A stretch of DNA of 64,000 nt. It comes from an uncultured Haliea sp. (GTDB lineage Bacteria > Pseudomonadota > Gammaproteobacteria > Pseudomonadales > Halieaceae). Positions 1 through 64,000 of the stretch are shown here, in pieces (positions within the stretch are counted from its first letter, which is position 1; the number at the start of each line of letters is the position of its first letter). The notes below the pieces were generated by a model. That model ran no database searches, was not told the DNA's origin, and saw only the letters and a list, made by a program, of their open reading frames with translations. The stretch spans positions 1 through 64,000 of the forward strand of contig CAJXTK010000001.1 in NCBI GenBank assembly GCA_913061115.1, given 5' to 3'. Both the position numbers and the translations under genes were made by a program.

Positions 1-34
1 TTCGTCGGCAGCGTCAGATGTGTATAAGAGACAG
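1..34. other. Nextera transposase adapter left on the contig end
   Basis: Bases 2-34 read as the Illumina Nextera read-1 adapter, and bases 16-34 (AGATGTGTATAAGAGACAG) are the 19-base Tn5 mosaic end. This is library-preparation sequence, not genome. Genomic sequence starts at about base 35, and the contig was not trimmed. Anything inferred about genes beyond this edge is therefore unseen. Confidence 0.97.
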
Positions 35-53
35 CCTAAGAAGTCTTTATTCA

Positions 54-137
54 TGGTGGAGGGGGGTGGATTCGAACCACCGAAGCTCGCGCGTCAGATT
101 TACAGTCTGATCCCTTTGGCCACTCGGGAACCCCTCC
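54..137 (-). tRNA. tRNA-Tyr (anticodon GTA)
   Basis: On the minus strand this folds as a class II tRNA. A 7-bp acceptor stem GGAGGGG/CCCCTCC, an anticodon stem-loop around ACTGTAAAT giving anticodon GTA, a long variable arm as expected for tRNA-Tyr, a T arm with GGTTCGAATCC, discriminator A and an encoded CCA at 54-56 are all visible. It is 84 nt long. It lies downstream of tRNA-Thr(TGT) on the same strand, as in the gammaproteobacterial thrU-tyrU-glyT-thrT-tufB operon, but with a protein gene in between. The rest of such an operon would lie beyond the contig edge. Confidence 0.96.
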
Positions 138-204
138 GAAAGGCGGCATATTGTCCTGATCGACCGCCCCCTTGTCAACCACAGACCCCAACAAAATGAT
201 CAAC

Positions 205-1728
205 TTACGTCGCTTTCGAGCCATATTCCTTTCGCATGGTCTCTTTTTGGACCTTACCCATGGCATTACGGGGTAGTTCGTCAACAAAAAAGACTCTTTT
301 TGGCACCTTGAAGTTTGCGACCCTCGCCTTCAGCGCGCCCCGGACCTGCTCCCCAGAGAGGGTGGCATCATTGACCAATACTACTACCGCCACAACGACT
401 TCTCCAAAATCGGTGTCCGGCAACCCGATAACAGCAGACTCCTTCACCCCTGATAATTCGTCTATCAGCAGCTCTATCTCTTTTGGATAAACATTCAGGC
501 CGCCACTGATGACCATGTCCTTGGACCGTCCGACAATCGAGATATAGCCCTCCTCGTCCATGCACGCCTGATCGCCAGTGATAAAAAAGCCGTCCGAGGT
601 AAAATCTTCGGCGGTTTTTTTCGGCATATTCCAGTAACCACTAAAGACATTTGACCCACGAACTTGAAGCCCTCCTACGCCTTTTCCTTCCAAGATATTA
701 TTGTCGGCACCACAAATCCGCACTTCTACACCCGGCAGAGGAAACCCCACGGTTCCAGCTCGCCGCTCTCCACGCAACGGGTTAGACGTATTCATACCTG
801 TTTCGGTCATACCGTACCTTTCCAGAATGCGGTGACCCGTGCGCTGCTCAAACTCGACAAAAGTATCTGCCAGCAAGGGCGCAGACCCAGAAACAAACAG
901 CCGCGTACGGACACAATGTTGGACATTGAAATCCCGCTCAACCAGTAGACGCGTGTAATAGGTCGGCACGCCCATCATAACAGTGCTGTATGGCAGGTTT
1001 TGCATCACCGTTTTGACATCGAACTCATGCAACCAACGCAGGCTACCCCCACTCATCAGGACACAGCCAATAGCCACAAATAAACCGTGCACATGAAAAA
1101 TCGGTAGCGCATGGAGCAAGCAGTCATCCTCACCAAAACCCCAGTAATCAACCAGCACTGAGATGTTTTCCACTAGATTTCCATGGGACAACATTATGCC
1201 CTTGGGTCGCCCCGTGGTTCCGGAGGAGTAAACCAGTGCCGCTAGGTCTGCTGCATTTGTTGCTGCGGTATCAAACCGGACCGAGCACTGTTGTGCGCCC
1301 TGCACCAACGTGCCACCTCCGTCAGCATCCAACGTATACAAATAAGGTGTGCCCACGCTCTGACATAAAGCCTGCAAGGCCTCGCTTCGGTTACTGTCGC
1401 AGACTAACATTGCAGGTGCAGCATCCTGCAAGAAAAAGTGCAGCTCCTCATCGGTATACGCTGTGTTTAAAGGATGAAATACCATTCCCGCCCTCACTAC
1501 CGCGAGATATAACCACAGGGCCTGAGGCGACTTTGGCACCTGCGCCGAAACGCGATCGCCTCTTTTTAGGCCCATCTCTATCAGGTAATTAGCAATCTGC
1601 GCGGAGCAATGCTCGGCGTCTTCGTAGGTATAAAAAGTGCCCGCATTGGTCGTCAATAACACCGTTTCAAGCGCGGGGAAATTGCGTCTGAAAGATGAAT
1701 ATAGATTTAACTGACTTTTGCTACTCAT
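205..1728 (-). CDS. matB: Malonyl-CoA synthetase (MatB-like acyl-CoA ligase)
   Basis: A 507-residue member of the ANL adenylating family. It should activate malonate with ATP and CoA to malonyl-CoA in the cytoplasm. The P-loop-like motif YSSGTTGRPKG lies near residues 167-177, the A5 motif is ERYGMTETGMNTSNP, the A8 hinge is GRSKDMVISGG, and the C-terminal catalytic lysine is in PRNAMGKVQK. The RYGMTET-NTSNP and GERRAGTVGFPLPGV blocks are those of malonyl-CoA synthetases rather than long-chain ligases, and the length is typical. The start is the ATG at 1726-1728. It sits between tRNA-Thr (142 nt upstream) and tRNA-Tyr (67 nt downstream) on one strand, so it may be transcribed with them. No malonate transporter or decarboxylase gene is nearby. 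A broader dicarboxylate or acyl-CoA ligase role cannot be excluded. Confidence 0.88.
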   Translation of the reverse strand: MSSKSQLNLYSSFRRNFPALETVLLTTNAGTFYTYEDAEHCSAQIANYLIEMGLKRGDRVSAQVPKSPQALWLYLAVVRAGMVFHPLNTAYTDEELHFFLQDAAPAMLVCDSNRSEALQALCQSVGTPYLYTLDADGGGTLVQGAQQCSVRFDTAATNAADLAALVYSSGTTGRPKGIMLSHGNLVENISVLVDYWGFGEDDCLLHALPIFHVHGLFVAIGCVLMSGGSLRWLHEFDVKTVMQNLPYSTVMMGVPTYYTRLLVERDFNVQHCVRTRLFVSGSAPLLADTFVEFEQRTGHRILERYGMTETGMNTSNPLRGERRAGTVGFPLPGVEVRICGADNNILEGKGVGGLQVRGSNVFSGYWNMPKKTAEDFTSDGFFITGDQACMDEEGYISIVGRSKDMVISGGLNVYPKEIELLIDELSGVKESAVIGLPDTDFGEVVVAVVVLVNDATLSGEQVRGALKARVANFKVPKRVFFVDELPRNAMGKVQKETMRKEYGSKAT

Positions 1729-1870
1729 CGACCGCCCCGTCCCAGTGTTATCGACACGAAAACTCTAACTCAGTTGGCATTCCATTTGCCGGAAGACAAG
1801 TGAGCTTAGCGATACAGCACCGCAAACCTGCTGAGACTACCAAGCCTGTCACTGAAAAGGACATTAAATA

Positions 1871-1946
1871 TGGAGCTGGCGAGAGGAATCGAACCCCCGA
1901 CCGGCTGATTACAAATCAGCTGCTCTACCTACTGAGCTACGCCAGC
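1871..1946 (-). tRNA. tRNA-Thr (anticodon TGT)
   Basis: On the minus strand it starts GCTGGCGTAGCTCAGTAGG and has a 7-bp acceptor stem GCTGGCG/CGCCAGC. The anticodon stem-loop CTGATTTGTAATCAG gives anticodon TGT, reading ACN threonine codons. The T arm contains GGTTCGATTCC, and CCA is encoded at 1871-1873. It is 76 nt long. It matches the first tRNA of the thrU-tyrU-glyT-thrT-tufB operon type, and the malonyl-CoA synthetase gene follows it. Confidence 0.96.
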
Positions 1947-1995
1947 CTTGTTCAACGCAGGGCAGATGGACACCTGACCTGTTTGAAGGGGTGCG

Positions 1996-2024
1996 ATTGT
2001 AGATAAAGAGCATTGTCGATGCAA
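1996..2024 (-). promoter_or_regulatory. Candidate promoter of the tRNA-Thr transcript
   Basis: Read on the minus strand, TTGCAT (2024-2019) and TACAAT (2001-1996) are separated by exactly 17 nt. A GC-rich stretch follows the -10 box, as is common at stable-RNA promoters. A start near 1989 would leave a leader of about 40 nt before the tRNA. The -10 matches consensus at 5 of 6 bases but the -35 at only 3 of 6, so the support is moderate. Confidence 0.42.
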
Positions 2025-2125
2025 TCGCGGGACGGAAATAATTTTTTTGGGAATGTTAGTGACGAAGGCGACCGGGGAGTCTGTATTAGATTACGCATTA
2101 ACCGGACGTATTCGTTGTGCATAAC

Positions 2126-4006
2126 CTAATGACTCAATATCACACCGATTCGAAATTCCCGCTGCGGGGCGTTAAAGCCCACTGCGGTTTCATAATGCTC
2201 ATTCAGCAGATTGTCCGCAGAGAGTTGCACCTGCCAGGCCGCCACTGGCTGCCAGCGCAGCACCCAGTCCAGCCGACCGAAGTCATTCAGCTCCTCTGTC
2301 ACCTCTGCACCGGTATGCCGCGAAGCCGCCCACTGCTGGCCGGTATACACATAGTCCAGCGCAACATTTAACTGCTCGGTAATGTGCCACTGGGCGACTG
2401 CACTGGCAGTCCATTCAGGACGACCTGTGAGTACCGTATCCTCATTCTTGACGTCGATATCGGTATAGGTTGCCTGGCTACGCAAGCTGAATGCTGTCAC
2501 TGGCTGCCAATCGACCTGCAACTCCACACCACGGGTCTGCACATTGCTACGATTGACGTTGCGAAAGGTTTCATCATCGAAATCTACAAGGTCGCGAAAA
2601 TCATTGTGGAATACGGTGGCAGCCAAGCGCAGCACATCAGCGGGCTCCCAGGTCACACCGAGATCCCAGCTTTCGCCTTGCTCAGGTTTCAGGTCTGGGT
2701 TGCCCACCAATGCATGGCCAAGGGCAAAAAAACTGGGCAGTTTGTAGGCCTCACCCCAGTTTGCAGCGACCGCAACACCCGAACCGACGGTGTACTGCAC
2801 CCCCGCCTGAAATGACGTTTCGCTATCAAAGCCCTCCGGGCTGTCATAGCGCAGGCTACCTTGCAACAGCAGCGCATCCGTTGGACTAGCAGTGACGCCC
2901 GCAAAGAAACCAGCGGTATCGCGATCCAGCTCGAAATCCGTAGGATTCAGGTCTCCAAAGTATTCGATAAAGCCTTCGCTTTGACCGTCTTCATGCCGAT
3001 AATCTGCGCCCACGTTGACACTGTAGCCCTGCGCCAACTGCAGCGAATTAATCCATTGCAAATGATCACGCGTGAACTCTGTGTCTGCTGAATTCGGAGG
3101 CACTTCAAAATACGGCGGAATTCCTGGCGACTGGTAACGGTCTTTGGCCTCAAAGCGATTGGCCGTCAACGCACTACGCCATACGGATGAAATCTGGGCC
3201 GCCCAGCCCAGATAGACAATTTTCTGGGTGTAGTCGCTTTTATCTTGCTCATCAAATGGAGCGTATTGCGGCCCACCGCTCTGCTCAGGATAAGATTTTC
3301 TATCGCCATCGATGTAGCGGTAACCGAGGTTGATGTCATGACCTACATCAGGCTGCCACCCTAATCGTAGATGCGCGCTATTATTGTCTCGGCTGCTCCC
3401 TGGCACTGGCTCACCGTCATCGCGCGCCGCCAGTTCCAATGTGTAATTTACATCACCCACACTACCTAGCGCACTGAGACCCACCTCGGAGTAATCGTGC
3501 TCACCCAGCTCAACATACACATCCTGATTATGACCCTGCGTCGGTTTGCGGGTAATAATATTGATGACACCCGCTAGTGCATCCGAACCGTAAATAGCCG
3601 ACTGGGCACCACGCACTACCTCTATCCTATCGACCATGTTCGGATTAAGATTTGCAAAGTCAAAACCACCTCCGCGAGAGTTAGTGGGATCGTTTACTGC
3701 TATACCGTCTACAAGCACAAGCGTAAAATTCGATTCACCGCCACGAATGGATACCGCGGTCAGCCCACCAGGGCCACCCTGCTCTTCCACTAAAAGACCC
3801 GGTAACGTTTTTAACAGGTCGGCGACCGTGGTTTTGTTCAGCGCCTTGATCTGCTGTGAATCCAGTACGGACACTGACGAAGTGAGTGCGCGCTGGGGAG
3901 ACAACGTCCCTGTAATCAGCACATCCTCTATAATAGGATCAACAGTAGCGCTAGCACCGCCTGCTATAAGCAAAATAGCGGTAAAAAAAGTTACTTTTCC
4001 TTGCAT
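2126..4006 (-). CDS. TonB-dependent receptor, BtuB-like
   Basis: A 626-residue outer-membrane receptor with an N-terminal signal peptide (about residues 1-20). A TonB-box-like stretch EDVLITGT is followed by a plug domain with SIRGGESNFTLVLVDGIAVND and VDRIEVVRGAQSAIYGSDALAGVINIIT, then a 22-strand type barrel. The plug motifs and the length of about 620 residues resemble the cobalamin receptor BtuB and its relatives, so uptake of a corrinoid or another large ligand energised by TonB is inferred. The ATG at 4006 has a GGAA ribosome site 7 nt upstream. No cobalamin riboswitch fits in the 90 bp before the divergent TMEM220 gene. The protein ends ...GVILSH, without the aromatic last residue usual for BAM-inserted barrels. 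The substrate is not determined. Confidence 0.85.
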   Translation of the reverse strand: MQGKVTFFTAILLIAGGASATVDPIIEDVLITGTLSPQRALTSSVSVLDSQQIKALNKTTVADLLKTLPGLLVEEQGGPGGLTAVSIRGGESNFTLVLVDGIAVNDPTNSRGGGFDFANLNPNMVDRIEVVRGAQSAIYGSDALAGVINIITRKPTQGHNQDVYVELGEHDYSEVGLSALGSVGDVNYTLELAARDDGEPVPGSSRDNNSAHLRLGWQPDVGHDINLGYRYIDGDRKSYPEQSGGPQYAPFDEQDKSDYTQKIVYLGWAAQISSVWRSALTANRFEAKDRYQSPGIPPYFEVPPNSADTEFTRDHLQWINSLQLAQGYSVNVGADYRHEDGQSEGFIEYFGDLNPTDFELDRDTAGFFAGVTASPTDALLLQGSLRYDSPEGFDSETSFQAGVQYTVGSGVAVAANWGEAYKLPSFFALGHALVGNPDLKPEQGESWDLGVTWEPADVLRLAATVFHNDFRDLVDFDDETFRNVNRSNVQTRGVELQVDWQPVTAFSLRSQATYTDIDVKNEDTVLTGRPEWTASAVAQWHITEQLNVALDYVYTGQQWAASRHTGAEVTEELNDFGRLDWVLRWQPVAAWQVQLSADNLLNEHYETAVGFNAPQREFRIGVILSH

Positions 4007-4096
4007 TATTTATTCCGCATTCCTGAATTTGATTGTGAATCTACGATACACTTTGCCTTCGGATAGTAAGGTGTTTGCAAGGAGCTCTGGTCGACT

Positions 4097-4453
4097 ATGG
4101 CAACTACCGTACTCAACGCAATTTTCCTCATCATTTATCTTCTGTGCGCTGCGGTACAGTACAACGATCCCGATGCCATTTTATGGATCTGTTGGTATTT
4201 AGCGGCCGCCGGCATGTGCACCGTTGAGTTTCGCCTGGAACCGCCGCGCTGGCCACCGCGCGTATTGGCGGTAATTAGTGTGGCCTGGATCGGCACTTTA
4301 CTGCCCAGTATTGTCGGACAGGTATCTCTTGAAGACATCTTTACATCCATCAGTATGAAAACAAACACTGTAGAACAGGCTCGAGAAATTGGTGGGCTGC
4401 TTTTAGTCGGGCTTTGGGCAGGCGTACTCAGTTACCGCGGACGTGTGGTGTAA
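4097..4453 (+). CDS. TMEM220-family small membrane protein
   Basis: A 118-residue inner-membrane protein with hydrophobic segments near residues 5-20, 27-42, 55-72 and 99-112. The motif QYNDPDAILW, followed by a helix ending in an acidic residue, is the hallmark of the TMEM220 family, whose function is unknown. An AAGGAG ribosome site lies 12 nt before the ATG. The gene is divergent from the BtuB-like receptor, with only 90 bp between them, and convergent with the PVC-type dehydrogenase gene (29 bp). Confidence 0.72.
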   Translation: MATTVLNAIFLIIYLLCAAVQYNDPDAILWICWYLAAAGMCTVEFRLEPPRWPPRVLAVISVAWIGTLLPSIVGQVSLEDIFTSISMKTNTVEQAREIGGLLLVGLWAGVLSYRGRVV

Positions 4454-4482
4454 TTCTAGCACGACACGATCTTCAACTGTCT

Positions 4483-7389
4483 TCACTCCTTGCGCTTGAT
4501 CAGAATTTTTTCGCCCTTGCGATACATCAACATCGTGTTGACCGTACCATCCTCGTCAACGATAAATTCAAGTTTCACGTTCTCCCCGCCGGCGCCAGCC
4601 ATAAAAGTAGTAGCACTTAGCGGTTCCATCAGGCCACCGCCATACATGGGAACTTCAAGATGCAACCCGTCGGATTTTTCGATGACTGTAAATGTCACGA
4701 AACTGATGGAGTAGGCACCCTCAAATGACCCGTAACCGCGATCGTAGGGCACAGACTGCAGTTCAGCCACCGTCCAAGGCAGCATTCGATCGGCACTAGC
4801 CACGCGACTCTCTGCAGCAGTGGTGACGCTGACAGGGTCTGCTTTATTTCCCCAACTGCGCCGCACATACGTCATCAGTCCAGCAAGCGTTTCATCATTC
4901 AGCTCGGACAGATGTCCGTGGGCCGGCATGACGCCATTCCAGATTTCCCCTTTCACTTCCACAGGACCATTCAATCCCTGCAAGATGATCCGAGCCAGCC
5001 ATTCCGGTGGCCCAGTTACCCAGATAGCGCCCACCAAGGACGGAGCCAAGCCGGCGATGCCAGTTCCATCGGCAGAGTGACAAGTACCGCACTGCAAATA
5101 GAAACGCTCTCCAAGTGCCATCCCCTCCAACTGCCCGGGGCTCAATGGCATAATGCCCAGAGCGAGTTCATCGCCGGGCCAAGTAAAAGCCGCCCGGCCC
5201 CTCATACGAGCTTCCCACAATGGGTCCTGCTCACTGATGGAACCGTCAGAGAATATCTCAGGCGACGCCTCCAGAACGGCAGGAACAAAGTCCGTACTGG
5301 CCGCCACGCTCTTCATTCCCTCAAGCATCGCCATCTGTTGCCAGGCGTTGTCATTACTGCGAGATTCCGCCAGAGCCAATAATTCTAGCAGTGCGGGATT
5401 GGCACTTTCGCCCGACGTAATATCACCGCGCAGACTGCGGTATGCTCCGCTGGCAAGTGAGCTCAAGGCGGTTCTTGCGGCTTCAGACACAGCCCCCAGA
5501 TGCTCGGAACCTAGGTACTCACTCAGGAATAACAGCTCTTCTCCTGCCACTGCACGCACGACCGCCTGTCGTATATAGGGACTTTCAAGGTTAGCCGTCA
5601 GCAACGTTACGAGAGAGCGCCGCACACTCGCGTCAGATGCATGATCTCCCATGGCAAAGGCCAGCTGCATTGACAACACGTCAGCAGAATCCGGCGATAG
5701 CTCCTCATACAATGTCACCAGATCAGCAGCAGACAGCAACGACCGTCCAGCACGCAGGGCCTGAATCTGCCGCTGTGTGTCATCCAAGCGCGCAATCTTC
5801 ATGACCAACTTACGCTGCAATTCACCCCTGCCGTGTAACGTCCAGATAGCGTGCAGGGCCGCAACAGTATTATGGCCAGAGGCAATCGCTGCCAAAGCCA
5901 CTGCATGATCGCCGCCGCGACCCAACAATAAGCGCTGTGCCGTGTCACGCACCCAGCCATTGGGGTGGCCCAGCGCGAGAATCAGCTCTGCGTCGCTGGC
6001 GTCGCCGAAATCAGGAAAGTGTCGCGCCGTTTTTCCGCCGGCATGTCGAACACGCCAGATACGCCCCATACCGACAGGTGTCTCCAACTCCCTTTCAAAA
6101 ACCTGCTCCCGCAGTTCGTCGGTCATGTAGTAATCGTCCTGCACGATGCCGCGATACATGTCGATAATGTAGAGCGCACCATCAGGACCATTCATTGCAT
6201 CGACCGGACGGAAGCGTTCGTCTGTTGAACCTAAGAAATCTCGCTTGCCCCATTTATCATCGTCATAAAGACGCTGGGTAGCCTTCAGTGCAATGCCCTC
6301 CTCGCTAATCGCAAACTGAGCAACGACGTTCCCCGCGACTTCCGGCACGAACACATCAGCGTGATATTCCTTTGGGAACTGGTCACCACGATAAGATACA
6401 AGGCCGCTAACCCCGGTGGCCTCGTTGAGACGCCCATCCTCTCGCAAAGTGCCAGGCAGGTAGGCACGATTGACGCCCGGGTTGACGCGCACGGAATAGA
6501 CATTCGCGGGATTCGTTAGATTCACACCCAGTCCCTCGGGGTAAGTCTGCTCGCGCGGCTGCACAATATCTTCAGCCGCAAAAAAATCTGCCTGCAACCA
6601 GGTGGAATTGTGGTTGTACAGCAAGCGGCCAAAGTCATCCTTGGTGATACCCCACTGCCCACGGAAAAAACCTTCGCGCTCTAGCAATTCACCGGCTTCG
6701 ATGCGCACACTACGCGACGATTTAGAATTGTAAAACCAGTTATCCAGCCCCTGCATCAGGCCGTTTTCCATATGCTCTACATTCGCTGTTTCAACGTCAT
6801 CCGCATAACTTCCAATGCTGCGCTTTTTCTCACAGAGGGCCTTGCGGATGGGCAGTTCGCAGAGCCATAGATTAGGCGGCTCGCCAATTAGGATGCCCTC
6901 ATTCACCACTGCCACCGCGCGCGGATTGACCAACCCGCCAAGAAAAATCTCGCTAGTATCCATGCGCCCATCACCATTGGTATCCTCCAACCGCACCACG
7001 CGACCTACCGGTAGATCGCCACCAGCACCATAGGCATCGAGCATATAACTTCGCATCTCGACCACGTAAAGACGGCCGTACTCATCCCAAGCCATCGCCA
7101 CCGGTTCCTCTACCAGCGGCTCTGCAGCGACCAGTTCAACCTCAAAGCCCGGAGCAATACTAAAGGCCGACAGTGACTCTTGCGGTGACAATACTGGCGC
7201 AGGTTTATTGTCCAGCGTTTCATAAAACAGCGGCTCGCTGCCATTTTCCTTCAGCCAAAACCACTCAAAATCGTCGATACGATAATTCTCTCCCAGTTGA
7301 CCTTCCAGCGCGGCGGGCTTTAGAAATACCAGGAAGTAACAACCGGCTCCCACGGCGACTAACAACAACAGAACAATAATTTTTTTCAT
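4483..7389 (-). CDS. PVC-type heme-binding dehydrogenase with C-terminal cytochrome c domain
   Basis: A 968-residue exported protein with an N-terminal membrane anchor or signal (residues 3-23). Residues about 70-440 form a beta-propeller resembling the membrane-bound dehydrogenase domain first described in Planctomycetes and Verrucomicrobia, with repeats such as PVAMAWDEYGRLYVVEM, FGRLLYNHNST and MNGPDGALYIIDMYRG. Residues about 450-700 look like HEAT-type helical repeats. A class I cytochrome c domain follows with heme site CGTCH near residues 766-770, and there is a beta-rich C-terminal tail. It probably oxidises an alcohol or sugar in the periplasm and passes electrons to heme c; the substrate is unknown. 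It follows the SDR gene by 70 nt and is the last gene of the minus-strand run. Such proteins are uncommon in Gammaproteobacteria. Confidence 0.82.
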   Translation of the reverse strand: MKKIIVLLLLVAVGAGCYFLVFLKPAALEGQLGENYRIDDFEWFWLKENGSEPLFYETLDNKPAPVLSPQESLSAFSIAPGFEVELVAAEPLVEEPVAMAWDEYGRLYVVEMRSYMLDAYGAGGDLPVGRVVRLEDTNGDGRMDTSEIFLGGLVNPRAVAVVNEGILIGEPPNLWLCELPIRKALCEKKRSIGSYADDVETANVEHMENGLMQGLDNWFYNSKSSRSVRIEAGELLEREGFFRGQWGITKDDFGRLLYNHNSTWLQADFFAAEDIVQPREQTYPEGLGVNLTNPANVYSVRVNPGVNRAYLPGTLREDGRLNEATGVSGLVSYRGDQFPKEYHADVFVPEVAGNVVAQFAISEEGIALKATQRLYDDDKWGKRDFLGSTDERFRPVDAMNGPDGALYIIDMYRGIVQDDYYMTDELREQVFERELETPVGMGRIWRVRHAGGKTARHFPDFGDASDAELILALGHPNGWVRDTAQRLLLGRGGDHAVALAAIASGHNTVAALHAIWTLHGRGELQRKLVMKIARLDDTQRQIQALRAGRSLLSAADLVTLYEELSPDSADVLSMQLAFAMGDHASDASVRRSLVTLLTANLESPYIRQAVVRAVAGEELLFLSEYLGSEHLGAVSEAARTALSSLASGAYRSLRGDITSGESANPALLELLALAESRSNDNAWQQMAMLEGMKSVAASTDFVPAVLEASPEIFSDGSISEQDPLWEARMRGRAAFTWPGDELALGIMPLSPGQLEGMALGERFYLQCGTCHSADGTGIAGLAPSLVGAIWVTGPPEWLARIILQGLNGPVEVKGEIWNGVMPAHGHLSELNDETLAGLMTYVRRSWGNKADPVSVTTAAESRVASADRMLPWTVAELQSVPYDRGYGSFEGAYSISFVTFTVIEKSDGLHLEVPMYGGGLMEPLSATTFMAGAGGENVKLEFIVDEDGTVNTMLMYRKGEKILIKRKE

Positions 7390-7459
7390 AACGACGATCG
7401 TTGATTTCTAGGAGGCATATGCGGGCAGAGTCTATATTGAACTAGCCGTCTGACTCAGA

Positions 7460-8233
7460 CTAAAAACCTTCGACCTGGTGTATCTGCTTCCAGATAAGCC
7501 CGGGGAGCAGTCGACGCATGATTGCTCCAATCTTGGCATCGCGAGTCGGATAGACAAAAAACTTACCTTTTTTGAGGCAGTTCTCAATGGCATCGATAAC
7601 GACTTTGGGGGCTATGGGTTCTGATTGCTCTTCCAGCATCTTTGGCCAAGCGGAATCGCGTCCCTGCTGCAGTAATGGCGTAGCAACGGCCGGAGGACAC
7701 ACACAGGCAAAACGAATGCCAGAGTTGAGGTTCTCGTGATACAGGGTCTCCGTAAAGGCGCGCACCGCAAACTTCGTTGCCGTATAAGCGCCGGTCAACA
7801 ACATTGGAATAATACCGGCCATGGAGGCGAAACTCACAAAATCACCGTGGCCTCGTTCCAGCATTCCCGGCAATACCGCTTGTGTAATGTTAACCAGGCC
7901 ACCGTAGTTAATAGCCATCTGTTTGTGAATAATGGCGTTGTCCTGCTCTACCAGTTTGCCAAATGGCATAATTGCTGCGCAGTTATATAGCCGATCAATG
8001 GGCCCATGCTTTTCTTCAACGTCTCGCACTGCGGCGCAGACGGCGGCAAAATCGGTCATGTCCACGGTCCAGCTGTGAATACTGTCAAATGTCCCCGCTG
8101 TTTCAGCCATTCCGGCGGCATTGACATCGAACAATGCGACTGTGGCCCCTTCCGCAGCAAAACGTCTCGCGGCTTCACGGCCCATGCCGCTGCCACCCCC
8201 GGTAATCAGTATTACTTTTGCTAAGTTAGACAC
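7460..8233 (-). CDS. Short-chain dehydrogenase/reductase (SDR)
   Basis: A 257-residue classical SDR. The NAD(P)-binding motif TGGGSGMG is near residues 11-18. Asp near residue 37 at the end of beta-2 suggests NAD rather than NADP. The usual NNAG is NCAA here, the catalytic serine is in SFASMAG, and YTATK carries the catalytic Tyr and Lys. There is no signal peptide, so it is cytoplasmic. It starts at a GTG (8231-8233) with GGGAG about 8 nt upstream. It lies 91 nt after a DUF3604 gene and 70 nt before the PVC-type dehydrogenase, all on one strand, so it may oxidise or reduce an imported intermediate of the same pathway. The substrate cannot be read from sequence. Confidence 0.85.
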   Translation of the reverse strand: MSNLAKVILITGGGSGMGREAARRFAAEGATVALFDVNAAGMAETAGTFDSIHSWTVDMTDFAAVCAAVRDVEEKHGPIDRLYNCAAIMPFGKLVEQDNAIIHKQMAINYGGLVNITQAVLPGMLERGHGDFVSFASMAGIIPMLLTGAYTATKFAVRAFTETLYHENLNSGIRFACVCPPAVATPLLQQGRDSAWPKMLEEQSEPIAPKVVIDAIENCLKKGKFFVYPTRDAKIGAIMRRLLPGLIWKQIHQVEGF

Positions 8234-8324
8234 GTTGATATCTCCCTATTATTAAAATTTCGACCAAATTATAGCGCGACTCAGCAGTGTGACATCGACA
8301 GTTCTGTAAATGCCTATTGCTGGT

Positions 8325-10322
8325 TCAATTAGACGACCCATTTACTCGGGACGCGCTAACCCCTAATGCGCCAGAATCGGTTGCCGAGGCAGGGCTATAC
8401 CAAACCGGAGAAGACCATGCCCGTTCCTGCACAATAGGGCGGTGCTCCGCGACACAACAGCCTTCATAGCCATCACTGATAGTCTCGGGCCGCGCACAGT
8501 TCACACCCGCCGCGGCGCACATCCGCTGGCTCCAGCGACAGGTTGGATTCTCTACCGCGCGCGAGTAATAGTAAGCGCGCTCACTGGGATCAAAATCCTT
8601 ATCGACCCATACCGTGCACAGGTCAGCAAAACCGCTGCCGCTGGTGGCGCAGGACTGCAGGTCGACCGCAGCACCGTTGTCGGCATTACCGGCTACATCC
8701 ACGACGCGCTCGTGGCGCTGACCGCTTGCATCCACCCAGCCCTTGATCACCTGCAAGCGCTGCAAAGGTGTGCCCGGCGTAGTCGGCGTTCCGGCATCCT
8801 GACTGGCCGTGACAAGGAAGGTAGGTCGCGTGTGTGCGCCCCGTTCATTAGGCAATATTGAGCCCATGGGAACACCGCCGGCATAGGCGCGCTCAATACG
8901 ATTGGGGGCCTCGCACAGGTTCGCCGGAAAATCCCAGCCGGCGAAGAATCGGCTAATAATACGCGGGCCGCTGGTGCCATAGGCTTCGCGCCGGCGCATT
9001 GCATCAAATAGCGCCTCGCGGCTATTTTCATGCGCCCACAAAACAGCGAGCCCACCCGGGTTGTAAATCAACTCATCAGGCAGACCAAGTGGAATTTCCT
9101 TTTCTGCAGACACACCGGCACCACCGTGACCCAAGAACAGATCTTCGCGCGCTGCACCGGGCGTACCCAGGTGCGTATCTGTGCTGGCAATCACGCCAAA
9201 CTGGTAGGGGTTTACACCCAGTTCGTTTTCGATCACCAAGCCATCGACCAGCACTTTGCGCACAAAACCAGTGTTCGGCGTGGGCGGGTCATTGAAACCG
9301 GCAATATTATCCTTGGGTAACTGCTCGAACGCGCACAGTTCATCCTCCGTGACACCCATCTCGAAGTAACATTCAGACGCGCCCTTGTGCTGCATGATCT
9401 CTACCAGCGGCTCAAAGCGCGCACGCGAGGCCGCATACTCTTCAGTCATTGGCGCCCCGTCATCCATCAGGCCAGTAAACATCGAGCCGGCACTGTAATT
9501 GGAATTATGGGGGATCACGAGGGAATCACAGCCGCTCCCTGAGTCGTTACAATTATCTCGCAGGGAATCCCACAGCAAATGTGCCGCAGGCTCGTCGATA
9601 AAACTGGCGGGGAGTCGCGGGACCTCCGCGTTGCGAAACACGACATTACGGTGCAGATTGCCGCCGTTGGAGGAATCCATACCGGTCCATTCGTATCCTA
9701 CAAACGTGGTGAACTCGCAATCTGCGCTGCGATCGTAAAAGTCCTCAGCGGCCTGTTGCGTTGCCTGCCAGGGTTGCAATGCCGCACGTAGGCACAATGC
9801 ATCGTCATCGCCGCACTGGCCCAGATGCGATTGCTCAATAGTTGCCATATAATTGAACAAATAGAATGCCCCACGCGACCAGTGACGATAGACGAGGCAC
9901 TGCCAGGAGTTGTAACCTTCAAACTCCGGCGTGTTACACATATAAACCTCACCAATCAATTCCGCATGATCCGACACCATGGCGAAATCTAGCGGACTGG
10001 ACAGTTGCAGCGAGCGCTCTGCCTTACCGTCCGGCGTCCACGGTTGGATGCCGATACGCTCGCCACGCGCAAACTGATAGGCCTGTGCTGGGGTGGTGCG
10101 TGTTCCCTGGGTGCTAGCATCCAGCGAGTAACGCGTGTGCACATGCAAATCCCCAAAGAAAGCTCGTTTCTGAGGCGCCTGCGTTGCGCATGGTACGCGC
10201 TCAGACTCAGCCGCCGTGGGCACCGCGAACAACGCCAAAACGCTGAATAACGTGCCAATGATAAAAAACTGTCGTCCTGTTTGAACCCGCTTACGCCTGC
10301 CTGAATTAGAAACCACTGACAC
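8325..10322 (-). CDS. Exported DUF3604 protein (PHP-like metallo-hydrolase fold), copy 1
   Basis: A 665-residue DUF3604 protein. Metal-site motifs typical of a PHP-like barrel are visible in order: FGDLHVHTRYSLDA, AMVSDHAE, FVGYEWT, VIPHNSN and STDTHLG, with HGGAG and RREAYGTSG after them. The family's reaction is not established; a phospho- or other ester hydrolase is inferred from the fold. A signal peptide ends near AAES, and many cysteines suggest a disulfide-bonded periplasmic protein. An ATG at 10343 is also in frame, but GGGAGGA (10337-10331) lies inside its first codons, 8 nt before a GTG at 10322, so the GTG is the better start. It overlaps the end of the upstream sulfatase gene by 17 nt, implying coupling. 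It is a close paralogue of the gene at 25681. Confidence 0.85.
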   Translation of the reverse strand: MSVVSNSGRRKRVQTGRQFFIIGTLFSVLALFAVPTAAESERVPCATQAPQKRAFFGDLHVHTRYSLDASTQGTRTTPAQAYQFARGERIGIQPWTPDGKAERSLQLSSPLDFAMVSDHAELIGEVYMCNTPEFEGYNSWQCLVYRHWSRGAFYLFNYMATIEQSHLGQCGDDDALCLRAALQPWQATQQAAEDFYDRSADCEFTTFVGYEWTGMDSSNGGNLHRNVVFRNAEVPRLPASFIDEPAAHLLWDSLRDNCNDSGSGCDSLVIPHNSNYSAGSMFTGLMDDGAPMTEEYAASRARFEPLVEIMQHKGASECYFEMGVTEDELCAFEQLPKDNIAGFNDPPTPNTGFVRKVLVDGLVIENELGVNPYQFGVIASTDTHLGTPGAAREDLFLGHGGAGVSAEKEIPLGLPDELIYNPGGLAVLWAHENSREALFDAMRRREAYGTSGPRIISRFFAGWDFPANLCEAPNRIERAYAGGVPMGSILPNERGAHTRPTFLVTASQDAGTPTTPGTPLQRLQVIKGWVDASGQRHERVVDVAGNADNGAAVDLQSCATSGSGFADLCTVWVDKDFDPSERAYYYSRAVENPTCRWSQRMCAAAGVNCARPETISDGYEGCCVAEHRPIVQERAWSSPVWYSPASATDSGALGVSASRVNGSSN

Positions 10323-11973
10323 TCTCACTCTCCTCCCAGCCATAGCGCACTGCCCTAGCTTCTATTCCATTATTTTTGTTACCGCTCGCGGGTTCCGTAT
10401 AGAGTTGCCATCGGCCACCTCCAACGCGGTATTCCAGCGAATGTCCGGCCGCGGCCGGCGTAATCACCAGCGCCCCCCCCTCCAAAGAGAGAGTCGGTGC
10501 GGGCGTCACCTGCCGCTCGCCGCTCGGCTCGAACCTAGCGACCATAGCGGATTCTGACTCCGCGCTCCAGTCCCCAGCCCTTGCCAGCCAGGCATCCATC
10601 TCACCGCGCATGCGCTGCAGGACGCGCTGATAGTGCGGTTCGCCACTCACATCGTGAATTTCAAAGGGGTCCGATTCCAGATCAAACAGGCGCTCCTTGC
10701 CGGGAGGCTCATACCACTGCCGCTGTGCCATGTTCAACTGACCAGCCTCATACATTGCGCGCATTTCACGCACCATATCGATATTGTCGCGAAAGGTCAG
10801 ATCGGTGCCCCCAGAGACCTCTGGATACCAACTGCGAATGTACTTATAGCGGCTATCTCGCACAGCCCGCTGCCGATCCATCAGTTCATCGATTCGGTCG
10901 CGTGAGGCATAAATATACTCGTTCGGGGAAGCATCCGGAGCGGCAAAATCGCGCCCTTGCATAATGCTAGGCACTGACACACCCGCCAGCGACAAAATGG
11001 TAGGACCCAAATCGACAAAGCTGATAAGGCGCTCGTCTATCGCACCGGCCTTCACACCCTCGGGGCGGAAGGCCTCCGGCCAACGGATGATCATCGGCAC
11101 CTTGATACCTGAATCAAACAACTCGCGCTTGCCGCGTGGTAATCCGTCGCCGTGGTCTGTCGTCCAAATCACAATCGTCGAATCGGCCAGACCCGCAGCC
11201 TCCAGTTGCCTCAGAATGGTGCCGACTTCAGCGTCCATATTGGCGATATTGTCGTAGTGCCGCGCCATGTCCGTGCGCACCGTGTTTGTGTCGGGATAGT
11301 ATGGCGGCACCACAATGTCCTGAGGTTTGACCCTTTTGGGTACCGGCTCGTCCTGGCTATACCAGCGCATCACTTGCATCAGAAAATGCATGGCGCTTTG
11401 GGGCCTATTGCCCAAGGGTGGAAATACGCCACTTTCATGGGTGACCGGAAAATTGATAAAGCCAAAAAAAGGCTGCCCCTGTGCCCGCTTGCTCCAGTCG
11501 GATACCGCGCCGCCTTCAAGGTCCCAGATAGTGGTTGGCCCACTATTCGCAAAGGGCGTACTGAACTGATAATCCAATTTGTGATCGGTGTAGGTGTAAT
11601 AACCTGCCGAGCGTAATAATTCCGGATACGCCTTGGCGTTTTCCGGCGGCACTGAATAGTAGCTACCCTCGGGGCGACTGCTGCTACGCATATGTTGCGT
11701 CCCGCTTGATATCGGGTGCATACCGAGGATATGCGCGGCACGACTCGGTGCACAGACACCGGCTGCGGTGAATGTATTGGGGTAGCGCACGCTCTGCACG
11801 GCAAGCGCATCGAGATTGGGCGTGATCGCGACACTGTCGCCAAACGCTGCTACCCGTGCACTCATATCCTCCGCCATTAATAACAGGATGTTGGGCCGCG
11901 ATGGCGTTTGTGCACTCGCCATTTGTGCGAACAGAAACAAGGCGACACAGGCCACCCGTTTACACATTGGCAT
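10306..11973 (-). CDS. Exported Cys-type sulfatase with C-terminal beta domain
   Basis: A 555-residue type I (formylglycine) sulfatase. The signal peptide covers residues 1-22. The metal-binding block RPNILLLMAEDMS follows, and the signature CAPSRAAHILG has the cysteine to be modified at C74. WTTDHGDGLPRGKRELFDSGIKVPMIIRW carries the late metal and Lys motifs. The last 65 residues resemble a chitobiase/hexosaminidase C-terminal beta domain. It should remove sulfate esters from an organic substrate in the periplasm. The ATG at 11973 has TGGAG 8 nt upstream and overlaps the previous gene's stop as TGATG, so translation is coupled. An in-frame upstream start at 12006 lies inside the previous gene. 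A formylglycine-generating enzyme is needed and is not in the window. Confidence 0.9.
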   Translation of the reverse strand: MPMCKRVACVALFLFAQMASAQTPSRPNILLLMAEDMSARVAAFGDSVAITPNLDALAVQSVRYPNTFTAAGVCAPSRAAHILGMHPISSGTQHMRSSSRPEGSYYSVPPENAKAYPELLRSAGYYTYTDHKLDYQFSTPFANSGPTTIWDLEGGAVSDWSKRAQGQPFFGFINFPVTHESGVFPPLGNRPQSAMHFLMQVMRWYSQDEPVPKRVKPQDIVVPPYYPDTNTVRTDMARHYDNIANMDAEVGTILRQLEAAGLADSTIVIWTTDHGDGLPRGKRELFDSGIKVPMIIRWPEAFRPEGVKAGAIDERLISFVDLGPTILSLAGVSVPSIMQGRDFAAPDASPNEYIYASRDRIDELMDRQRAVRDSRYKYIRSWYPEVSGGTDLTFRDNIDMVREMRAMYEAGQLNMAQRQWYEPPGKERLFDLESDPFEIHDVSGEPHYQRVLQRMRGEMDAWLARAGDWSAESESAMVARFEPSGERQVTPAPTLSLEGGALVITPAAAGHSLEYRVGGGRWQLYTEPASGNKNNGIEARAVRYGWEESESVSGF

Positions 11974-14117
11974 CAGGGATACTCCAGAAAAATGGGCGAA
12001 GTCCACGCCCGCGGCTCCGCTACTGAAAGACAGTTATCATCAGGCTGGGCATTCAAGCCAATACAATAATTGCGCTTGATGCACTGACCCTGTGCATTGT
12101 ACTCGCAGCCAAAGGGGTCACCAGCGATCAAGGCTCCTGGTTCTTGTATGACACGCGCATAGTAAAGCGCACTGCGCGCACTGGCACCGTACTGGGAATC
12201 CTCAAATTCCATCACACAGCCGCTGCCATCAGCGGGGCATTCCTTAACACGCCAAGGGTCTTCTATCAGTGGCCTGATAACTTCATCGAGGCTGACCTGC
12301 GGCCTGATACGAACAATTTCTATACGCGTAATCGCTTTGCGACGATCGCCGCCCGGCCGATAACATTCACCGCCACATAAAGATTGTACGCGATCAGCGC
12401 CGAGTGCGGCGATAGTATAATCAGGACAGCCCGGCTGTTGCTCAAAAGCACCCAGTGCGCGCACACGAAAGCGCGGTGTTTCACTGAGCATAACCTCACT
12501 ACCCATTGGCACTTCACCGCCGAGGCCATTAAGCAAATCGAACCAGACCAACATACGATCGCCTGAAGTTGCGTACACATTGCGATTACTGAGCGCATCC
12601 CAGATCGCATCGCGGTTGCGACCCTGCGCATGCGCAGCCACCAGTCCCCCCGTGTAATAGAAACCGCCTGACTCCTTGTCCGCCTTGTAGAAATCCGTCG
12701 AGATAGTTTCACGGCCCAGATCCTTGCTGTCAGTGTACAGCAGTCGATCTGTTTCCTTGTAACTGCTACCAGGACGTCCCTGATGCCCATCGCTAGAACC
12801 GATCAGACCAAAACGCGCACGCTTGGGCATACCCTCGGTATCAAAGCCCAGCGCCAAGTTATACTGCGCAGACATGCGCGGCACGTACATCGAAGGTGGC
12901 TGAAAATTATTTTGCAATTGCCCACACCCTGCCCAGTCATCCAGCGTCGCATCAGGAAACAGCTTACGCCCCTGTTGGCCTCGCTTTTCAACAAAGGCGG
13001 TGCGAGCTTGTTCAGCGTGCTGTGCGCACTCAGCAGATGCCGAATCGTCACAACGTGCTTGCGCGATCACCGCCGCCTGTTGGCAACACGGTGTGAAATT
13101 GGCAGTCACCTCCGGGCAGTAACGCTCGCCCGCGCTAGTTTGGCCGATGCGCTGGAAATCTTCGAACACCTCTGAATTGCCGTGGCCGGAATACATCTCC
13201 AACAGGTTTTCATAACGCTGTTCGTACTGATCCATCTGGTCGCGAAAATCGGCAGTCAGTGGGTTGGTGGTACCCCAGGCCAGGCCGTGAGGGATCACCA
13301 TACTGTCAAACCCCCATTCATCCAGCTTGCGATAGAGATCGCGCGGCGTCATCGCCACTTCCCGACAATCTGCCGACAGCTCGTTGGATGGCGCATCGTC
13401 AGGACAGACAGGTGTTTCATTCGACTCGTTTATAAACCGTCCCAGATCTGAGGCATCCTGGACACCATCTGTCAGGCTGAGCAGCCCCAGCAATGCCGCT
13501 GGTGCTTTGCCCAGTGCATAGCCTGGCGCGGCGGCAATGGGGCGTGTCGGCGTCTGACCCTCCTCCCACGTACGGAAGATGACATTCTTATGTCCGTAGT
13601 GACTGGGCACGTCGTCTTTCGCGCCGTTGGACCACTCCCAGCCGACAAAGGAGACAACATCCGGATTCGCTTGATCACCAGCGGCGGCATTGCACTCGCG
13701 TATGGATTTCACCGTGTCGGCCCACACGCGCGGGGTCAAGCCCTCCGCATGATCATTGATACTCCAGAAATCCAGCGCGGAGCAATAGCGTGCAAAGTCG
13801 CAAGCATCCGCTGGGGTAACAATACCGCCGCCCTTCACTGCTTTGGTGTTGAATACGTAGGCATCGATAGAATAATTTGTGTGGCTGTGCAGGTCGCCAA
13901 ACAGTATTTGCGGTGTATCGTAACGCCCTATAATCAGCTGTTGTTCAGTCGGGATATGATCAGGCCGCTCACTCATCGACTGCTGTATTGGACGCGGCCC
14001 GTCAGTCACCGGCACCGCGTACCAATCAGTGCCTAGCCAGCCTTTGCCCACAATATAAAACCAAGCGAAGGCCATACACAAAAAGATAAATAGACCCAGC
14101 AGAATTTTTTTCAGCAT
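11973..14117 (-). CDS. Membrane-anchored DUF3604 protein, copy 2 (divergent)
   Basis: A 714-residue DUF3604 protein. Residues 4-24 are an uncleaved-looking N-terminal transmembrane anchor placing the domain in the periplasm. PHP-like motifs are GDLHSHTNYSIDA (about 74-86), FWSINDHAEG, FVGWEWSNG, VIPHGLAWG and GSSDGHQG. The C-terminal third is cysteine-rich (for example LCGGECYRPGG), suggesting disulfides. It ends with RAWTSPIF, like the closing RAWSSP of the two other copies. The ATG is preceded by GAGGG 8 nt upstream and lies 15 nt after the stop of the upstream sulfatase. Its own stop overlaps the next sulfatase start by one base. It differs strongly from copies 1 and 3, so it probably acts on a related but distinct ester. 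Confidence 0.83.
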   Translation of the reverse strand: MLKKILLGLFIFLCMAFAWFYIVGKGWLGTDWYAVPVTDGPRPIQQSMSERPDHIPTEQQLIIGRYDTPQILFGDLHSHTNYSIDAYVFNTKAVKGGGIVTPADACDFARYCSALDFWSINDHAEGLTPRVWADTVKSIRECNAAAGDQANPDVVSFVGWEWSNGAKDDVPSHYGHKNVIFRTWEEGQTPTRPIAAAPGYALGKAPAALLGLLSLTDGVQDASDLGRFINESNETPVCPDDAPSNELSADCREVAMTPRDLYRKLDEWGFDSMVIPHGLAWGTTNPLTADFRDQMDQYEQRYENLLEMYSGHGNSEVFEDFQRIGQTSAGERYCPEVTANFTPCCQQAAVIAQARCDDSASAECAQHAEQARTAFVEKRGQQGRKLFPDATLDDWAGCGQLQNNFQPPSMYVPRMSAQYNLALGFDTEGMPKRARFGLIGSSDGHQGRPGSSYKETDRLLYTDSKDLGRETISTDFYKADKESGGFYYTGGLVAAHAQGRNRDAIWDALSNRNVYATSGDRMLVWFDLLNGLGGEVPMGSEVMLSETPRFRVRALGAFEQQPGCPDYTIAALGADRVQSLCGGECYRPGGDRRKAITRIEIVRIRPQVSLDEVIRPLIEDPWRVKECPADGSGCVMEFEDSQYGASARSALYYARVIQEPGALIAGDPFGCEYNAQGQCIKRNYCIGLNAQPDDNCLSVAEPRAWTSPIFLEYP

Positions 14118-14132
14118 CGCAATGCCCTCGAA

Positions 14133-15560
14133 TTATTGTCGCAACCAGCATAGAAATCGCCACGAAAGCCAGGCAAGCGTCAGCAAAACAAAAACGCACC
14201 CAATGAATACATAATAAATTTTTGGAGGAATCCATCGATAGGTAGATTGTAGTGTTCCGGGCATGCTCTCGATCAGCGCGTATAGTGATCGATACGCTGA
14301 GGCGGCGTCCGCATTCAGCTTACCCGTATCCAGCGGCGACGACTCCTGTGGATCCGATTGCATATCAAAAAAATCGCCGTGCTGGTACAACTTCCAACGC
14401 CGATCAAACGCGTAGCGCGCCGGAGCACCGGAAGGCCACCGCGGCTCGTAATGTATGAATAGTTCCATGCGCTGCAACTCGTGCTGACCCATGAGCACAG
14501 GCAGCAGACTCTCGCCATCTCCGGGGTAGTCCTGCGGGAGTGGCACGCCAGCCAAGGAGGACAGGGTCGGCAAGACATCATTGAGATTAATAAGACTGTC
14601 GCTCACCAGTCCGCTTTTCACCACACCGGGGCCCCAAGCAATAAACGGTACACGCGACCCAGCATCAATCGTATCGCCCTTGGCGCCGCGCACCTCAACA
14701 CCGTCCTGCAGACTGACAATATCACGCCCAGTGCCGTTGTCGCCGACATAGAGAATGAGTGTTCTGTCTGCAATACCCGACTCTGTCACCTTATCAATTA
14801 CCTTGCCCACGAGCTTGTCCATATAGGCCATCATGGCAGTAAACTTCTGCTGGTCGCTGGCGGAGTCATCGAGCATATCTGGCGTCGTTACCCAGGGATC
14901 ATGTGCCAGCACCATTGGATAGTAGATGAAGAACGGGGATCCCTTGTGCGCAGCGATATAGTCCAGTACGTAGTCATTGAATACGTCAGGGCCAAACACG
15001 GAGGCTTGGTACTGCTGCAGCTGCCCATTCTGATTCAACCGCGGCGCCCAGTAGCGCGACCCTTTTTCTACGTTCTTCATTTGCCACACCAGGTATTCAT
15101 CAAACCCCGCACCTAAGGGAAGGGAGCCCTGTAAATCTTCAAAAACGTTGTCGTATAACTGCCACTTACCGGCCACCATGGTGCTATAGCCGCCATCCTT
15201 GAGCATGTGTGCAAAAGTAGTCTGTGCTGGATCGAGGTAGCCGAAGTGCGCGTAATTACGGAAATTGTACTGCCCTGTCATAATCTTCACCCGCGACGGC
15301 GTGCACAAAGGCTGGGCATAAGCGTATTCAAAGCGCATACCGGCAGCGGCCATCTCATCCAGACGTGGTGTCTGGTAGGACTCGCCCCCGTAAACGCCAA
15401 CAGTTTCTGCACCAACATCGTCGCTGAGAATTAGGATAATGTTCGGGCGCTGCTCACTGCCATCGACAGCACTCGTCACGATCAGCAAGAGCAGGACGGC
15501 AAGCATCTCGATAACGCGAGTCGGCGAAAAAGAGCACATGCCCAGCAGGTACCCGCTCAT
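14133..15560 (-). CDS. Cys-type sulfatase with C-terminal membrane anchor
   Basis: A 475-residue formylglycine sulfatase. An N-terminal hydrophobic segment (about residues 19-33) serves as export signal. The metal block RPNIILILSDDVG is followed by the signature CTPSRVKIMTG with the modifiable cysteine C86; GKWQLYDN and LYVGDNGTGRD follow. Residues about 447-470 form a transmembrane helix with a short basic tail, so the catalytic domain is probably tethered in the periplasm by its C-terminus. The ATG at 15560 has a strong GGAGG site 5 nt upstream, which favours this start over the internal methionines. It is the first gene of the minus-strand run, divergent from the TonB receptor at 15983. 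It is coupled with an anchored DUF3604 protein. Confidence 0.88.
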   Translation of the reverse strand: MSGYLLGMCSFSPTRVIEMLAVLLLLIVTSAVDGSEQRPNIILILSDDVGAETVGVYGGESYQTPRLDEMAAAGMRFEYAYAQPLCTPSRVKIMTGQYNFRNYAHFGYLDPAQTTFAHMLKDGGYSTMVAGKWQLYDNVFEDLQGSLPLGAGFDEYLVWQMKNVEKGSRYWAPRLNQNGQLQQYQASVFGPDVFNDYVLDYIAAHKGSPFFIYYPMVLAHDPWVTTPDMLDDSASDQQKFTAMMAYMDKLVGKVIDKVTESGIADRTLILYVGDNGTGRDIVSLQDGVEVRGAKGDTIDAGSRVPFIAWGPGVVKSGLVSDSLINLNDVLPTLSSLAGVPLPQDYPGDGESLLPVLMGQHELQRMELFIHYEPRWPSGAPARYAFDRRWKLYQHGDFFDMQSDPQESSPLDTGKLNADAASAYRSLYALIESMPGTLQSTYRWIPPKIYYVFIGCVFVLLTLAWLSWRFLCWLRQ

Positions 15561-15982
15561 GACGCCTCCACATAGAAAAACAAATCTTGCGGAATGTGCG
15601 GTACTGCGCTGCCAAATCCCTGCACCCTCTTTACAGAGTCACACGCGATAGTGCCCGTCGTGATGGCGCTATCCCCAAAACAAGAGAAACCGGGTGTGAT
15701 TTTGCGCTGCGCCGCACGCCAAACTAGTAATTCCAGCAAACGGATCACCTGTGATCTACCGTGCACGCGGCTCAAAAAATGCTGGCAGTGAATACGGCGA
15801 CGAGAGTGGCCGGAGTTAAAAAAATTAGACGACCTTAGTTCGGGGGTGGTAATTGGGGCCATTGGAGTGTAAAACTCTACATACGCCAAAAATAATACAA
15901 TAAGTATACATGCTACTTGATATTTTTATACAAAATGCAAAGCATTGGCGCTAAAAGGTACAGATATCTGGAGAATCTAATA
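15561..15982. other. Gene-free divergent region between sulfatase operon and TonB receptor
   Basis: These 422 bp hold no gene I can support. A 110-codon minus-strand frame (15557-15889) has no recognisable domain, overlaps the start of the sulfatase gene and lacks a ribosome site. The right part (from about 15830) is AT-rich, as for promoters. Two short inverted repeats occur: GATCAC-CT-GTGATC at 15743-15756 and AATGC-AAA-GCATT at 15934-15946. No Fur-like box or riboswitch is visible. Confidence 0.6.
15743..15756. promoter_or_regulatory. Candidate operator: perfect inverted repeat GATCAC-CT-GTGATC
   Basis: A perfect 14-bp inverted repeat with 6-bp arms lies in the space shared by the divergent sulfatase-DUF3604 run and the TonB receptor. 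It could serve a dimeric regulator controlling both directions. No regulator gene is next to it. A CRP site is unlikely because the half-sites point the other way. Confidence 0.28.
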
Positions 15983-18322
15983 ATGAGAATCGCAAAATCT
16001 GTTATCACGCCCGTGTTGATCGGCACCGCCCTCTCCTCCCTGATTCATGTAGTTGCTGTAGCGCAGGACAGTCGGCAAGCTCAGCTCGAAGAGGTGATTG
16101 TCACCGCTACTAAACGTGAGTCAAACTTACAAGACGTGCCCATTGCTGTCACCGCGTTGTCGGGCCGGGATTTGGTCAACGCGCTGATAGGCAGTTCAGA
16201 AGATCTGGTTCAACTAGTGCCTTCACTGAACCTCAACAAGGGTGGCAACCCCCGACAAACCTCGTTCAGCATCCGCGGCATCGGCACCGTAGCATTTAGC
16301 TCAGGAATCGAACCCAGTATTTCAACAATGTTGGATGGTGTCGTCATGGGCCAAACGGGCATGGCGTTTGCGCAGTTGGTGGACATGCAACGAGTAGAAG
16401 TGTTGCGCGGCCCACAGGGTACATTGTTTGGTAAAAATGCATCTGCGGGCGTCGTGCATTTCATCACCCGGGACCCCACAGACGAATTTGAAGCGGAAGT
16501 GCGCGGTTACGCCACTGAAGATGAGGAGTACCGCTCTAGTTTTACTGTGTCAGATGGGCTCACCGACAATCTCGCTGGCCGCCTAACCGGCTACTACAAT
16601 CACGACGAGGGCTGGGTTGAAAACGTCTATGATGACAATACCGTCAATAATTCCGATGACTGGGGTATTCGCGGGAAATTGCTGTGGAATCCCACAGAAA
16701 CACTAGAGGTTAAATGGAGCAGCGACTACAGCGACAGAAACTCCAAATGTTGTAACGTGGCTTTCCACGCTCTGGACCCCTACCCTGCACAACCGCCAAA
16801 TAATCAGGAAAAAGTTGACGAGATTTTGGCGCAACTGGCCCCAGTTGTGCCGGGAGAAAAGAATAAAAAGGTGAACCTGAATGGCGAGCTTACCACCGAC
16901 ACGAGCGCCTCTGGCCACTCTTTGGAAGTCAATTGGGACGTCGGCTCACACACGCTTACCTCTATCAGCGCCTACCGGGATTGGTCGCAAAACGGTCGCG
17001 GCGACAACGACCAGTTACCGGTAGATGTGCTGGGTTTTATACAGGGTGGAAAGTCCGACCAAGATCAGTTCTCGCAGGAACTGCGCCTGACCTCTCCGGG
17101 TGATCAATTTATATCCTACGTGGCGGGCCTGTATTATTTCGACCAGACCGTTGATCGTAAATTTGACCGCTCCTTTGACGTCACCGGCACTGACCGAACT
17201 GAAGCGATCGCCGACTTTTCAGTAGACTCACTGAACTACGCTGCCTTCGGGGAAGCCGTAACCCACTTCAGTGAACGCTGGCGGCTGGTCACTGGTTTGC
17301 GCTGGACGCACGATGATATCAAGTTTGACTTCGAACGCATCGGCTCCACGCTGGGAGCCAATCCCGAGCCTTACTTCAAGCGCGACAATAATGAAAGTGC
17401 GTGGAGCGGTAAAATCGCGTTGGAGTGGAATGTCACTGATGACGCAATGACCTACGCCAGCTACTCACAGGGCTACAAGGGACCGGCCTTCAATGTTGGC
17501 TTCGGTTCCACGCCAGCGAATACCGATCCTGTTGACCCCGAAACTAGCGAGGCCTTTGAACTTGGCCTTAAGTCCAGCTGGTTTGAGAATCGCCTGATAT
17601 TCAACGTGGCGATATTTCATACCACCTTCGATGACTTTCAAGCCACTGCCTCTGAATTTACGCCCAATCTGGATGAAAATGGCAACCCGATCGATGAGAA
17701 TGGCGACGGGTTTGATGATGGTGTATTCAGTTTTGTGCTCTCAAACGTCGGCAAGGTAAAAACCCAGGGTGTGGAAATAGACTTTACTGCGCTGCCCATG
17801 GAAAACCTGACATTATCCGGCGGCATGGCCTATGTGGACGCGCAGATAAAGGAATTCGAAGGAGCAGGCTGTACATTCGGTCAGTCATTTCGGGGCGTTG
17901 GATATAAGGGACAAACCAGCTGCGGCAATGCGCCGGCGACACAGGATTTGAGTGGCGGCGTTTTACCTGCCACACCGGAATGGAAGTTTACTCTGGCCGC
18001 TAGTTATTTGATCCCACTGACATCCATGCCCTTTGACCTTGAGATCAACGGCAATTATCGCTACCAAGATAAAGTCCAATACGTCATTGAGCAGGATATC
18101 TACACAACCCAGGATGGCTACGGGATTCTCGACTTATCCTTAGTGGCACTCGATCACTCGGATCATTACACGGTGACGCTGTTTACCAAGAATGTCTTTG
18201 ACGATTGGTATTTAACGAGCGTTAACGCCTTTGCCACTACCTTCACTCCCAATGGCTATGGCCATCAGGTGCCACGCTACGCTGAGCGCACTTTTGGCGT
18301 TGAAGCGCGCTATCGCTGGTAG
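15983..18322 (+). CDS. TonB-dependent outer-membrane receptor
   Basis: A 779-residue receptor with a signal peptide (about residues 1-26, ending VAVAQ). The TonB-box region EEVIVTATKRESNLQDVPIAV is followed by a plug with SFSIRGIGT, VEVLRGPQGTLFGKNASAGVV and a long barrel ending RYRW with the usual terminal aromatic. This is the large 'iron complex outer-membrane recepter' type that marine Gammaproteobacteria and sphingomonads often use for organic substrates rather than iron alone. The ATG at 15983 has GGAG 9 nt upstream; a start at 15917 adds a stretch with no signal-peptide character. It is divergent from the sulfatase run and 57 nt before the ThuA/dehydrogenase gene, so it is likely the import port for their substrate. 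Confidence 0.9.
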   Translation: MRIAKSVITPVLIGTALSSLIHVVAVAQDSRQAQLEEVIVTATKRESNLQDVPIAVTALSGRDLVNALIGSSEDLVQLVPSLNLNKGGNPRQTSFSIRGIGTVAFSSGIEPSISTMLDGVVMGQTGMAFAQLVDMQRVEVLRGPQGTLFGKNASAGVVHFITRDPTDEFEAEVRGYATEDEEYRSSFTVSDGLTDNLAGRLTGYYNHDEGWVENVYDDNTVNNSDDWGIRGKLLWNPTETLEVKWSSDYSDRNSKCCNVAFHALDPYPAQPPNNQEKVDEILAQLAPVVPGEKNKKVNLNGELTTDTSASGHSLEVNWDVGSHTLTSISAYRDWSQNGRGDNDQLPVDVLGFIQGGKSDQDQFSQELRLTSPGDQFISYVAGLYYFDQTVDRKFDRSFDVTGTDRTEAIADFSVDSLNYAAFGEAVTHFSERWRLVTGLRWTHDDIKFDFERIGSTLGANPEPYFKRDNNESAWSGKIALEWNVTDDAMTYASYSQGYKGPAFNVGFGSTPANTDPVDPETSEAFELGLKSSWFENRLIFNVAIFHTTFDDFQATASEFTPNLDENGNPIDENGDGFDDGVFSFVLSNVGKVKTQGVEIDFTALPMENLTLSGGMAYVDAQIKEFEGAGCTFGQSFRGVGYKGQTSCGNAPATQDLSGGVLPATPEWKFTLAASYLIPLTSMPFDLEINGNYRYQDKVQYVIEQDIYTTQDGYGILDLSLVALDHSDHYTVTLFTKNVFDDWYLTSVNAFATTFTPNGYGHQVPRYAERTFGVEARYRW

Positions 18323-18379
18323 CGGAGCAGTAAGGCCGCGACATCACTTAGTGCAGTCGGTTTATGTGCAGGTACCTGG

Positions 18380-21300
18380 ATGTCTGCGCGGAACTTAAAA
18401 TGGATCGCCTCCGCGCTGCTTGCGTTAATATTGGCGGTAGGGGTTGCCTGGTTCCAGTATCTGCGGCCCATCCCCGATTTTGGTCGCAAGGTCCTATTGT
18501 TCAGCAAAACCGACGGTTACCGCCATGAATCCATCGCGCCCGGTATCGATGCGCTAACGGCATTGGGGCGCAAGCATCGATTCAATGTCGTTGCCAGTGA
18601 GGATGCCACTCTCTTTTTCAAGGAGTCTCTCAATGCCTACCAGGCGGTCATATTCCTAAATACAACCGGGGACGTACTGGACGGTGAGCAGCAATACGCG
18701 TTTCAACGCTATATACAAGCCGGCGGCGGCTTTGTCGGCATCCACGCCGCTGCGGATACCGAGTGGGAAAAAAATGAGTGGCCCTGGTTTACGCGGCTGG
18801 TCGGTGGCGCTTTCAAAAGCCACCCAGCGATACAAACAGCCGACATCACTGTGGTCAACAAAGGCCACACTGCCACTGCTACACTGCCAGCACAGTGGAG
18901 CCGTAGCGATGAATGGTACGATTTCCAGCGCGTTAATTCCGGCACCAACACCTTACTCACCATCTCGGAAACCACCTACAAAGACGGCCGCAAAGGCGGC
19001 GATCATCCCATAGCGTGGTATCACGATTACGATGGCGGTCGCGCATTTTATACCGGCCTAGGACACAGTGCAGACACATATTCAGACAATAATTTCCTGC
19101 AGCACCTCGCCGGCGGAATCAGCTATGCAATGGGGAGCGATGTTTCGCTAGACTACAGTATAGCCATCCCCGAGTTCTGGCGATTTAATCGTGTCGTACT
19201 CGAATCAAGGCTGGATGAACCGGTTGCTATGGCTTTTACCCCTGCCGGAGACCTGATTTATATCGAGCGCAAAGGAGCCATTAAACGTTTTGATTTCAAC
19301 ACAGGGAAGACGGTTAAGGTAGGCCAACTGGACGTCTACACTGGAGGCGAGCAAGGCCTACTGGGCATCGCTTTCGATCCCGGATATGCCGACAACCACT
19401 GGGTGTATCTGTTCTACGCTATTGAGGATGGTGACGCAGTCGTCAACCGCTTATCTCGCTTCAATCTTGAGGGTGACACGCTGGATATTAAAGATGGCAT
19501 TACGGTACTGCAATTTCCGGTGGAAAGCGGTGACGTGCCACATACCGGTGGCTCGATGCAGTTCGACGACGAGGGACAGCTGTGGTTAAGCACCGGGGAC
19601 AATACCATTCCCCATGAATCGGATGGCTACAGCCCTGCCGACGATCGCGCGAACCGCACCCGCTTCGATGCTGGCCGCTCTGCAGGAAACACCCAGGATT
19701 TGCGCGGAAAAATTCTACATATCATCCCCCAGAATAACGGCAGTTACACCATTCCTGACGGAAACCTTTTCAGTGATGCGATTGACGGCCGCCTGGAAAT
19801 ATTTGCCATGGGACTGCGCAATCCCTACAAAATCTATTTCGACAACCTGACTGACACACTTTACTGGGGCGAGGTGGGACCGGACGCGAAGGATGACAAT
19901 AGCACCAGAGGCCCACGCGGTTATGATGAATTCAACCGCACCACAGTGCCTGGTAATTTCGGCTGGCCGTTTGTGATCGGTGATAACGAGCCCTACGCCT
20001 ACTTTGACTTCGCTAGCAATGAAAGCGACGGTGAACTTGTCAATCTCGCCGCACCCGAAAATCGATCCAGCAATAACACCGGCAGTAAAATACTGCCACC
20101 CGCACAACCGGCCTGGATTCATTACCCCTATAGCGTGTCCGACGAATTTATTGAACTCGGCGCGGGCGGCCGGTCGGGCATGACAGGCGGCATTTACCGT
20201 TCCGGGGACTATCCCGAAAACCCCAAGAAGCTACCTGCATACTACGATGAAAAGCTGTTTATTTTTGACTGGATGCGCCGCTGGGTGAAAGTGGTATCGC
20301 AGGACCAGCAGGGCAATATCACTAAAATTGAGCCGTTTATGGCCGACAATTCGTTCTCGGCGCCTATCGATCTGCGCTTTGCACCCGACGGGTCATTGTA
20401 CGTTCTGGAATACGGCAGCGCGTGGTTTTCCCAGAACGACGACGCCTACCTTTCCCGCCTGGAATACGACGACGGCGATAACCCACCACCTGTCGCCATT
20501 GCAAAAACTGACCGCAAGGTCGGTGCTCTGCCCTTTACCGCCAAACTGAACGGTGGAGAATCCTTTGACCGCAATGGCCCGACAGAGCAACTGACTTTTA
20601 GTTGGGATCTATTGCACAACGGCAAAGTCGGCCGTCATATTGCAAGCACTCGCGAGGCGGAATTCACAGCGGACGTAGCCGGCGAATACCAGCTGCAACT
20701 TACCGTTACTGACTTCGGTGGCGCCAGCAACAGTAACGGTGTCGTGCTGGTCGCAGGCAACGAACCGCCCGAGGTCACTGTGGACTTCGGTGGCGGCAAT
20801 GGCAGTTTCTACTGGCCGGATACACCACTGGAGTACGCCGTCAGTGTGACGGACCGAGAAGATGGCAGCACCGAAAATGACAGCATACCCGCCAGTCGTG
20901 TTGCGCACAGTTTTGAATATCTCGCCGAAGGCATGGACATGGCCTCCGTTGAAATGGGACACCAAGACTCAGCGGCCAACGCTCAAGATGGCCTGTCACT
21001 GATTGAAAAGAGTGACTGCATGGCCTGCCACACCGCAGAAAATGAATCCGTCGGCCCCAGCTTTTCTGCCATCGCAGCGCGCTACAGTCTCCCCGATGAC
21101 CTTCCAGCCCTGACGAACAAAGTATTAAATGGTGGCGCAGGCGAGTGGGGAGTGCGCATCATGTCACCCCACCCACAGCTAAGCCGTGGTGCCGTCGAAC
21201 TGATGGTACGCTACATTGTCGACCCGAACGCTGCCGCCGATGACAGCGGGCTGACAACGAAGGGGGTGCTGACTTTCCAACAACATCTCGATAATTTCCG

Positions 21301-21850
21301 CGACCTGGGCATGGCCGGAAAACTCAATGCCGGTCAGTATCTGTTTGATGTCAGCTACAACGACAAGGGTGCTAACAATGTTCCCGCCTTGACCACACGA
21401 CAAACCTATCGCCTGCGGCATCCGCTAGTGCTGGCGACTGATTTCGATGAGCTTGAGAATGTACTGGTCATACAGGTCGATCAGTTGGATAGCCAGATCG
21501 TTATCATGCGCAGTGGGGAAACCCTGAAAAACCGATCTTTTGCTAGGCTGAACCAGGTGGATCTGACCGCCATCGAAATGCTCCGGGTGGGCGTTACCAC
21601 ATCGATGTTGTTCACCATTGGCGGAGAGCTGACTTTACGCCTGGGCAGTATGGCCAGTGAACCCATCGCCAGCGCGACCATCGAGAACAAAAATATCGGT
21701 ATCCCCTCCAGCCTGACCTACTACAATTTGCCCGTCGCTAATATCAACGGCGCTCACGATATCTTCCTAGCGTCGGAGACGCTAGCTGCAACCGGAAAGC
21801 TATCGCCGAATTTTATTATGTTAACAGTCGAGTTCATTCGCAGTAAGTAA
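18380..21850 (+). CDS. ThuA / PQQ-type sugar dehydrogenase / PKD / cytochrome c / C-terminal beta-domain fusion
   Basis: A 1156-residue exported multidomain protein. After an N-terminal anchor (about 8-26), a ThuA-like glutamine-amidotransferase-fold domain spans about 38-255 (KVLLFSKTDGYRHESI, GGGFVGIHAAADTE). A GSDH-type beta-propeller covers about 265-695, including HTGGSMQFDDEGQLW, LRGKILHI and MGLRNPYKIYFD. A PKD-like domain runs about 697-790, a cytochrome c domain has heme site CMACH at 880-884, and a beta-rich domain resembling CBM6-type modules spans about 965-1155. This build suggests a periplasmic carbohydrate dehydrogenase passing electrons to heme c. It follows the TonB receptor by 57 nt and is convergent with a sulfatase. 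The substrate and the PQQ requirement are inferred; no pqq genes are in the window. Confidence 0.85.
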   Translation: MSARNLKWIASALLALILAVGVAWFQYLRPIPDFGRKVLLFSKTDGYRHESIAPGIDALTALGRKHRFNVVASEDATLFFKESLNAYQAVIFLNTTGDVLDGEQQYAFQRYIQAGGGFVGIHAAADTEWEKNEWPWFTRLVGGAFKSHPAIQTADITVVNKGHTATATLPAQWSRSDEWYDFQRVNSGTNTLLTISETTYKDGRKGGDHPIAWYHDYDGGRAFYTGLGHSADTYSDNNFLQHLAGGISYAMGSDVSLDYSIAIPEFWRFNRVVLESRLDEPVAMAFTPAGDLIYIERKGAIKRFDFNTGKTVKVGQLDVYTGGEQGLLGIAFDPGYADNHWVYLFYAIEDGDAVVNRLSRFNLEGDTLDIKDGITVLQFPVESGDVPHTGGSMQFDDEGQLWLSTGDNTIPHESDGYSPADDRANRTRFDAGRSAGNTQDLRGKILHIIPQNNGSYTIPDGNLFSDAIDGRLEIFAMGLRNPYKIYFDNLTDTLYWGEVGPDAKDDNSTRGPRGYDEFNRTTVPGNFGWPFVIGDNEPYAYFDFASNESDGELVNLAAPENRSSNNTGSKILPPAQPAWIHYPYSVSDEFIELGAGGRSGMTGGIYRSGDYPENPKKLPAYYDEKLFIFDWMRRWVKVVSQDQQGNITKIEPFMADNSFSAPIDLRFAPDGSLYVLEYGSAWFSQNDDAYLSRLEYDDGDNPPPVAIAKTDRKVGALPFTAKLNGGESFDRNGPTEQLTFSWDLLHNGKVGRHIASTREAEFTADVAGEYQLQLTVTDFGGASNSNGVVLVAGNEPPEVTVDFGGGNGSFYWPDTPLEYAVSVTDREDGSTENDSIPASRVAHSFEYLAEGMDMASVEMGHQDSAANAQDGLSLIEKSDCMACHTAENESVGPSFSAIAARYSLPDDLPALTNKVLNGGAGEWGVRIMSPHPQLSRGAVELMVRYIVDPNAAADDSGLTTKGVLTFQQHLDNFRDLGMAGKLNAGQYLFDVSYNDKGANNVPALTTRQTYRLRHPLVLATDFDELENVLVIQVDQLDSQIVIMRSGETLKNRSFARLNQVDLTAIEMLRVGVTTSMLFTIGGELTLRLGSMASEPIASATIENKNIGIPSSLTYYNLPVANINGAHDIFLASETLAATGKLSPNFIMLTVEFIRSK

Positions 21851-21880
21851 AGACAATCCCAGCAATAGGAAACCATCGCC

Positions 21881-23455
21881 TTACAACCACAACATCAACT
21901 TCTCGACCGCTCGAATCACCGGCCCGTGGTACCACGGCACCTCGGGGTCAATCTCTGGCACCTGGTACTGGGCCCGCAGGGCCTGCAAGCGCTTCTGCAG
22001 ATCCTTGGTGATAGCGGCGTAACCCTGTTTGCCGTAGAGATTCACCTGATCCTCTGGATCGGTCACCAGATCAAATAACTCCCACTCATCATTTTGGTAG
22101 TAGTAAACCAGCTTATAGCGGTCGGTGCGCACGCCGTAGTGGCGCGCGACGCCGTGAAAGCCAGGGTTTTCGTAAAAGTGGTAATACAGATCCCGATCCC
22201 AAGGTTTGGGGTTGTCCTCAAACAACGGCAACAGACTGACGCCATGCATCGGTGTTTTGGGTGCTACACCCGCAGCGGCCAGCAGTGTGGGCGCAAAATC
22301 GATGTTCTGCACCAAAGCATCCGATGTACTACCGGGCTTGATGTGTCCCTGCCACTCCATCAGCAGCGGCACCTGAGAGGACACCTCGTCCATCCAGCGT
22401 TTGTCGAACCAGCCGTTTTCTCCGAGGAAAAAGCCTTGGTCAGAACTGTACAGGACGATAGTATTTTCCATCAAACCATTAGCCTCAAGATAATCTAACA
22501 GCCGACCTATCTGACGATCCATGCTCTTCACTGATGCCGCATAAGTTTTGACATAGCGTTGGTACTTCCAGCGCAGATCGTCCTGTCCTGTCAGATCCGC
22601 TTTTTCATACTGAAGATTGCCCTCGGCAAATGCATTTTGCCATAGCGCACCTTGTTCAGGCGTCAGATCCTTACCCATACGCAGTTTGACGTCGTTGTCG
22701 GTCATGTAATCTTTTATTCGCATACGCGCTTCGCTGCGCGCTTGGGTCAGGTCATCCAAATTTCGAAACAGTGAGTCGGGCTCTTTCAGCTGCTCTTCCT
22801 CATCCCAGTCGCGCAGTTCCTCAGGCCCCGGCAGCCAATCGCGGTGCGGCGTTTTGTGGTTGTAGAGCAAGAAAAAAGGGCTGTCCATCTGTTTCGCCTG
22901 CCCCAGCCAGGCAATCGTTTTATCGGTCACCAGGTCCGCGACGTAACCCGTCGTCTCTTCCACGCCATTGGGACTTCTGAACACTGGGTTGTAGTAGGTA
23001 CCCTGCTCGAACACGTTGTCGATGACATCCCAGTGATCAAACCCCACAGGATCGCTGTACAAGTGCCATTTACCAATGACAGCAGTTTGATAGCCCGCCC
23101 CCTGCAAAAGACTGGAGAGCGTTTGCTGCTCGCCATCGAAGGGACCAGACCATTCATTACTGTAGAATCCGTTTGCGTGGCTGTGGAGGCCGGTGAGCAG
23201 TGTCGCTCGGCTAGGTCCGCAGATCGCATTCCCGACATAGGCGCGATCAAATCGGATACCGCCCGCTGCAATGCGGTCAATATTGGGGGTCTCCACTAAA
23301 CTGTCACCGTAGGCACTGACGGCGCTAACGGCGTGGTCATCGGAGAAAATAAACACAATATTGGGACGTTCCGCGGCAGCTAAACTCATGCTAAAAGTCA
23401 ACGATAACAATGTCGAAACCAGTCGACCTGTTTGATTCCCGTCAAACTTAAGCAT
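21881..23455 (-). CDS. Exported Cys-type sulfatase
   Basis: A 524-residue formylglycine sulfatase with a signal peptide ending near SLAAA. The metal block RPNIVFIFSDDHAVSA comes before the signature CGPSRATLLTG, whose cysteine is about residue 79. GKWHLY, NHKTPHRDW and LYSSDQGFFLGENGWFDKRW are further family motifs; the length and the WYHGPVIR tail are typical of S1-family sulfatases acting on sulfated glycans or esters. Two in-frame ATGs exist at 23461 and 23455. GGGGA is only one base from the first and 7 nt from the second, so 23455 is chosen. It is convergent with the ThuA/dehydrogenase gene (30 bp) and divergent from the VOC gene. It belongs to a different subfamily from the other two sulfatases here. 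Confidence 0.9.
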   Translation of the reverse strand: MLKFDGNQTGRLVSTLLSLTFSMSLAAAERPNIVFIFSDDHAVSAVSAYGDSLVETPNIDRIAAGGIRFDRAYVGNAICGPSRATLLTGLHSHANGFYSNEWSGPFDGEQQTLSSLLQGAGYQTAVIGKWHLYSDPVGFDHWDVIDNVFEQGTYYNPVFRSPNGVEETTGYVADLVTDKTIAWLGQAKQMDSPFFLLYNHKTPHRDWLPGPEELRDWDEEEQLKEPDSLFRNLDDLTQARSEARMRIKDYMTDNDVKLRMGKDLTPEQGALWQNAFAEGNLQYEKADLTGQDDLRWKYQRYVKTYAASVKSMDRQIGRLLDYLEANGLMENTIVLYSSDQGFFLGENGWFDKRWMDEVSSQVPLLMEWQGHIKPGSTSDALVQNIDFAPTLLAAAGVAPKTPMHGVSLLPLFEDNPKPWDRDLYYHFYENPGFHGVARHYGVRTDRYKLVYYYQNDEWELFDLVTDPEDQVNLYGKQGYAAITKDLQKRLQALRAQYQVPEIDPEVPWYHGPVIRAVEKLMLWL

Positions 23456-23800
23456 AGTCATATCCCCATTATTTTGCGCTCAGTAGTACCCCATCTCACC
23501 CACAAAGGGAATCTATTTGGAAGCGATATACATTGTCAAATACAACGACATAGGCCATTTCCGCATATCCCGAACAATATGGTTTGGAAGCACACATGTC
23601 ATAGACGCCCATTGCTTTGACCCGGTAATCGTGTCGAAATTACCCTCCGGTTGCAACGCGCGTTAGAGATCATGCCACATAAGTCTATCCTGACAAGCGC
23701 TGCCTGAATATTGTGAGTTGAGCCATGAGTGCTTTTCAGCACATGCGCTGCTACCATAAGCGGCTAATAGTCAAAAATATAATCGAAGAAGACTAGACTA
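23456..23800. other. Divergent intergenic region before the VOC gene
   Basis: About 345 bp without a supported gene, between divergent sulfatase and VOC genes. A 62-codon plus-strand frame at 23432-23620 overlaps the sulfatase start and has no recognisable features. A small hairpin GTGCT-TTTC-AGCAC is at 23729-23742. The last 60 bp before the VOC start are AT-rich (for example AAAAATATAAT), consistent with a promoter. I see no clear operator or RNA gene. Confidence 0.5.
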
Positions 23801-24439
23801 ATGCAAAAATCCTCGACGGTAACCGACAAGACAGCTGTTCTTAGGCCACTGGGGAATATTCACCATCTAGCCTTGCGCTGCCGCGATGCCGAACAAACGC
23901 GCTGGTTTTATGAAGATGTCCTAGGCCTAACACTGGCGGCGGCACTGTCTCTGGAAAACTCACCCGGCACTGAAAAAGAACGCCCGTTTTTGCACCTTTT
24001 CCTCGAGCTTGGCGATGGCGATTACATCGCTTTTTTTGATGAACCGGGTCACGCCAAACCAGAGCAGTTTGAAATCAAAGATAGCTTTGATATTCACATC
24101 GCCTTCGAAACAGAAAATATGGAGTCAATGCTGGCTTGGAAAGATAAGATTAGTGCTGCCGGAGATTTTATTTTTGGCCCTATCGATCACGAGTTTGTTG
24201 AATCCGTGTACTTCTTTGACCCGAACGGCTATGCCTTGGAGATTACTCACAAAACCGCCAAGCACGATGCCGTACTCTTAGAAGAGAAAAGCAATGCAAG
24301 GCAACAAATTGCAGAATGGAGCGCGCGCACACGGGCGAAGAAAATCGAGGTTTTTGGCGCGGATGCTATTGATTCGCGCTGCAGCGCCCTGCTCGCTCCG
24401 CACCCCGACACGCAAAAATCGCCTTCGAAGAAAACCTGA
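23801..24439 (+). CDS. VOC-family (glyoxalase/extradiol dioxygenase fold) protein
   Basis: A 212-residue cytoplasmic protein of the vicinal-oxygen-chelate superfamily. A beta-alpha-beta-beta-beta module starts at NIHHLALRCRDAEQTRWFYEDVLGLTL and closes with VYFFDPNGYALEIT, so His near residue 22 and Glu near residue 148 are candidate metal ligands. The C-terminal 60 residues are charged and probably form an extra helix. Members act as glyoxalases, isomerases or ring-cleaving dioxygenases, and the reaction cannot be chosen from this sequence. Its stop overlaps the start of the alpha/beta hydrolase as TGATG, implying coupled translation. A pairing of ring or bond cleavage with hydrolysis is plausible. 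Confidence 0.8.
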   Translation: MQKSSTVTDKTAVLRPLGNIHHLALRCRDAEQTRWFYEDVLGLTLAAALSLENSPGTEKERPFLHLFLELGDGDYIAFFDEPGHAKPEQFEIKDSFDIHIAFETENMESMLAWKDKISAAGDFIFGPIDHEFVESVYFFDPNGYALEITHKTAKHDAVLLEEKSNARQQIAEWSARTRAKKIEVFGADAIDSRCSALLAPHPDTQKSPSKKT

Positions 24440-25617
24440 TGTTTGTAGATACTGATAAGGGTATCGAAAGAACAGCATACCTGATGCTCTTTCAGGAAAA
24501 ATCTGCCGGCTTCAAGGACGTCTACGGAGGCGTTGACCATGTTGTGTTGCGCTCACACCGAATGCGGCCAGCGGCGTCGCAATCAAAAACCGTCATCATT
24601 TTTATGCATCCGATTGGCGGCGGTGAGTATCTACCGCTGCCGATGGCACTTGCCAAAGCCGGACATCATGTTATCTATTGTCAAAGCCGCTACCCCAATA
24701 ACGACACCGCACTCATCATGGAGAAAGTGGCGTTGGATATGGGCGAGTGCATCAGGGATGCAAAGGAACGACTGGGCTACGAAAAAGTCATTCTTGGTGG
24801 ATGGAGCGGAGGCGGCTCGCTTGCATTGTTTTATCAGCGCCAGGCCGAGCACGCCACAGTGATCTCTACGCCAGCGGGTGATCCGCCGAATTTACAGGAG
24901 GAAAATCTAATTCCTGCGGACGGCATGATGCTACTGGCCGCACATGTCAGCCGTGCGCTGACATTGACCGAATGGATGGACGCCTCCATTCTGGATGAAA
25001 CCAACCCCGATATCCGTGACCCTGAGCTCGACCTATACAATCCGGACAACCCCAATCAGCCACCCTATAGTGTCGAATTTCAAAAGCGTTATCAGGCCGC
25101 CCAAATCGCGCGAAATCGACGTATTACAGCCTGGGTTAAGGCGAAGTTGGAAGCATTACGAACACAGGGTAAACCCAATGAAGAATTTGCGTTTACCGTT
25201 CACGGCACTATGGCAGCACCCGTATGGCTGGACAACACTATCGACCCTAACGAGCGGAGGCCTAACACCTGTTTTCTCGGTGATCCAAAAGTCGTGAACA
25301 ACAGTCCCATCGGACTCGCCCGCTTCACCACATTGCGCAGCTGGTTGTCACAATGGAGCTATGATGAGTCCAATGCCAATGGTATTGATGATGCTGCTAG
25401 CATGAGCCTGCCGACACTGGTCATTAACAACGCCGCCGATGACGCCTGCACACCAAGTCACGCAAAAAGGCTGTTTGATGCCGTTGCTAACGACAACAAG
25501 GAATTTGTTGAGATTATTGGCGCTACCCATTACTACCTCGGTCAACATGAACAGCTGCGACAAGCAGAAAAAGCCTGCACGCTATGGTTGCGCAAGCAGG
25601 GCTTGACGGACGTATGA
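24439..25617 (+). CDS. Alpha/beta hydrolase
   Basis: A 392-residue alpha/beta-hydrolase without a signal peptide. The oxyanion region is FMHPIGGGEYLPLPMALAKAG, the nucleophile elbow GGWSGGGSLALF has its serine near residue 123, a late acid is likely in NNAADDACTPSHAK, and the catalytic His is in GATHYYLGQ. The ATG overlaps the VOC stop by one base. A DUF3604 gene follows after 63 nt on the same strand. It probably hydrolyses an ester or C-C bond in the product of the VOC enzyme. Homologues are usually annotated only as hydrolases, so the substrate is unknown. Confidence 0.82.
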   Translation: MFVDTDKGIERTAYLMLFQEKSAGFKDVYGGVDHVVLRSHRMRPAASQSKTVIIFMHPIGGGEYLPLPMALAKAGHHVIYCQSRYPNNDTALIMEKVALDMGECIRDAKERLGYEKVILGGWSGGGSLALFYQRQAEHATVISTPAGDPPNLQEENLIPADGMMLLAAHVSRALTLTEWMDASILDETNPDIRDPELDLYNPDNPNQPPYSVEFQKRYQAAQIARNRRITAWVKAKLEALRTQGKPNEEFAFTVHGTMAAPVWLDNTIDPNERRPNTCFLGDPKVVNNSPIGLARFTTLRSWLSQWSYDESNANGIDDAASMSLPTLVINNAADDACTPSHAKRLFDAVANDNKEFVEIIGATHYYLGQHEQLRQAEKACTLWLRKQGLTDV

Positions 25618-25680
25618 CTGTGTACGTTGATACAGTGAAAAAAAACGGTGTCCCACCAGAGCTATTACAGGAATTGATTA

Positions 25681-27708
25681 ATGTCCGTGCGTAAAAACCT
25701 TCAGCTCGCAGCAATCTTAAGCCTTTCGACATCCGCTTTGGCAGAAGCACCACGTCCAATCGAGGTCGCAGAAATTAGCACATCGCCCCCTCCGTTCTCG
25801 CGAACAGAAGAGCGCGAGCCGTGCGCCAGTTACACCGCCGAGCGGCGGCCGCATTTTGGCGATATGCACGTGCACACTTCTTGGTCTTTTGATGCCAGCA
25901 GCCAGGACACACGCAACACACCGGCTGATGCTTACCGATTTGCGCAAGGTCATCCAATGGGCATCCAGCCCTATGACGAGAACGACAAACCAACACGCAC
26001 CATACAGCTCGATCGTCCGCTAGATTTCACTGCCGTCACAGACCACGCTGAATTCATGGGTGAGATGCGCATGTGCACGACCGAGGGTCTACCGGGTTAC
26101 TGGCACCCCGTGTGCATCGCACACCGAAACATACCAAGGCTCTCCTTCCTCACCTTTGCCACCTTGGGCATGGCATACAAAACACGCTGGGGACTGTGCG
26201 GAGACAATAATGACATTTGTTTTGCTCAAGCCACTGACACTTGGAAGGACATTCAAAGGGATACCGAGGACGCCTATGACCGAAGCAGCGATTGCAGCTT
26301 TACCAGCTTCGTGGGTTATGAATGGACCGCTAGTGGCGGGACCGGGCAGAACCTGCATCACAATGTAATTTTTCGCAACGAGCACGTTCCTAACCGGGCC
26401 ATGAGTTGGATAGAAACACCGTCTCAGGTCCAGCTTTGGGACTATTTAGATGAAGAATGTGTCCTAGGGAAGCCTGGGTGTGACGCGGTGGTGATACCAC
26501 ACAACTCCAATATATCAGGCGGACTGATGTTTGAAACCGCTCGCATTACCAACGCCGACATTCCAGCAGATCCAGTCACTGCTCAGGAAGCCGCTCGCAG
26601 GGCTCGCTGGAATACTCTTTTTGAAGTAATGCAGCACAAGGGTTCTTCGGAGTGTGACAGTCGCCTGCCAGTTTGGTCAGAAGACGAGTACTGCAACTTC
26701 GAGAAGTTGGGCTATGATAGCTTTGGCGGAAAAAATACTGGGCACACTCAGTTCGCCGTCCTAGAATTTCTGAGTCCCGTCCTCGGTGAGGACATAATTC
26801 CGGTTACAACACCACCGTCTGAGACTAATTTTCTGCGCTATGCTCTCAAGAAAGGGCTGCAGCAGCAGGCTGAACTGGGTGTGAACAGCTTCAAATTCGG
26901 CATGATTTCTAGTACCGACACCCATATCGCCGCGCCAGGACTGACTATGGAGAAAAATCATCCGGGGCACGGGGGCGCAGGAATGGGTGCTCGTGATGGT
27001 ATGCCCGCAGGTCTGCCCGATGAACTGGAGTATGGCCCTGGCGGTCTGGCGGTGCTCTACGCCGAGGAGAACAGCCGCGATGCTTTGTTCGCCGCCATGC
27101 AACGGCGAGAGGCCTATGCAACTAGCGGGACCCGCCCTGTACTGCGTTTCTTTGGAGGCTGGAATTACCCAGAAAATCTCTGTGGAATGGATGATATGGT
27201 TACTCAAGGTTATGCAGGGGGAGTGCCCATGGGTGGAGATCTGCCCCCTGCCGCCGTCGCCAACGCGTCTCCTCGTTTTCTCGTCTCTGCCAGCATGGAC
27301 AATGGCACCCCTGAATACCCAGGCAGCCCGCTGCAACGCATCCAGCTCGTTAAAGGCTGGCATGAAAATGGCGAACTGCACGAGAAAGTACTCGGTGTCG
27401 CCGGCGGGGACAACAATGCCAGCGTAGATATCAATACTTGCGAGCCCACCGGCAGCGGTCATAGTCAACTTTGCAGCGTGTGGCAGGATAACGACTTTAA
27501 CCCTTCTGCACAGTCTTTTTATTATACCCGCGTGTTGGAAGATCCCAGCTGTCGCTGGAGTCAGCGCATCTGTGCCAATGCCGGCGTGCGCTGCGACGAT
27601 CCAGGGAGCATTCCTCAAAGTATGGAAAACTGCTGTGCGCCAGAACACCAGAAAGTTATTCAGGAGCGCGCATGGAGCTCACCCATCTGGTACACGCCGC
27701 CAGTATAA
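25681..27708 (+). CDS. Exported DUF3604 protein (PHP-like fold), copy 3
   Basis: A 675-residue DUF3604 protein with a signal peptide (about residues 1-21, ending SALAEA). Motifs are HFGDMHVHTSWSFDA (about 58-72), AVTDHAEFMGE, FVGYEWTASG, VIPHNSN, SSTDTHIAAPG and RREAYATSGTRPV. It is clearly paralogous to the copy at 8325: the LPDEL-PGGLAVL-ENSR-ALF-AM-RREAY stretch and the cysteine pattern are shared. The ATG has AGGAA about 7 nt upstream. A related metal-dependent ester hydrolase role in the periplasm is inferred; the family has no settled function. It follows the VOC-hydrolase pair by 63 nt, which ties that pair to the sulfatase/DUF3604 locus. The next gene is 149 nt away. Confidence 0.85.
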   Translation: MSVRKNLQLAAILSLSTSALAEAPRPIEVAEISTSPPPFSRTEEREPCASYTAERRPHFGDMHVHTSWSFDASSQDTRNTPADAYRFAQGHPMGIQPYDENDKPTRTIQLDRPLDFTAVTDHAEFMGEMRMCTTEGLPGYWHPVCIAHRNIPRLSFLTFATLGMAYKTRWGLCGDNNDICFAQATDTWKDIQRDTEDAYDRSSDCSFTSFVGYEWTASGGTGQNLHHNVIFRNEHVPNRAMSWIETPSQVQLWDYLDEECVLGKPGCDAVVIPHNSNISGGLMFETARITNADIPADPVTAQEAARRARWNTLFEVMQHKGSSECDSRLPVWSEDEYCNFEKLGYDSFGGKNTGHTQFAVLEFLSPVLGEDIIPVTTPPSETNFLRYALKKGLQQQAELGVNSFKFGMISSTDTHIAAPGLTMEKNHPGHGGAGMGARDGMPAGLPDELEYGPGGLAVLYAEENSRDALFAAMQRREAYATSGTRPVLRFFGGWNYPENLCGMDDMVTQGYAGGVPMGGDLPPAAVANASPRFLVSASMDNGTPEYPGSPLQRIQLVKGWHENGELHEKVLGVAGGDNNASVDINTCEPTGSGHSQLCSVWQDNDFNPSAQSFYYTRVLEDPSCRWSQRICANAGVRCDDPGSIPQSMENCCAPEHQKVIQERAWSSPIWYTPPV

Positions 27709-27857
27709 TCGCCCTGAAAAACACATTATTAGGATACCCTGCCGCTTTCGGCCAAGCGCTCGGGCTTGAATGTCCCTGCAGACCGAGTAATATCATGATC
27801 GCACTGCTATTATTTCCCGGAAGCGAAAAAAACGGTTAAAAGCCCAGGAAGCCAACT

Positions 27858-28211
27858 ATGACATCACTAACTCGATTTAGCGCCGCGCTGACTCTGTTAC
27901 TTTGCCTGCCCATGGCAGGTGCCCTGGCACAATCTGTGGGCAACGTAGTAGGAGAGCGAGTGACTTATGACGGCGGTGTGGTCCGTGTCTGCGGAGAGGG
28001 TGGTGGGCTTGACCCCTGCCTCGATGCCAATGGGCAAACCTATGCCGAAGAGGTGAGAGGACCTAGTATCGACAGTGAATCCGAAGACCAGCTCATGGCC
28101 GAGGCGGCGCGCATCAGAGCAGAGTCCCCTGAGCAGTTACAGCAGACCATTGGCGAGATGGAAAAGGGCTACAACCCTGATGTCCACGCTACAGAAGGGC
28201 TCCCTCACTAA
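27858..28211 (+). CDS. Small secreted protein of unknown function
   Basis: A 117-residue protein with a signal peptide (about residues 1-25, cleavage near GALAQ). The mature part is acidic and has two cysteines (RVCGEGG and LDPCLD) that could form a disulfide, followed by a helical, Glu-rich stretch. I do not recognise a family. AGGA lies 7 nt before the ATG. Its stop is 2 nt before the start of the first pqiA gene, so it is probably the first gene of that operon, which suggests an envelope role. Confidence 0.62.
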   Translation: MTSLTRFSAALTLLLCLPMAGALAQSVGNVVGERVTYDGGVVRVCGEGGGLDPCLDANGQTYAEEVRGPSIDSESEDQLMAEAARIRAESPEQLQQTIGEMEKGYNPDVHATEGLPH

Positions 28212-28213
28212 TC

Positions 28214-28822
28214 ATGGGGAGCGACACTGCCTGCCAAAGCTGTGACCTGCTGGTGAGCGTAGCGGCTACGAAACACGGCGAAAGCGCATCCTGCCCGCGC
28301 TGTGGATGTTTTTTGACCCGATGCTACGATGATGCCAATCACCGTGTACTTGCCTACTCTAGCGCCGGCCTGATGTTTCTCCTTTTCGCCAGCAGCTACT
28401 CCTTTCTTTCTCTGTCCAGAAGTGGCGTAGAAAATAAAATCACGCTGTTGCAGACTCCCGCCGCGCTATGGTCTTACGGTATGCCAGAAGTTGGCGCACT
28501 CGTCGCCGCATTCATTATCGTTATCCCAGCAACCGTGCTGGCGATGATGGCTGCGCTGTGCATTCTCATCAACCAAGGCCGTTATCATTCATGGTTGGTG
28601 CCGCTAGCGAAAGGCATTTTTTTAGGCCAGCACTGGTCCATGGTAGAAGTGTTTATCATTGCCGTCATTGTCGCCCTGGTGAAAATTGCCGCGATGGCGA
28701 CCGTAGTGATCGGTATTTCCTTCTGGGCTTATGCCGCATTTACGGTCTGCTTCACTCTAGCAGTGTCTAGCCTTGACCGTTACCAGTGCTGGGAGCGTAT
28801 TGAAGCGCTGAAGGCGCAGTGA
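28214..28822 (+). CDS. pqiA: PqiA-domain membrane protein, first copy
   Basis: A 202-residue inner-membrane protein equal to one half of E. coli PqiA/LetA. It has an N-terminal zinc-ribbon-like pair CQSC...CPRC (about residues 7-33) and four hydrophobic segments, with the family stretch GQHWSMVEVFIIAVIVALVK. In the Pqi/Let systems PqiA pairs with the MCE protein PqiB to move lipids between inner and outer membrane. It starts 2 nt after the small secreted protein and ends in a 4-nt GTGA overlap with the second pqiA gene. Confidence 0.88.
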   Translation: MGSDTACQSCDLLVSVAATKHGESASCPRCGCFLTRCYDDANHRVLAYSSAGLMFLLFASSYSFLSLSRSGVENKITLLQTPAALWSYGMPEVGALVAAFIIVIPATVLAMMAALCILINQGRYHSWLVPLAKGIFLGQHWSMVEVFIIAVIVALVKIAAMATVVIGISFWAYAAFTVCFTLAVSSLDRYQCWERIEALKAQ

Positions 28823-29445
28823 GGGCTTTGCCTGCAACAGCAGCACAAAGCAACCTCGCAGCGTGTCATATGTGCCTAAAACTGGCTCCTGCCGACGTGC
28901 GTCAGTGCCCTCGCTGCGGTTCCGCAATGCATGTGCGGAAGAACGACAGCATCCAGCGCACTCTGGCACTGCTCATCACCGCCTGCCTGCTTTATATCCC
29001 AGCCAATCTCTACCCCGTTATGTATACTGATTCCCTCGGCTCTGCCGAAGGCACCACAATAATGGGGGGCGTAGTGCTACTGATTAACTTGGGTTCGGCA
29101 CCGGTCGCGCTGGTCATTTTCATCTTCAGCGTGATGGTTCCTTCGGCGAAATTAATGGCCATGTTTTACCTTGTCTGGTCTGTGCAACAGCAGTCGTCCC
29201 TAGACCTGCGAAAGCGCTCAACCCTATACCGTATAACAGAGTTTGTGGGGAAGTGGTCCATGGTGGATATCTTCGTGGTGACCATACTGGTTGCGCTCGT
29301 GCAGCTTGGTGGAATACTGACCATTAAGCCCGGTATCGCAGCCCTGTTATTCGCCGGCGTCGTTATCATCACTATGATCGCGGCCGAAAACTTCGATTCC
29401 CGTCTCATTTGGGACAATATGGAAGAAAAAAATAGTGCCAACTGA
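28819..29445 (+). CDS. pqiA: PqiA-domain membrane protein, second copy
   Basis: A 208-residue PqiA half-protein starting at a GTG that overlaps the previous stop (GTGA, 28819-28822). It has zinc-ribbon motifs CHMC and CPRC (about residues 16-34), four hydrophobic segments, and the family stretch VGKWSMVDIFVVTILVALVQ. E. coli makes both halves as one chain; here they are separate, as in pseudomonads. It should form the inner-membrane part of the lipid-transport complex with PqiB. It overlaps the start of pqiB by 11 nt. Confidence 0.9.
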   Translation: MRALPATAAQSNLAACHMCLKLAPADVRQCPRCGSAMHVRKNDSIQRTLALLITACLLYIPANLYPVMYTDSLGSAEGTTIMGGVVLLINLGSAPVALVIFIFSVMVPSAKLMAMFYLVWSVQQQSSLDLRKRSTLYRITEFVGKWSMVDIFVVTILVALVQLGGILTIKPGIAALLFAGVVIITMIAAENFDSRLIWDNMEEKNSAN

Positions 29446-31042
29446 ACACGCTCAAGTCAGCAAAAGTCGCAAAATTTCCGGCATCTGGTTCATCCCTTTG
29501 CTCGCGCTTGTACTGGGCGCCTATATGGTTTTACACAACTGGATGACCCAAGGTCCGGACATCGAGATTGCCTTCAAAACGGCCGACGGTTTGGAAGAAG
29601 GGAAAACCAAGATAAAGTATCGCAACGTCGATATGGGTGTGGTCAATGAGGTGCGCCTGAACGAGCATCTCGATGGCGTCATCGCTAAAGTTAAAATGAA
29701 CCGCCAAGCAGTGCCGCTACTCATCAAAGACACTGGATTTTGGGTTGTCACTGCCCGGGTAGGCCTGGGTAACATCACCGGCCTAAATACGCTTCTGTCT
29801 GGCGCCTATATCGAGCTGGCGCCTGGCTCAAGCAAAACAGAAGAAAGAAAATTTGTGGGATTGGACCAGCCTCCGCTAACGCCCGCAGATGCACCCGGAC
29901 TGCGTCTGAAACTGACCAGCAATCACGCATCCTCTGTTACCGCTGGCGATACAGTACTCTACAAAGGTTATAAGGTTGGACGGGTTGAAACCATGACCTT
30001 CAATCCCGACGATAAGCTCGTACACTATCAGATATTCATTGATGCCCCTTACCACGAACTGGTGAATAGCAGTGTCCGCTTCTGGGATGTTAGTGGCATA
30101 TCCATGAGCACAGGCGCAACTGGCTTCAAGGTTCAAACCGGTTCGATAGACACCATATTATTCGGCGGCTTGACCTTCGGTGTGCCGACGGGCATCAAAG
30201 ATGGTGGTAAAGTAACGAAAAATTCTACATTCGAGTTATACAAGTCTTACAAGGACATACTGGAAAACCCTTTCCGTTATGGAGCCTACTACGTAGTTTC
30301 TTTTAACCACTCTGTCAAAGGGCTAAGCCCCGGAGCGCCGGTTGAATACCGTGGCATTAGGGTAGGCAACGTCGTACGGGTGCTATTTAAAGAAGGCCAG
30401 TCGGAGCAAATTGAAGCGGGACAGGAAGGCGAAGGTGCTCCTATACCCGTTTTAGTGTATGTCGAGCCCGGCCGTATGGAACTATCTGATACCGAGGCTT
30501 CGCTCGTAGTCGTCGAGGAAACCATCAGATTAGGGGTGGGAAATGGGCTCCGGGGGTCCATGGAAAGGGGTAACCTACTCACAGGAGCACAATATATTAA
30601 TCTTGATTACTACCCTGCTGCTGAAAAAGCCACGCTCGGAACCTTCATGCAATACACCACCATTCCAACTATTGAGACCGGACTGGCGCAAATGGAGGAA
30701 AAAGTGACGTCCATCCTGAACACCATCGATGCGCTCCCATTAGCAGACACTGTAGCGAGCCTCAACCAGAATCTAGAAAGCCTGGAGTCCATTTTGGATA
30801 ATCAGAGCACGCAGCAACTGCCGACGCATCTAGACCAAACGATACAGGAACTCAGAGACGCAATAAGCAGTCTGGCGCCTAATTCGGACGCCTCTCAAAC
30901 TCTCAATTCGAGCCTGCTGTCCCTGAACCGCACTTTGGCCAACTTGGAATCCCTCACAGGTACATTATCCAGACAGCCTAGTGCTGTGATATTTCCTTCC
31001 AGCCCAGAGGTCGACCCTATTCCGGAGGTGAGCGAACAATGA
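29435..31042 (+). CDS. pqiB: PqiB, MCE-domain intermembrane lipid transport protein
   Basis: A 535-residue MCE protein. A single transmembrane anchor (about residues 16-34) is followed by three MCE repeats, each with a TADGLEEG/KVG/SGAYIEL-type core (about 40-135, 155-255 and 285-400). A long helical C-terminal region (about 410-510) can line a tunnel across the periplasm, as known for E. coli PqiB. It starts at GTG (29435) with GGAAG upstream, overlapping pqiA by 11 nt, and its stop overlaps pqiC as ATGA. Confidence 0.93.
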   Translation: MPTEHAQVSKSRKISGIWFIPLLALVLGAYMVLHNWMTQGPDIEIAFKTADGLEEGKTKIKYRNVDMGVVNEVRLNEHLDGVIAKVKMNRQAVPLLIKDTGFWVVTARVGLGNITGLNTLLSGAYIELAPGSSKTEERKFVGLDQPPLTPADAPGLRLKLTSNHASSVTAGDTVLYKGYKVGRVETMTFNPDDKLVHYQIFIDAPYHELVNSSVRFWDVSGISMSTGATGFKVQTGSIDTILFGGLTFGVPTGIKDGGKVTKNSTFELYKSYKDILENPFRYGAYYVVSFNHSVKGLSPGAPVEYRGIRVGNVVRVLFKEGQSEQIEAGQEGEGAPIPVLVYVEPGRMELSDTEASLVVVEETIRLGVGNGLRGSMERGNLLTGAQYINLDYYPAAEKATLGTFMQYTTIPTIETGLAQMEEKVTSILNTIDALPLADTVASLNQNLESLESILDNQSTQQLPTHLDQTIQELRDAISSLAPNSDASQTLNSSLLSLNRTLANLESLTGTLSRQPSAVIFPSSPEVDPIPEVSEQ

Positions 31043-31602
31043 AAGTCGCGTGTCTATTATTAGTAATGCTACTGTCCGGCTGTGCAAGCCAGGCAGTTGA
31101 GCCTAGCTATTATCTGCTGCGGTCAAATCAGGATTTACCGTCTAGCAAGCTCAGCCCATCCGTCGACTTTGCCCTCGGCACAATAGAAATTGCGCCCTAC
31201 CTAAACCAGCTCGGACTGGTGATAGACATCGCTGACAGCCAAATTCGTCCAGCAGTCAACCATCTCTGGGCTGAGCCCATCTATGATGGCGTGCGCACTC
31301 TCCTTACCGCAGACATTGCAAAAGCCAATGGGCAGGAGCTGATGCCCGCAAAACTTAGTAAAGATGCTACCGTGGTTAACATCCGTATCGATAAGCTCGA
31401 CGGAACGCTCGATGGTAGGGCGCAAATTGTGGCCTACTGGTGGCTGGTTCGTAACGACGAGGTGATCGATCTCAATCGCTTCTCTAAATCACGCGCTCTG
31501 AGTGCAGACGGGTACAGCGCCATGGTCGACGCTGAGACGGCACTGCTAGAAGAATTGGCAAAGAAGATAGCCGCGTCACTAGTCCCGCCGCCACACAAAT
31601 AA
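31039..31602 (+). CDS. pqiC: PqiC, outer-membrane lipoprotein of the Pqi system
   Basis: A 187-residue lipoprotein with lipobox LLSGC (Cys at about residue 15). The fold is that of the PqiC/YmbA family, with the stretch YLLRSN...LGTIEIAPYLNQLGLVID near the N-terminus. In E. coli PqiC anchors at the outer membrane and binds the tip of PqiB. The ATG overlaps the pqiB stop. It is the last gene of the operon and ends only 10 bp from a convergent lipoprotein gene. Confidence 0.9.
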   Translation: MKVACLLLVMLLSGCASQAVEPSYYLLRSNQDLPSSKLSPSVDFALGTIEIAPYLNQLGLVIDIADSQIRPAVNHLWAEPIYDGVRTLLTADIAKANGQELMPAKLSKDATVVNIRIDKLDGTLDGRAQIVAYWWLVRNDEVIDLNRFSKSRALSADGYSAMVDAETALLEELAKKIAASLVPPPHK

Positions 31603-31612
31603 AAATCAAAAC

Positions 31613-32281
31613 CTAAATTGGGAGCGGGATAAAAACCTTCGACACTGCATACACGGCACCCGTCACGGTGCGGTTATCTGAATCACCGACGATACCTGCC
31701 ATCATCTCCTGCAGCACAATGATCTCACCGAACAGACGCTCAAAGCTTAGGTTGTCTACCACGCCCCATTTTTCATAGGTAATTATGTAGTGTTCACCAT
31801 TAGGCTTGCGAGTGTTTTTTAGTTTCCACACTAACATCTCTACGTTCTGGGCACTGGTTAACAACACCTCTGCCTCAAGTTGATCAGGCAAAAACATCTC
31901 AGGCTGGTAGGCATAAGCCTGCCGCAACATACTTCCCAAGCCGACGACCAGGGCAAACACGCGGTCGCCGGTAAAAGAGGGACTGAAGGCCAGGTTCATG
32001 GCATCGGTCCCCTGATTATATTCAAGTTCCAGGAACTGCAATCTGTATCGATGGACTTTGAGCTGGGCGAGACGACCTTCAATGGTCATGCCAGGATTTT
32101 TAGCTAACTGTTCAGGGTTGCGCTTATACAACATGACCACCAGCTCACTGACGTCTTCTCGTGTTTTAGTGATAAATTGGTCGGTGACGAGGTCAATATC
32201 CGACTTAACCAAATTTTTTAACTCATAACCACCACAGGAACAGAGAAACAACGGGACAAGCGCTATGAGCAGTAATCGCAT
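31613..32281 (-). CDS. Lipoprotein of unknown function
   Basis: A 222-residue protein with a lipobox LCSC (Cys about residue 16), so probably anchored in the outer or inner membrane. The rest is mixed helical with no family I recognise. It contains conserved-looking blocks LAFSPSFTGDRVFALVVGLGSM and ITYEKWGVVDNLSFERLFGE, the first reminiscent of proteobacterial lipoproteins of unknown role. A TTG just before the ATG at 32281 is in frame but unlikely. It is convergent with pqiC with only a 10-bp gap, so both genes probably share a termination region. It lies 63 nt after the HAD gene on the same strand. Confidence 0.72.
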   Translation of the reverse strand: MRLLLIALVPLFLCSCGGYELKNLVKSDIDLVTDQFITKTREDVSELVVMLYKRNPEQLAKNPGMTIEGRLAQLKVHRYRLQFLELEYNQGTDAMNLAFSPSFTGDRVFALVVGLGSMLRQAYAYQPEMFLPDQLEAEVLLTSAQNVEMLVWKLKNTRKPNGEHYIITYEKWGVVDNLSFERLFGEIIVLQEMMAGIVGDSDNRTVTGAVYAVSKVFIPLPI

Positions 32282-32344
32282 CAATAAATGTTATCCTGAG
32301 TCACCACAAGCATCAACTCTATGTCATGGCATTATTCAGCCCCA

Positions 32345-33175
32345 TTAATGCATTGCCAAATCGAAACGCTCGCGTAAAAACCGTGAGATGCCATCTTCAT
32401 TGTGGTGCCCGATAACCGCCGTGGCGACGGCCCGGACCTCATCTTTTGCATTACTCGGCGCATAACTCTCATCTGCCATCGCGAACATACTGAGATCATT
32501 GTCGCTATCGCCAAAACAAATTACCCGACTAACACCAAGATCCTGCTTCAGCTTAGAAACCGCCCCTCCCTTGCTGGCAGCACTGTGATGAATATCTATC
32601 CAGTAAAGGCTTTCGCCTTCAATTGCAGTGCCGGCATAGGCCATCAAGTGTTCTTGAGTTTGGACTAGGTCAGCGACAGACTCGATCGCCTCGCGCACGC
32701 CCAATGCGCTGATGTTGGTTATTTCGGCGCCAGAGGGCATTTCGGTGACAGGAAGGATCTCTATACCCCGGTCTTGACTGAAGATCTTGGCGAGCCGCCG
32801 CTCTGCATCGTTCTGCATTGGCAGATGATAGACGACGTGGCGATTACTCGGCTCTACTGTAAAAATAAACGGCGTTACCGCGACGGATAGAAAGGCCTCT
32901 AAAACAGTTCCAATTTCAAAACGCGTTAATAAATTACTGTGACTGTAAAGATCACTTTCGGGGCGCCAGATCAGCACCCCGTTTTTATAAATATGCGGCA
33001 GTGTAAAGCCCTGGCCATCCAACAAATTCCGCGCAGACTGTAATGTGCGCCCGGTGGCAACCGTATAAGCGATATCGCGCTCGCGTAGTTGCCGCAGAGT
33101 ATCGCGTGTATGCTCGGACACCTGCGATTTCTTATTTAACAAGGTGCCATCCAGATCAAAAACTATGAGGTCCAT
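32345..33175 (-). CDS. Cof-type HAD-family phosphatase
   Basis: A 276-residue HAD hydrolase of the Cof/YbjI-like subfamily. Motif I is VFDLDGTLLN (D7 nucleophile, D9). ATGRT is motif II, the C2B cap lies about residues 85-190, a conserved Lys follows in SKGGAV, and CFGDSDNDLSMF is motif IV. Members remove phosphate from sugar phosphates or cofactors such as pyridoxal phosphate; the exact substrate cannot be told. An upstream in-frame start at 33256 would add 27 residues before the DLDGT motif, which is unusual, so the ATG at 33175 is used. It is divergent from the P450 gene. Confidence 0.87.
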   Translation of the reverse strand: MDLIVFDLDGTLLNKKSQVSEHTRDTLRQLRERDIAYTVATGRTLQSARNLLDGQGFTLPHIYKNGVLIWRPESDLYSHSNLLTRFEIGTVLEAFLSVAVTPFIFTVEPSNRHVVYHLPMQNDAERRLAKIFSQDRGIEILPVTEMPSGAEITNISALGVREAIESVADLVQTQEHLMAYAGTAIEGESLYWIDIHHSAASKGGAVSKLKQDLGVSRVICFGDSDNDLSMFAMADESYAPSNAKDEVRAVATAVIGHHNEDGISRFLRERFDLAMH

Positions 33176-33281
33176 CGACGTCGATATCCATTTTCTTGAA
33201 ATACATTCTCGGACCTCAGTTTGGCCCCCATTTTTCTCATCTGAATTCAAATCCAAACAAACGCGAGTAATAGTACAACCG

Positions 33282-33305
33282 AAAGGTATACAGATGTATA
33301 CTTTT
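33282..33305. promoter_or_regulatory. Candidate operator upstream of the P450 gene
   Basis: An inverted repeat AAAGGTATAC-AGAT-GTATACTTTT (9 of 10 arm positions pair) lies 82 nt before the P450 start, in the region shared with the divergent HAD gene. Its size and symmetry suit a dimeric repressor such as a TetR-family protein. No regulator gene is adjacent. No other copy of the full site was seen in the window. Confidence 0.4.
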
Positions 33306-33387
33306 AAATAACTTGATAATATTCACTCAAGCAATACATTAGCCACGCAGGATAGTGAAGTCTTGCACCTGCAATGAGGAGACAAGC

Positions 33388-34635
33388 ATGGTCGCATCTG
33401 CCGAGAACCTGCCGCCCATCGAAGATATTTTTAATCCTAATTCGCAAGAATACATGAAAAATCCGATTACGCAGTGCCTAGAATTGGCGAAGCGCGGACG
33501 ACTTGTTTGGTATGAGCCCTGGCAGGCCTGGATCATTACCCGCCTGGACGACATCATGGCATGCTGGAAGACAGAGCCTTTATCCTCTGACTTTTATGAT
33601 TGGGAGTTCGCTCCAAGCAGGCCGCATGAAGACGAATGGAGTAACTTCGAGCGCGCCCTGATCGGACACAGCCTGCTTGCGGACCCCGACCATCATCGCC
33701 TAGTACGACGCGTCACCGCTCCAGCTTTCTCTCGCAATGTTGTAGACAAAATCCAAGCTAAAATTGAACCCGAGATCAAAAAACTTTTCGATGAACTGGG
33801 TGAGCCCGATGTTTTTGACTATAACGAAAAAATTGCCTTCCACATACCTTTTATATCCATCACGCGCATGGTGGGAATACCTGAAAAATACTGGCCGGAA
33901 ATCAAGCAAGTGATCGTCACCTTCACCGAGACGTGGAACCCCACCATCTCCGATGAGCAACGCGAAAGTGCCCGTCAGGACAGCAACCGAGCTATCGATA
34001 TTATCAAGAAAATTATCGACGAGCGACGCTCTGCGCCAGTACAGGATGATTTTCTCAGTACGCTGCTGCGTATCGAAGCGGAGAACGAAGGTTTTGAGGA
34101 AGGTGACATCATCACACTTGTTCTCGCATTAATCGGCGCTGGCGCAGATACTACTCTGGTAGCCCAGCAGTGGACGGTTTATGCCCTACTTAAAAACGAT
34201 CGGGACCAGATCGCAAAAGCGCTTGCAACGCCGGACAGTTTCGCTAACGCGTTCTGCGAGGTCAATCGCTGGGGTCTCTCCTCTAAAATGGGTTTCGCGC
34301 GTTATGCACCGCAAGACATGGAGTTTATGGGCCAGCAGTTGCGCAAAGGGGTGATGGTACTGATGATGCCGCACCTGAAGGATTACAATCCAGACTACTA
34401 CGAAAATCCTGAAAAATTTGATGTGGAGCGGGTGTTCGATCCGGATGTCCTATTCGGCTACGGGCCCCGCTTCTGTATCGGTGCGGCCCTGGCCAAGCGC
34501 CAGCTCTACCTAACAATTTCGGAACTGTTCAAGCGCTTTCCTGATGTGGAACTAATGAAAGAGCCAGAACGTGATGCCAGTGATCACAACGCGGTCGTAT
34601 TTAAGCAACTGCTGTTAAAAACCAACAGCGGATGA
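33388..34635 (+). CDS. Cytochrome P450
   Basis: A 415-residue soluble bacterial P450. The I-helix oxygen-activation motif AGADTT is near residues 251-256, the ExxR motif is EVNR, and the heme-binding loop FGYGPRFCIGAALAKR has the cysteine ligand at C363. It should hydroxylate a hydrophobic substrate using electrons from a ferredoxin or flavodoxin, but no redox-partner gene is nearby. The ATG at 33388 has GAGGAG 6 nt upstream; an upstream start at 33355 is not supported. A strong inverted repeat upstream suggests substrate-responsive control. The substrate is unknown; the sequence resembles CYPs of sterol- or alkane-using marine bacteria only in general layout. Confidence 0.92.
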   Translation: MVASAENLPPIEDIFNPNSQEYMKNPITQCLELAKRGRLVWYEPWQAWIITRLDDIMACWKTEPLSSDFYDWEFAPSRPHEDEWSNFERALIGHSLLADPDHHRLVRRVTAPAFSRNVVDKIQAKIEPEIKKLFDELGEPDVFDYNEKIAFHIPFISITRMVGIPEKYWPEIKQVIVTFTETWNPTISDEQRESARQDSNRAIDIIKKIIDERRSAPVQDDFLSTLLRIEAENEGFEEGDIITLVLALIGAGADTTLVAQQWTVYALLKNDRDQIAKALATPDSFANAFCEVNRWGLSSKMGFARYAPQDMEFMGQQLRKGVMVLMMPHLKDYNPDYYENPEKFDVERVFDPDVLFGYGPRFCIGAALAKRQLYLTISELFKRFPDVELMKEPERDASDHNAVVFKQLLLKTNSG

Positions 34636-34708
34636 TGCCTATTCCTGGCCTGTCTGCGAATTAAGCGCCGACCCGCTATGTTGTAATAACAGCCAAGGCG
34701 ATACGTAA

Positions 34709-35377
34709 TTGAAACGCTTCGAACACATTAGTCAACGCGCTCGTGACCATCAAGGGGGACAGCTCCGTCTGGAAGAGATGATGCCCACGGTGCGCAGCAC
34801 TCGAGCGTTGGCCCAAACCAAGGATAACCGCTGGCTTGCGCAGATGACCCGCTGCGTCTTTCAGGCGGGCTTTGTATGGCGCGTCGTTGATCACAAATGG
34901 GATGGTTTTGAGGAAGTATTCTTTGGTTTCCCGCCAGATAGAATTGTCATGCTCAGCCCGGACCAGATCGACCGCTTCGCGCAGAACCCGCGCATCATTC
35001 GCAACCGCCAGAAAGTACTGGGAGTCCAGGCCAACGCTCAGTTCATACTGGATATCACTCAAAAGCACGGTAGCTTTGGAAAATTTATCAGCAGGTGGCC
35101 CACACATGATTTGATTGGACTGTTCGCCACAATGAAAAAGCGTGGCAGTCGACTAGGTGGCATGACCGGGCAGCGCGTCTTGCGCAATATGGGAAAAGAC
35201 ACCTTTATCATCACCGGTGATGTCGTTCGCTGCCTGCAACGCAGTGGTCTCGACATTGGCAACAATCCCAGCAGCAAGCGCGAGCTGGGGCTTATACAGA
35301 ACACCTTCAACGTATGGCATAAAGAATCAGGACTTCCTTACAGCCATATCAGCCGAATCTGTGCACTCTCTTTGTAG
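34709..35377 (+). CDS. DNA-3-methyladenine glycosylase I-like protein
   Basis: A 222-residue protein of the Tag-like HhH-GPD group. The core MTRCVFQAGFVWRVVDHKWDGFEEVF (46-71) with the Trp and Glu-rich surroundings, then NPRIIRNRQKVLGVQANAQ, matches the Tag pattern, and the N-terminal 40 residues match a larger proteobacterial subgroup. It would excise alkylated adenine from DNA. The zinc-binding residues of E. coli Tag are not evident, so it is a divergent member. The start is a TTG (34709) with AAGG about 11 nt upstream, chosen because the N-terminus fits the subgroup. It is convergent with ctaA. Confidence 0.72.
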   Translation: MKRFEHISQRARDHQGGQLRLEEMMPTVRSTRALAQTKDNRWLAQMTRCVFQAGFVWRVVDHKWDGFEEVFFGFPPDRIVMLSPDQIDRFAQNPRIIRNRQKVLGVQANAQFILDITQKHGSFGKFISRWPTHDLIGLFATMKKRGSRLGGMTGQRVLRNMGKDTFIITGDVVRCLQRSGLDIGNNPSSKRELGLIQNTFNVWHKESGLPYSHISRICALSL

Positions 35378-35428
35378 CAACTACACGTGTGTCCAGAAAA
35401 ACGACCAACAAGAGTACTTTACAGACTG

Positions 35429-36466
35429 TTATTGACGCAGCTGCACGTGACTAAGGAACACCGTAGCCGTCAGCAGCAATACCGCACCACCTTGGTGCGC
35501 GGTCGCGAGAGAAACCGGCACGTGCAGTAACAATGTACTAATACCCAGAATCATCTGCATCCACAACGCCGCCATCAATAAGACTGCACCAAGTTTTCCA
35601 TACGTCTTTGGCGAGCTACGATAAACTATCAGGGCAAACGCATTCAGCAAGACGAACAGCACATAAGCAAGCATGCGGTGATTAAATTGTATGGTAGTAA
35701 TGTCCTCAAATATCGCAAGCCATGGTGGTACAGACGCATAGAGTCCAGGTGGGATAAAAGAAGTGCCCATTAATGGCCAAGTAGAGTAAGCCAGACCAGC
35801 TCGAGTGCCGGCCACCAGACCCCCCGATAGAATCATCAGATACACCAGAGCCACCAGTACTAGGGTCCATCGCGCGTTGTTGTTGTGCCTTTTCTCTTGA
35901 GTAGCTCCCTTTGTAAACAACAAGCCAAACACGAGCCACAACATATAAGCATAAATAGCTACGGCAACGCCTAGATGCGCTGTGAGACGGTATTGGCTGA
36001 CGCGTGGGTTATCGACCAAGCCGCTCTTCACCATGTACCAACCCAAAAATCCCTGTAGTCCTCCCATAAAGAGCAAGGCCACCAGGCTTGGCGCAAGTCC
36101 CGGCCTCACGCGCCCGCGCAAGAAAAAATAGAGCATCGGCAATGCAAATAAGATACCAATCACACGTCCCAACAGACGATGTAGATACTCATACATAAAA
36201 ATGGATTTGAATCCGTCAAGGCTCATGCCGGTGTTGATTTTTTGATATTCAGGGAACTGCTTGTACTTATCAAATTCCTGCAGCCAGTCCTGCTCCGTCA
36301 ACGGGGGAATAGCGCCGACCAGAGGCTTCCACTCAACCATCGACAGCCCCGAATGTGTGAGCCTGGTAATTCCACCCAGCATAATCATGCCGAATATCAC
36401 TACGGCACACAAAGCCAGCCACTGTGCTACCTGTCGGTCATAACGTATTTGGTCAATGTTACTCAT
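35429..36466 (-). CDS. ctaA: Heme A synthase (CtaA/COX15)
   Basis: A 345-residue integral membrane protein with eight hydrophobic segments. It oxidises heme O to heme A for aa3-type cytochrome oxidase. Conserved blocks are GGITRLTHSGLSMVEWKP with the first His, YEYLHRLLGRVIG, RLTAHLGVAV, FNHRMLAYVL and TAHQGGAVLLL, which supply the paired heme-ligand histidines. The layout is that of the alphaproteobacterial/mitochondrial COX15-like class. The start ATG at 36466 is divergent from uup. No cytochrome oxidase gene is in the window. Confidence 0.93.
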   Translation of the reverse strand: MSNIDQIRYDRQVAQWLALCAVVIFGMIMLGGITRLTHSGLSMVEWKPLVGAIPPLTEQDWLQEFDKYKQFPEYQKINTGMSLDGFKSIFMYEYLHRLLGRVIGILFALPMLYFFLRGRVRPGLAPSLVALLFMGGLQGFLGWYMVKSGLVDNPRVSQYRLTAHLGVAVAIYAYMLWLVFGLLFTKGATQEKRHNNNARWTLVLVALVYLMILSGGLVAGTRAGLAYSTWPLMGTSFIPPGLYASVPPWLAIFEDITTIQFNHRMLAYVLFVLLNAFALIVYRSSPKTYGKLGAVLLMAALWMQMILGISTLLLHVPVSLATAHQGGAVLLLTATVFLSHVQLRQ

Positions 36467-36730
36467 GGTTTTTTTTGGAAGCTCCCTCGGTCATCCTTCA
36501 CGGGGCCATTAATCCTTTTTTAGGGACCAACAGGTTTTCGCTCGTAAAAGTGAGACTCTGTGCCAATGTGAATAATCTCAACCTATATTGTCTAAACAAC
36601 GAATTTCGGCCATAAGAGCTATCTTTCTATGCTGTAAACCGCCAAGACATTTTATACCCGTTACCCGAATGTGGCCAGCGTGTGCATTGCTGTCGTAGAA
36701 TGCGCATCCATACACTCATTACGGTTACCC

Positions 36731-38614
36731 ATGTCATTTCTAAGTTTAGATTCAGTTCACCTTCAATACGGCACGCAGGTGCTATTGGATGACATAAACC
36801 TAACTATCGACCGGGGAGAAAAACTGGGCCTGCTCGGCCGTAATGGTGCTGGCAAGACCACTTTGCTAAAAGTACTGTCAGGAGAGTTGACATCGGACTC
36901 CGGCGAGTGCTGGGTGCGACCTGGAGTACGTATTGCCCGCCTGCAGCAAACCCTGCCCGAAGCAGACCAACTCTCGGTTTATGATGCTGTTGCATCCGGA
37001 ATTGCCGAAGCCGGCCGCCTCTTAAGCGAATATCACCATCTTATACAAGCTGACCCTCCAGCAGATATGGATGTCCTCGCACGCGTTCAGCAGCAGCTGG
37101 AAGCGGCCGATGGCTGGACATTGCAACAACGTGTTGAGACCACCATTAGTCAGTTACAACTCCCCGCAGAGGCAACCATGAGCGAACTCTCTGGGGGTTG
37201 GCGCCGGCGGGTCGCCCTAGCGCAGGCACTGGTAAGCCAACCGGATATATTGCTGTTGGATGAACCAACGAATCACCTGGACATTCCTGCTATACGCTGG
37301 CTAGAGGAACAACTGGCCAATTTCCAGGGTGCCATCATCCTCATTACCCACGATCGACGGTTCCTGCAAAACGTAGCCAACAGTATCGCTGAGCTCGACC
37401 GAGGACATCTCACTCAGTGGCGCGGAGACTATCAGGGCTTCCTGCGCCATAGGGAACACCAATTGCAGGCCGAGGAGCGAGCCAACGACCTATTTGATAA
37501 AAAGCTGGCACAGGAAGAGGTGTGGATTCGCCAAGGTATCAAAGCACGGCGCACCCGCAACGAGGGTCGTGTTCGCGCCCTCAAAGACATGCGTAATGAG
37601 CGTCAGAGTCGGCGCGAGCGCACAGGCAGCGCTACCTTTGCTGTAGAAGGATCAGGCAAATCCGGAAAGATTGTGGCGGAACTAAAGCACGTGGACAAGC
37701 ACTTCGGCGACCTGTGCGTACTGAAGGATGTCTCTACCATTATCCAGAGGGGAGACCGTGTGGGAATCGTCGGACCCAACGGTGCCGGTAAGTCCACCTT
37801 GGTGAAGATCCTGCTGGGGCAACTGCAACCAGACGCTGGAAAAATTCATTTCGGCAGCAAGCTGGAAGTCGCGTACTCCGATCAACTCAGAGGCCAACTG
37901 GATCCACAGAAAAACCTGATCGACAACGTCTGTGGTGGTCAGGATTTTATCGAAATCAATGGTAAGCGACGCCATGCGATTTCCTACCTGGGCGATTTTC
38001 TCTTTAGCCCCGAGCGTGTGCGTACTCCGGTGAAGGCCCTTTCTGGAGGCGAGCAGAATCGGGCCATCTTAGCCAAACTATTTAGCAAACCCGCCAATCT
38101 ACTAGTACTCGATGAACCCACTAACGATCTAGACATCGAAACACTGGAGCTTTTGGAGGAGATACTACTCACCTTTGATGGAACCGTGCTGTTGGTCAGC
38201 CACGATCGAGATTTCATGGACAACGTGGTCACCAGTCTACTCGTGCTCGAAGGCGATGGTGTCGTTAGCGAGCATGCAGGTGGCTACAGCGATTGGGACG
38301 CTCGGGGAGGGAAGCTTCAAGATAGTATGGAAAAGTCGGCACCCGAATCAGCTACGACGAAAGCGAGTAAAGGTTTAGCCACGAGTGCCACAAAAAAATC
38401 CAAACTCTCCTACAAAGATCAACGAGAGCGGGACAGCCTGCCCGATGTCATAGAAAGTCTGGAGCAACGTCAACAGGCCCTTGAGGACACTGTTTCCCAG
38501 TCTGGTTTTTACCAGGGCGATCAGGATCAGATCCAGAAGATACTAGGCGAATTAGCGACGGTAGAGTCCGAAATGGAAATAACCTTTGCGCGCTGGGAAG
38601 AGCTGGAAGGTTGA
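36731..38614 (+). CDS. uup: ABC-F ATPase Uup
   Basis: A 627-residue soluble protein with two ABC cassettes. Walker A motifs are GRNGAGKTT (about 36-44) and GPNGAGKST (about 353-361). LSGGW and LSGGEQ are the signature motifs, and LLDEPTNHLD and VLDEPTNDLD are the Walker B motifs. A charged C-terminal domain with a coiled coil (about 560-627) identifies Uup rather than EttA. Uup binds ribosomes or branched DNA and limits precise excision of transposons. The ATG at 36731 fits the usual MSFLSLD start. A frame start at 36671 lies upstream in the probable promoter. The phosphoribosyltransferase-like gene follows after 76 nt. Confidence 0.93.
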   Translation: MSFLSLDSVHLQYGTQVLLDDINLTIDRGEKLGLLGRNGAGKTTLLKVLSGELTSDSGECWVRPGVRIARLQQTLPEADQLSVYDAVASGIAEAGRLLSEYHHLIQADPPADMDVLARVQQQLEAADGWTLQQRVETTISQLQLPAEATMSELSGGWRRRVALAQALVSQPDILLLDEPTNHLDIPAIRWLEEQLANFQGAIILITHDRRFLQNVANSIAELDRGHLTQWRGDYQGFLRHREHQLQAEERANDLFDKKLAQEEVWIRQGIKARRTRNEGRVRALKDMRNERQSRRERTGSATFAVEGSGKSGKIVAELKHVDKHFGDLCVLKDVSTIIQRGDRVGIVGPNGAGKSTLVKILLGQLQPDAGKIHFGSKLEVAYSDQLRGQLDPQKNLIDNVCGGQDFIEINGKRRHAISYLGDFLFSPERVRTPVKALSGGEQNRAILAKLFSKPANLLVLDEPTNDLDIETLELLEEILLTFDGTVLLVSHDRDFMDNVVTSLLVLEGDGVVSEHAGGYSDWDARGGKLQDSMEKSAPESATTKASKGLATSATKKSKLSYKDQRERDSLPDVIESLEQRQQALEDTVSQSGFYQGDQDQIQKILGELATVESEMEITFARWEELEG

Positions 38615-38690
38615 TCAGTTTAGTCTCAAAGGCCATGCGGTGGCGGCAGATTGTCGTTACAATAGCGCGGGCACTGTAAGCGGAGAAGTC

Positions 38691-39431
38691 ATGAGCACTT
38701 ACCAGCAACAGGTTCACTGCTCGGCCAGTGAAATCGATATCGATTTCTGGAAAGCACCGGAGGGTATCGCCATACCCGATGATGAACTCTCCTTTTTGCT
38801 TATCCCGGATGCCGTTGAGGCCATGGCCGTGTTCGCATTGTCACAACAAGTGCATCAGTATCAGCGCGAACAATCGCCGGACAGAGCGCCTATAACACGC
38901 GCACTGATGGCCACCATGGGCGGCATGCTACCGGGCATACTCCTCCACGATCACTTAGGCAAGGGCCGATCTCAGGGAACACCATCGATAGAGTTTGGCA
39001 CCATTGGCATATCGCTTTATAAAGGCCCCAATGAGCGCCACGAAAATCCGCAGGTGCAGCAGGACATTTCAATACCGATTCTCGACGAAACTGTGCTCAT
39101 CATTGATGACTTAGGCGATCGCGGCGGCACCATGGAATTCCTCATCCAGTATCTGGCAGAGAAGGGGGCGAAAAAAATATTGACTCTCGCACTCTATATG
39201 AAACCCATGGCAATGAGTGCCTGTCCGGTAGACTTTTTTTTTGGTGAACTACAACAAGACACCTGGATCATCACCCCGCGGGAATACGTTGAGACCATGG
39301 TGAGGCGCGTACCTATATGGAAAAGCCGGGGCGCAAACCTTGCCGAATGTCGTCGTCGACTAGTCGATATTATTGGCTACCCGCAGGCGCTGACCGATTA
39401 TTATCTCGAAGAAGTGTTTGCCGCGGGCTAG
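38691..39431 (+). CDS. Phosphoribosyltransferase-like protein
   Basis: A 246-residue protein with a type I PRTase core. The PRPP-binding loop is VLIIDDLGDRGGTMEF, close to the VDD-DTG-T pattern of purine PRTases. The flanking IEFGTIGISLYKG and LTLALYMKP strands fit xanthine/hypoxanthine-type enzymes with a metal-and-base binding hood. It is likely a purine salvage or regulatory PRTase in the cytoplasm, but I do not recognise a specific named enzyme. The ATG at 38691 has GGAG 5 nt upstream. Its TAG stop shares the four bases CTAG with the stop of the convergent aminotransferase gene. Confidence 0.68.
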   Translation: MSTYQQQVHCSASEIDIDFWKAPEGIAIPDDELSFLLIPDAVEAMAVFALSQQVHQYQREQSPDRAPITRALMATMGGMLPGILLHDHLGKGRSQGTPSIEFGTIGISLYKGPNERHENPQVQQDISIPILDETVLIIDDLGDRGGTMEFLIQYLAEKGAKKILTLALYMKPMAMSACPVDFFFGELQQDTWIITPREYVETMVRRVPIWKSRGANLAECRRRLVDIIGYPQALTDYYLEEVFAAG

Positions 39432-40615
39432 AGTACTTTCGACACTGACTCTGCAAGATAATCGATGTTCCGAGTATTCACGCCCGCCACATTGATACGT
39501 GAGGAATCGAGCATATACACTCCGTAATCCTGCCGCAGGCGCTGCGCCTGCATGGCACTCAGACCGAGAAAAGAGAACATACCTTTTTCCCTCTCAATAA
39601 AACTATAATCTCCACCGCAGCGGACTTCCAACGCCTCCCGCAAGGTACTGCGCAGGCTATTGATACGCTGGCACATAACCTCCAACTCCGCACGCCAGAT
39701 ACCACCCAGATGATCATTCGTCAAAATGCGGCCTGCCAATAGGGCGCCGTGTGCCGGCGGCATGGAATAGATCCGCCGCGCCGCCACCTGAGCCTGACTC
39801 ATGACTGCGCGGGCGTTGGCGGGGTCGCGACAAACAAAAATAGTCGCGCCAGTGCGCTCACGGTAAAGCCCCAGATTCTTGGAGCAGGACGTAGCGATAA
39901 TCACCTCTGGCAGGCGTGCTACCAGCAAGCGTAAACCCCCAGCATCCTGTTCCAAACCATCCCCGAACCCCTGGTAAGCGAAATCGACAAACGGTGTAAA
40001 ACCCTGTTCCTCGGCCATATCAGCAATGACGGCCCATTGAGACAAAGACAGATCAGCGCCGCAAGGATTGTGGCAACACCCTTGCAGCAGCACTACATCT
40101 CCTACCACAGCTTTTTTTAGGTCCTGCACCATGCTGTCAAAGTTGACGCCGTGTGTCTCAGGATCATAATATCGATAGGTCTGAAACTCGAGGCCGACAC
40201 TTCCCAGCAGCGGTATATGTACCGGCCAAGTGGGATCAGACAGCCATACTCGTGCGCCGGGTGCCGCCGCATGGACAATCTCAGCACCTATGCGCAAGGC
40301 GCCACACCCACCGGGAGTCTGTATGCTGCTGACGCGATTTTCGGCAAGCGCGGCACTAGCCTCGCCCAGCGTCAGGCGCTGTATGCCAAGATTGAAATTT
40401 TCATCACCAGCAGGAGGCAGATAGGCTTTGGTGACCTCCTCTGCCTCAAGCCTGCGCTGAGCCTGCTTCACAGCTTCGAACACCGGACATACGCCCTGGT
40501 CGTCCATGTAAATGCCAACGGTCAGATCAACCTTATTAGGATTAGAGTCTGCTCGGCAAGCGGCCGCCAGACCAAGAATTGGATCGACGGGCAATGGTTG
40601 GAGGTCTTGCAGCAT
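39428..40615 (-). CDS. Aromatic/aspartate-type aminotransferase (TyrB/AspC family)
   Basis: A 395-residue fold-type I PLP aminotransferase of subgroup Ia. The motif SCSKNLGLYRERTG contains the PLP lysine (about residue 247). QGCCHNPCGAD matches the conserved N-P-G region. VDFAYQGFGDGL carries the PLP-contact Asp and Tyr, and RINVAGV is the C-terminal Arg region that binds the substrate carboxylate. It should transfer amino groups between aspartate or aromatic amino acids and 2-oxoglutarate. It starts at ATG 40615. A perfect TATAAT on the minus strand lies 66 nt upstream. It is convergent with the PRTase-like gene, with shared stop bases. Confidence 0.9.
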   Translation of the reverse strand: MLQDLQPLPVDPILGLAAACRADSNPNKVDLTVGIYMDDQGVCPVFEAVKQAQRRLEAEEVTKAYLPPAGDENFNLGIQRLTLGEASAALAENRVSSIQTPGGCGALRIGAEIVHAAAPGARVWLSDPTWPVHIPLLGSVGLEFQTYRYYDPETHGVNFDSMVQDLKKAVVGDVVLLQGCCHNPCGADLSLSQWAVIADMAEEQGFTPFVDFAYQGFGDGLEQDAGGLRLLVARLPEVIIATSCSKNLGLYRERTGATIFVCRDPANARAVMSQAQVAARRIYSMPPAHGALLAGRILTNDHLGGIWRAELEVMCQRINSLRSTLREALEVRCGGDYSFIEREKGMFSFLGLSAMQAQRLRQDYGVYMLDSSRINVAGVNTRNIDYLAESVSKVL

Positions 40616-40680
40616 GAGGATTCCCTAGTGATTTACATCTGTTTCGACCGCGGTCTCAGGACCGGCTAGACGACCAGAAT

Positions 40681-40686
40681 ATTATA
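40681..40686 (-). promoter_or_regulatory. Candidate -10 box (TATAAT) of the TyrB/AspC-type gene
   Basis: Read on the minus strand this is a perfect TATAAT, 66 nt before the aminotransferase ATG. I see no good -35 box at 16-18 nt. The divergent cmoA start is about 120 nt away, so this short region must carry both promoters. Confidence 0.35.
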
Positions 40687-40807
40687 GCCCAACACTTGCC
40701 ACGTCGACATGACTTACAGAATTCACCCCGGCTTTTAATTCATGCTAGAATTATAACTTAGATCCATCGTGTATACATTTTACCTATTTTCGGCGCTGGC
40801 ATTATTT

Positions 40808-41539
40808 GTGACTGAAGACCATGATTCACTCTATGCCGACCCGCTGTCCGAACACGGCCTATTTGCGTTCGATGAGAGCGTCGCTCGCGTATTCCCGGAC
40901 ATGATCAAACGCTCTGTACCCGGCTACTCCACCATTGTGGCTATGACCGGGCTGCTCGCGGGAAAGTACGCCACTGCCGAAAGCTCACTGTATGATCTAG
41001 GTTGCTCTCTGGGCGCGTCGACCTTGGCGATGCGTCAAAATATCCTGCAGCCGAACTGTAAAATCATTAGCGTGGACAATTCTACCGCCATGCTGGATCG
41101 CTGCAAAAGCATCATTGATACCGATACCCATGACACCCCCATTGACCTGACCTGCGCCGATTTACAGGATGTCGTCATCCAGAACGCCTCAGTGGTAGTG
41201 CTCAACTTCACCCTGCAATTTATCCCCAGAGCGTTGCGCGACGAGGTGATCGAAGGCATCTATCGAGGGTTGCAGCCCGGAGGGATTATGGTGCTATCAG
41301 AGAAAGTCACCTTCGAAGATCCGTACCTGGATGAGCTCAATATCGAACTACATCATCAGTTCAAACGCGCCAACGGCTACAGTGATCTGGAAGTTGCAGG
41401 CAAGCGCAATGCGCTGGAGACTGTGCTGCTACCAGAGACGCTTAATCTGCACAAACAACGCATTAACGCTGCCGGCTTCAGCAGCTGCGACGTCTGGTTT
41501 CAGTGCTTCAATTTTGCATCTCTCGTCGCACTTAAATGA
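40808..41539 (+). CDS. cmoA: Carboxy-S-adenosyl-L-methionine synthase CmoA
   Basis: A 243-residue class I methyltransferase-fold protein. Close matches to E. coli CmoA are FDESVARVFPDMIKRSVPGY near the N-terminus, YDLGCSLGASTLAMRQNI (cofactor motif), VVLNFTLQF, and WFQCFNFASLVALK at the C-terminus. It makes carboxy-SAM from SAM and prephenate for the wobble uridine modification cmo5U34. The GTG at 40808 gives the family's normal length; another in-frame GTG at 40769 would add 13 hydrophobic residues. Neither has a strong ribosome site. Its stop overlaps the cmoB start as ATGA. Confidence 0.94.
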   Translation: MTEDHDSLYADPLSEHGLFAFDESVARVFPDMIKRSVPGYSTIVAMTGLLAGKYATAESSLYDLGCSLGASTLAMRQNILQPNCKIISVDNSTAMLDRCKSIIDTDTHDTPIDLTCADLQDVVIQNASVVVLNFTLQFIPRALRDEVIEGIYRGLQPGGIMVLSEKVTFEDPYLDELNIELHHQFKRANGYSDLEVAGKRNALETVLLPETLNLHKQRINAAGFSSCDVWFQCFNFASLVALK

Positions 41540-42513
41540 TAAATTATCAGCCCCTGATAGATCGCTGGCGCGATAGCGAGCTGGACCGGTGGGCACAAGT
41601 GCTTGAGCAGCAAATTGACAATGGCCTAAGCCAGGAACGCCACGGCGACCTGCCGCGATGGTTGCAGGCGCTGCAGGACCTGCCGCCCTTGCCGGTAGAG
41701 AGTATTCACCTAGACACATCCCGAGTGGGTGCAAACTCTGCCCTCCCTCTCGACGAACCCATGTCGGCACGGCTACGTGACGCGCTGCAGAGACTGCACC
41801 CCTGGCGCAAAGGTCCGTTCGAACTTTTCGACATACACATCGACACAGAGTGGCGCTCTGACTGGAAATGGGATCGGCTGCGCGAGGACATCGACCCCCT
41901 GAAAGGACGGCGTGTACTGGACGTCGGCTGCGGCAGCGGCTATCACTGTTGGCGCATGCTGGGCGATGGTGCAGAGGAGGTCATAGGCATCGACCCCACC
42001 CCGCTGTTTATAGTGCAGTTCTGGGCGCTACAAAAATACCTGCAGCAGGACAATATCTGGTTACTGCCAATGGGCATTGAACAAGTGCCAGCCAAACTAC
42101 AAGCCTTCGATACCGTCTTTTCCATGGGCGTTCTCTACCACCGACGTTCGCCACTGGATCACCTGCAAGAACTTAAGGATTGCCTACGCCCAGGTGGGCA
42201 GTTAGTGCTGGAAACGCTGGTCATCGAGGGTGAGTTGGGAGATACCCTGTTACCGGAAGGTCGCTACGCTCGCATGGGCAATGTCTGGTTCCTGCCCAGC
42301 TGTGACACTTTGTTAAGCTGGTTATATAAGCTCGGTTTTGTCGACCCACAACTGGTGGACGTCGGTGACACCACGACGGAGGAGCAGCGCTCTACACAGT
42401 GGATGACGTTCCATTCACTGGCGAATTTTCTCGACCCTGAGGACTCAAAAAAATCAATTGAGGGGCATCCGGCGCCACGCCGCGCTATTGTGACAGCTCG
42501 TATACCCAATTAA
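41536..42513 (+). CDS. cmoB: tRNA U34 carboxymethyltransferase CmoB
   Basis: A 325-residue enzyme that uses carboxy-SAM from CmoA to convert 5-hydroxyuridine to 5-carboxymethoxyuridine at tRNA position 34. The N-terminal domain ends near EWRSDWKWDRL. The methyltransferase motif VLDVGCGSGYHCWRM (about 118-132) and the family stretch VFSMGVLYHRRSPLDHL are present. The ATG overlaps the cmoA stop by 4 bases, the usual coupling of this pair. A gap of 242 nt without a gene follows. Confidence 0.95.
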   Translation: MINYQPLIDRWRDSELDRWAQVLEQQIDNGLSQERHGDLPRWLQALQDLPPLPVESIHLDTSRVGANSALPLDEPMSARLRDALQRLHPWRKGPFELFDIHIDTEWRSDWKWDRLREDIDPLKGRRVLDVGCGSGYHCWRMLGDGAEEVIGIDPTPLFIVQFWALQKYLQQDNIWLLPMGIEQVPAKLQAFDTVFSMGVLYHRRSPLDHLQELKDCLRPGGQLVLETLVIEGELGDTLLPEGRYARMGNVWFLPSCDTLLSWLYKLGFVDPQLVDVGDTTTEEQRSTQWMTFHSLANFLDPEDSKKSIEGHPAPRRAIVTARIPN

Positions 42514-42755
42514 ATCCAGCACTAGACACTGCGCGCATACTTGAGGTAACTGCGCGTGACGCCGCATTCCGACAACTCTGTTCGAGCACCGAGGGCTGTG
42601 CACTCTTCACCTCTGCACTTGGCCCTACTGATCTAGTGAGATCGGAACTTTCCAGCCTTGCTATCATCAATGCATTTTACTGCCCTGCAGTTATCGTTAT
42701 ACTTGCTCCTGGCAATCGCCACCCCCTATGGACGCTGTTACACGAGGAGAAAGCC

Positions 42756-44039
42756 GTGCATATTGATCAGCTATCAGTCGCTGAACTTTCGACACAACTG
42801 GACAGTGTGCTGAAACAGTACAGTGCACTGAAAGAATTAAACTTGGCACTCGATCTCACCCGGGGCAAACCCTGCAGCGAGCAGGTCGCTTTATCGGATG
42901 CTCTAGACGGAATTCTCCAAGGTAATTATCTCGCAGAGAACGGCACTGACGTGCGTAATTATGGGGGTCTGGAGGGACTCGCTGAGGCGAGAGCGCTGTT
43001 TTCTAGGGTACTAAATACGCCGCCCGAAGAGACCTTTGTCGGAGGGAATTCCAGCCTAACATTGATGTACAACACTATTGATTTCGCACTTACAGAAGGA
43101 CTTTCCGGCCCTCCCTCCGCCTGGGGAAACAATGATACGGTAAAATTTCTGTGCCCCACTCCCGGCTATGATCGCCACTTCGCCATTTGCGAACACCTCG
43201 GCATTGAGATGATTGCCGTACCCATGCTCGGCACCGGACCCGATATGGACCGAATTGAAAGATTGGTGAAAGAGGACCCTTTAATTAAAGGGCTGTGGTG
43301 TGTGCCGCGCTTCTCCAATCCCACCGGCGGCGTCTACAGCGACGAGACCGTGGAACGAATAGCTCGTCTGGGTCTTATTGCAGGGGATCACTTTATCGTA
43401 ATGTGGGACAACGCGTATGCGGTTCACACACTGTATGACGATGCCTCATCTTTGATGCCCATAAGAGACCTGTGCTACAAATACGGCACGATGGACAACC
43501 TGTTCCAATTCGGCTCCACCTCCAAAATCACTTTTGCCGGCGCCGGTGTTGCATTTCTGGCCAGCAGTGAAGAAAATTTGACGGCCCTGAAACAGCACTT
43601 GGCCCTCCAGACGATTGGACCGGACAAGGTGAATCAACTGCGTCATGTGCGCTTCCTGGCGAACCCAGAAACGCTTGCAGAACACATGACAGCGCATGCC
43701 GCCATCATCAGGCCACGCTTTGAGTGCGTGTTGAATACGCTAAAATACGAACTATCGAACAGCGGGATGGGGGCTTGGTCTTCACCCCGTGGCGGGTATT
43801 TCGTGTCCTTCAATACAATGCCCGGACTGGCCAAGAAAGTGGTAAAGCTGGCTGAATCTATTGGCGTAAAACTCACACCGGCAGGCGCTACGTTTCCCTA
43901 TAGCGAGGACCCACAAGACACCAATATCCGCTTGTCACCGACTTTCCCGCACCTTGAGGACGTAAAGGCTGCCATCAATGCTTTTGTGATCTGCGTGAAA
44001 CTTGCCTCAATTGAGCACTGCCTGCAACGGAAGCGCTAG
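42756..44039 (+). CDS. Subgroup Ic aspartate aminotransferase
   Basis: A 427-residue PLP aminotransferase of the AspT-type Ic group (alanine/MocR-like fold). The N-terminal LDLTRGKP, CPTPGYDRHF, PRFSNPTGGVYSDE with the conserved N-P-G, MWDNAYAVHTLYDD, and FGSTSKITFAGAGVAF with the PLP lysine are visible. IRLSPTFP carries the C-terminal Arg. It should interconvert aspartate and oxaloacetate. A GTG at 42756 has GAGGAG 6 nt upstream, so it is preferred to the frame start at 42636, which adds a stretch unlike the family. The window thus holds two aminotransferases of different subgroups about 2 kb apart. Confidence 0.88.
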   Translation: MHIDQLSVAELSTQLDSVLKQYSALKELNLALDLTRGKPCSEQVALSDALDGILQGNYLAENGTDVRNYGGLEGLAEARALFSRVLNTPPEETFVGGNSSLTLMYNTIDFALTEGLSGPPSAWGNNDTVKFLCPTPGYDRHFAICEHLGIEMIAVPMLGTGPDMDRIERLVKEDPLIKGLWCVPRFSNPTGGVYSDETVERIARLGLIAGDHFIVMWDNAYAVHTLYDDASSLMPIRDLCYKYGTMDNLFQFGSTSKITFAGAGVAFLASSEENLTALKQHLALQTIGPDKVNQLRHVRFLANPETLAEHMTAHAAIIRPRFECVLNTLKYELSNSGMGAWSSPRGGYFVSFNTMPGLAKKVVKLAESIGVKLTPAGATFPYSEDPQDTNIRLSPTFPHLEDVKAAINAFVICVKLASIEHCLQRKR

Positions 44040-44081
44040 AGGCGAAGGCCTGTTTTTGCCCTAAAGTGTGGCGGGGTAGCC

Positions 44082-44426
44082 CTACTCTTCGCCGCCTTTC
44101 TGGCCGGGGTTTAGGCCCGCGAAGGGTAAACTGGTTACATTACTATCGGCAGGTGTGACACTGGAGACCTTACTGCAGCCTTCTTTATCCACCTCATCAA
44201 TACGAATAATAGCCTGCATGGGGATATAGCTGCGCTTGACGCCATTAAATTCGTTTTTGAGTTTTTCCTCACCCGGATCCACGAGAATCTGGGAGCGCTC
44301 GCCAAAAACAAACTCCTCAACTTCGATAAAACCCCACATATCGCTCTGGTAGATTTGACGGGCGAACACCTCGAACACCTGACTGCCGTTCTGAAAAATA
44401 ACTTTGTATACGGGTTGGTTGGCCAT
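44082..44426 (-). CDS. DUF1820 family protein
   Basis: A 114-residue cytoplasmic protein of unknown function, conserved across Gammaproteobacteria. The motifs VYKVIFQNGSQVFEVFARQIYQSD, GFIEVEEFVFGERS and DPGEEKLKNEFNGVKRSYIPM identify the family. The ATG at 44426 fits the family start; the frame extends to 44459. It is divergent from miaB with a 315-bp gap, a recurrent neighbourhood in this class, and convergent with the Ic aminotransferase. Confidence 0.88.
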   Translation of the reverse strand: MANQPVYKVIFQNGSQVFEVFARQIYQSDMWGFIEVEEFVFGERSQILVDPGEEKLKNEFNGVKRSYIPMQAIIRIDEVDKEGCSKVSSVTPADSNVTSLPFAGLNPGQKGGEE

Positions 44427-44741
44427 TGTATTCTCGTGTAGCACCTGGAGCGAAGTCACTAACCTACAAACAGGCAGCGACAGGACACCTGATCTTGATG
44501 AGCAGCAATATTACCACCGCGTCTGCAGAATACCAGTTTCAGCACCAGTATGCCCCCTACTCTGTGGCGACACACCTACCACACCCCAGCGGATATAGCG
44601 TAATGTCTTATCTGGACAGCATCGAATGCCACAAAAAACGGCAGCGGGTCGCACTAGGTTTGCCGCCATCAACTCTGTATAATGCCCGTCCCGTGTTCCG
44701 ACTCAGAGCGATATCAGCGGTTAACCCGCTGCAACATTCCA
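44427..44741. other. Divergent region between DUF1820 and miaB
   Basis: About 315 bp. A plus-strand frame from the ATG near 44498 runs through it, but it has no ribosome site, matches no family I know, and crosses the probable miaB promoter, so I do not call it. A perfect TATAAT at 44678-44683 followed by a GC-rich stretch is the likely miaB -10 box. Confidence 0.5.
44678..44683 (+). promoter_or_regulatory. Candidate -10 box of the miaB operon
   Basis: TATAAT at 44678-44683 lies 58 nt before the miaB GTG and is followed by GCCCGTCCCG, a GC-rich discriminator of the kind seen at growth-rate-controlled promoters. The -35 region at 16-18 nt is weak. Confidence 0.4.
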
Positions 44742-46073
44742 GTGAGCAAGAAACTCTACATCAAAACCCATGGCTGTCAGATGAACGAATACGACTCAGC
44801 TCGTATGCGGGATCTGTTACAGGAGAGCCACAATCTGGTTCCCACAGAGAATCCTGAGGACGCCGATGTATTACTGTTAAATACTTGTTCCATAAGGGAA
44901 AAAGCTCAGGAAAAGGTGTTCCATCAGCTGGGGCGCTGGAAGAAACTGAAACTGAAAAACCCCGACTTAATCATCGGCGTAGGCGGCTGCGTTGCCAGCC
45001 AGGAGGGGGCAGAAATTGGCCGTCGCGCACCCTACGTTGATCTCGTTTTCGGCCCCCAGACTCTGCATCGGCTGCCCGAAATGCTAGAGCAGCGCGGATC
45101 CGGCGACACACTGATTGTGGATGTCAGTTTTCCTGAGATCGAGAAATTCGACAATCTTCCTCAGCCCAAGGTCGAGGGCCCCAGTGCCTTCGTGTCCGTC
45201 ATGGAGGGTTGCAGCAAATACTGCACCTTTTGCGTCGTGCCCTATACCCGCGGTGAAGAAGTCTCCAGGCCACTGGATGATGTGATCGCAGAAGTCGCCC
45301 ACTTGGCCGCTGGCGGGGTCCACGAAGTGAACCTGCTGGGACAAAATGTAAACGCCTATCGCGGACCCAACCACGAGGGCGAGATTGTCGACTTTGCGGA
45401 ACTACTGCATTTTGTCTCGCGCATCCCCGGCATAGAGCGCATCCGCTATACAACGTCCCACCCCGTGGAGTTTTCCGACGCACTGATCGACGCCTACGCT
45501 CAAATACCACAGCTAGTAGATCATCTGCACCTGCCAGTGCAAAGCGGCTCTGACCGCATCCTGGCTGCCATGAAGCGTGGCCATACTGCTGTGGAATATA
45601 AATCGAAAATACGCCGCCTGCGCGCCATTCGCCCCAACATCAGCATCTCTTCGGACTTTATTATTGGTTTTCCCGGTGAAACCGAGGACGACTTTGCTGC
45701 CACCATGAAATTGATTGAGACGATAGGATTTGACAGCTCATTCAGCTTTATCTATAGCGCTCGCCCGGGCACACCTGCAGCGGAACTTCCGGATAACACC
45801 GACGAGGACACCAAGAAGCAGCGGCTGCAAATATTGCAGGCTCGAATTCTCCAGCAGGCTGCCGAAATCAGTCGCCGCATGGTCGGTACGACACAACGTA
45901 TTCTGGTGACAGGCCTGTCCAAAAAGGACCCAGGGCAGCTGCAGGGCCGCACTGAAAACAATCGGGCGGTGAATTTTTCAGCAACAGACTTGTCACTAAT
46001 CGGACGTTTTGTGAATGTTGAGATCGTCGATGCCCTACCGAATTCTCTGCGCGGAGTGATATTCGATGGTTGA
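44742..46073 (+). CDS. miaB: tRNA-2-methylthio-N6-isopentenyladenosine synthase MiaB
   Basis: A 443-residue radical-SAM methylthiotransferase acting on i6A37 of tRNAs reading UNN codons. The N-terminal Fe-S cluster cysteines are C12, C49 and C83, and the radical SAM triad C157, C161 and C164 is in CSKYCTFC; these positions equal those of E. coli MiaB. The C-terminal TRAM domain begins near [11 protein letters not shown]. The GTG at 44742 is used because it places these residues at family positions. The frame extends to 44682 but crosses the promoter region. PhoH follows after 63 nt. The protein is about 30 residues shorter at the C-terminus than the E. coli one. Confidence 0.95.
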
Positions 46074-46136
46074 CGCCCGCGAATTCCGGTATATCCTTAC
46101 CACTAATTGCATTGCCCTTGGTGGCGACAGGATACT

Positions 46137-47168
46137 TTGAACAGCAAACCTCCCCCGCAACCGTCACCTCGACAGTTGATTCAACAAAGCCTGACTCTGG
46201 AACCCGATGATGCACGTCAATTGGCGACATTGTGTGGCCATCTGGATAGTCATTTACGCCAAATAGAGCAGCGCCTTGGAGTCATCATCAACGCACGGGG
46301 TAACCTGTTACGGCTTAGTGGTCCCGCCGTCAATGTGGCCGCAACTGAGCAGCTGTTGATTCGCGTCTATACTGAGGTCTGCCAAGGCGTGGCACTGAGT
46401 CCAGAGTCACTGCACCTGCACTTGCATGAGGCAGAATTGGGAAGCCTGATCCAATCATCAAGCCCAGAGCCCTCCATTGAGCCCAATCAGATCATTCGCA
46501 CCAAACGGATCTCCGTCAAACCGCGGGGCGAAAACCAGCAAGCCTATGTAAGAACCATCAAGGAATTTGATATCACCTTTGGTATAGGTCCCGCCGGCAC
46601 TGGCAAGACCTACCTTGCGGTTGCATGTGGCGTCGAGGCCTTACTTGAGGAACGGGTGCGCCGTATTATGCTGGTGCGCCCAGCCGTAGAGGCGGGCGAA
46701 AAGCTAGGTTTTCTACCCGGCGATCTGAGCCAAAAAATTGACCCGTATTTACGTCCACTCTACGATGCCCTCTATGAAATGCTGGGCTTCGAAACGGTCA
46801 GTAAATATATCGAGCGCAATATTATCGAAGTGGCCCCCCTGGCCTTTATGCGTGGGCGAACGTTGAACAATGCCTTCATCATTCTCGATGAGGCCCAAAA
46901 CACCACCCGGGAACAAATGAAGATGTTCCTCACCCGCATCGGCTTTGGATCCACCGCCGTAATTACCGGCGACGCCACACAAATCGACCTGCCCCGAGGC
47001 TCACCATCGGGACTGACGCATGCAAGCAATATACTGGACGGCGTTCAAGGCCTCGGGTTTACCTATTTCGGCAACAAAGATGTGGTTCGTCACCCACTGG
47101 TACAGCGCATTGTCGAGGCCTATGATATCGCTGAGAATAACGCTACGCCTGTGGACAAGAGCCAATGA
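46137..47168 (+). CDS. ybeZ: PhoH-family ATPase YbeZ
   Basis: A 343-residue PhoH-like protein. Walker A is GIGPAGTGKTYLAVA (about residues 147-161), Walker B is AFIILDEAQNTT, and the motif FLTRIGFGSTAVITGDATQIDL follows, as usual in the family. It is thought to act with YbeY in RNA maturation as an ATPase/helicase. The start is uncertain: a TTG at 46137 has AGGA just upstream and gives the expected N-terminus, while another TTG is at 46107. Its stop overlaps the ybeY start as ATGA. Confidence 0.92.
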   Translation: MNSKPPPQPSPRQLIQQSLTLEPDDARQLATLCGHLDSHLRQIEQRLGVIINARGNLLRLSGPAVNVAATEQLLIRVYTEVCQGVALSPESLHLHLHEAELGSLIQSSSPEPSIEPNQIIRTKRISVKPRGENQQAYVRTIKEFDITFGIGPAGTGKTYLAVACGVEALLEERVRRIMLVRPAVEAGEKLGFLPGDLSQKIDPYLRPLYDALYEMLGFETVSKYIERNIIEVAPLAFMRGRTLNNAFIILDEAQNTTREQMKMFLTRIGFGSTAVITGDATQIDLPRGSPSGLTHASNILDGVQGLGFTYFGNKDVVRHPLVQRIVEAYDIAENNATPVDKSQ

Positions 47169-47644
47169 AGCTGCTCGTGGATATTCAGACAGCGAGCAGT
47201 GAGCCTCTGCCAGCGGAGGAAGACCTACGCAAGTGGATAGGCGCAGCATTAACCGGTCGAACAACACTGGAGCAGGTGGAAGTCAGTGTTCGACTGGTCG
47301 ACCAGGATGAAATGGCACAGCTGAACGAAACCTATCGCGGCAAAAAAGGGACGACTAACGTGCTTAGCTTTCCAGCGAATCTACCCACAGAACTGGACAT
47401 ACCTCTGTTGGGCGATATCGTCATCTGTGCGCCCGTAGTCGGGGTTGAGGCGACGCAGCAAGGTAAGAGCCAGAGCGCACATTGGGCCCATATGGCCATT
47501 CATGGCGCGCTCCATCTGTTGGGCTATGACCATATCGAAGAGGAAGACGCTAAAATAATGGAAGCTCTGGAAAGCACCATTCTTATGGACCTGAATTACG
47601 CGTGTCCATACAACCTAACTCGGCCCTGCGAGTATTTACTGTGA
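47165..47644 (+). CDS. ybeY: Endoribonuclease YbeY
   Basis: A 159-residue metalloprotein for 16S rRNA 3'-end maturation and late-stage 70S ribosome quality control. The zinc-site motif HGALHLLGYDH (about residues 115-125) is intact, and the preceding NETYRGKKGTTNVLSFP is the conserved family core. The ATG overlaps the phoH stop, and its TGA overlaps the corC GTG. The C-terminal 15 residues, after DLNYACPY, extend beyond the usual end. Confidence 0.95.
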   Translation: MKLLVDIQTASSEPLPAEEDLRKWIGAALTGRTTLEQVEVSVRLVDQDEMAQLNETYRGKKGTTNVLSFPANLPTELDIPLLGDIVICAPVVGVEATQQGKSQSAHWAHMAIHGALHLLGYDHIEEEDAKIMEALESTILMDLNYACPYNLTRPCEYLL

Positions 47645-48489
47645 CGAACGACGACCGCTCTGGGAGTTTGGCCAGCGATAAATCCTGGATAGACAAAATA
47701 GCGCTACTGTTCAACTCTGAACCACGCACCCGCCGGGATCTTGAAGATGTGCTAACCGTGGCCGCTGACAACGAGGTCATAGACCAGGACGCTCGCAGCA
47801 TAATGGAAGGGGCGATGCAGGTGAGTGATATGCAAACCAGAGACATCATGATCCCTCGCTCGCAAATGGTTTCTATTAAGGCGGAAGCGACTCTGGACGA
47901 CATTTTGCCCCAGATCATTGCGTCGGCCCACTCCCGCTACCCGGTGATTGGAGACAGTCCTGACGAGATTCTGGGCATTCTGCTGGCCAAGGACCTTCTG
48001 CCGCAAATTCTCGCTCCGGATAATGACGCGTTCAAGGTGACAGATATGCTACGCACCACGATGGTGGTCCCGGAGAGTAAGCGCCTCAACATCCTGCTGC
48101 GCGAATTTCGTGAAAAGCACAATCATATGGCTATCGTTATCGATGAGTACGGCGGCGTAGCCGGACTGGTGACTATCGAAGATGTGCTGGAGGAAATCGT
48201 TGGCGAGATTGAGGATGAGACCGACACAGAGGCCGATCGATTTATCCACGTTATAGCTGACCAGTTATTTATGGTGAATGCGCTCACACCGATTGAAGAG
48301 TTCAATACTTTTTTTGAATCCGAGTGCAGCGATGAAGAATTCGATACTATCGGAGGGCTGGTCATACATGCGTTTGGACATATGCCTGCGCCTCATGAGT
48401 TTACCGTTATTGATGGTTTCAAATTTGAGGTGGTCAAAGCCGACCAGCGAAAAATTTACAGCCTCCACGTTAGCCCGTCACAAGACTAG
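47641..48489 (+). CDS. corC: CorC/YbeX, CBS-domain protein with transporter-associated domain
   Basis: A 282-residue cytoplasmic protein with two CBS domains (about residues 60-180, with RDIMIPRSQMVSI and GILLAKDLLP) and a CorC/HlyC domain (about 190-275, with DEEFDTIGGLV). It has been linked to Mg/Co handling and, in E. coli, to ribosome metabolism together with YbeY. The GTG at 47641 overlaps the ybeY stop (GTGA) and is preferred to another GTG at 47602. Lnt follows after 23 nt. Confidence 0.93.
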   Translation: MTNDDRSGSLASDKSWIDKIALLFNSEPRTRRDLEDVLTVAADNEVIDQDARSIMEGAMQVSDMQTRDIMIPRSQMVSIKAEATLDDILPQIIASAHSRYPVIGDSPDEILGILLAKDLLPQILAPDNDAFKVTDMLRTTMVVPESKRLNILLREFREKHNHMAIVIDEYGGVAGLVTIEDVLEEIVGEIEDETDTEADRFIHVIADQLFMVNALTPIEEFNTFFESECSDEEFDTIGGLVIHAFGHMPAPHEFTVIDGFKFEVVKADQRKIYSLHVSPSQD

Positions 48490-48512
48490 CCAGCAAACAG
48501 CGATAATAATTC

Positions 48513-50030
48513 ATGCGCGCAGAAACCGGCATCGGCCTTAACCCTCTAGTCGTCCTAGTGTCTGCCCCACTGGCCGGAGCCATGGTCACACTGTCACTGT
48601 CGCCCTTCAATATCTGGCCGGCGGGCATTTTAAGTTGTGCCATTTATGCCTACCTACTGTGTGCCTGCAGCGCTCGGCAGGGCCTGTGGCGCGGCTGGCT
48701 TTTCGGTCTGGGCATGTTCGGTACCGGAATTTCCTGGATCTACGTCAGCATCCATGTCCACGGCCATGCCAGCATTCTCCTCGCCGCGGGGTTGACCGCA
48801 CTGTTTTGTGCCGCACTGGCACTGCTACAGGCACTGTTTGCGTGGTGCTATGTGCAGTTTATCCGCCCCCTGCCCGGCGGCATGCTGGTAGGTTTTCCGG
48901 CTCTTTGGGTGCTGTTTGAATGGCTTCGTGATTGGTTTCTCACTGGCTTCCCTTGGCTCTATCTTGGCTACGCCCATGCTGAAACCTGGCTATCAGGATG
49001 GGCGCCTATAACAGGCGTGTTCGGGTTGTCGTTCATCTGCGCACTCTCAGGCACCTGTCTGTTTCTTGCATGGCGCAGTCGAAAATTAATCACATGTACT
49101 ACCTATGCGGTCATAATGGTCACTGTGTGGGGCGGCGGTGCTATCCTCAAGCCAACGCAGTGGGTTGCCAAAGCCAGCGAAAAGCCACTTACAGTGGCTA
49201 TCGTCCAGCCCAATGTTTCGCAGGAGAATAAATGGGACCCACAGTGGTACCAACCCATCCTGAAACAATTAAGTGAAGCCACCGACCCGATATTGGGGCA
49301 CGATATTGTTATCTGGCCTGAATCAGCAGTCCCCAACTACTATCAGCGGGCGCAGGAATTCCTCGGCCCGTTGGCACGTCGCGCAGCAGACGCCAACACT
49401 ACCCTGATCACCGGCATTCCGTTTCGTGCGGTAGGCAGCAGTACCTACTACAACAGCATCGCCGCACTGGGCTATGGAGAAGGTATCTATCATAAGCAGC
49501 GATTAGTGCCCTTTGGAGAATATGTCCCACTGGAGGACCAGTTACGCGGCCTGATCGACTTTTTTGATTTACCCATGTCTGCCTTCAGTGCTGGGCCGCA
49601 AGCGCAACAGCCCCTGCGGGCAGCGGGCTACCGTATTGCGCCTTTTATTTGCTATGAAATAGTCTACGGCGGTCTTGTCGCCAAGAGCGCTCGTGATGCA
49701 GACCTGTTAGTAACGATCAGTAACGACAGTTGGTTTGGTGACTCCATCGGTCCCTGGCAACACCTACAAATCGCCCAGATGCGGGGCCGTGAAAATGGAC
49801 GATTTGTGCTCCGAGCTACCAATAACGGCATCTCCGCCATTATTGATCACCAGGGGCACATCGTGAAACGTACCGAGCAATTCGTAGCCACCACGCTAAC
49901 AGGGGAGGCAGAAGTCATGCTAGGCAATACGCCCTTTAGCAGTTTTGGCAACACCCCCATTATCGCCGGCTGCTTCATCAGCCTGCTACTCATGGCGCTT
50001 ATGTACTTTGGATTCTGGCGCGACAACTAG
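48513..50030 (+). CDS. lnt: Apolipoprotein N-acyltransferase Lnt
   Basis: A 505-residue inner-membrane enzyme with about eight transmembrane segments in its first 210 residues and a periplasmic nitrilase-type domain. It adds the third acyl chain to lipoproteins. The catalytic triad is visible: E270 in WPESAVPNYY, K328 in KQRLVPFGEYVPLE and C380 in FICYEIVYG. It is the last gene of the miaB-phoH-ybeY-corC-lnt run. Its product is needed by LptE and by the other lipoproteins encoded in the window. Confidence 0.95.
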   Translation: MRAETGIGLNPLVVLVSAPLAGAMVTLSLSPFNIWPAGILSCAIYAYLLCACSARQGLWRGWLFGLGMFGTGISWIYVSIHVHGHASILLAAGLTALFCAALALLQALFAWCYVQFIRPLPGGMLVGFPALWVLFEWLRDWFLTGFPWLYLGYAHAETWLSGWAPITGVFGLSFICALSGTCLFLAWRSRKLITCTTYAVIMVTVWGGGAILKPTQWVAKASEKPLTVAIVQPNVSQENKWDPQWYQPILKQLSEATDPILGHDIVIWPESAVPNYYQRAQEFLGPLARRAADANTTLITGIPFRAVGSSTYYNSIAALGYGEGIYHKQRLVPFGEYVPLEDQLRGLIDFFDLPMSAFSAGPQAQQPLRAAGYRIAPFICYEIVYGGLVAKSARDADLLVTISNDSWFGDSIGPWQHLQIAQMRGRENGRFVLRATNNGISAIIDHQGHIVKRTEQFVATTLTGEAEVMLGNTPFSSFGNTPIIAGCFISLLLMALMYFGFWRDN

Positions 50031-50139
50031 CAGAGCTTTGCACCTCACGCGCAAGTCAATCTTTTTATGGTGTGTGCTGAGCGGCCAAGCTCACCGCGGT
50101 AAGCCGTGCACCACAAATAAGCCGCTTCTAACCAGACCC

Positions 50140-50169
50140 TTCGCAGCCAACCACAATAACTGCTAGAAT
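50140..50169 (+). promoter_or_regulatory. Candidate leuS promoter
   Basis: TTCGCA (50140-50145) and TAGAAT (50164-50169), 18 nt apart, lie 93 nt before leuS in the 231-bp gap after lnt. The match is moderate (4 of 6 and 5 of 6 bases). I see no attenuator or terminator in this gap. Confidence 0.33.
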
Positions 50170-50261
50170 CCACGCTTAATTTTCGCTCGCAGCAGCCTCA
50201 TAAGAGATTGCAATTCGTTCGATTTCTCACCTCATACCAAGGACGCTTCGCGTAACTCGTA

Positions 50262-52709
50262 ATGGATCAGCACTACAACCCACAGACTCTGGAAAAGGTC
50301 GCACAGGAACAATGGCTTTCAAGCAATAGCTTCGCCGTAAAACAGGACGATACGCGAGAAAAATTCTATTGCCTCGCCATGTTTCCCTACCCCAGCGGTC
50401 AGCTGCACATGGGGCACGTACGCAACTACACCATTGCCGACGTGATCGCTCGCTATCAGCGCATGCAAGGCAAGAATGTCCTGCAACCCATGGGCTGGGA
50501 TGCCTTTGGCCTGCCTGCGGAAAACGCGGCTATCAAGAATAACGTTCCACCGGCGCAGTGGACTGCCCAGAACATCGATTACATGCGAACACAACTGCAG
50601 CGGCTAGGTTTCGCCTACGACTGGGACCGAGAGCTGGCCACGTGCGATCCAACATACTACCGCTGGGAACAGTGGTTTTTTACCCGCCTGTTTGAAAAAG
50701 GGTTGGCATACAAGAAAAAGGCCGAGGTCAACTGGTGTGAAACCGACCAGACCGTGCTGGCTAACGAACAGGTCGTCAACGGCTGTTGCTGGCGCTGTGA
50801 TACTCCGGTGGAACGGCGCGAGATCGACCAGTGGTTTATCAAGATAACCGACTACGCCGAACAACTGTTAACTGACCTAGACAAACTAGACCAGTGGCCG
50901 GAACAGGTGCGCACTATGCAGCGCAACTGGATCGGCCGCTCCGAAGGAGTGGATCTGGATTTCACCCTCGCTGATGGCGCGACACTGAGCGTTTACACTA
51001 CCCGCCCAGACACACTGATGGGCGTGACCTACCTGGCGGTCGCACTTCAGCATCCTATGGCCAGAGCAGCGGCTCAAGACAAGCCGGAGCTGGCTGCTTT
51101 TATTGAATCACAGGGCAACATCAAGGTCGCCGAAGCCGACATGGCTACAATGGAAAAGGTGGGCATGGCGACCGGTCTAATGGCCACCCACCCCATAACC
51201 GGCAAAGAGCTGCCTGTTTGGGCCGCCAATTTCGTACTCATGAGTTATGGCTCGGGTGCCGTCATGTCAGTGCCCGGTCACGATCAGCGCGACTGGGAGT
51301 TTGCGACACGCTACGACCTACCCATCACGCAGGTCATCTCCCCTGCAAACGATCAAGCGTGTGATCTTAGCCTTGGCGCGTTTACTGAAAAGGGGGTGCT
51401 GGTCAATTCAGGCGAATTCGACGGTCTGAATTTCCAGCAGGCCTTTTCGACTATCGCTGATCGCCTTGAGGCTGAGGGCAAGGGGAAGCGTTCTGTAAAC
51501 TTTCGCCTGCGGGACTGGGGCGTCTCACGCCAGCGCTATTGGGGCGCACCCATTCCCATTATTAACTGTGACAGCTGCGGTGCGGTTGCTGTCCCTGCTG
51601 AGGACTTGCCGGTCGTCCTGCCCACCGACATCAAATTTGTGGGAGAGGGCTCTCCCCTCAAACAGATGCCTGAATTTTACCAAACCCATTGTCCCCGTTG
51701 CGGCAAAGATGCCATCCGAGAAACCGACACCTTCGATACCTTCATGGAATCCTCTTGGTACTATGCACGCTACACTTGCGCCAATAATAACCAAACTATG
51801 CTGGATGCCGAGGCGGATTATTGGGCCCCGGTGGACCAGTATGTGGGTGGTATCGAACACGCTATCCTGCATCTGCTGTACTCGCGTTTTTTCCACAAGC
51901 TGATGCGGGACGAGGGGCTGGTGAATTCTGATGAGCCATTCATCCGTTTGCTGACTCAAGGAATGGTACTGAAAGACGGCGTCAAAATGTCCAAATCCAA
52001 GGGCAACACCGTCGACCCGCAGTCGTTGATTGATCGCTACGGTGCCGACACTGTGCGCCTGTTCAGCATGTTCGCGGCGCCTCCAGAGCAATCTCTGGAG
52101 TGGTCAGACTCAGGTGTGGAGGGTGCCAACCGATTCCTCAAACGCCTTTGGAAAATGGCGGCTATACACACTGCATCCGGTCCTGTTTTGGCATTAGACA
52201 TAGCCGCCCTGAACGATCAACAAAAAAATACCCGCCGCAAAACGCATGAAACCATTGCCAAGGTGAGTGACGATTATGGTCGCCGTCAGACATTTAACAC
52301 GGCCATCGCCGCGATCATGGCGCTGTGCAACGAACTGGGCAAACTGGACAACGATGAATCCAGTCGTAGCATAATTGACGAGGCTCTCCACGCTATCGTG
52401 TTGATGCTCAATCCCATTGTGCCCCATGTGTGTCACGCACTGTGGCCGATCCTCGGCGGCAAGGGTGATATTCTCAATGCCCCTTGGCCCAATGTTGACG
52501 AAGGCGCTCTTCCCCGCGACAGCATCGAGATAGTCGTTCAGGTGAACGGCAAAGTACGCGCAAGAATAGAAGTCCCCGTCGATGCCGACAAGGATACCGT
52601 AGAATCGCTGGCACGTTCGCAGCAGAACGTGGGGCGCTTTTTGGAAGAACTCACCGTGCGTAAAGTTATTGTAGTGCCGGGCAAACTCATTAATATCGTG
52701 GCCAACTAA
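50262..52709 (+). CDS. leuS: Leucyl-tRNA synthetase
   Basis: An 815-residue class I aminoacyl-tRNA synthetase. The HIGH motif appears as HMGH (residues 49-52, in [16 protein letters not shown]) and the KMSKS loop is at 575-579. The editing CP1 domain (about 220-420) has the Thr-rich motif [16 protein letters not shown] and the GHDQRD element. It charges tRNA-Leu and clears mischarged tRNA. LptE starts 9 nt after its stop, so leuS-lptE-holA is probably one transcript. Confidence 0.97.
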
Positions 52710-52718
52710 CCCCTGACA

Positions 52719-53297
52719 ATGAGACTCACCATGGACAGTCGCCTTAGCCAATACAGCTTAATTTTTGTCATGACTTGTCTGCTTGCTGCCTGCGGATTCC
52801 AACTGCGTGGTGTGGGCAGCATGGCCATACCGGAAGCATGGAAGAGTATGTATCTGGTCACTAACAGTCCAAACAGTGACTTCAGCCGGGACGTGGTGTC
52901 ACAACTTGCCGCCAATGATGTGCAGTGGACCGATCGTGAAAATGCCACTTTCAGGCTGGTGCTGAGTCCAGAGCTCTTTAAACAACGCAATCTTTCTCTC
53001 AACTCCGAGGCCCGAGTCGCCGAACTCGAACTCACCATGAGCTCGAAATTTAGGATAGTCGATGCCCGCAACGAGGAGGTTATGCCGCTAACCACTGTAA
53101 TGGTGGTCAAGCAAATGGAGAATAACCCGCGTAATGTGGTCGGCAAGGCCTCGGAAGTTCGGCTGATTCAGGGCGAAATGAGCACTGAACTGGCCGCACA
53201 GATTATGCGGCGTATTAGTTTTTACGCTGCCAGTTTCCAGTACTCGACACCCGCTTCACTTCCAACGACAACACCAGCCTCTGTCCCGGCGCAATAG
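52719..53297 (+). CDS. lptE: LPS-assembly lipoprotein LptE
   Basis: A 192-residue outer-membrane lipoprotein, with lipobox LLAAC (Cys about residue 26) followed by GFQLRGVGS, the typical LptE N-terminus. It forms the plug of the LptD barrel that inserts lipopolysaccharide into the outer leaflet. The ATG at 52719 is used; another at 52731 is equally possible. It follows leuS by 9 nt and precedes holA by 6 nt. A Thr/Pro-rich tail closes the protein. Confidence 0.93.
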   Translation: MRLTMDSRLSQYSLIFVMTCLLAACGFQLRGVGSMAIPEAWKSMYLVTNSPNSDFSRDVVSQLAANDVQWTDRENATFRLVLSPELFKQRNLSLNSEARVAELELTMSSKFRIVDARNEEVMPLTTVMVVKQMENNPRNVVGKASEVRLIQGEMSTELAAQIMRRISFYAASFQYSTPASLPTTTPASVPAQ

Positions 53298-53303
53298 CCA
53301 GTC

Positions 53304-54314
53304 ATGCGCCTATACCCCGAGAAACTGGCCGACCATCTGCAGCAAAAACTTCTTCCTGTCTATCTGGTGAGTGGCGATGAGCCCCTGTTATTGCAGGAGT
53401 GCTGTGACCAAATTCGCCAGAAAGCACGGGCAGAGAATTGTAACGAACGTGAGATTATCGAAGGGGGCGTCTCTAATTTCAACTGGCAGGATATCCTGCA
53501 TAGCGCTTCTAACATGTCACTGTTTGCCGATCGCAAGCTGATTGAGCTGCGTCTACCCAGTGGCAAGCCAGGAGCGGAAGGCAGCAAAGCCCTGTGCGAA
53601 TATCTAGACATCGCCAGCGGCGACGATGTACTGCTGATTGTGTCGGGAAAAATTGACAAACAATCGACCAATAGCAAGTGGTATAAGGCCCTCGACAAAG
53701 CGGGTGTCACTGTCCAGGTGTGGCCGGTGGATGCCAAGAATCTGCCCCGCTGGCTGCAACAAAGAGTCCGCAACGCTGGCATGAGTATCGATGACGATGC
53801 CCTGCGGTTGCTGTGTGAGCGGATGGAGGGCAACCTGTTGGCCGCGGTGCAGGAAGTTGAAAAACTGAAACTGTTGGCAGCAGATTCTAAAATTACGATG
53901 CAAACGGTCACTGAAGCGGTATCCGACAATGCCCGCTACAACTTGTTCGACATGGCCGATAACGCCCTGAAAGGCAACACCAGCGTCAGCTTGCGCATGC
54001 TGTATGGACTTCGCGCAGAAGGTACGGAGCCCCCAGTGGTATTGTGGGCCTTAGTCCGGGAGATTCGGACTCTTTACGAAGCACAACTGGATTGCGACAG
54101 CGGTCAAAGTACACAGCAGGCGCTCAGCTCTCGGCGCGTATGGCAAAATCGCATGCCCTTGATGCAGGCCGCGCTAACGCGCCACAACACGCACTCGTTA
54201 TCTTTGCTGCTGGAGCAGGCCGCTCGAGCGGACGGCAGTATCAAAGGTTTTGCTGACGGCAAACCCTGGGATAATCTCTCACGTCTGGTCATCACGCTAT
54301 GCCGGGCTAATTAA
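53304..54314 (+). CDS. holA: DNA polymerase III subunit delta
   Basis: A 336-residue clamp-loader subunit that opens the beta clamp. The N-terminal block PVYLVSGDEPLLLQECCDQIR, the stretch LRLPSGKPGAEGSKAL, and the C-terminal DGKPWDNLSRLVITLCRA match the family, and the length is usual. The ATG at 53304 is 6 nt after lptE. It is the last gene of the leuS-lptE-holA run, followed after 135 nt by SOS-controlled imuA on the same strand. Confidence 0.94.
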   Translation: MRLYPEKLADHLQQKLLPVYLVSGDEPLLLQECCDQIRQKARAENCNEREIIEGGVSNFNWQDILHSASNMSLFADRKLIELRLPSGKPGAEGSKALCEYLDIASGDDVLLIVSGKIDKQSTNSKWYKALDKAGVTVQVWPVDAKNLPRWLQQRVRNAGMSIDDDALRLLCERMEGNLLAAVQEVEKLKLLAADSKITMQTVTEAVSDNARYNLFDMADNALKGNTSVSLRMLYGLRAEGTEPPVVLWALVREIRTLYEAQLDCDSGQSTQQALSSRRVWQNRMPLMQAALTRHNTHSLSLLLEQAARADGSIKGFADGKPWDNLSRLVITLCRAN

Positions 54315-54401
54315 GTACTCGCTTGTTTTCTGGCCTATTATAGAATTCGACAGCTCCCAACCCCGTCATTCATAGCTTGCATTCTGTCTTTTTCAATACT
54401 A

Positions 54402-54417
54402 CTGTATGTATATACAG
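54402..54417 (+). promoter_or_regulatory. LexA-binding site (SOS box) of imuA
   Basis: CTGTATGTATATACAG is a CTG-N10-CAG box one base from perfect symmetry (ACTGTATGT/ATATACAGT arms). It ends 32 nt before the imuA ATG, where repressor would block transcription start. It is independent of the holA transcript. Confidence 0.9.
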
Positions 54418-54449
54418 TTTTATAGACAGACAACCCCGAGGTGCAGGCT

Positions 54450-55178
54450 ATGAATGAGATGCTGGAACAGATTATCAATCGCAACGACACTTGGCGTGGG
54501 CGCCCCCCCCACTTTCAGGGTCAGAGTATTTCAGCGAATAGCGATTGCAACGGCTCTTCGAGCCTTTCCTCTGGCCATGCAGCACTGGATGCACAATTGC
54601 AGCAGGGCGGCTGGCCTCTGGACGGTACCATTGAGTTGCTAAGCGACGGCTGTGGGCTGGGCGCCATGGGCCTGTTCCTGCCCGCCATGGAGCGCCTTAG
54701 CGACCAGGGCCGCTGGCAAGTATTTATCGCTCCACCCTATATACCCTATGCCCCACTTTTGGCCGGTCGAGGTATCGACACCCAACAGATTTTGATGGTC
54801 CATCCCAAAAATCGTCAGGAGCGTTTATGGGCGACTGAACAAGCTCTACGCAGCACCACCTGCAGCGCTGTATTCAGCTGGCTGGGCGCACAAAACTATA
54901 ACTACAGCGAATTGCGCAAACTACAACTGGCGGCCGCCAGTGGGGATAGCCTGGCCGTACTGTTTCGCCCCAACCAGGCACACCACAACAGCGCTCCTTC
55001 CAGCCTGCGCATGCAAATGCGCGAGTACCGCAAAGTACACATCCTCAAGCAACGTGGCGGCAACCAATCCATCGACGTGGATCTATCCCCCGCAGAAGAT
55101 GAGCCACTGCAACCACAACTATGGGAATTACCGGTCTGGACAGCTAATAGCCAACACAGTCCTGCAATGGGCGTATAA
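54450..55178 (+). CDS. imuA: ImuA, SOS mutagenesis cassette protein
   Basis: A 242-residue RecA/SulA-like protein of the imuA-imuB-dnaE2 SOS cassette. The GHAALDAQLQQGGWPLDGTIELL block, the IAPPYIPYAPLLAGRGID stretch and SAVFSWLG match ImuA; a true Walker A motif is not visible. It supports error-prone translesion synthesis with ImuB. The ATG at 54450 has GAGG 8 nt upstream; a GTG at 54441 is also in frame. A LexA box lies 32 nt upstream. Unlike most cassettes, imuB does not follow directly: an antisense gene intervenes, and imuB has its own LexA box. Confidence 0.87.
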   Translation: MNEMLEQIINRNDTWRGRPPHFQGQSISANSDCNGSSSLSSGHAALDAQLQQGGWPLDGTIELLSDGCGLGAMGLFLPAMERLSDQGRWQVFIAPPYIPYAPLLAGRGIDTQQILMVHPKNRQERLWATEQALRSTTCSAVFSWLGAQNYNYSELRKLQLAAASGDSLAVLFRPNQAHHNSAPSSLRMQMREYRKVHILKQRGGNQSIDVDLSPAEDEPLQPQLWELPVWTANSQHSPAMGV

Positions 55179-55284
55179 CCTGCAGCGACTTAATTGCCCG
55201 CGCACGCTTGCTTATCCGCCCGCCATAGAGGTGTAGGTTTCCTAATCACACTCATCTTCACTTACCTGCTGGAGAATACGAGTC

Positions 55285-55590
55285 CTATTTCTCTGCAAGG
55301 AGATTGGAGCGAACCTGGAATTCAATGACTTCATCATTGTAAACCCGAGAAAAGTCTTCCACTTTTGCGACCAAAATTAGGTGTTGCTGAGGGGCCATTA
55401 AGCCACATCCTATGTAGGCCTCCGCATGCAGCAGGTACTTTTCTGCCGCCAACTGCCCCCTGTACATTACTTCATCACTGGCGACTGCGCCATCAGGCAA
55501 CACGGGCAACTCGCCCGGCCTCTTAACAGGACAGTCAGCAGAGGCATTGAATGCCAGACAGATCAGGACAGTCATTAATAAAACTTTCAT
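55285..55590 (-). CDS. Small exported protein of unknown function between imuA and imuB
   Basis: A 101-residue protein with a signal peptide (about residues 1-18, NASA-DC). The mature part has two cysteines and a central acidic stretch, QLAAEKYLLHAEAYIGCGL; I recognise no family. The ATG at 55590 has GGGAGA about 8 nt upstream; the frame extends to 55671. It runs against imuA and away from imuB, so it splits the cassette. A 15-bp palindrome GTAACTTTAAGTAAC sits just upstream at 55608-55622. Confidence 0.66.
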   Translation of the reverse strand: MKVLLMTVLICLAFNASADCPVKRPGELPVLPDGAVASDEVMYRGQLAAEKYLLHAEAYIGCGLMAPQQHLILVAKVEDFSRVYNDEVIEFQVRSNLLAEK

Positions 55591-55843
55591 CAGTAGATCT
55601 CCCGCATGTAACTTTAAGTAACATAACTCAAAGAATATGTTACCACTATCTACCCATCGCAGATCAATCACAACCTCGATCCTGCATATTATTCATTAAA
55701 TATTGTACATAAATAGTTATCTAAAGCAGTGATCCAAAGTTCTAATTCGTGCACCAATTTGTCACCTAAGGTAACAATTAGAGGTACAGAATGTGGCCCA
55801 GACACCACAAAAGTGGTGCTTTATCGCTGCCGGCAGAGAAATA

Positions 55844-55885
55844 GATAGCAATAATACTGTATATATATACAGTATTATTGCTATC
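55844..55885. repeat. 42-bp perfect palindrome centred on a consensus LexA box
   Basis: The 21-base arms GATAGCAATAATACTGTATAT (positions 55844-55864, described here as GATAGCAATAATACT followed by GTATAT) and 55865-55885 pair without a mismatch. The centre, 55857-55872, is CTGTATATATATACAG, the ideal SOS box. The symmetry extends 13 bp beyond the box on each side, much further than LexA needs. The next outward pair, at 55843 and 55886, does not match. Confidence 0.95.
55857..55872 (+). promoter_or_regulatory. LexA-binding site (consensus SOS box) of imuB
   Basis: CTGTATATATATACAG equals the E. coli LexA consensus core. It ends 64 nt before the imuB ATG at 55937. The site also proves that the longer frame start at 55793 is not used. 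Confidence 0.93.
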
Positions 55886-55936
55886 ATAAAAGTGTTGTCT
55901 TTGCCGTTTACAGGCCACTACTCGAGGGAAAAAATT

Positions 55937-57364
55937 ATGAGCCTTTGGCTGTGCCTGCGCTTTGACCAGCTACCTCTGCAATGCCTGAGCCACTGTGAGC
56001 AACAGCCCGTGGCAGTCATGGCCGCACAGCGCGTAATTCGTATCAATGACTGCGCCGCCGCCCTAGGAATACGTCAAGGCATGGGTGCCGCGACGGTACG
56101 GGCACTCGCAGGCGAAGAGGCGATCCGCTTGCTGGAACGAGACAAGCAGGCGGAACACCGCTGCCTGCAGCAACTGTGCTGCTGGGCTTATAGCATCACT
56201 CCTACCCTTTACACCTGGCAATTTGACTGTCTGCAGCTGGAAATCGAGGGCTGCCTAAGTCTGTACCAAGGGCTGGATGCTCTGTTGGCAGAAGTGGTCA
56301 CCGGCATCAGCAGCCGCGGCTATTGCGCACATCACGGACTGGCGCCGACGCCCAAAGCCGCCTGGCTACTGTCCTTTACTCCCAGAGTCACGGCCATGGC
56401 GATACAGCAACCACTGGAACAACGGCTGAGCCCCCTGCCCCTGAATCTCCTGAAAGAATTCACTGCTACCGTGAACTCTCTACGCCGGGCAGGCCTGCAC
56501 ACAGTGGGTGATGTGCTCACGCTGCCACCTGCGGCACTGGGCCGGCGCTGTGGCAAAGCGTTTACCCATTTTCTACAACAGCTTATGGGCCAGCGAGAAG
56601 ACCTGCAGACAGACTACTGCCCCCCCTCGAGCTTCAAAGATGAATATTGGTTTGGCTACGAGGTAAAAACCAACCATGAGCTAACCCCCGCCGTGCAACA
56701 ACTGCTGCAGTCATTGTGTTATTTTCTGCGCAACACCCAACTGCAGACCAGTGAAATTAACTGGCAGCTAATCAGCAGTGATAAAAAACTACAGAATATC
56801 TGTGTGCGCAGTGCCAGCAGCCACAGTGACTGGAAAAACTGGCACCAGCTCACCTGTCTTCGCTTTGAACAACTGAATCTGACCAACAGCGTAGAAGGCC
56901 TAGCCCTGGCGTGTCCGCAACTGCAACCCGGCCAGCAGGAAAGTATCGATCTGTTCAACCCCCACAACCAGCGTGAACCTCTGGCTGCCCTGCTAGACCG
57001 GCTGCGCAACCGACTGGGATTACAGGCCGTTAAAAAGCTCGGTTGTCGGGACGAGCACCTGCCAGAGTTTGCGATGCTGGTCAGCAACGACCATCCTGGG
57101 AATGAACATAGCCCAAGTCCACACTGCGCCCAGCGCCCCTTCTGGTTGATGCCACAACCCGAAGAACTACGCCAACACGGCAAAAATCTGTACTGGAACG
57201 GCGCCCTAAGCATGGTATGTGGACCAGAACGGATTGAGGACAACTGGTGGCAAGAGCCGGTGAGTAGGGATTATTACATCGCGGCAGATAAGGGCGGCCA
57301 ACGCTACTGGGTGTTTCGTGACCGCCTGACCCAGCAATGGTATGTCCACGGGGCTTTTGTCTAA
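55937..57364 (+). CDS. imuB: ImuB, Y-family polymerase-like protein
   Basis: A 475-residue member of the DinB/UmuC-like Y-family of the ImuB branch. The N-terminal SLWLCLRFDQLPLQC, the AAALGIRQGMGAATVRAL block, LQLEIEGCLSLYQGLDALL and the helix-hairpin-helix-like stretch VGDVLTLPPAALGRRCG fit ImuB. The acidic triad of active Y polymerases is not evident, as is usual in this branch, which is thought to act as an adaptor between beta clamp and polymerase. The ATG at 55937 has GAGGG 8 nt upstream. dnaE2 is not downstream: the next gene (57389) is on the opposite strand. Confidence 0.87.
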   Translation: MSLWLCLRFDQLPLQCLSHCEQQPVAVMAAQRVIRINDCAAALGIRQGMGAATVRALAGEEAIRLLERDKQAEHRCLQQLCCWAYSITPTLYTWQFDCLQLEIEGCLSLYQGLDALLAEVVTGISSRGYCAHHGLAPTPKAAWLLSFTPRVTAMAIQQPLEQRLSPLPLNLLKEFTATVNSLRRAGLHTVGDVLTLPPAALGRRCGKAFTHFLQQLMGQREDLQTDYCPPSSFKDEYWFGYEVKTNHELTPAVQQLLQSLCYFLRNTQLQTSEINWQLISSDKKLQNICVRSASSHSDWKNWHQLTCLRFEQLNLTNSVEGLALACPQLQPGQQESIDLFNPHNQREPLAALLDRLRNRLGLQAVKKLGCRDEHLPEFAMLVSNDHPGNEHSPSPHCAQRPFWLMPQPEELRQHGKNLYWNGALSMVCGPERIEDNWWQEPVSRDYYIAADKGGQRYWVFRDRLTQQWYVHGAFV

Positions 57365-57388
57365 CAGCGAACGCCCAGCATCATGCCA

Positions 57389-58411
57389 TCACTCGAACAA
57401 CACCACCTCCTCAAAACGAGGCAGCGTACTAAAGTGTAATTCAGGATTGTCGGCTGCCTTATCGTGCAGAAATAACCGAGTATCTTCCTGCCCCCCGGAA
57501 ATGAAAGCCACTGCCTGGACCGGCCCCCTAAACGGGCCTTCCGCCGGCCCTGTGAGACTGTCAAAATGAATAGGGATAATATGCGTGGGTGCGGTGGCAT
57601 CCACTGTCTCGCGCCAGAACGTCTCGCGGTAATCGGCTGTTTGCGACCCCAAACCACCGACGCCGAGAAAGACAATATCAGCGTCCAGACCCTGCAATGC
57701 GCCCTCCACATAACCCGCACTACCCACTATTAACCAACTTCCCTTGGGGTGACTGACATGCAGGACCCACGCGGTACCCACGCGGTAATCAAACACGCGC
57801 ACCGGTGGCACCAAAGGCACGGTAAGCTCTGGGTTTCCCAGCGCACGCTCGCGAATCGCTGGGTCGGGAAACTCAAAATGTCGGGATTCAATCGGCGTAA
57901 TCACAAACTTCCCCAACTGCACAGGTTCGCGGTCTACCAGCACCTGTATCTGCGACTCGGGCAGCCCCCATCCACGGCCAATATTGGCCGTGGACTCCGA
58001 ACCAAGTAATAACGCGCCAGTGCGCCTGGCAACCTCTGGCGCATCCATAGCGTGATCATAATGAGAGTGCACCGGCAACACCGCCGCCAATTCAACAACA
58101 TGATTGTCCGCCAGACCCCGCTCTATGTTCGACAGATCCGGCGCAATTTTTCCCAATAACAAACGCAGGGGACCAGGGCGACTAAACCACCCATCCGTCA
58201 TCCATTGTGTCTCGCCGTCACTAAACAACAAGGTCGCTGTGCCGCTAAAGCGCACCGTCACCGCATCCTCCGGTATAGGATCGGCACCTAACACTGCCCA
58301 CTCAGGCTCTACCGGTACCGATGTGTAAATATTCAGGGCATAAACTAGGAACAATGCCGAGGACAGAACAACCAACAATAACAGTGCCAGAACGCCACGC
58401 CGCAAACTCAT
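57389..58411 (-). CDS. Membrane-anchored MBL-fold hydrolase
   Basis: A 340-residue protein with an N-terminal signal or anchor (about residues 5-25) and a metallo-beta-lactamase fold. The metal motif HSHYDH (about residues 115-120) and the later histidines in THIIPIHFDSL are present; the strands around TATLLFSDGETQWMTDGW fit the L-ascorbate-6-phosphate lactonase/NAPE-PLD-like branch. It likely hydrolyses a phosphodiester or lactone in the periplasm. The ATG at 58411 has AGAGGA 6 nt upstream; a frame start at 58492 is not supported. It is convergent with imuB (24 bp) and follows the DUF2164 gene (83 nt). Confidence 0.8.
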   Translation of the reverse strand: MSLRRGVLALLLLVVLSSALFLVYALNIYTSVPVEPEWAVLGADPIPEDAVTVRFSGTATLLFSDGETQWMTDGWFSRPGPLRLLLGKIAPDLSNIERGLADNHVVELAAVLPVHSHYDHAMDAPEVARRTGALLLGSESTANIGRGWGLPESQIQVLVDREPVQLGKFVITPIESRHFEFPDPAIRERALGNPELTVPLVPPVRVFDYRVGTAWVLHVSHPKGSWLIVGSAGYVEGALQGLDADIVFLGVGGLGSQTADYRETFWRETVDATAPTHIIPIHFDSLTGPAEGPFRGPVQAVAFISGGQEDTRLFLHDKAADNPELHFSTLPRFEEVVLFE

Positions 58412-58494
58412 AAAAAATCCTCTAATTGATGCATTGAGCGCCAGGTTCGTGCAGCGCAGACACCGCTTCCTCAGCCCGCTGAGCCGGTGCAATG

Positions 58495-58749
58495 CTACTT
58501 GATAAACTGTGTCGGCTTTTCAATTTCATAAATTGCTTCAGCGATATTTTCCATGCGGCTTGCCAAAATACCTTGGGCGTCATACAAACCCCGATTGTAA
58601 AAATAGGCTCCAATTTCCTCGGCAAAAAAATCCAACAAGAAACCCGCATCGAACTGCCCTACTTCCTGATCGAGCTCCTCGTGCAAATAAAGCTGTATCT
58701 TGCGACAAATAATATCGCGCTCGTCACTCGTAAATACAATTTCTGACAT
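58495..58749 (-). CDS. DUF2164 family protein
   Basis: An 84-residue cytoplasmic protein of unknown function. The pattern YLHEELDQEVGQFDAGFLLDFFAEEIGAYFYNRGL matches the DUF2164 family core. ATG at 58749. It is followed on the same strand by the MBL-fold gene. A perfect inverted repeat TGCATT-CGAAAT-AATGCA (58868-58885) lies 119 bp upstream in the gap before the sulfotransferase gene. Confidence 0.82.
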   Translation of the reverse strand: MSEIVFTSDERDIICRKIQLYLHEELDQEVGQFDAGFLLDFFAEEIGAYFYNRGLYDAQGILASRMENIAEAIYEIEKPTQFIK

Positions 58750-59023
58750 GATTACCCTTATGATCGATAAGTCTTAAAAAAGTTTTTATGTAGCACTGTA
58801 TATCCTAATATACTAACGCCATAACATACATTTTCCCCATTTTGTCTTATCTTATTTGCTGCTATTTTGCATTCGAAATAATGCATAAGCGTGATCGCCT
58901 GCATGAAAGAACACCGGACTCATCGGCCTAGCAGTTGGACAGCGATCTCGGTGCGTGCAGTGGTCAACTAATTCTCGACCACGGGGTCGGCTTCCATCTG
59001 CTACAGTAGTAGCCAGCGCCTAC

Positions 59024-60271
59024 TTATGACTCTTTCTCAACCTGATAACTCTCTATGTAGTCTTGGGCTTGTTGCTCTAACGTTTCAGTATCCATGCCCC
59101 AGTCTTCTGGCAAGTACTGGTGCTTCCCATGTTTACCTTTTGGCTTCTGCGCCAAATATCCTGTAATCGCACGTTGATAATCTTGACTGAAAGCCTTTCC
59201 TGCTTGGCGATAAACCCCTTCTAATGCTTTCACCGGATCCCTCATTAAATCACTAAAATGTAAGTCGATAAAACGTTGTGGGAGTTCGCCAGCTTGTCTC
59301 CTTCGATACACATCCATCATCATGTCATTTCTGGCATTACCCGCAAGCTCTAGCAACTGCTCTGAACCCTCTCTATCACTACGCATGTACCGAGTGGCCG
59401 CTAGAGTCGACAAACCAGAAGGCACTGTTTTTAATGGATCTCTGTGGTTCAGGATAATCCAAGCGTCAGGATACATCGAGAATACCAAATCAAGCATCGG
59501 TAGATACGTTGGTGTTTTTAGTACCCAGTGCGGCACTTTGTTACCCGCATGTTTTTTCCTGTGTTCGAACTGCATCACCTGCATAACAACTTTTTGGTAT
59601 TTCATCGCCGCCTCAGGATCCATTGGAAACGTTTGTACGTCATGAAGCACCCACCAAAGCATGCCACCAAAAGAGGGCTTTTGAACACCGATGCACTCAT
59701 CCGGAATGTCCGAACGCAACTCATGTATGGCGGCCATTTGCGGGCAGACATCTAGCCATAAGTCTTGCTCACACTCAGTGAGCCGCAACAGGGTTGCTTC
59801 GTCACCCAAGTCATCGGTGGGGTGAAAAGCCTTCCATGCGATGGGTGCCAGTGAGTCTACATCCTGGCTGAGCAACTCAAGCGTAATTGTGGTGCCCGAA
59901 CGTCCTGTGCCGGTAATAATAAACGGCTCAACAATTTCTTCATTCAGGATTTCGGGCTGCTCGGTGATTTTTTTAGTGAGATATAGTCGGCTTTGCAAAC
60001 AACGTAAAATCTCTTGTCGCACTTGAAGTCGGCCCATAACATTTAAATCGGCTTCGGCATCTAGGCTTGCAACCAAGCCCTTCAATCGGCCCTGCCAATC
60101 ACCATCAATACGCTCACCAAAATCACTTAACCCAGTGACACGGCGGCTGGCCTCAATCATTTCGTTGGCTTCGAGGCTGATTAATTCAGCCGCTCCGCCG
60201 ACTGTCTTGGCCATTAAATTAATCCGGTTGACTAAATCTGGACGAGGAAATCTTTCGGCGAGCGTTTTCAT
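59024..60271 (-). CDS. Sulfotransferase family protein
   Basis: A 415-residue cytoplasmic PAPS-dependent sulfotransferase-like protein. The 5'-phosphosulfate loop is ITGTGRSGTT (about residues 120-129), and the 3'-phosphate loop is HRDPLKTVPSGLS. The KTPTYLPMLD stretch between them is typical of a large group in marine and environmental Gammaproteobacteria whose acceptors are unknown. Some of these genes may act on sterols or lipids. ATG at 60271 is used; a GTG at 60280 is also possible. Base composition is visibly more AT-rich than the housekeeping block. It stands opposite the phosphotransferase gene 288 nt away. Confidence 0.82.
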   Translation of the reverse strand: MKTLAERFPRPDLVNRINLMAKTVGGAAELISLEANEMIEASRRVTGLSDFGERIDGDWQGRLKGLVASLDAEADLNVMGRLQVRQEILRCLQSRLYLTKKITEQPEILNEEIVEPFIITGTGRSGTTITLELLSQDVDSLAPIAWKAFHPTDDLGDEATLLRLTECEQDLWLDVCPQMAAIHELRSDIPDECIGVQKPSFGGMLWWVLHDVQTFPMDPEAAMKYQKVVMQVMQFEHRKKHAGNKVPHWVLKTPTYLPMLDLVFSMYPDAWIILNHRDPLKTVPSGLSTLAATRYMRSDREGSEQLLELAGNARNDMMMDVYRRRQAGELPQRFIDLHFSDLMRDPVKALEGVYRQAGKAFSQDYQRAITGYLAQKPKGKHGKHQYLPEDWGMDTETLEQQAQDYIESYQVEKES

Positions 60272-60559
60272 AATAGGCACACATTCAGTGGGAAAAAAAC
60301 AACGCCACGGTAACGCTGCCCAACAATACGCAAAATATACGGATTACGGCCCACAGTTACCAGACCTAGGGGTCTAAGCTCACGATTGTTAACAACAAGG
60401 CCTATTCAGATCTCCGGGGCCAGTTGCGCAACAACAGGGGCCTAAGGCATTAGACTAACAATCTGGTCGCTACAGCATATTTGGCGGCAAATGCTTGTTG
60501 TTGTCATCATCATCAGGCTATAAACGTGTCAAATGCGCGATCTAGAGCGAGACTGAAGG

Positions 60560-61924
60560 ATGAGTAAAATTTTTCATGACTTACCCCATGGTCTCTATGA
60601 ATGGGTGGAACAAAGTGGTGGTGGCTCTATTACACGTCTGGAGCGGCACCTTGCGCGCAGGGAAGCATGGGTAGTGGACATTACCGCACCCGGAGGCCAC
60701 GTGACGGAAGGATTCCTCCGCTTGGACCGAAACCCGATTAAGGGAAGTGCAACATCACTCTATAAAGAAGCTATGATCTGTCAAGCGCTTGAGGACACTG
60801 ATATTCCGGCGCCAAGGCTGTATGCCTGGAGTGATGACCATTGCGCTGCGTTGCTTGCGCGAGACGCGGGTCGCTCGGACATTGATAAGCTAGAAGACAC
60901 GGCACGTCAGCGAGCGATTATGCAGGACTTCATCAAAATCATAGCGCGCTTGCACCGTCTAAATACTGACACGCTTGGGCTTGATAAAGTGTTGGGCGCG
61001 AAACCGCAGACCGCGGCAGAACTGGCGCTGGGAGACCTCGATCTCCAACTGCGCAACTTTAAACGCTTTTTGGACAACTACACTGATCCGCTAATGACTT
61101 ATGCGGTCCAATGGCTGCGGCAGCACGTGCCTCTGGAGGTGCCGCAAATGGCTTTGGTTCAGGGCGACACCGGCCCGGTTAATTTTATGTTTCAGCAGAA
61201 TAAGGTCAGCGTAGTCGTTGACTGGGAGTGGGGTCACTGGGGCGACCCGATGGAGGATCTGGGCAATATCTGTGTGCGTGAGTTCTGGAACCCCTGCGGC
61301 GGTCTTGACGGGCTGTTCAAATTGTACGAGCAGGAATCGGGTTTACCCTATCAGCGTTTCTCAGCGCAGTATTACCGCATTCAGCAAAACGTACGCGGCA
61401 TGGTGGGAATTCACGCAGTGTGTGCCAAACCGCCGCAGCAGGAGCCGCTCGCGTGGTATCTGTGTTATCGCTATGTTACTGACCGAGCCACCTGTGAAGG
61501 CATTGCCGATGCGATGGGTATACGCATTGCGCGTCCCGAAATGCCAACCACAACGGCACGGGCCGATCTACTCGTGAGCACAGCCGCCGATAGTTTACGG
61601 CGCGATGTTTTGCCACGGGTTGACAATGCGTTTGCTCATTCAAGAGCCCAAGACGCGGCAAGACTTATAGAATGCCTAGACCGGCGTTCGCGTTTTAGTG
61701 CCACCTTGAACGACACCGAGCGTGAAGAAATAGGTGAGTTGCTGGGCCACCGTTTTGCTGGTGTGACGCAGGCGCAGCAGGCGCTTGTCACTGCCATTGA
61801 AGCGCGGACCCTGGATGATGAAAAATTACTGCAATATCTTGCGCGCAAAGCCTATCGGGATGAGTGGCTCTATGCGCCTGTTGTCGAGCTGTATCCAGGT
61901 CGTCAATGGTCAGCTCTGGACTGA
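60560..61924 (+). CDS. Aminoglycoside phosphotransferase-like kinase
   Basis: A 454-residue kinase of the APH/choline-kinase fold. The N-lobe holds GGSITRLERH, and the catalytic loop reads LVQGDTGPVNFMF, with Gln where most members have His before GD. DWEWGHWGDPMEDLGN is the metal-binding motif. The C-terminal 150 residues are an extra helical region. Such proteins phosphorylate small hydroxylated molecules or CoA-linked acyl groups; a drug-resistance role is unlikely. It begins at ATG 60560 with weak AAGG just before it. It is divergent from the sulfotransferase and convergent with the DUF1214 gene (113 bp). Confidence 0.76.
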   Translation: MSKIFHDLPHGLYEWVEQSGGGSITRLERHLARREAWVVDITAPGGHVTEGFLRLDRNPIKGSATSLYKEAMICQALEDTDIPAPRLYAWSDDHCAALLARDAGRSDIDKLEDTARQRAIMQDFIKIIARLHRLNTDTLGLDKVLGAKPQTAAELALGDLDLQLRNFKRFLDNYTDPLMTYAVQWLRQHVPLEVPQMALVQGDTGPVNFMFQQNKVSVVVDWEWGHWGDPMEDLGNICVREFWNPCGGLDGLFKLYEQESGLPYQRFSAQYYRIQQNVRGMVGIHAVCAKPPQQEPLAWYLCYRYVTDRATCEGIADAMGIRIARPEMPTTTARADLLVSTAADSLRRDVLPRVDNAFAHSRAQDAARLIECLDRRSRFSATLNDTEREEIGELLGHRFAGVTQAQQALVTAIEARTLDDEKLLQYLARKAYRDEWLYAPVVELYPGRQWSALD

Positions 61925-62037
61925 GACTCGCGTTTTGGTCTGGCACCACAGTTGAAGGCCTAAGCGTTAGCGCTACTGTGACCAACACATATCTCCGCTG
62001 GCATATGTACTACGCAAGCCAAAGGCGGCGACAGGTT

Positions 62038-63261
62038 CTACAAATCACTAAGCTTGACGACTTTAACATCCGGCATGGGAATGTTGTCGCCTTTACTGCC
62101 CAGCCATCGGAAGGTCATGAACCCAAACTCTTGACCACTGGTATCGAGCCAATTTGGGTGCCCAGGATTTTTATGAGCAATCACAAATTCAACCTTGCCA
62201 TCACCCTCATAAGTCACTTCTTCTAGCGTTAGCGATACGGGACGATGCAAATAATCGGTTGTTTCGTGCCAACGAGATTCTAAGGTGAAGTTCCAATACC
62301 GCGATTGCGGGGGCTCAACCCGAACCACCAGTGCTTCGTCTTGAGCCAGTTGATAACTTCCCACCATATATAAATTATCTGCACTACTGATTGCGCCACC
62401 CAGTGACTCGGAGGTGGTTTGGATAAACCTGTTTTTTTCCTCCAGCAATTCAGGCAGCACGTATTTGTGCAGCGTTGACAGCTTTAAAAATGCATAGCTT
62501 GTACCGATCAATGCGTTGGCAATGTCATCATCAGTGGGCGGCACAAACGGGGGTTTCTCTCCCAGTATTTCGATTGACAGTGTCGGCAGCACTTCAACGC
62601 TGCGGTCGGCAATGTATTCTCTAACCAAAATGCCAGAGGCATCTTCAGGTATTTGTATCCAGTTAGCCGGACCAGCAGAGTTCCCGTAAGCATCAAGATC
62701 TGGCTGTTCTTTGGTAAGCAGCAACGTGAAGTTGCCCTGTTCATCAACATTCAATGCGAGGTCGTTGATATACCCAACTTGGCGGCGCGGGGTCATACCT
62801 TTACCCCCCGTGATCGTAAACCCAATATAGGGGACAGTCCCTCGGGTCCCCGTAATACTATAATCATACTGCCCATCAATCTGAACATGATGATACTCGG
62901 CGTCCGGATTATCACCACCGACCTTGCGCACTAGCGTATCCATTTGCTGAAAATGCGGATAGCGCGGATTGCCGTCAGCCGCCACTTCAGCACTCATCGC
63001 CATGACTCGCAGCAACCAGCGCATGCCCTCTATAGCCTCTTGCTGTGTTTGTGCCTCATCCAACACCATTTGATGCGTGCGATCGAACATAGCCTTAAAA
63101 TCGATCATCGCCTGATTTGATTTTAATCCGGTATAGTTTGACTCATGATTACTTCCAACACTCGTTATCGCGGCTACAAGGCCGGCACCACGGGGCAACT
63201 GAAATCCGATGTAAACACCCACCACCAGCACTAGAACGAATGCAATTAACTTCTTTATCAT
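62038..63261 (-). CDS. DUF1214 domain-containing exported protein
   Basis: A 407-residue protein with an N-terminal anchor (about residues 3-22). The C-terminal DUF1214 signature LVVRVEPPQSRYWNFTLESRWHE with WLGSKGDNIPMPDV-type strands is clear; no DUF1254 partner domain is present. Family members occur beside steroid or lipid genes, but their reaction is unknown. The ATG at 63261 has GAGGAG 10 nt upstream; a GTG at 63279 contains that ribosome site and is rejected. It follows the PNPOx-like gene by 167 nt on the same strand. Confidence 0.83.
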   Translation of the reverse strand: MIKKLIAFVLVLVVGVYIGFQLPRGAGLVAAITSVGSNHESNYTGLKSNQAMIDFKAMFDRTHQMVLDEAQTQQEAIEGMRWLLRVMAMSAEVAADGNPRYPHFQQMDTLVRKVGGDNPDAEYHHVQIDGQYDYSITGTRGTVPYIGFTITGGKGMTPRRQVGYINDLALNVDEQGNFTLLLTKEQPDLDAYGNSAGPANWIQIPEDASGILVREYIADRSVEVLPTLSIEILGEKPPFVPPTDDDIANALIGTSYAFLKLSTLHKYVLPELLEEKNRFIQTTSESLGGAISSADNLYMVGSYQLAQDEALVVRVEPPQSRYWNFTLESRWHETTDYLHRPVSLTLEEVTYEGDGKVEFVIAHKNPGHPNWLDTSGQEFGFMTFRWLGSKGDNIPMPDVKVVKLSDL

Positions 63262-63428
63262 GTTGGTGGTGCTCCTCACTAATTAGTAAACGTGGTGCCT
63301 AGCCTCTGTTCAGAGTATCAAGTCGGCATGAAAATAAATGATATTACAGTAAATTTTCGAACACCAAACTCCTCTAGAGACGTGATTGTGAGCAGCGAGC
63401 TGGACTTTCCAGGGCTGACCTGTCTCCA

Positions 63429-63965
63429 TTATATTCCAGTGTCTGTATCATTCAGACTCTTAGCATTCTTCTCCATCCAGTAGTCCCTTATGCCGGCTTC
63501 ACCATGGTTATCAGCCCACTTAGTCAGCGTGGGCCTCTCTCCCTCTAGTCTGAAATAAGGCACAGCGTAACCGCAAGAGGTCTGCACTAGCTCTATACTC
63601 AAGGAAAAAACTTGGCGTGCTCCCGTATAGGAAGGGAACAGCGCTGATAATTCATCCCAGCGCTCGTCACGAGGATGAATCGCCACCGCCTGACCATAGA
63701 GACGCATAATCAGTGGCTGCTTGCCGAAAGAACAAAACATCACTGTCATACGGCCGTTTTCCAGGACATGTGCGGCCGTCTCATTGCCACTCCCAGTCAG
63801 GTTCAACCAGGCAACAGTAGAATCGTCAAGGATACGAAAACTGTCCATGCCCTTAGGTGATACATTGACATAACCCTCTGCGCCCGCTGTACTCACAAAG
63901 TACAGATGCTGCTGCTGGATAAACACTTTATGCGAGTGATCAAGCTTTTCAAATTTCTCAGACAT
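63429..63965 (-). CDS. Pyridoxamine 5'-phosphate oxidase-like flavoprotein
   Basis: A 178-residue split-barrel protein of the PNPOx-like family. The FMN-binding strands FVSTAGAEGYVNVSPKGMDSF and WLNLTGSGNETAAHVLENGRMTVMF are typical of the subgroup fused to or near flavin reductases, and a short C-terminal domain (DYWMEKNA) follows. It may bind FMN or F420 and act on a small molecule. The ATG at 63965 has GGAGA 8 nt upstream. It is the rightmost gene in the window; 35 nt remain beyond it. Confidence 0.82.
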   Translation of the reverse strand: MSEKFEKLDHSHKVFIQQQHLYFVSTAGAEGYVNVSPKGMDSFRILDDSTVAWLNLTGSGNETAAHVLENGRMTVMFCSFGKQPLIMRLYGQAVAIHPRDERWDELSALFPSYTGARQVFSLSIELVQTSCGYAVPYFRLEGERPTLTKWADNHGEAGIRDYWMEKNAKSLNDTDTGI

Positions 63966-64000
63966 AACTTTTCTCCAGTATGCCAAGGCGACATTGTCTC

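Follow-up and report, generated by a model that had tools for sequence, protein, structure and literature searches.

Bacterial quasipalindromes are perfected by template switching, which is stimulated by replication blocks such as DNA-protein crosslinks (PMC6357072). Template switching is reported to be subject to an anti-mutagenic effect of SOS induction, and TLS polymerases have been suggested as candidates (PMC6357072). In yeast, inverted repeats undergo arm homogenisation and parallel events (PMC8604942). The other described systems closest to the locus reported here are the E. coli-type LexA (SOS) box, TACTGTATATATATACAGTA, and the SOS-controlled imuA-imuB-dnaE2 mutasome. Here we report an imuB operator from a 64,000-nucleotide stretch of DNA of an uncultured Haliea sp. 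(the whole stretch is referred to below as the window). Its LexA box has the core and the spacing of the E. coli-type box and likewise lies ahead of an SOS gene, but the operator adds 13 symmetric bp per side, whereas the usual consensus ends at about 20 bp. The locus also shares its gene set and LexA control with the mutasome, but imuB has an operator of its own, apart from imuA and dnaE2, and the arms of that operator are palindromic.

A 42-bp perfect palindrome around the imuB LexA box

Features of the locus, in window coordinates, are as follows.

54402-54417: LexA box of imuA, CTGTATGTATATACAG, an ordinary box
54441-55178, plus strand: imuA (NCBIfam NF033429 ImuA, 206.9 bits against a cut-off of 150), upstream of imuB
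55285-55590, minus strand: gene for a small, probably secreted protein of no known family, with an ATG start, divergent from imuB and lying between imuA and imuB
55844-55885: perfect palindrome, 42 bp, self-reverse-complementary and single-copy
55844-55856: left arm; in most relatives, predicted promoter spacer, preceded by a conserved TGGACA
55857-55872: predicted LexA (SOS) box CTGTATATATATACAG, matching the E. coli-type consensus in full and kept before imuB in relatives at a similar distance
55873-55885, plus strand: right arm, holding most of the putative extended -10 element
55879-55887, plus strand: putative extended -10 element of imuB, TG-C-TATCAT, from a five-species alignment
55937-57364, plus strand: imuB, a Y-family-like TLS protein of 475 aa (Pfam IMS 8.7e-8)

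A preliminary description of the window had claimed a 42-bp perfect palindrome carrying the imuB LexA box, with symmetry running without mismatch for 13 bp past each end of the box, and the letters bear out both statements. The segment at 55844-55885 reads GATAGCAATAATACTGTATATATATACAGTATTATTGCTATC and equals its own reverse complement; the symmetry is broken by the flanking pair A/A, and 51 bp separate the palindrome from the start codon of imuB (55937). The 16-bp centre has the E. coli-type form CTG-N10-CAG with an AT-rich middle. LexA boxes precede imuB in most members of the family, as is usual for sites upstream of SOS genes that are conserved in orthologs, and on sequence grounds 55857-55872 is the predicted LexA operator of imuB. 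The arms, as had also been proposed, are not explained by LexA contacts. As single-stranded DNA the 42-mer folds with -16.5 kcal/mol, compared with -4.3 kcal/mol for the 20-bp core alone.

From the local base composition, the chance of 13 further symmetric pairs is about 2.5e-8 per site. Because the assembly of the window genome is a draft of 285 contigs, an assembly artefact might be suspected, but all 42 bp are identical in an independent species (G005), and similar palindromes occur in many independent assemblies, one of them a 3.7-Mb contig; this recurrence refutes chance or misassembly, to which we give hardly any credence.

Several familiar classes of element were also considered and set aside. 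The palindrome has a single place in its own genome, even with up to 3 mismatches allowed, which rules out a repeated or mobile palindromic element (REP, MITE). No G+C-rich stem with a T run, as in a Rho-independent terminator, was found on the imuB strand, and a terminator scan of the minus strand gave only a weak match, the match count being at chance level. No known RNA family matches at the palindrome, the only RNA-family matches in the window being two tRNAs. Nor is there a general excess of palindromes genome-wide. At 24 bp, TCCACGGCCAATATTGGCCGTGGA (57971-57994) ranks second in length among the perfect palindromes of the window; it falls within the reading frame 57389-58492. Two more inverted repeats stand upstream of the divergent small gene, GTAACATA-N10-TATGTTAC at 55618-55643 and TTGTCACC-TAA-GGTAACAA, with one mismatch, at 55758-55776; both are partly kept in the five closest species and may be operator sites of another regulator.

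Recurrence at LexA boxes of error-prone polymerase genes

The palindrome finding holds more generally than could be known from the window. Among 99 strong LexA boxes of 37 relatives, 17 have perfect arms of at least 8 bp, whereas re-pairing the arms between sites gives an expectation of 0.3, and the distribution of arm lengths across strong boxes is bimodal. When further families of the order were included, extended perfect arms (8-20 bp) were present at 22 of the 105 boxes of TLS genes, namely imuB, imuA, dnaE2 and umuDC, and at 1/97 other SOS boxes (p=2.5e-6), a comparison that treats sites as independent, though the species are related, and in which many gene labels are N-terminal sequences judged by eye. 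Family models confirmed ImuA, DnaE2, UmuC, UmuD, TopB and integrase in chosen examples. With core symmetry matched, the counts were 17/70 for TLS boxes and 1/49 for the others (p=0.0006); with the first two arm pairs matched too, they were 17/55 and 1/14 (p=0.09). Stronger core symmetry accounts for only part of the bias towards TLS genes. Few recN and yebG genes, taken as controls, have LexA boxes in the family, so the per-gene control is thin. An exact-match search across the class yielded four genomes only.

In the one extended case found outside the error-prone polymerase genes, a LexA box ahead of topB, encoding DNA topoisomerase III, has perfect arms of 9 bp (G243, L251:1326-1359). In 400 kb of the relative G004, a single perfect palindrome exceeds a half-length of 10, the maximum in shuffled sequence; it is a 50-bp LexA operator that precedes an integron integrase and then dnaE2. 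The remaining palindromes of those 400 kb are as frequent as in shuffled sequence.

Other observations were made at these loci. The integron-integrase match (NCBIfam TIGR02249, 411 bits) lies directly before dnaE2, behind the 50-bp palindromic operator, at L036:2559-3596 in G004 and on L052 in G017, and similar integrase-like genes with LexA boxes, judged by eye, are found in G011, G015, G023 and G027. At an imuA box of G317 (L254:1340-1375) the arms CTCATG/CATGAG are offset by one base, possibly a palindrome after a small indel. In G001 and G013 (L054:3403-4363; L055:3112-3164 and 5505-5557; L008 upstream of imuB) the left side of the imuB operator is replaced by a sequence containing ACAGTGGGTCC, which resembles the end sequence next to a transposase-like gene in the vicinity; this end sequence is itself similar to a LexA box.

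Arm evolution and promoter geometry in relatives

The imuB operator was compared in about 30 species, the named nearest records being Halioglobus and Haliea MAGs or isolates. G000 and G005 share 26/26 arm bases with the window, compared with about 75% identity in the flanks. In G010 (ImuB identity 96% over the larger fragment) only two arm bases differ from the window, and together they form one new complementary pair. In G012 the pair at arm position 9, where the putative TGN motif has its free N, is swapped from G-C to C-G, and one outer pair is broken; in G006 the symmetry is partly lost. Further relatives (G002, G008, G009, G015, G016 and L067) have perfect imuB arms of 8-12 bp whose sequences differ from those of the window, and still others carry the box alone. 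Across 26 imuB sequences, arm covariation was 0.240 against 0.131 after shuffling, a value reached by 0/500 shuffles; the shuffles keep sequence relatedness in place, and the score counts as support, not proof. Double-sided changes numbered 38, against 19 in shuffled data, and covariation was highest at zero slide, above every slid version. Changes that raise the identity of the arms in complementary pairs are thus found in G010, in G012 and in the covariation.

The preliminary description had proposed checking conservation of the arms in relatives. Close relatives keep them, through identity or paired change, whereas more distant species often lose the arm symmetry and keep the box. The arms in close Halioglobus and Haliea relatives, then, change sequence yet often remain complementary, and do not diverge freely.

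Arms that exceed the need of LexA would have a use if a second dimeric regulator sat on them, to either side of LexA, or if the palindrome served as a symmetric two-way promoter, driving both imuB and the small gene that diverges from it; that small gene does start at 55590. The arm sequences, however, share no motif across lineages, and the second-protein site that had been suggested fits such variation poorly. For a two-way promoter, the symmetry stops inside the -10 hexamer, after TATC, giving TATCAT on one strand and TATCTA on the other, and the imuA palindromes lie in tandem, not divergent, arrangements. On these two grounds we rejected the symmetric divergent promoter, and we consider the pair of proposals as a whole quite improbable.

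The right arm overlaps a motif, TGN-TAT[C/T]AT at 55879-55887, that is kept in all five closest species and is a candidate extended -10 promoter element of imuB, with a predicted start near 55893. Most relatives instead have a conserved TGGACA 27 bp before the LexA box and 17 bp before [AG]ATACT, an arrangement in which the left arm would be the -35/-10 spacer and the start site would fall in or just after the box; in the window clade this hexamer is degraded, G006 excepted. LexA bound to the imuB box would lie over that part of the promoter which precedes the -10 element. Under either promoter arrangement, the SOS mRNA would probably lack the left arm.

This geometry bears on the RNA hairpin in the imuB leader that had been put forward as one role for the arms. 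The sequence could fold, but such a hairpin does not fit, because SOS transcription is predicted to begin beyond the palindrome in the window clade, or within the box in relatives with TGGACA-N17-[AG]ATACT; moreover, G-T pairs are not in excess at stem ends (3/22 breaks). We regard a leader hairpin as very improbable. Fold-back inhibition is known for transposase genes, and a parallel can be drawn in which the arms insulate against read-through: transcripts from upstream would hold both arms and hide the ribosome site in a hairpin, while the SOS transcript, starting in or beyond the right arm, would escape. The right arm indeed reaches or covers a ribosome site or start codon at imuA of G021, at the integrase-dnaE2 loci of G004 and G017, and at dnaE2 of G028 and G277. 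At imuB of the window, by contrast, about 50 nt lie between the end of the arm and the start codon, and little read-through would be expected there because the upstream gene is divergent in the closest species. Insulation thus seems unlikely.

Templated mutation and selected structure as proposed explanations

In our judgement, with a probability of roughly 0.55, the flanks of the imuB LexA operator and promoter have been made and kept palindromic by templated mutation, a form of concerted evolution. The LexA box is a near-perfect inverted repeat, at which a stalled nascent strand may fold back or switch strands; primed at the half-site complementary to it, such a strand could then be extended with one arm as the template for the other, which would be a quasipalindrome, or template-switch, mutation. 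Arms produced in this way would be symmetric up to a sharp edge, lineage-specific in sequence, and apt to take up later mutations in pairs. LexA would contact the centre only, and the arms may have no further function. In the window clade the right arm would be constrained because it apparently holds the extended -10 element of imuB (TGN-TATCAT), and the left arm would be mainly its mirror copy.

The edges of the palindromes are sharp, as those of a template-switch product should be: once the first pair is broken, symmetry over the next eight positions is at chance (32/162 positions, 0.20). Asymmetric cores inside perfect arms are common (imuA of G005 and G008, imuB of G008), which is what copying that starts at a primed half-site and proceeds outward would produce. 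Some arms mirror a functional sequence present on one side, such as the dnaE2 start codon (G277) or ribosome-site-like bases (G004, G021). Overwriting of an arm at imuA of G005 and G008 is suggestive, the direction not being fixable for G005, where relatives keep partial symmetry; for the same reason we no longer take the right arm at imuA of G005 to be the product of one clean overwriting event.

Other observations do not follow from templated mutation. Among non-LexA centres of the same genomes, only 2/463 with cores at least 7/8 symmetric have arms of at least 8 bp, both terminator-like, and 0/3915 with 6/8 symmetric cores do, an imperfect control in that such centres, unlike operators, need not be old or conserved. 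Rarity at ordinary quasipalindromes counts against a purely general templated process, and the bias towards TLS genes is not predicted by templated mutation. The reported effect of SOS induction on template switching, with TLS polymerases as suggested candidates (PMC6357072), is an attractive, if speculative, link to that bias.

The main rival is a selected structural role, in which selection keeps the arms complementary because a cruciform or single-stranded DNA hairpin formed there changes how LexA occupies the operator or how the promoter opens; the mutagenic polymerase genes would then be controlled more tightly, or in a way that depends on supercoiling. Several results point that way: palindromes recur at imuB, imuA, dnaE2 and umuDC across several families of the order, arms covary in imuB orthologs, close species conserve arms more than flanks, and the full palindrome folds far more stably than the core. 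Against it, most orthologous boxes of the same genes are armless (83/105 TLS boxes), so that such a structure is not required; the imuA and dnaE2 boxes of the window genome itself lack extended arms; and the symmetry ends abruptly, unlike that of a tolerant stem. We consider a selected cruciform or hairpin possible but doubtful. The wider proposition that operators of error-prone polymerase genes (imuB, imuA, dnaE2, umuDC) in this order are selected as long perfect palindromes, with a cruciform or hairpin as a second, structure-based control of SOS mutagenesis, is a shade more doubtful still.

If templated mutation is the true cause, repressor operators are natural hotspots of this process, and function-free arms that covary caution against taking covariation as proof of structure. 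If selection is, SOS mutagenesis is controlled in part through a structural layer that is absent from the literature searched. Orthologous operators occur naturally in palindromic and non-palindromic form, and this set allows a test between mutation and selection.

We found no report of templated arm perfection at LexA operators in the searched literature. The nearest parallels are the template-switch hotspots at quasipalindromes of E. coli (PMC6357072) and yeast (PMC8604942), where arms are likewise perfected from an imperfect repeat, with paired changes and parallel recurrence. In contrast to those hotspots, the process proposed here is deduced from a comparison of species, and would act at repressor operators and over long times.
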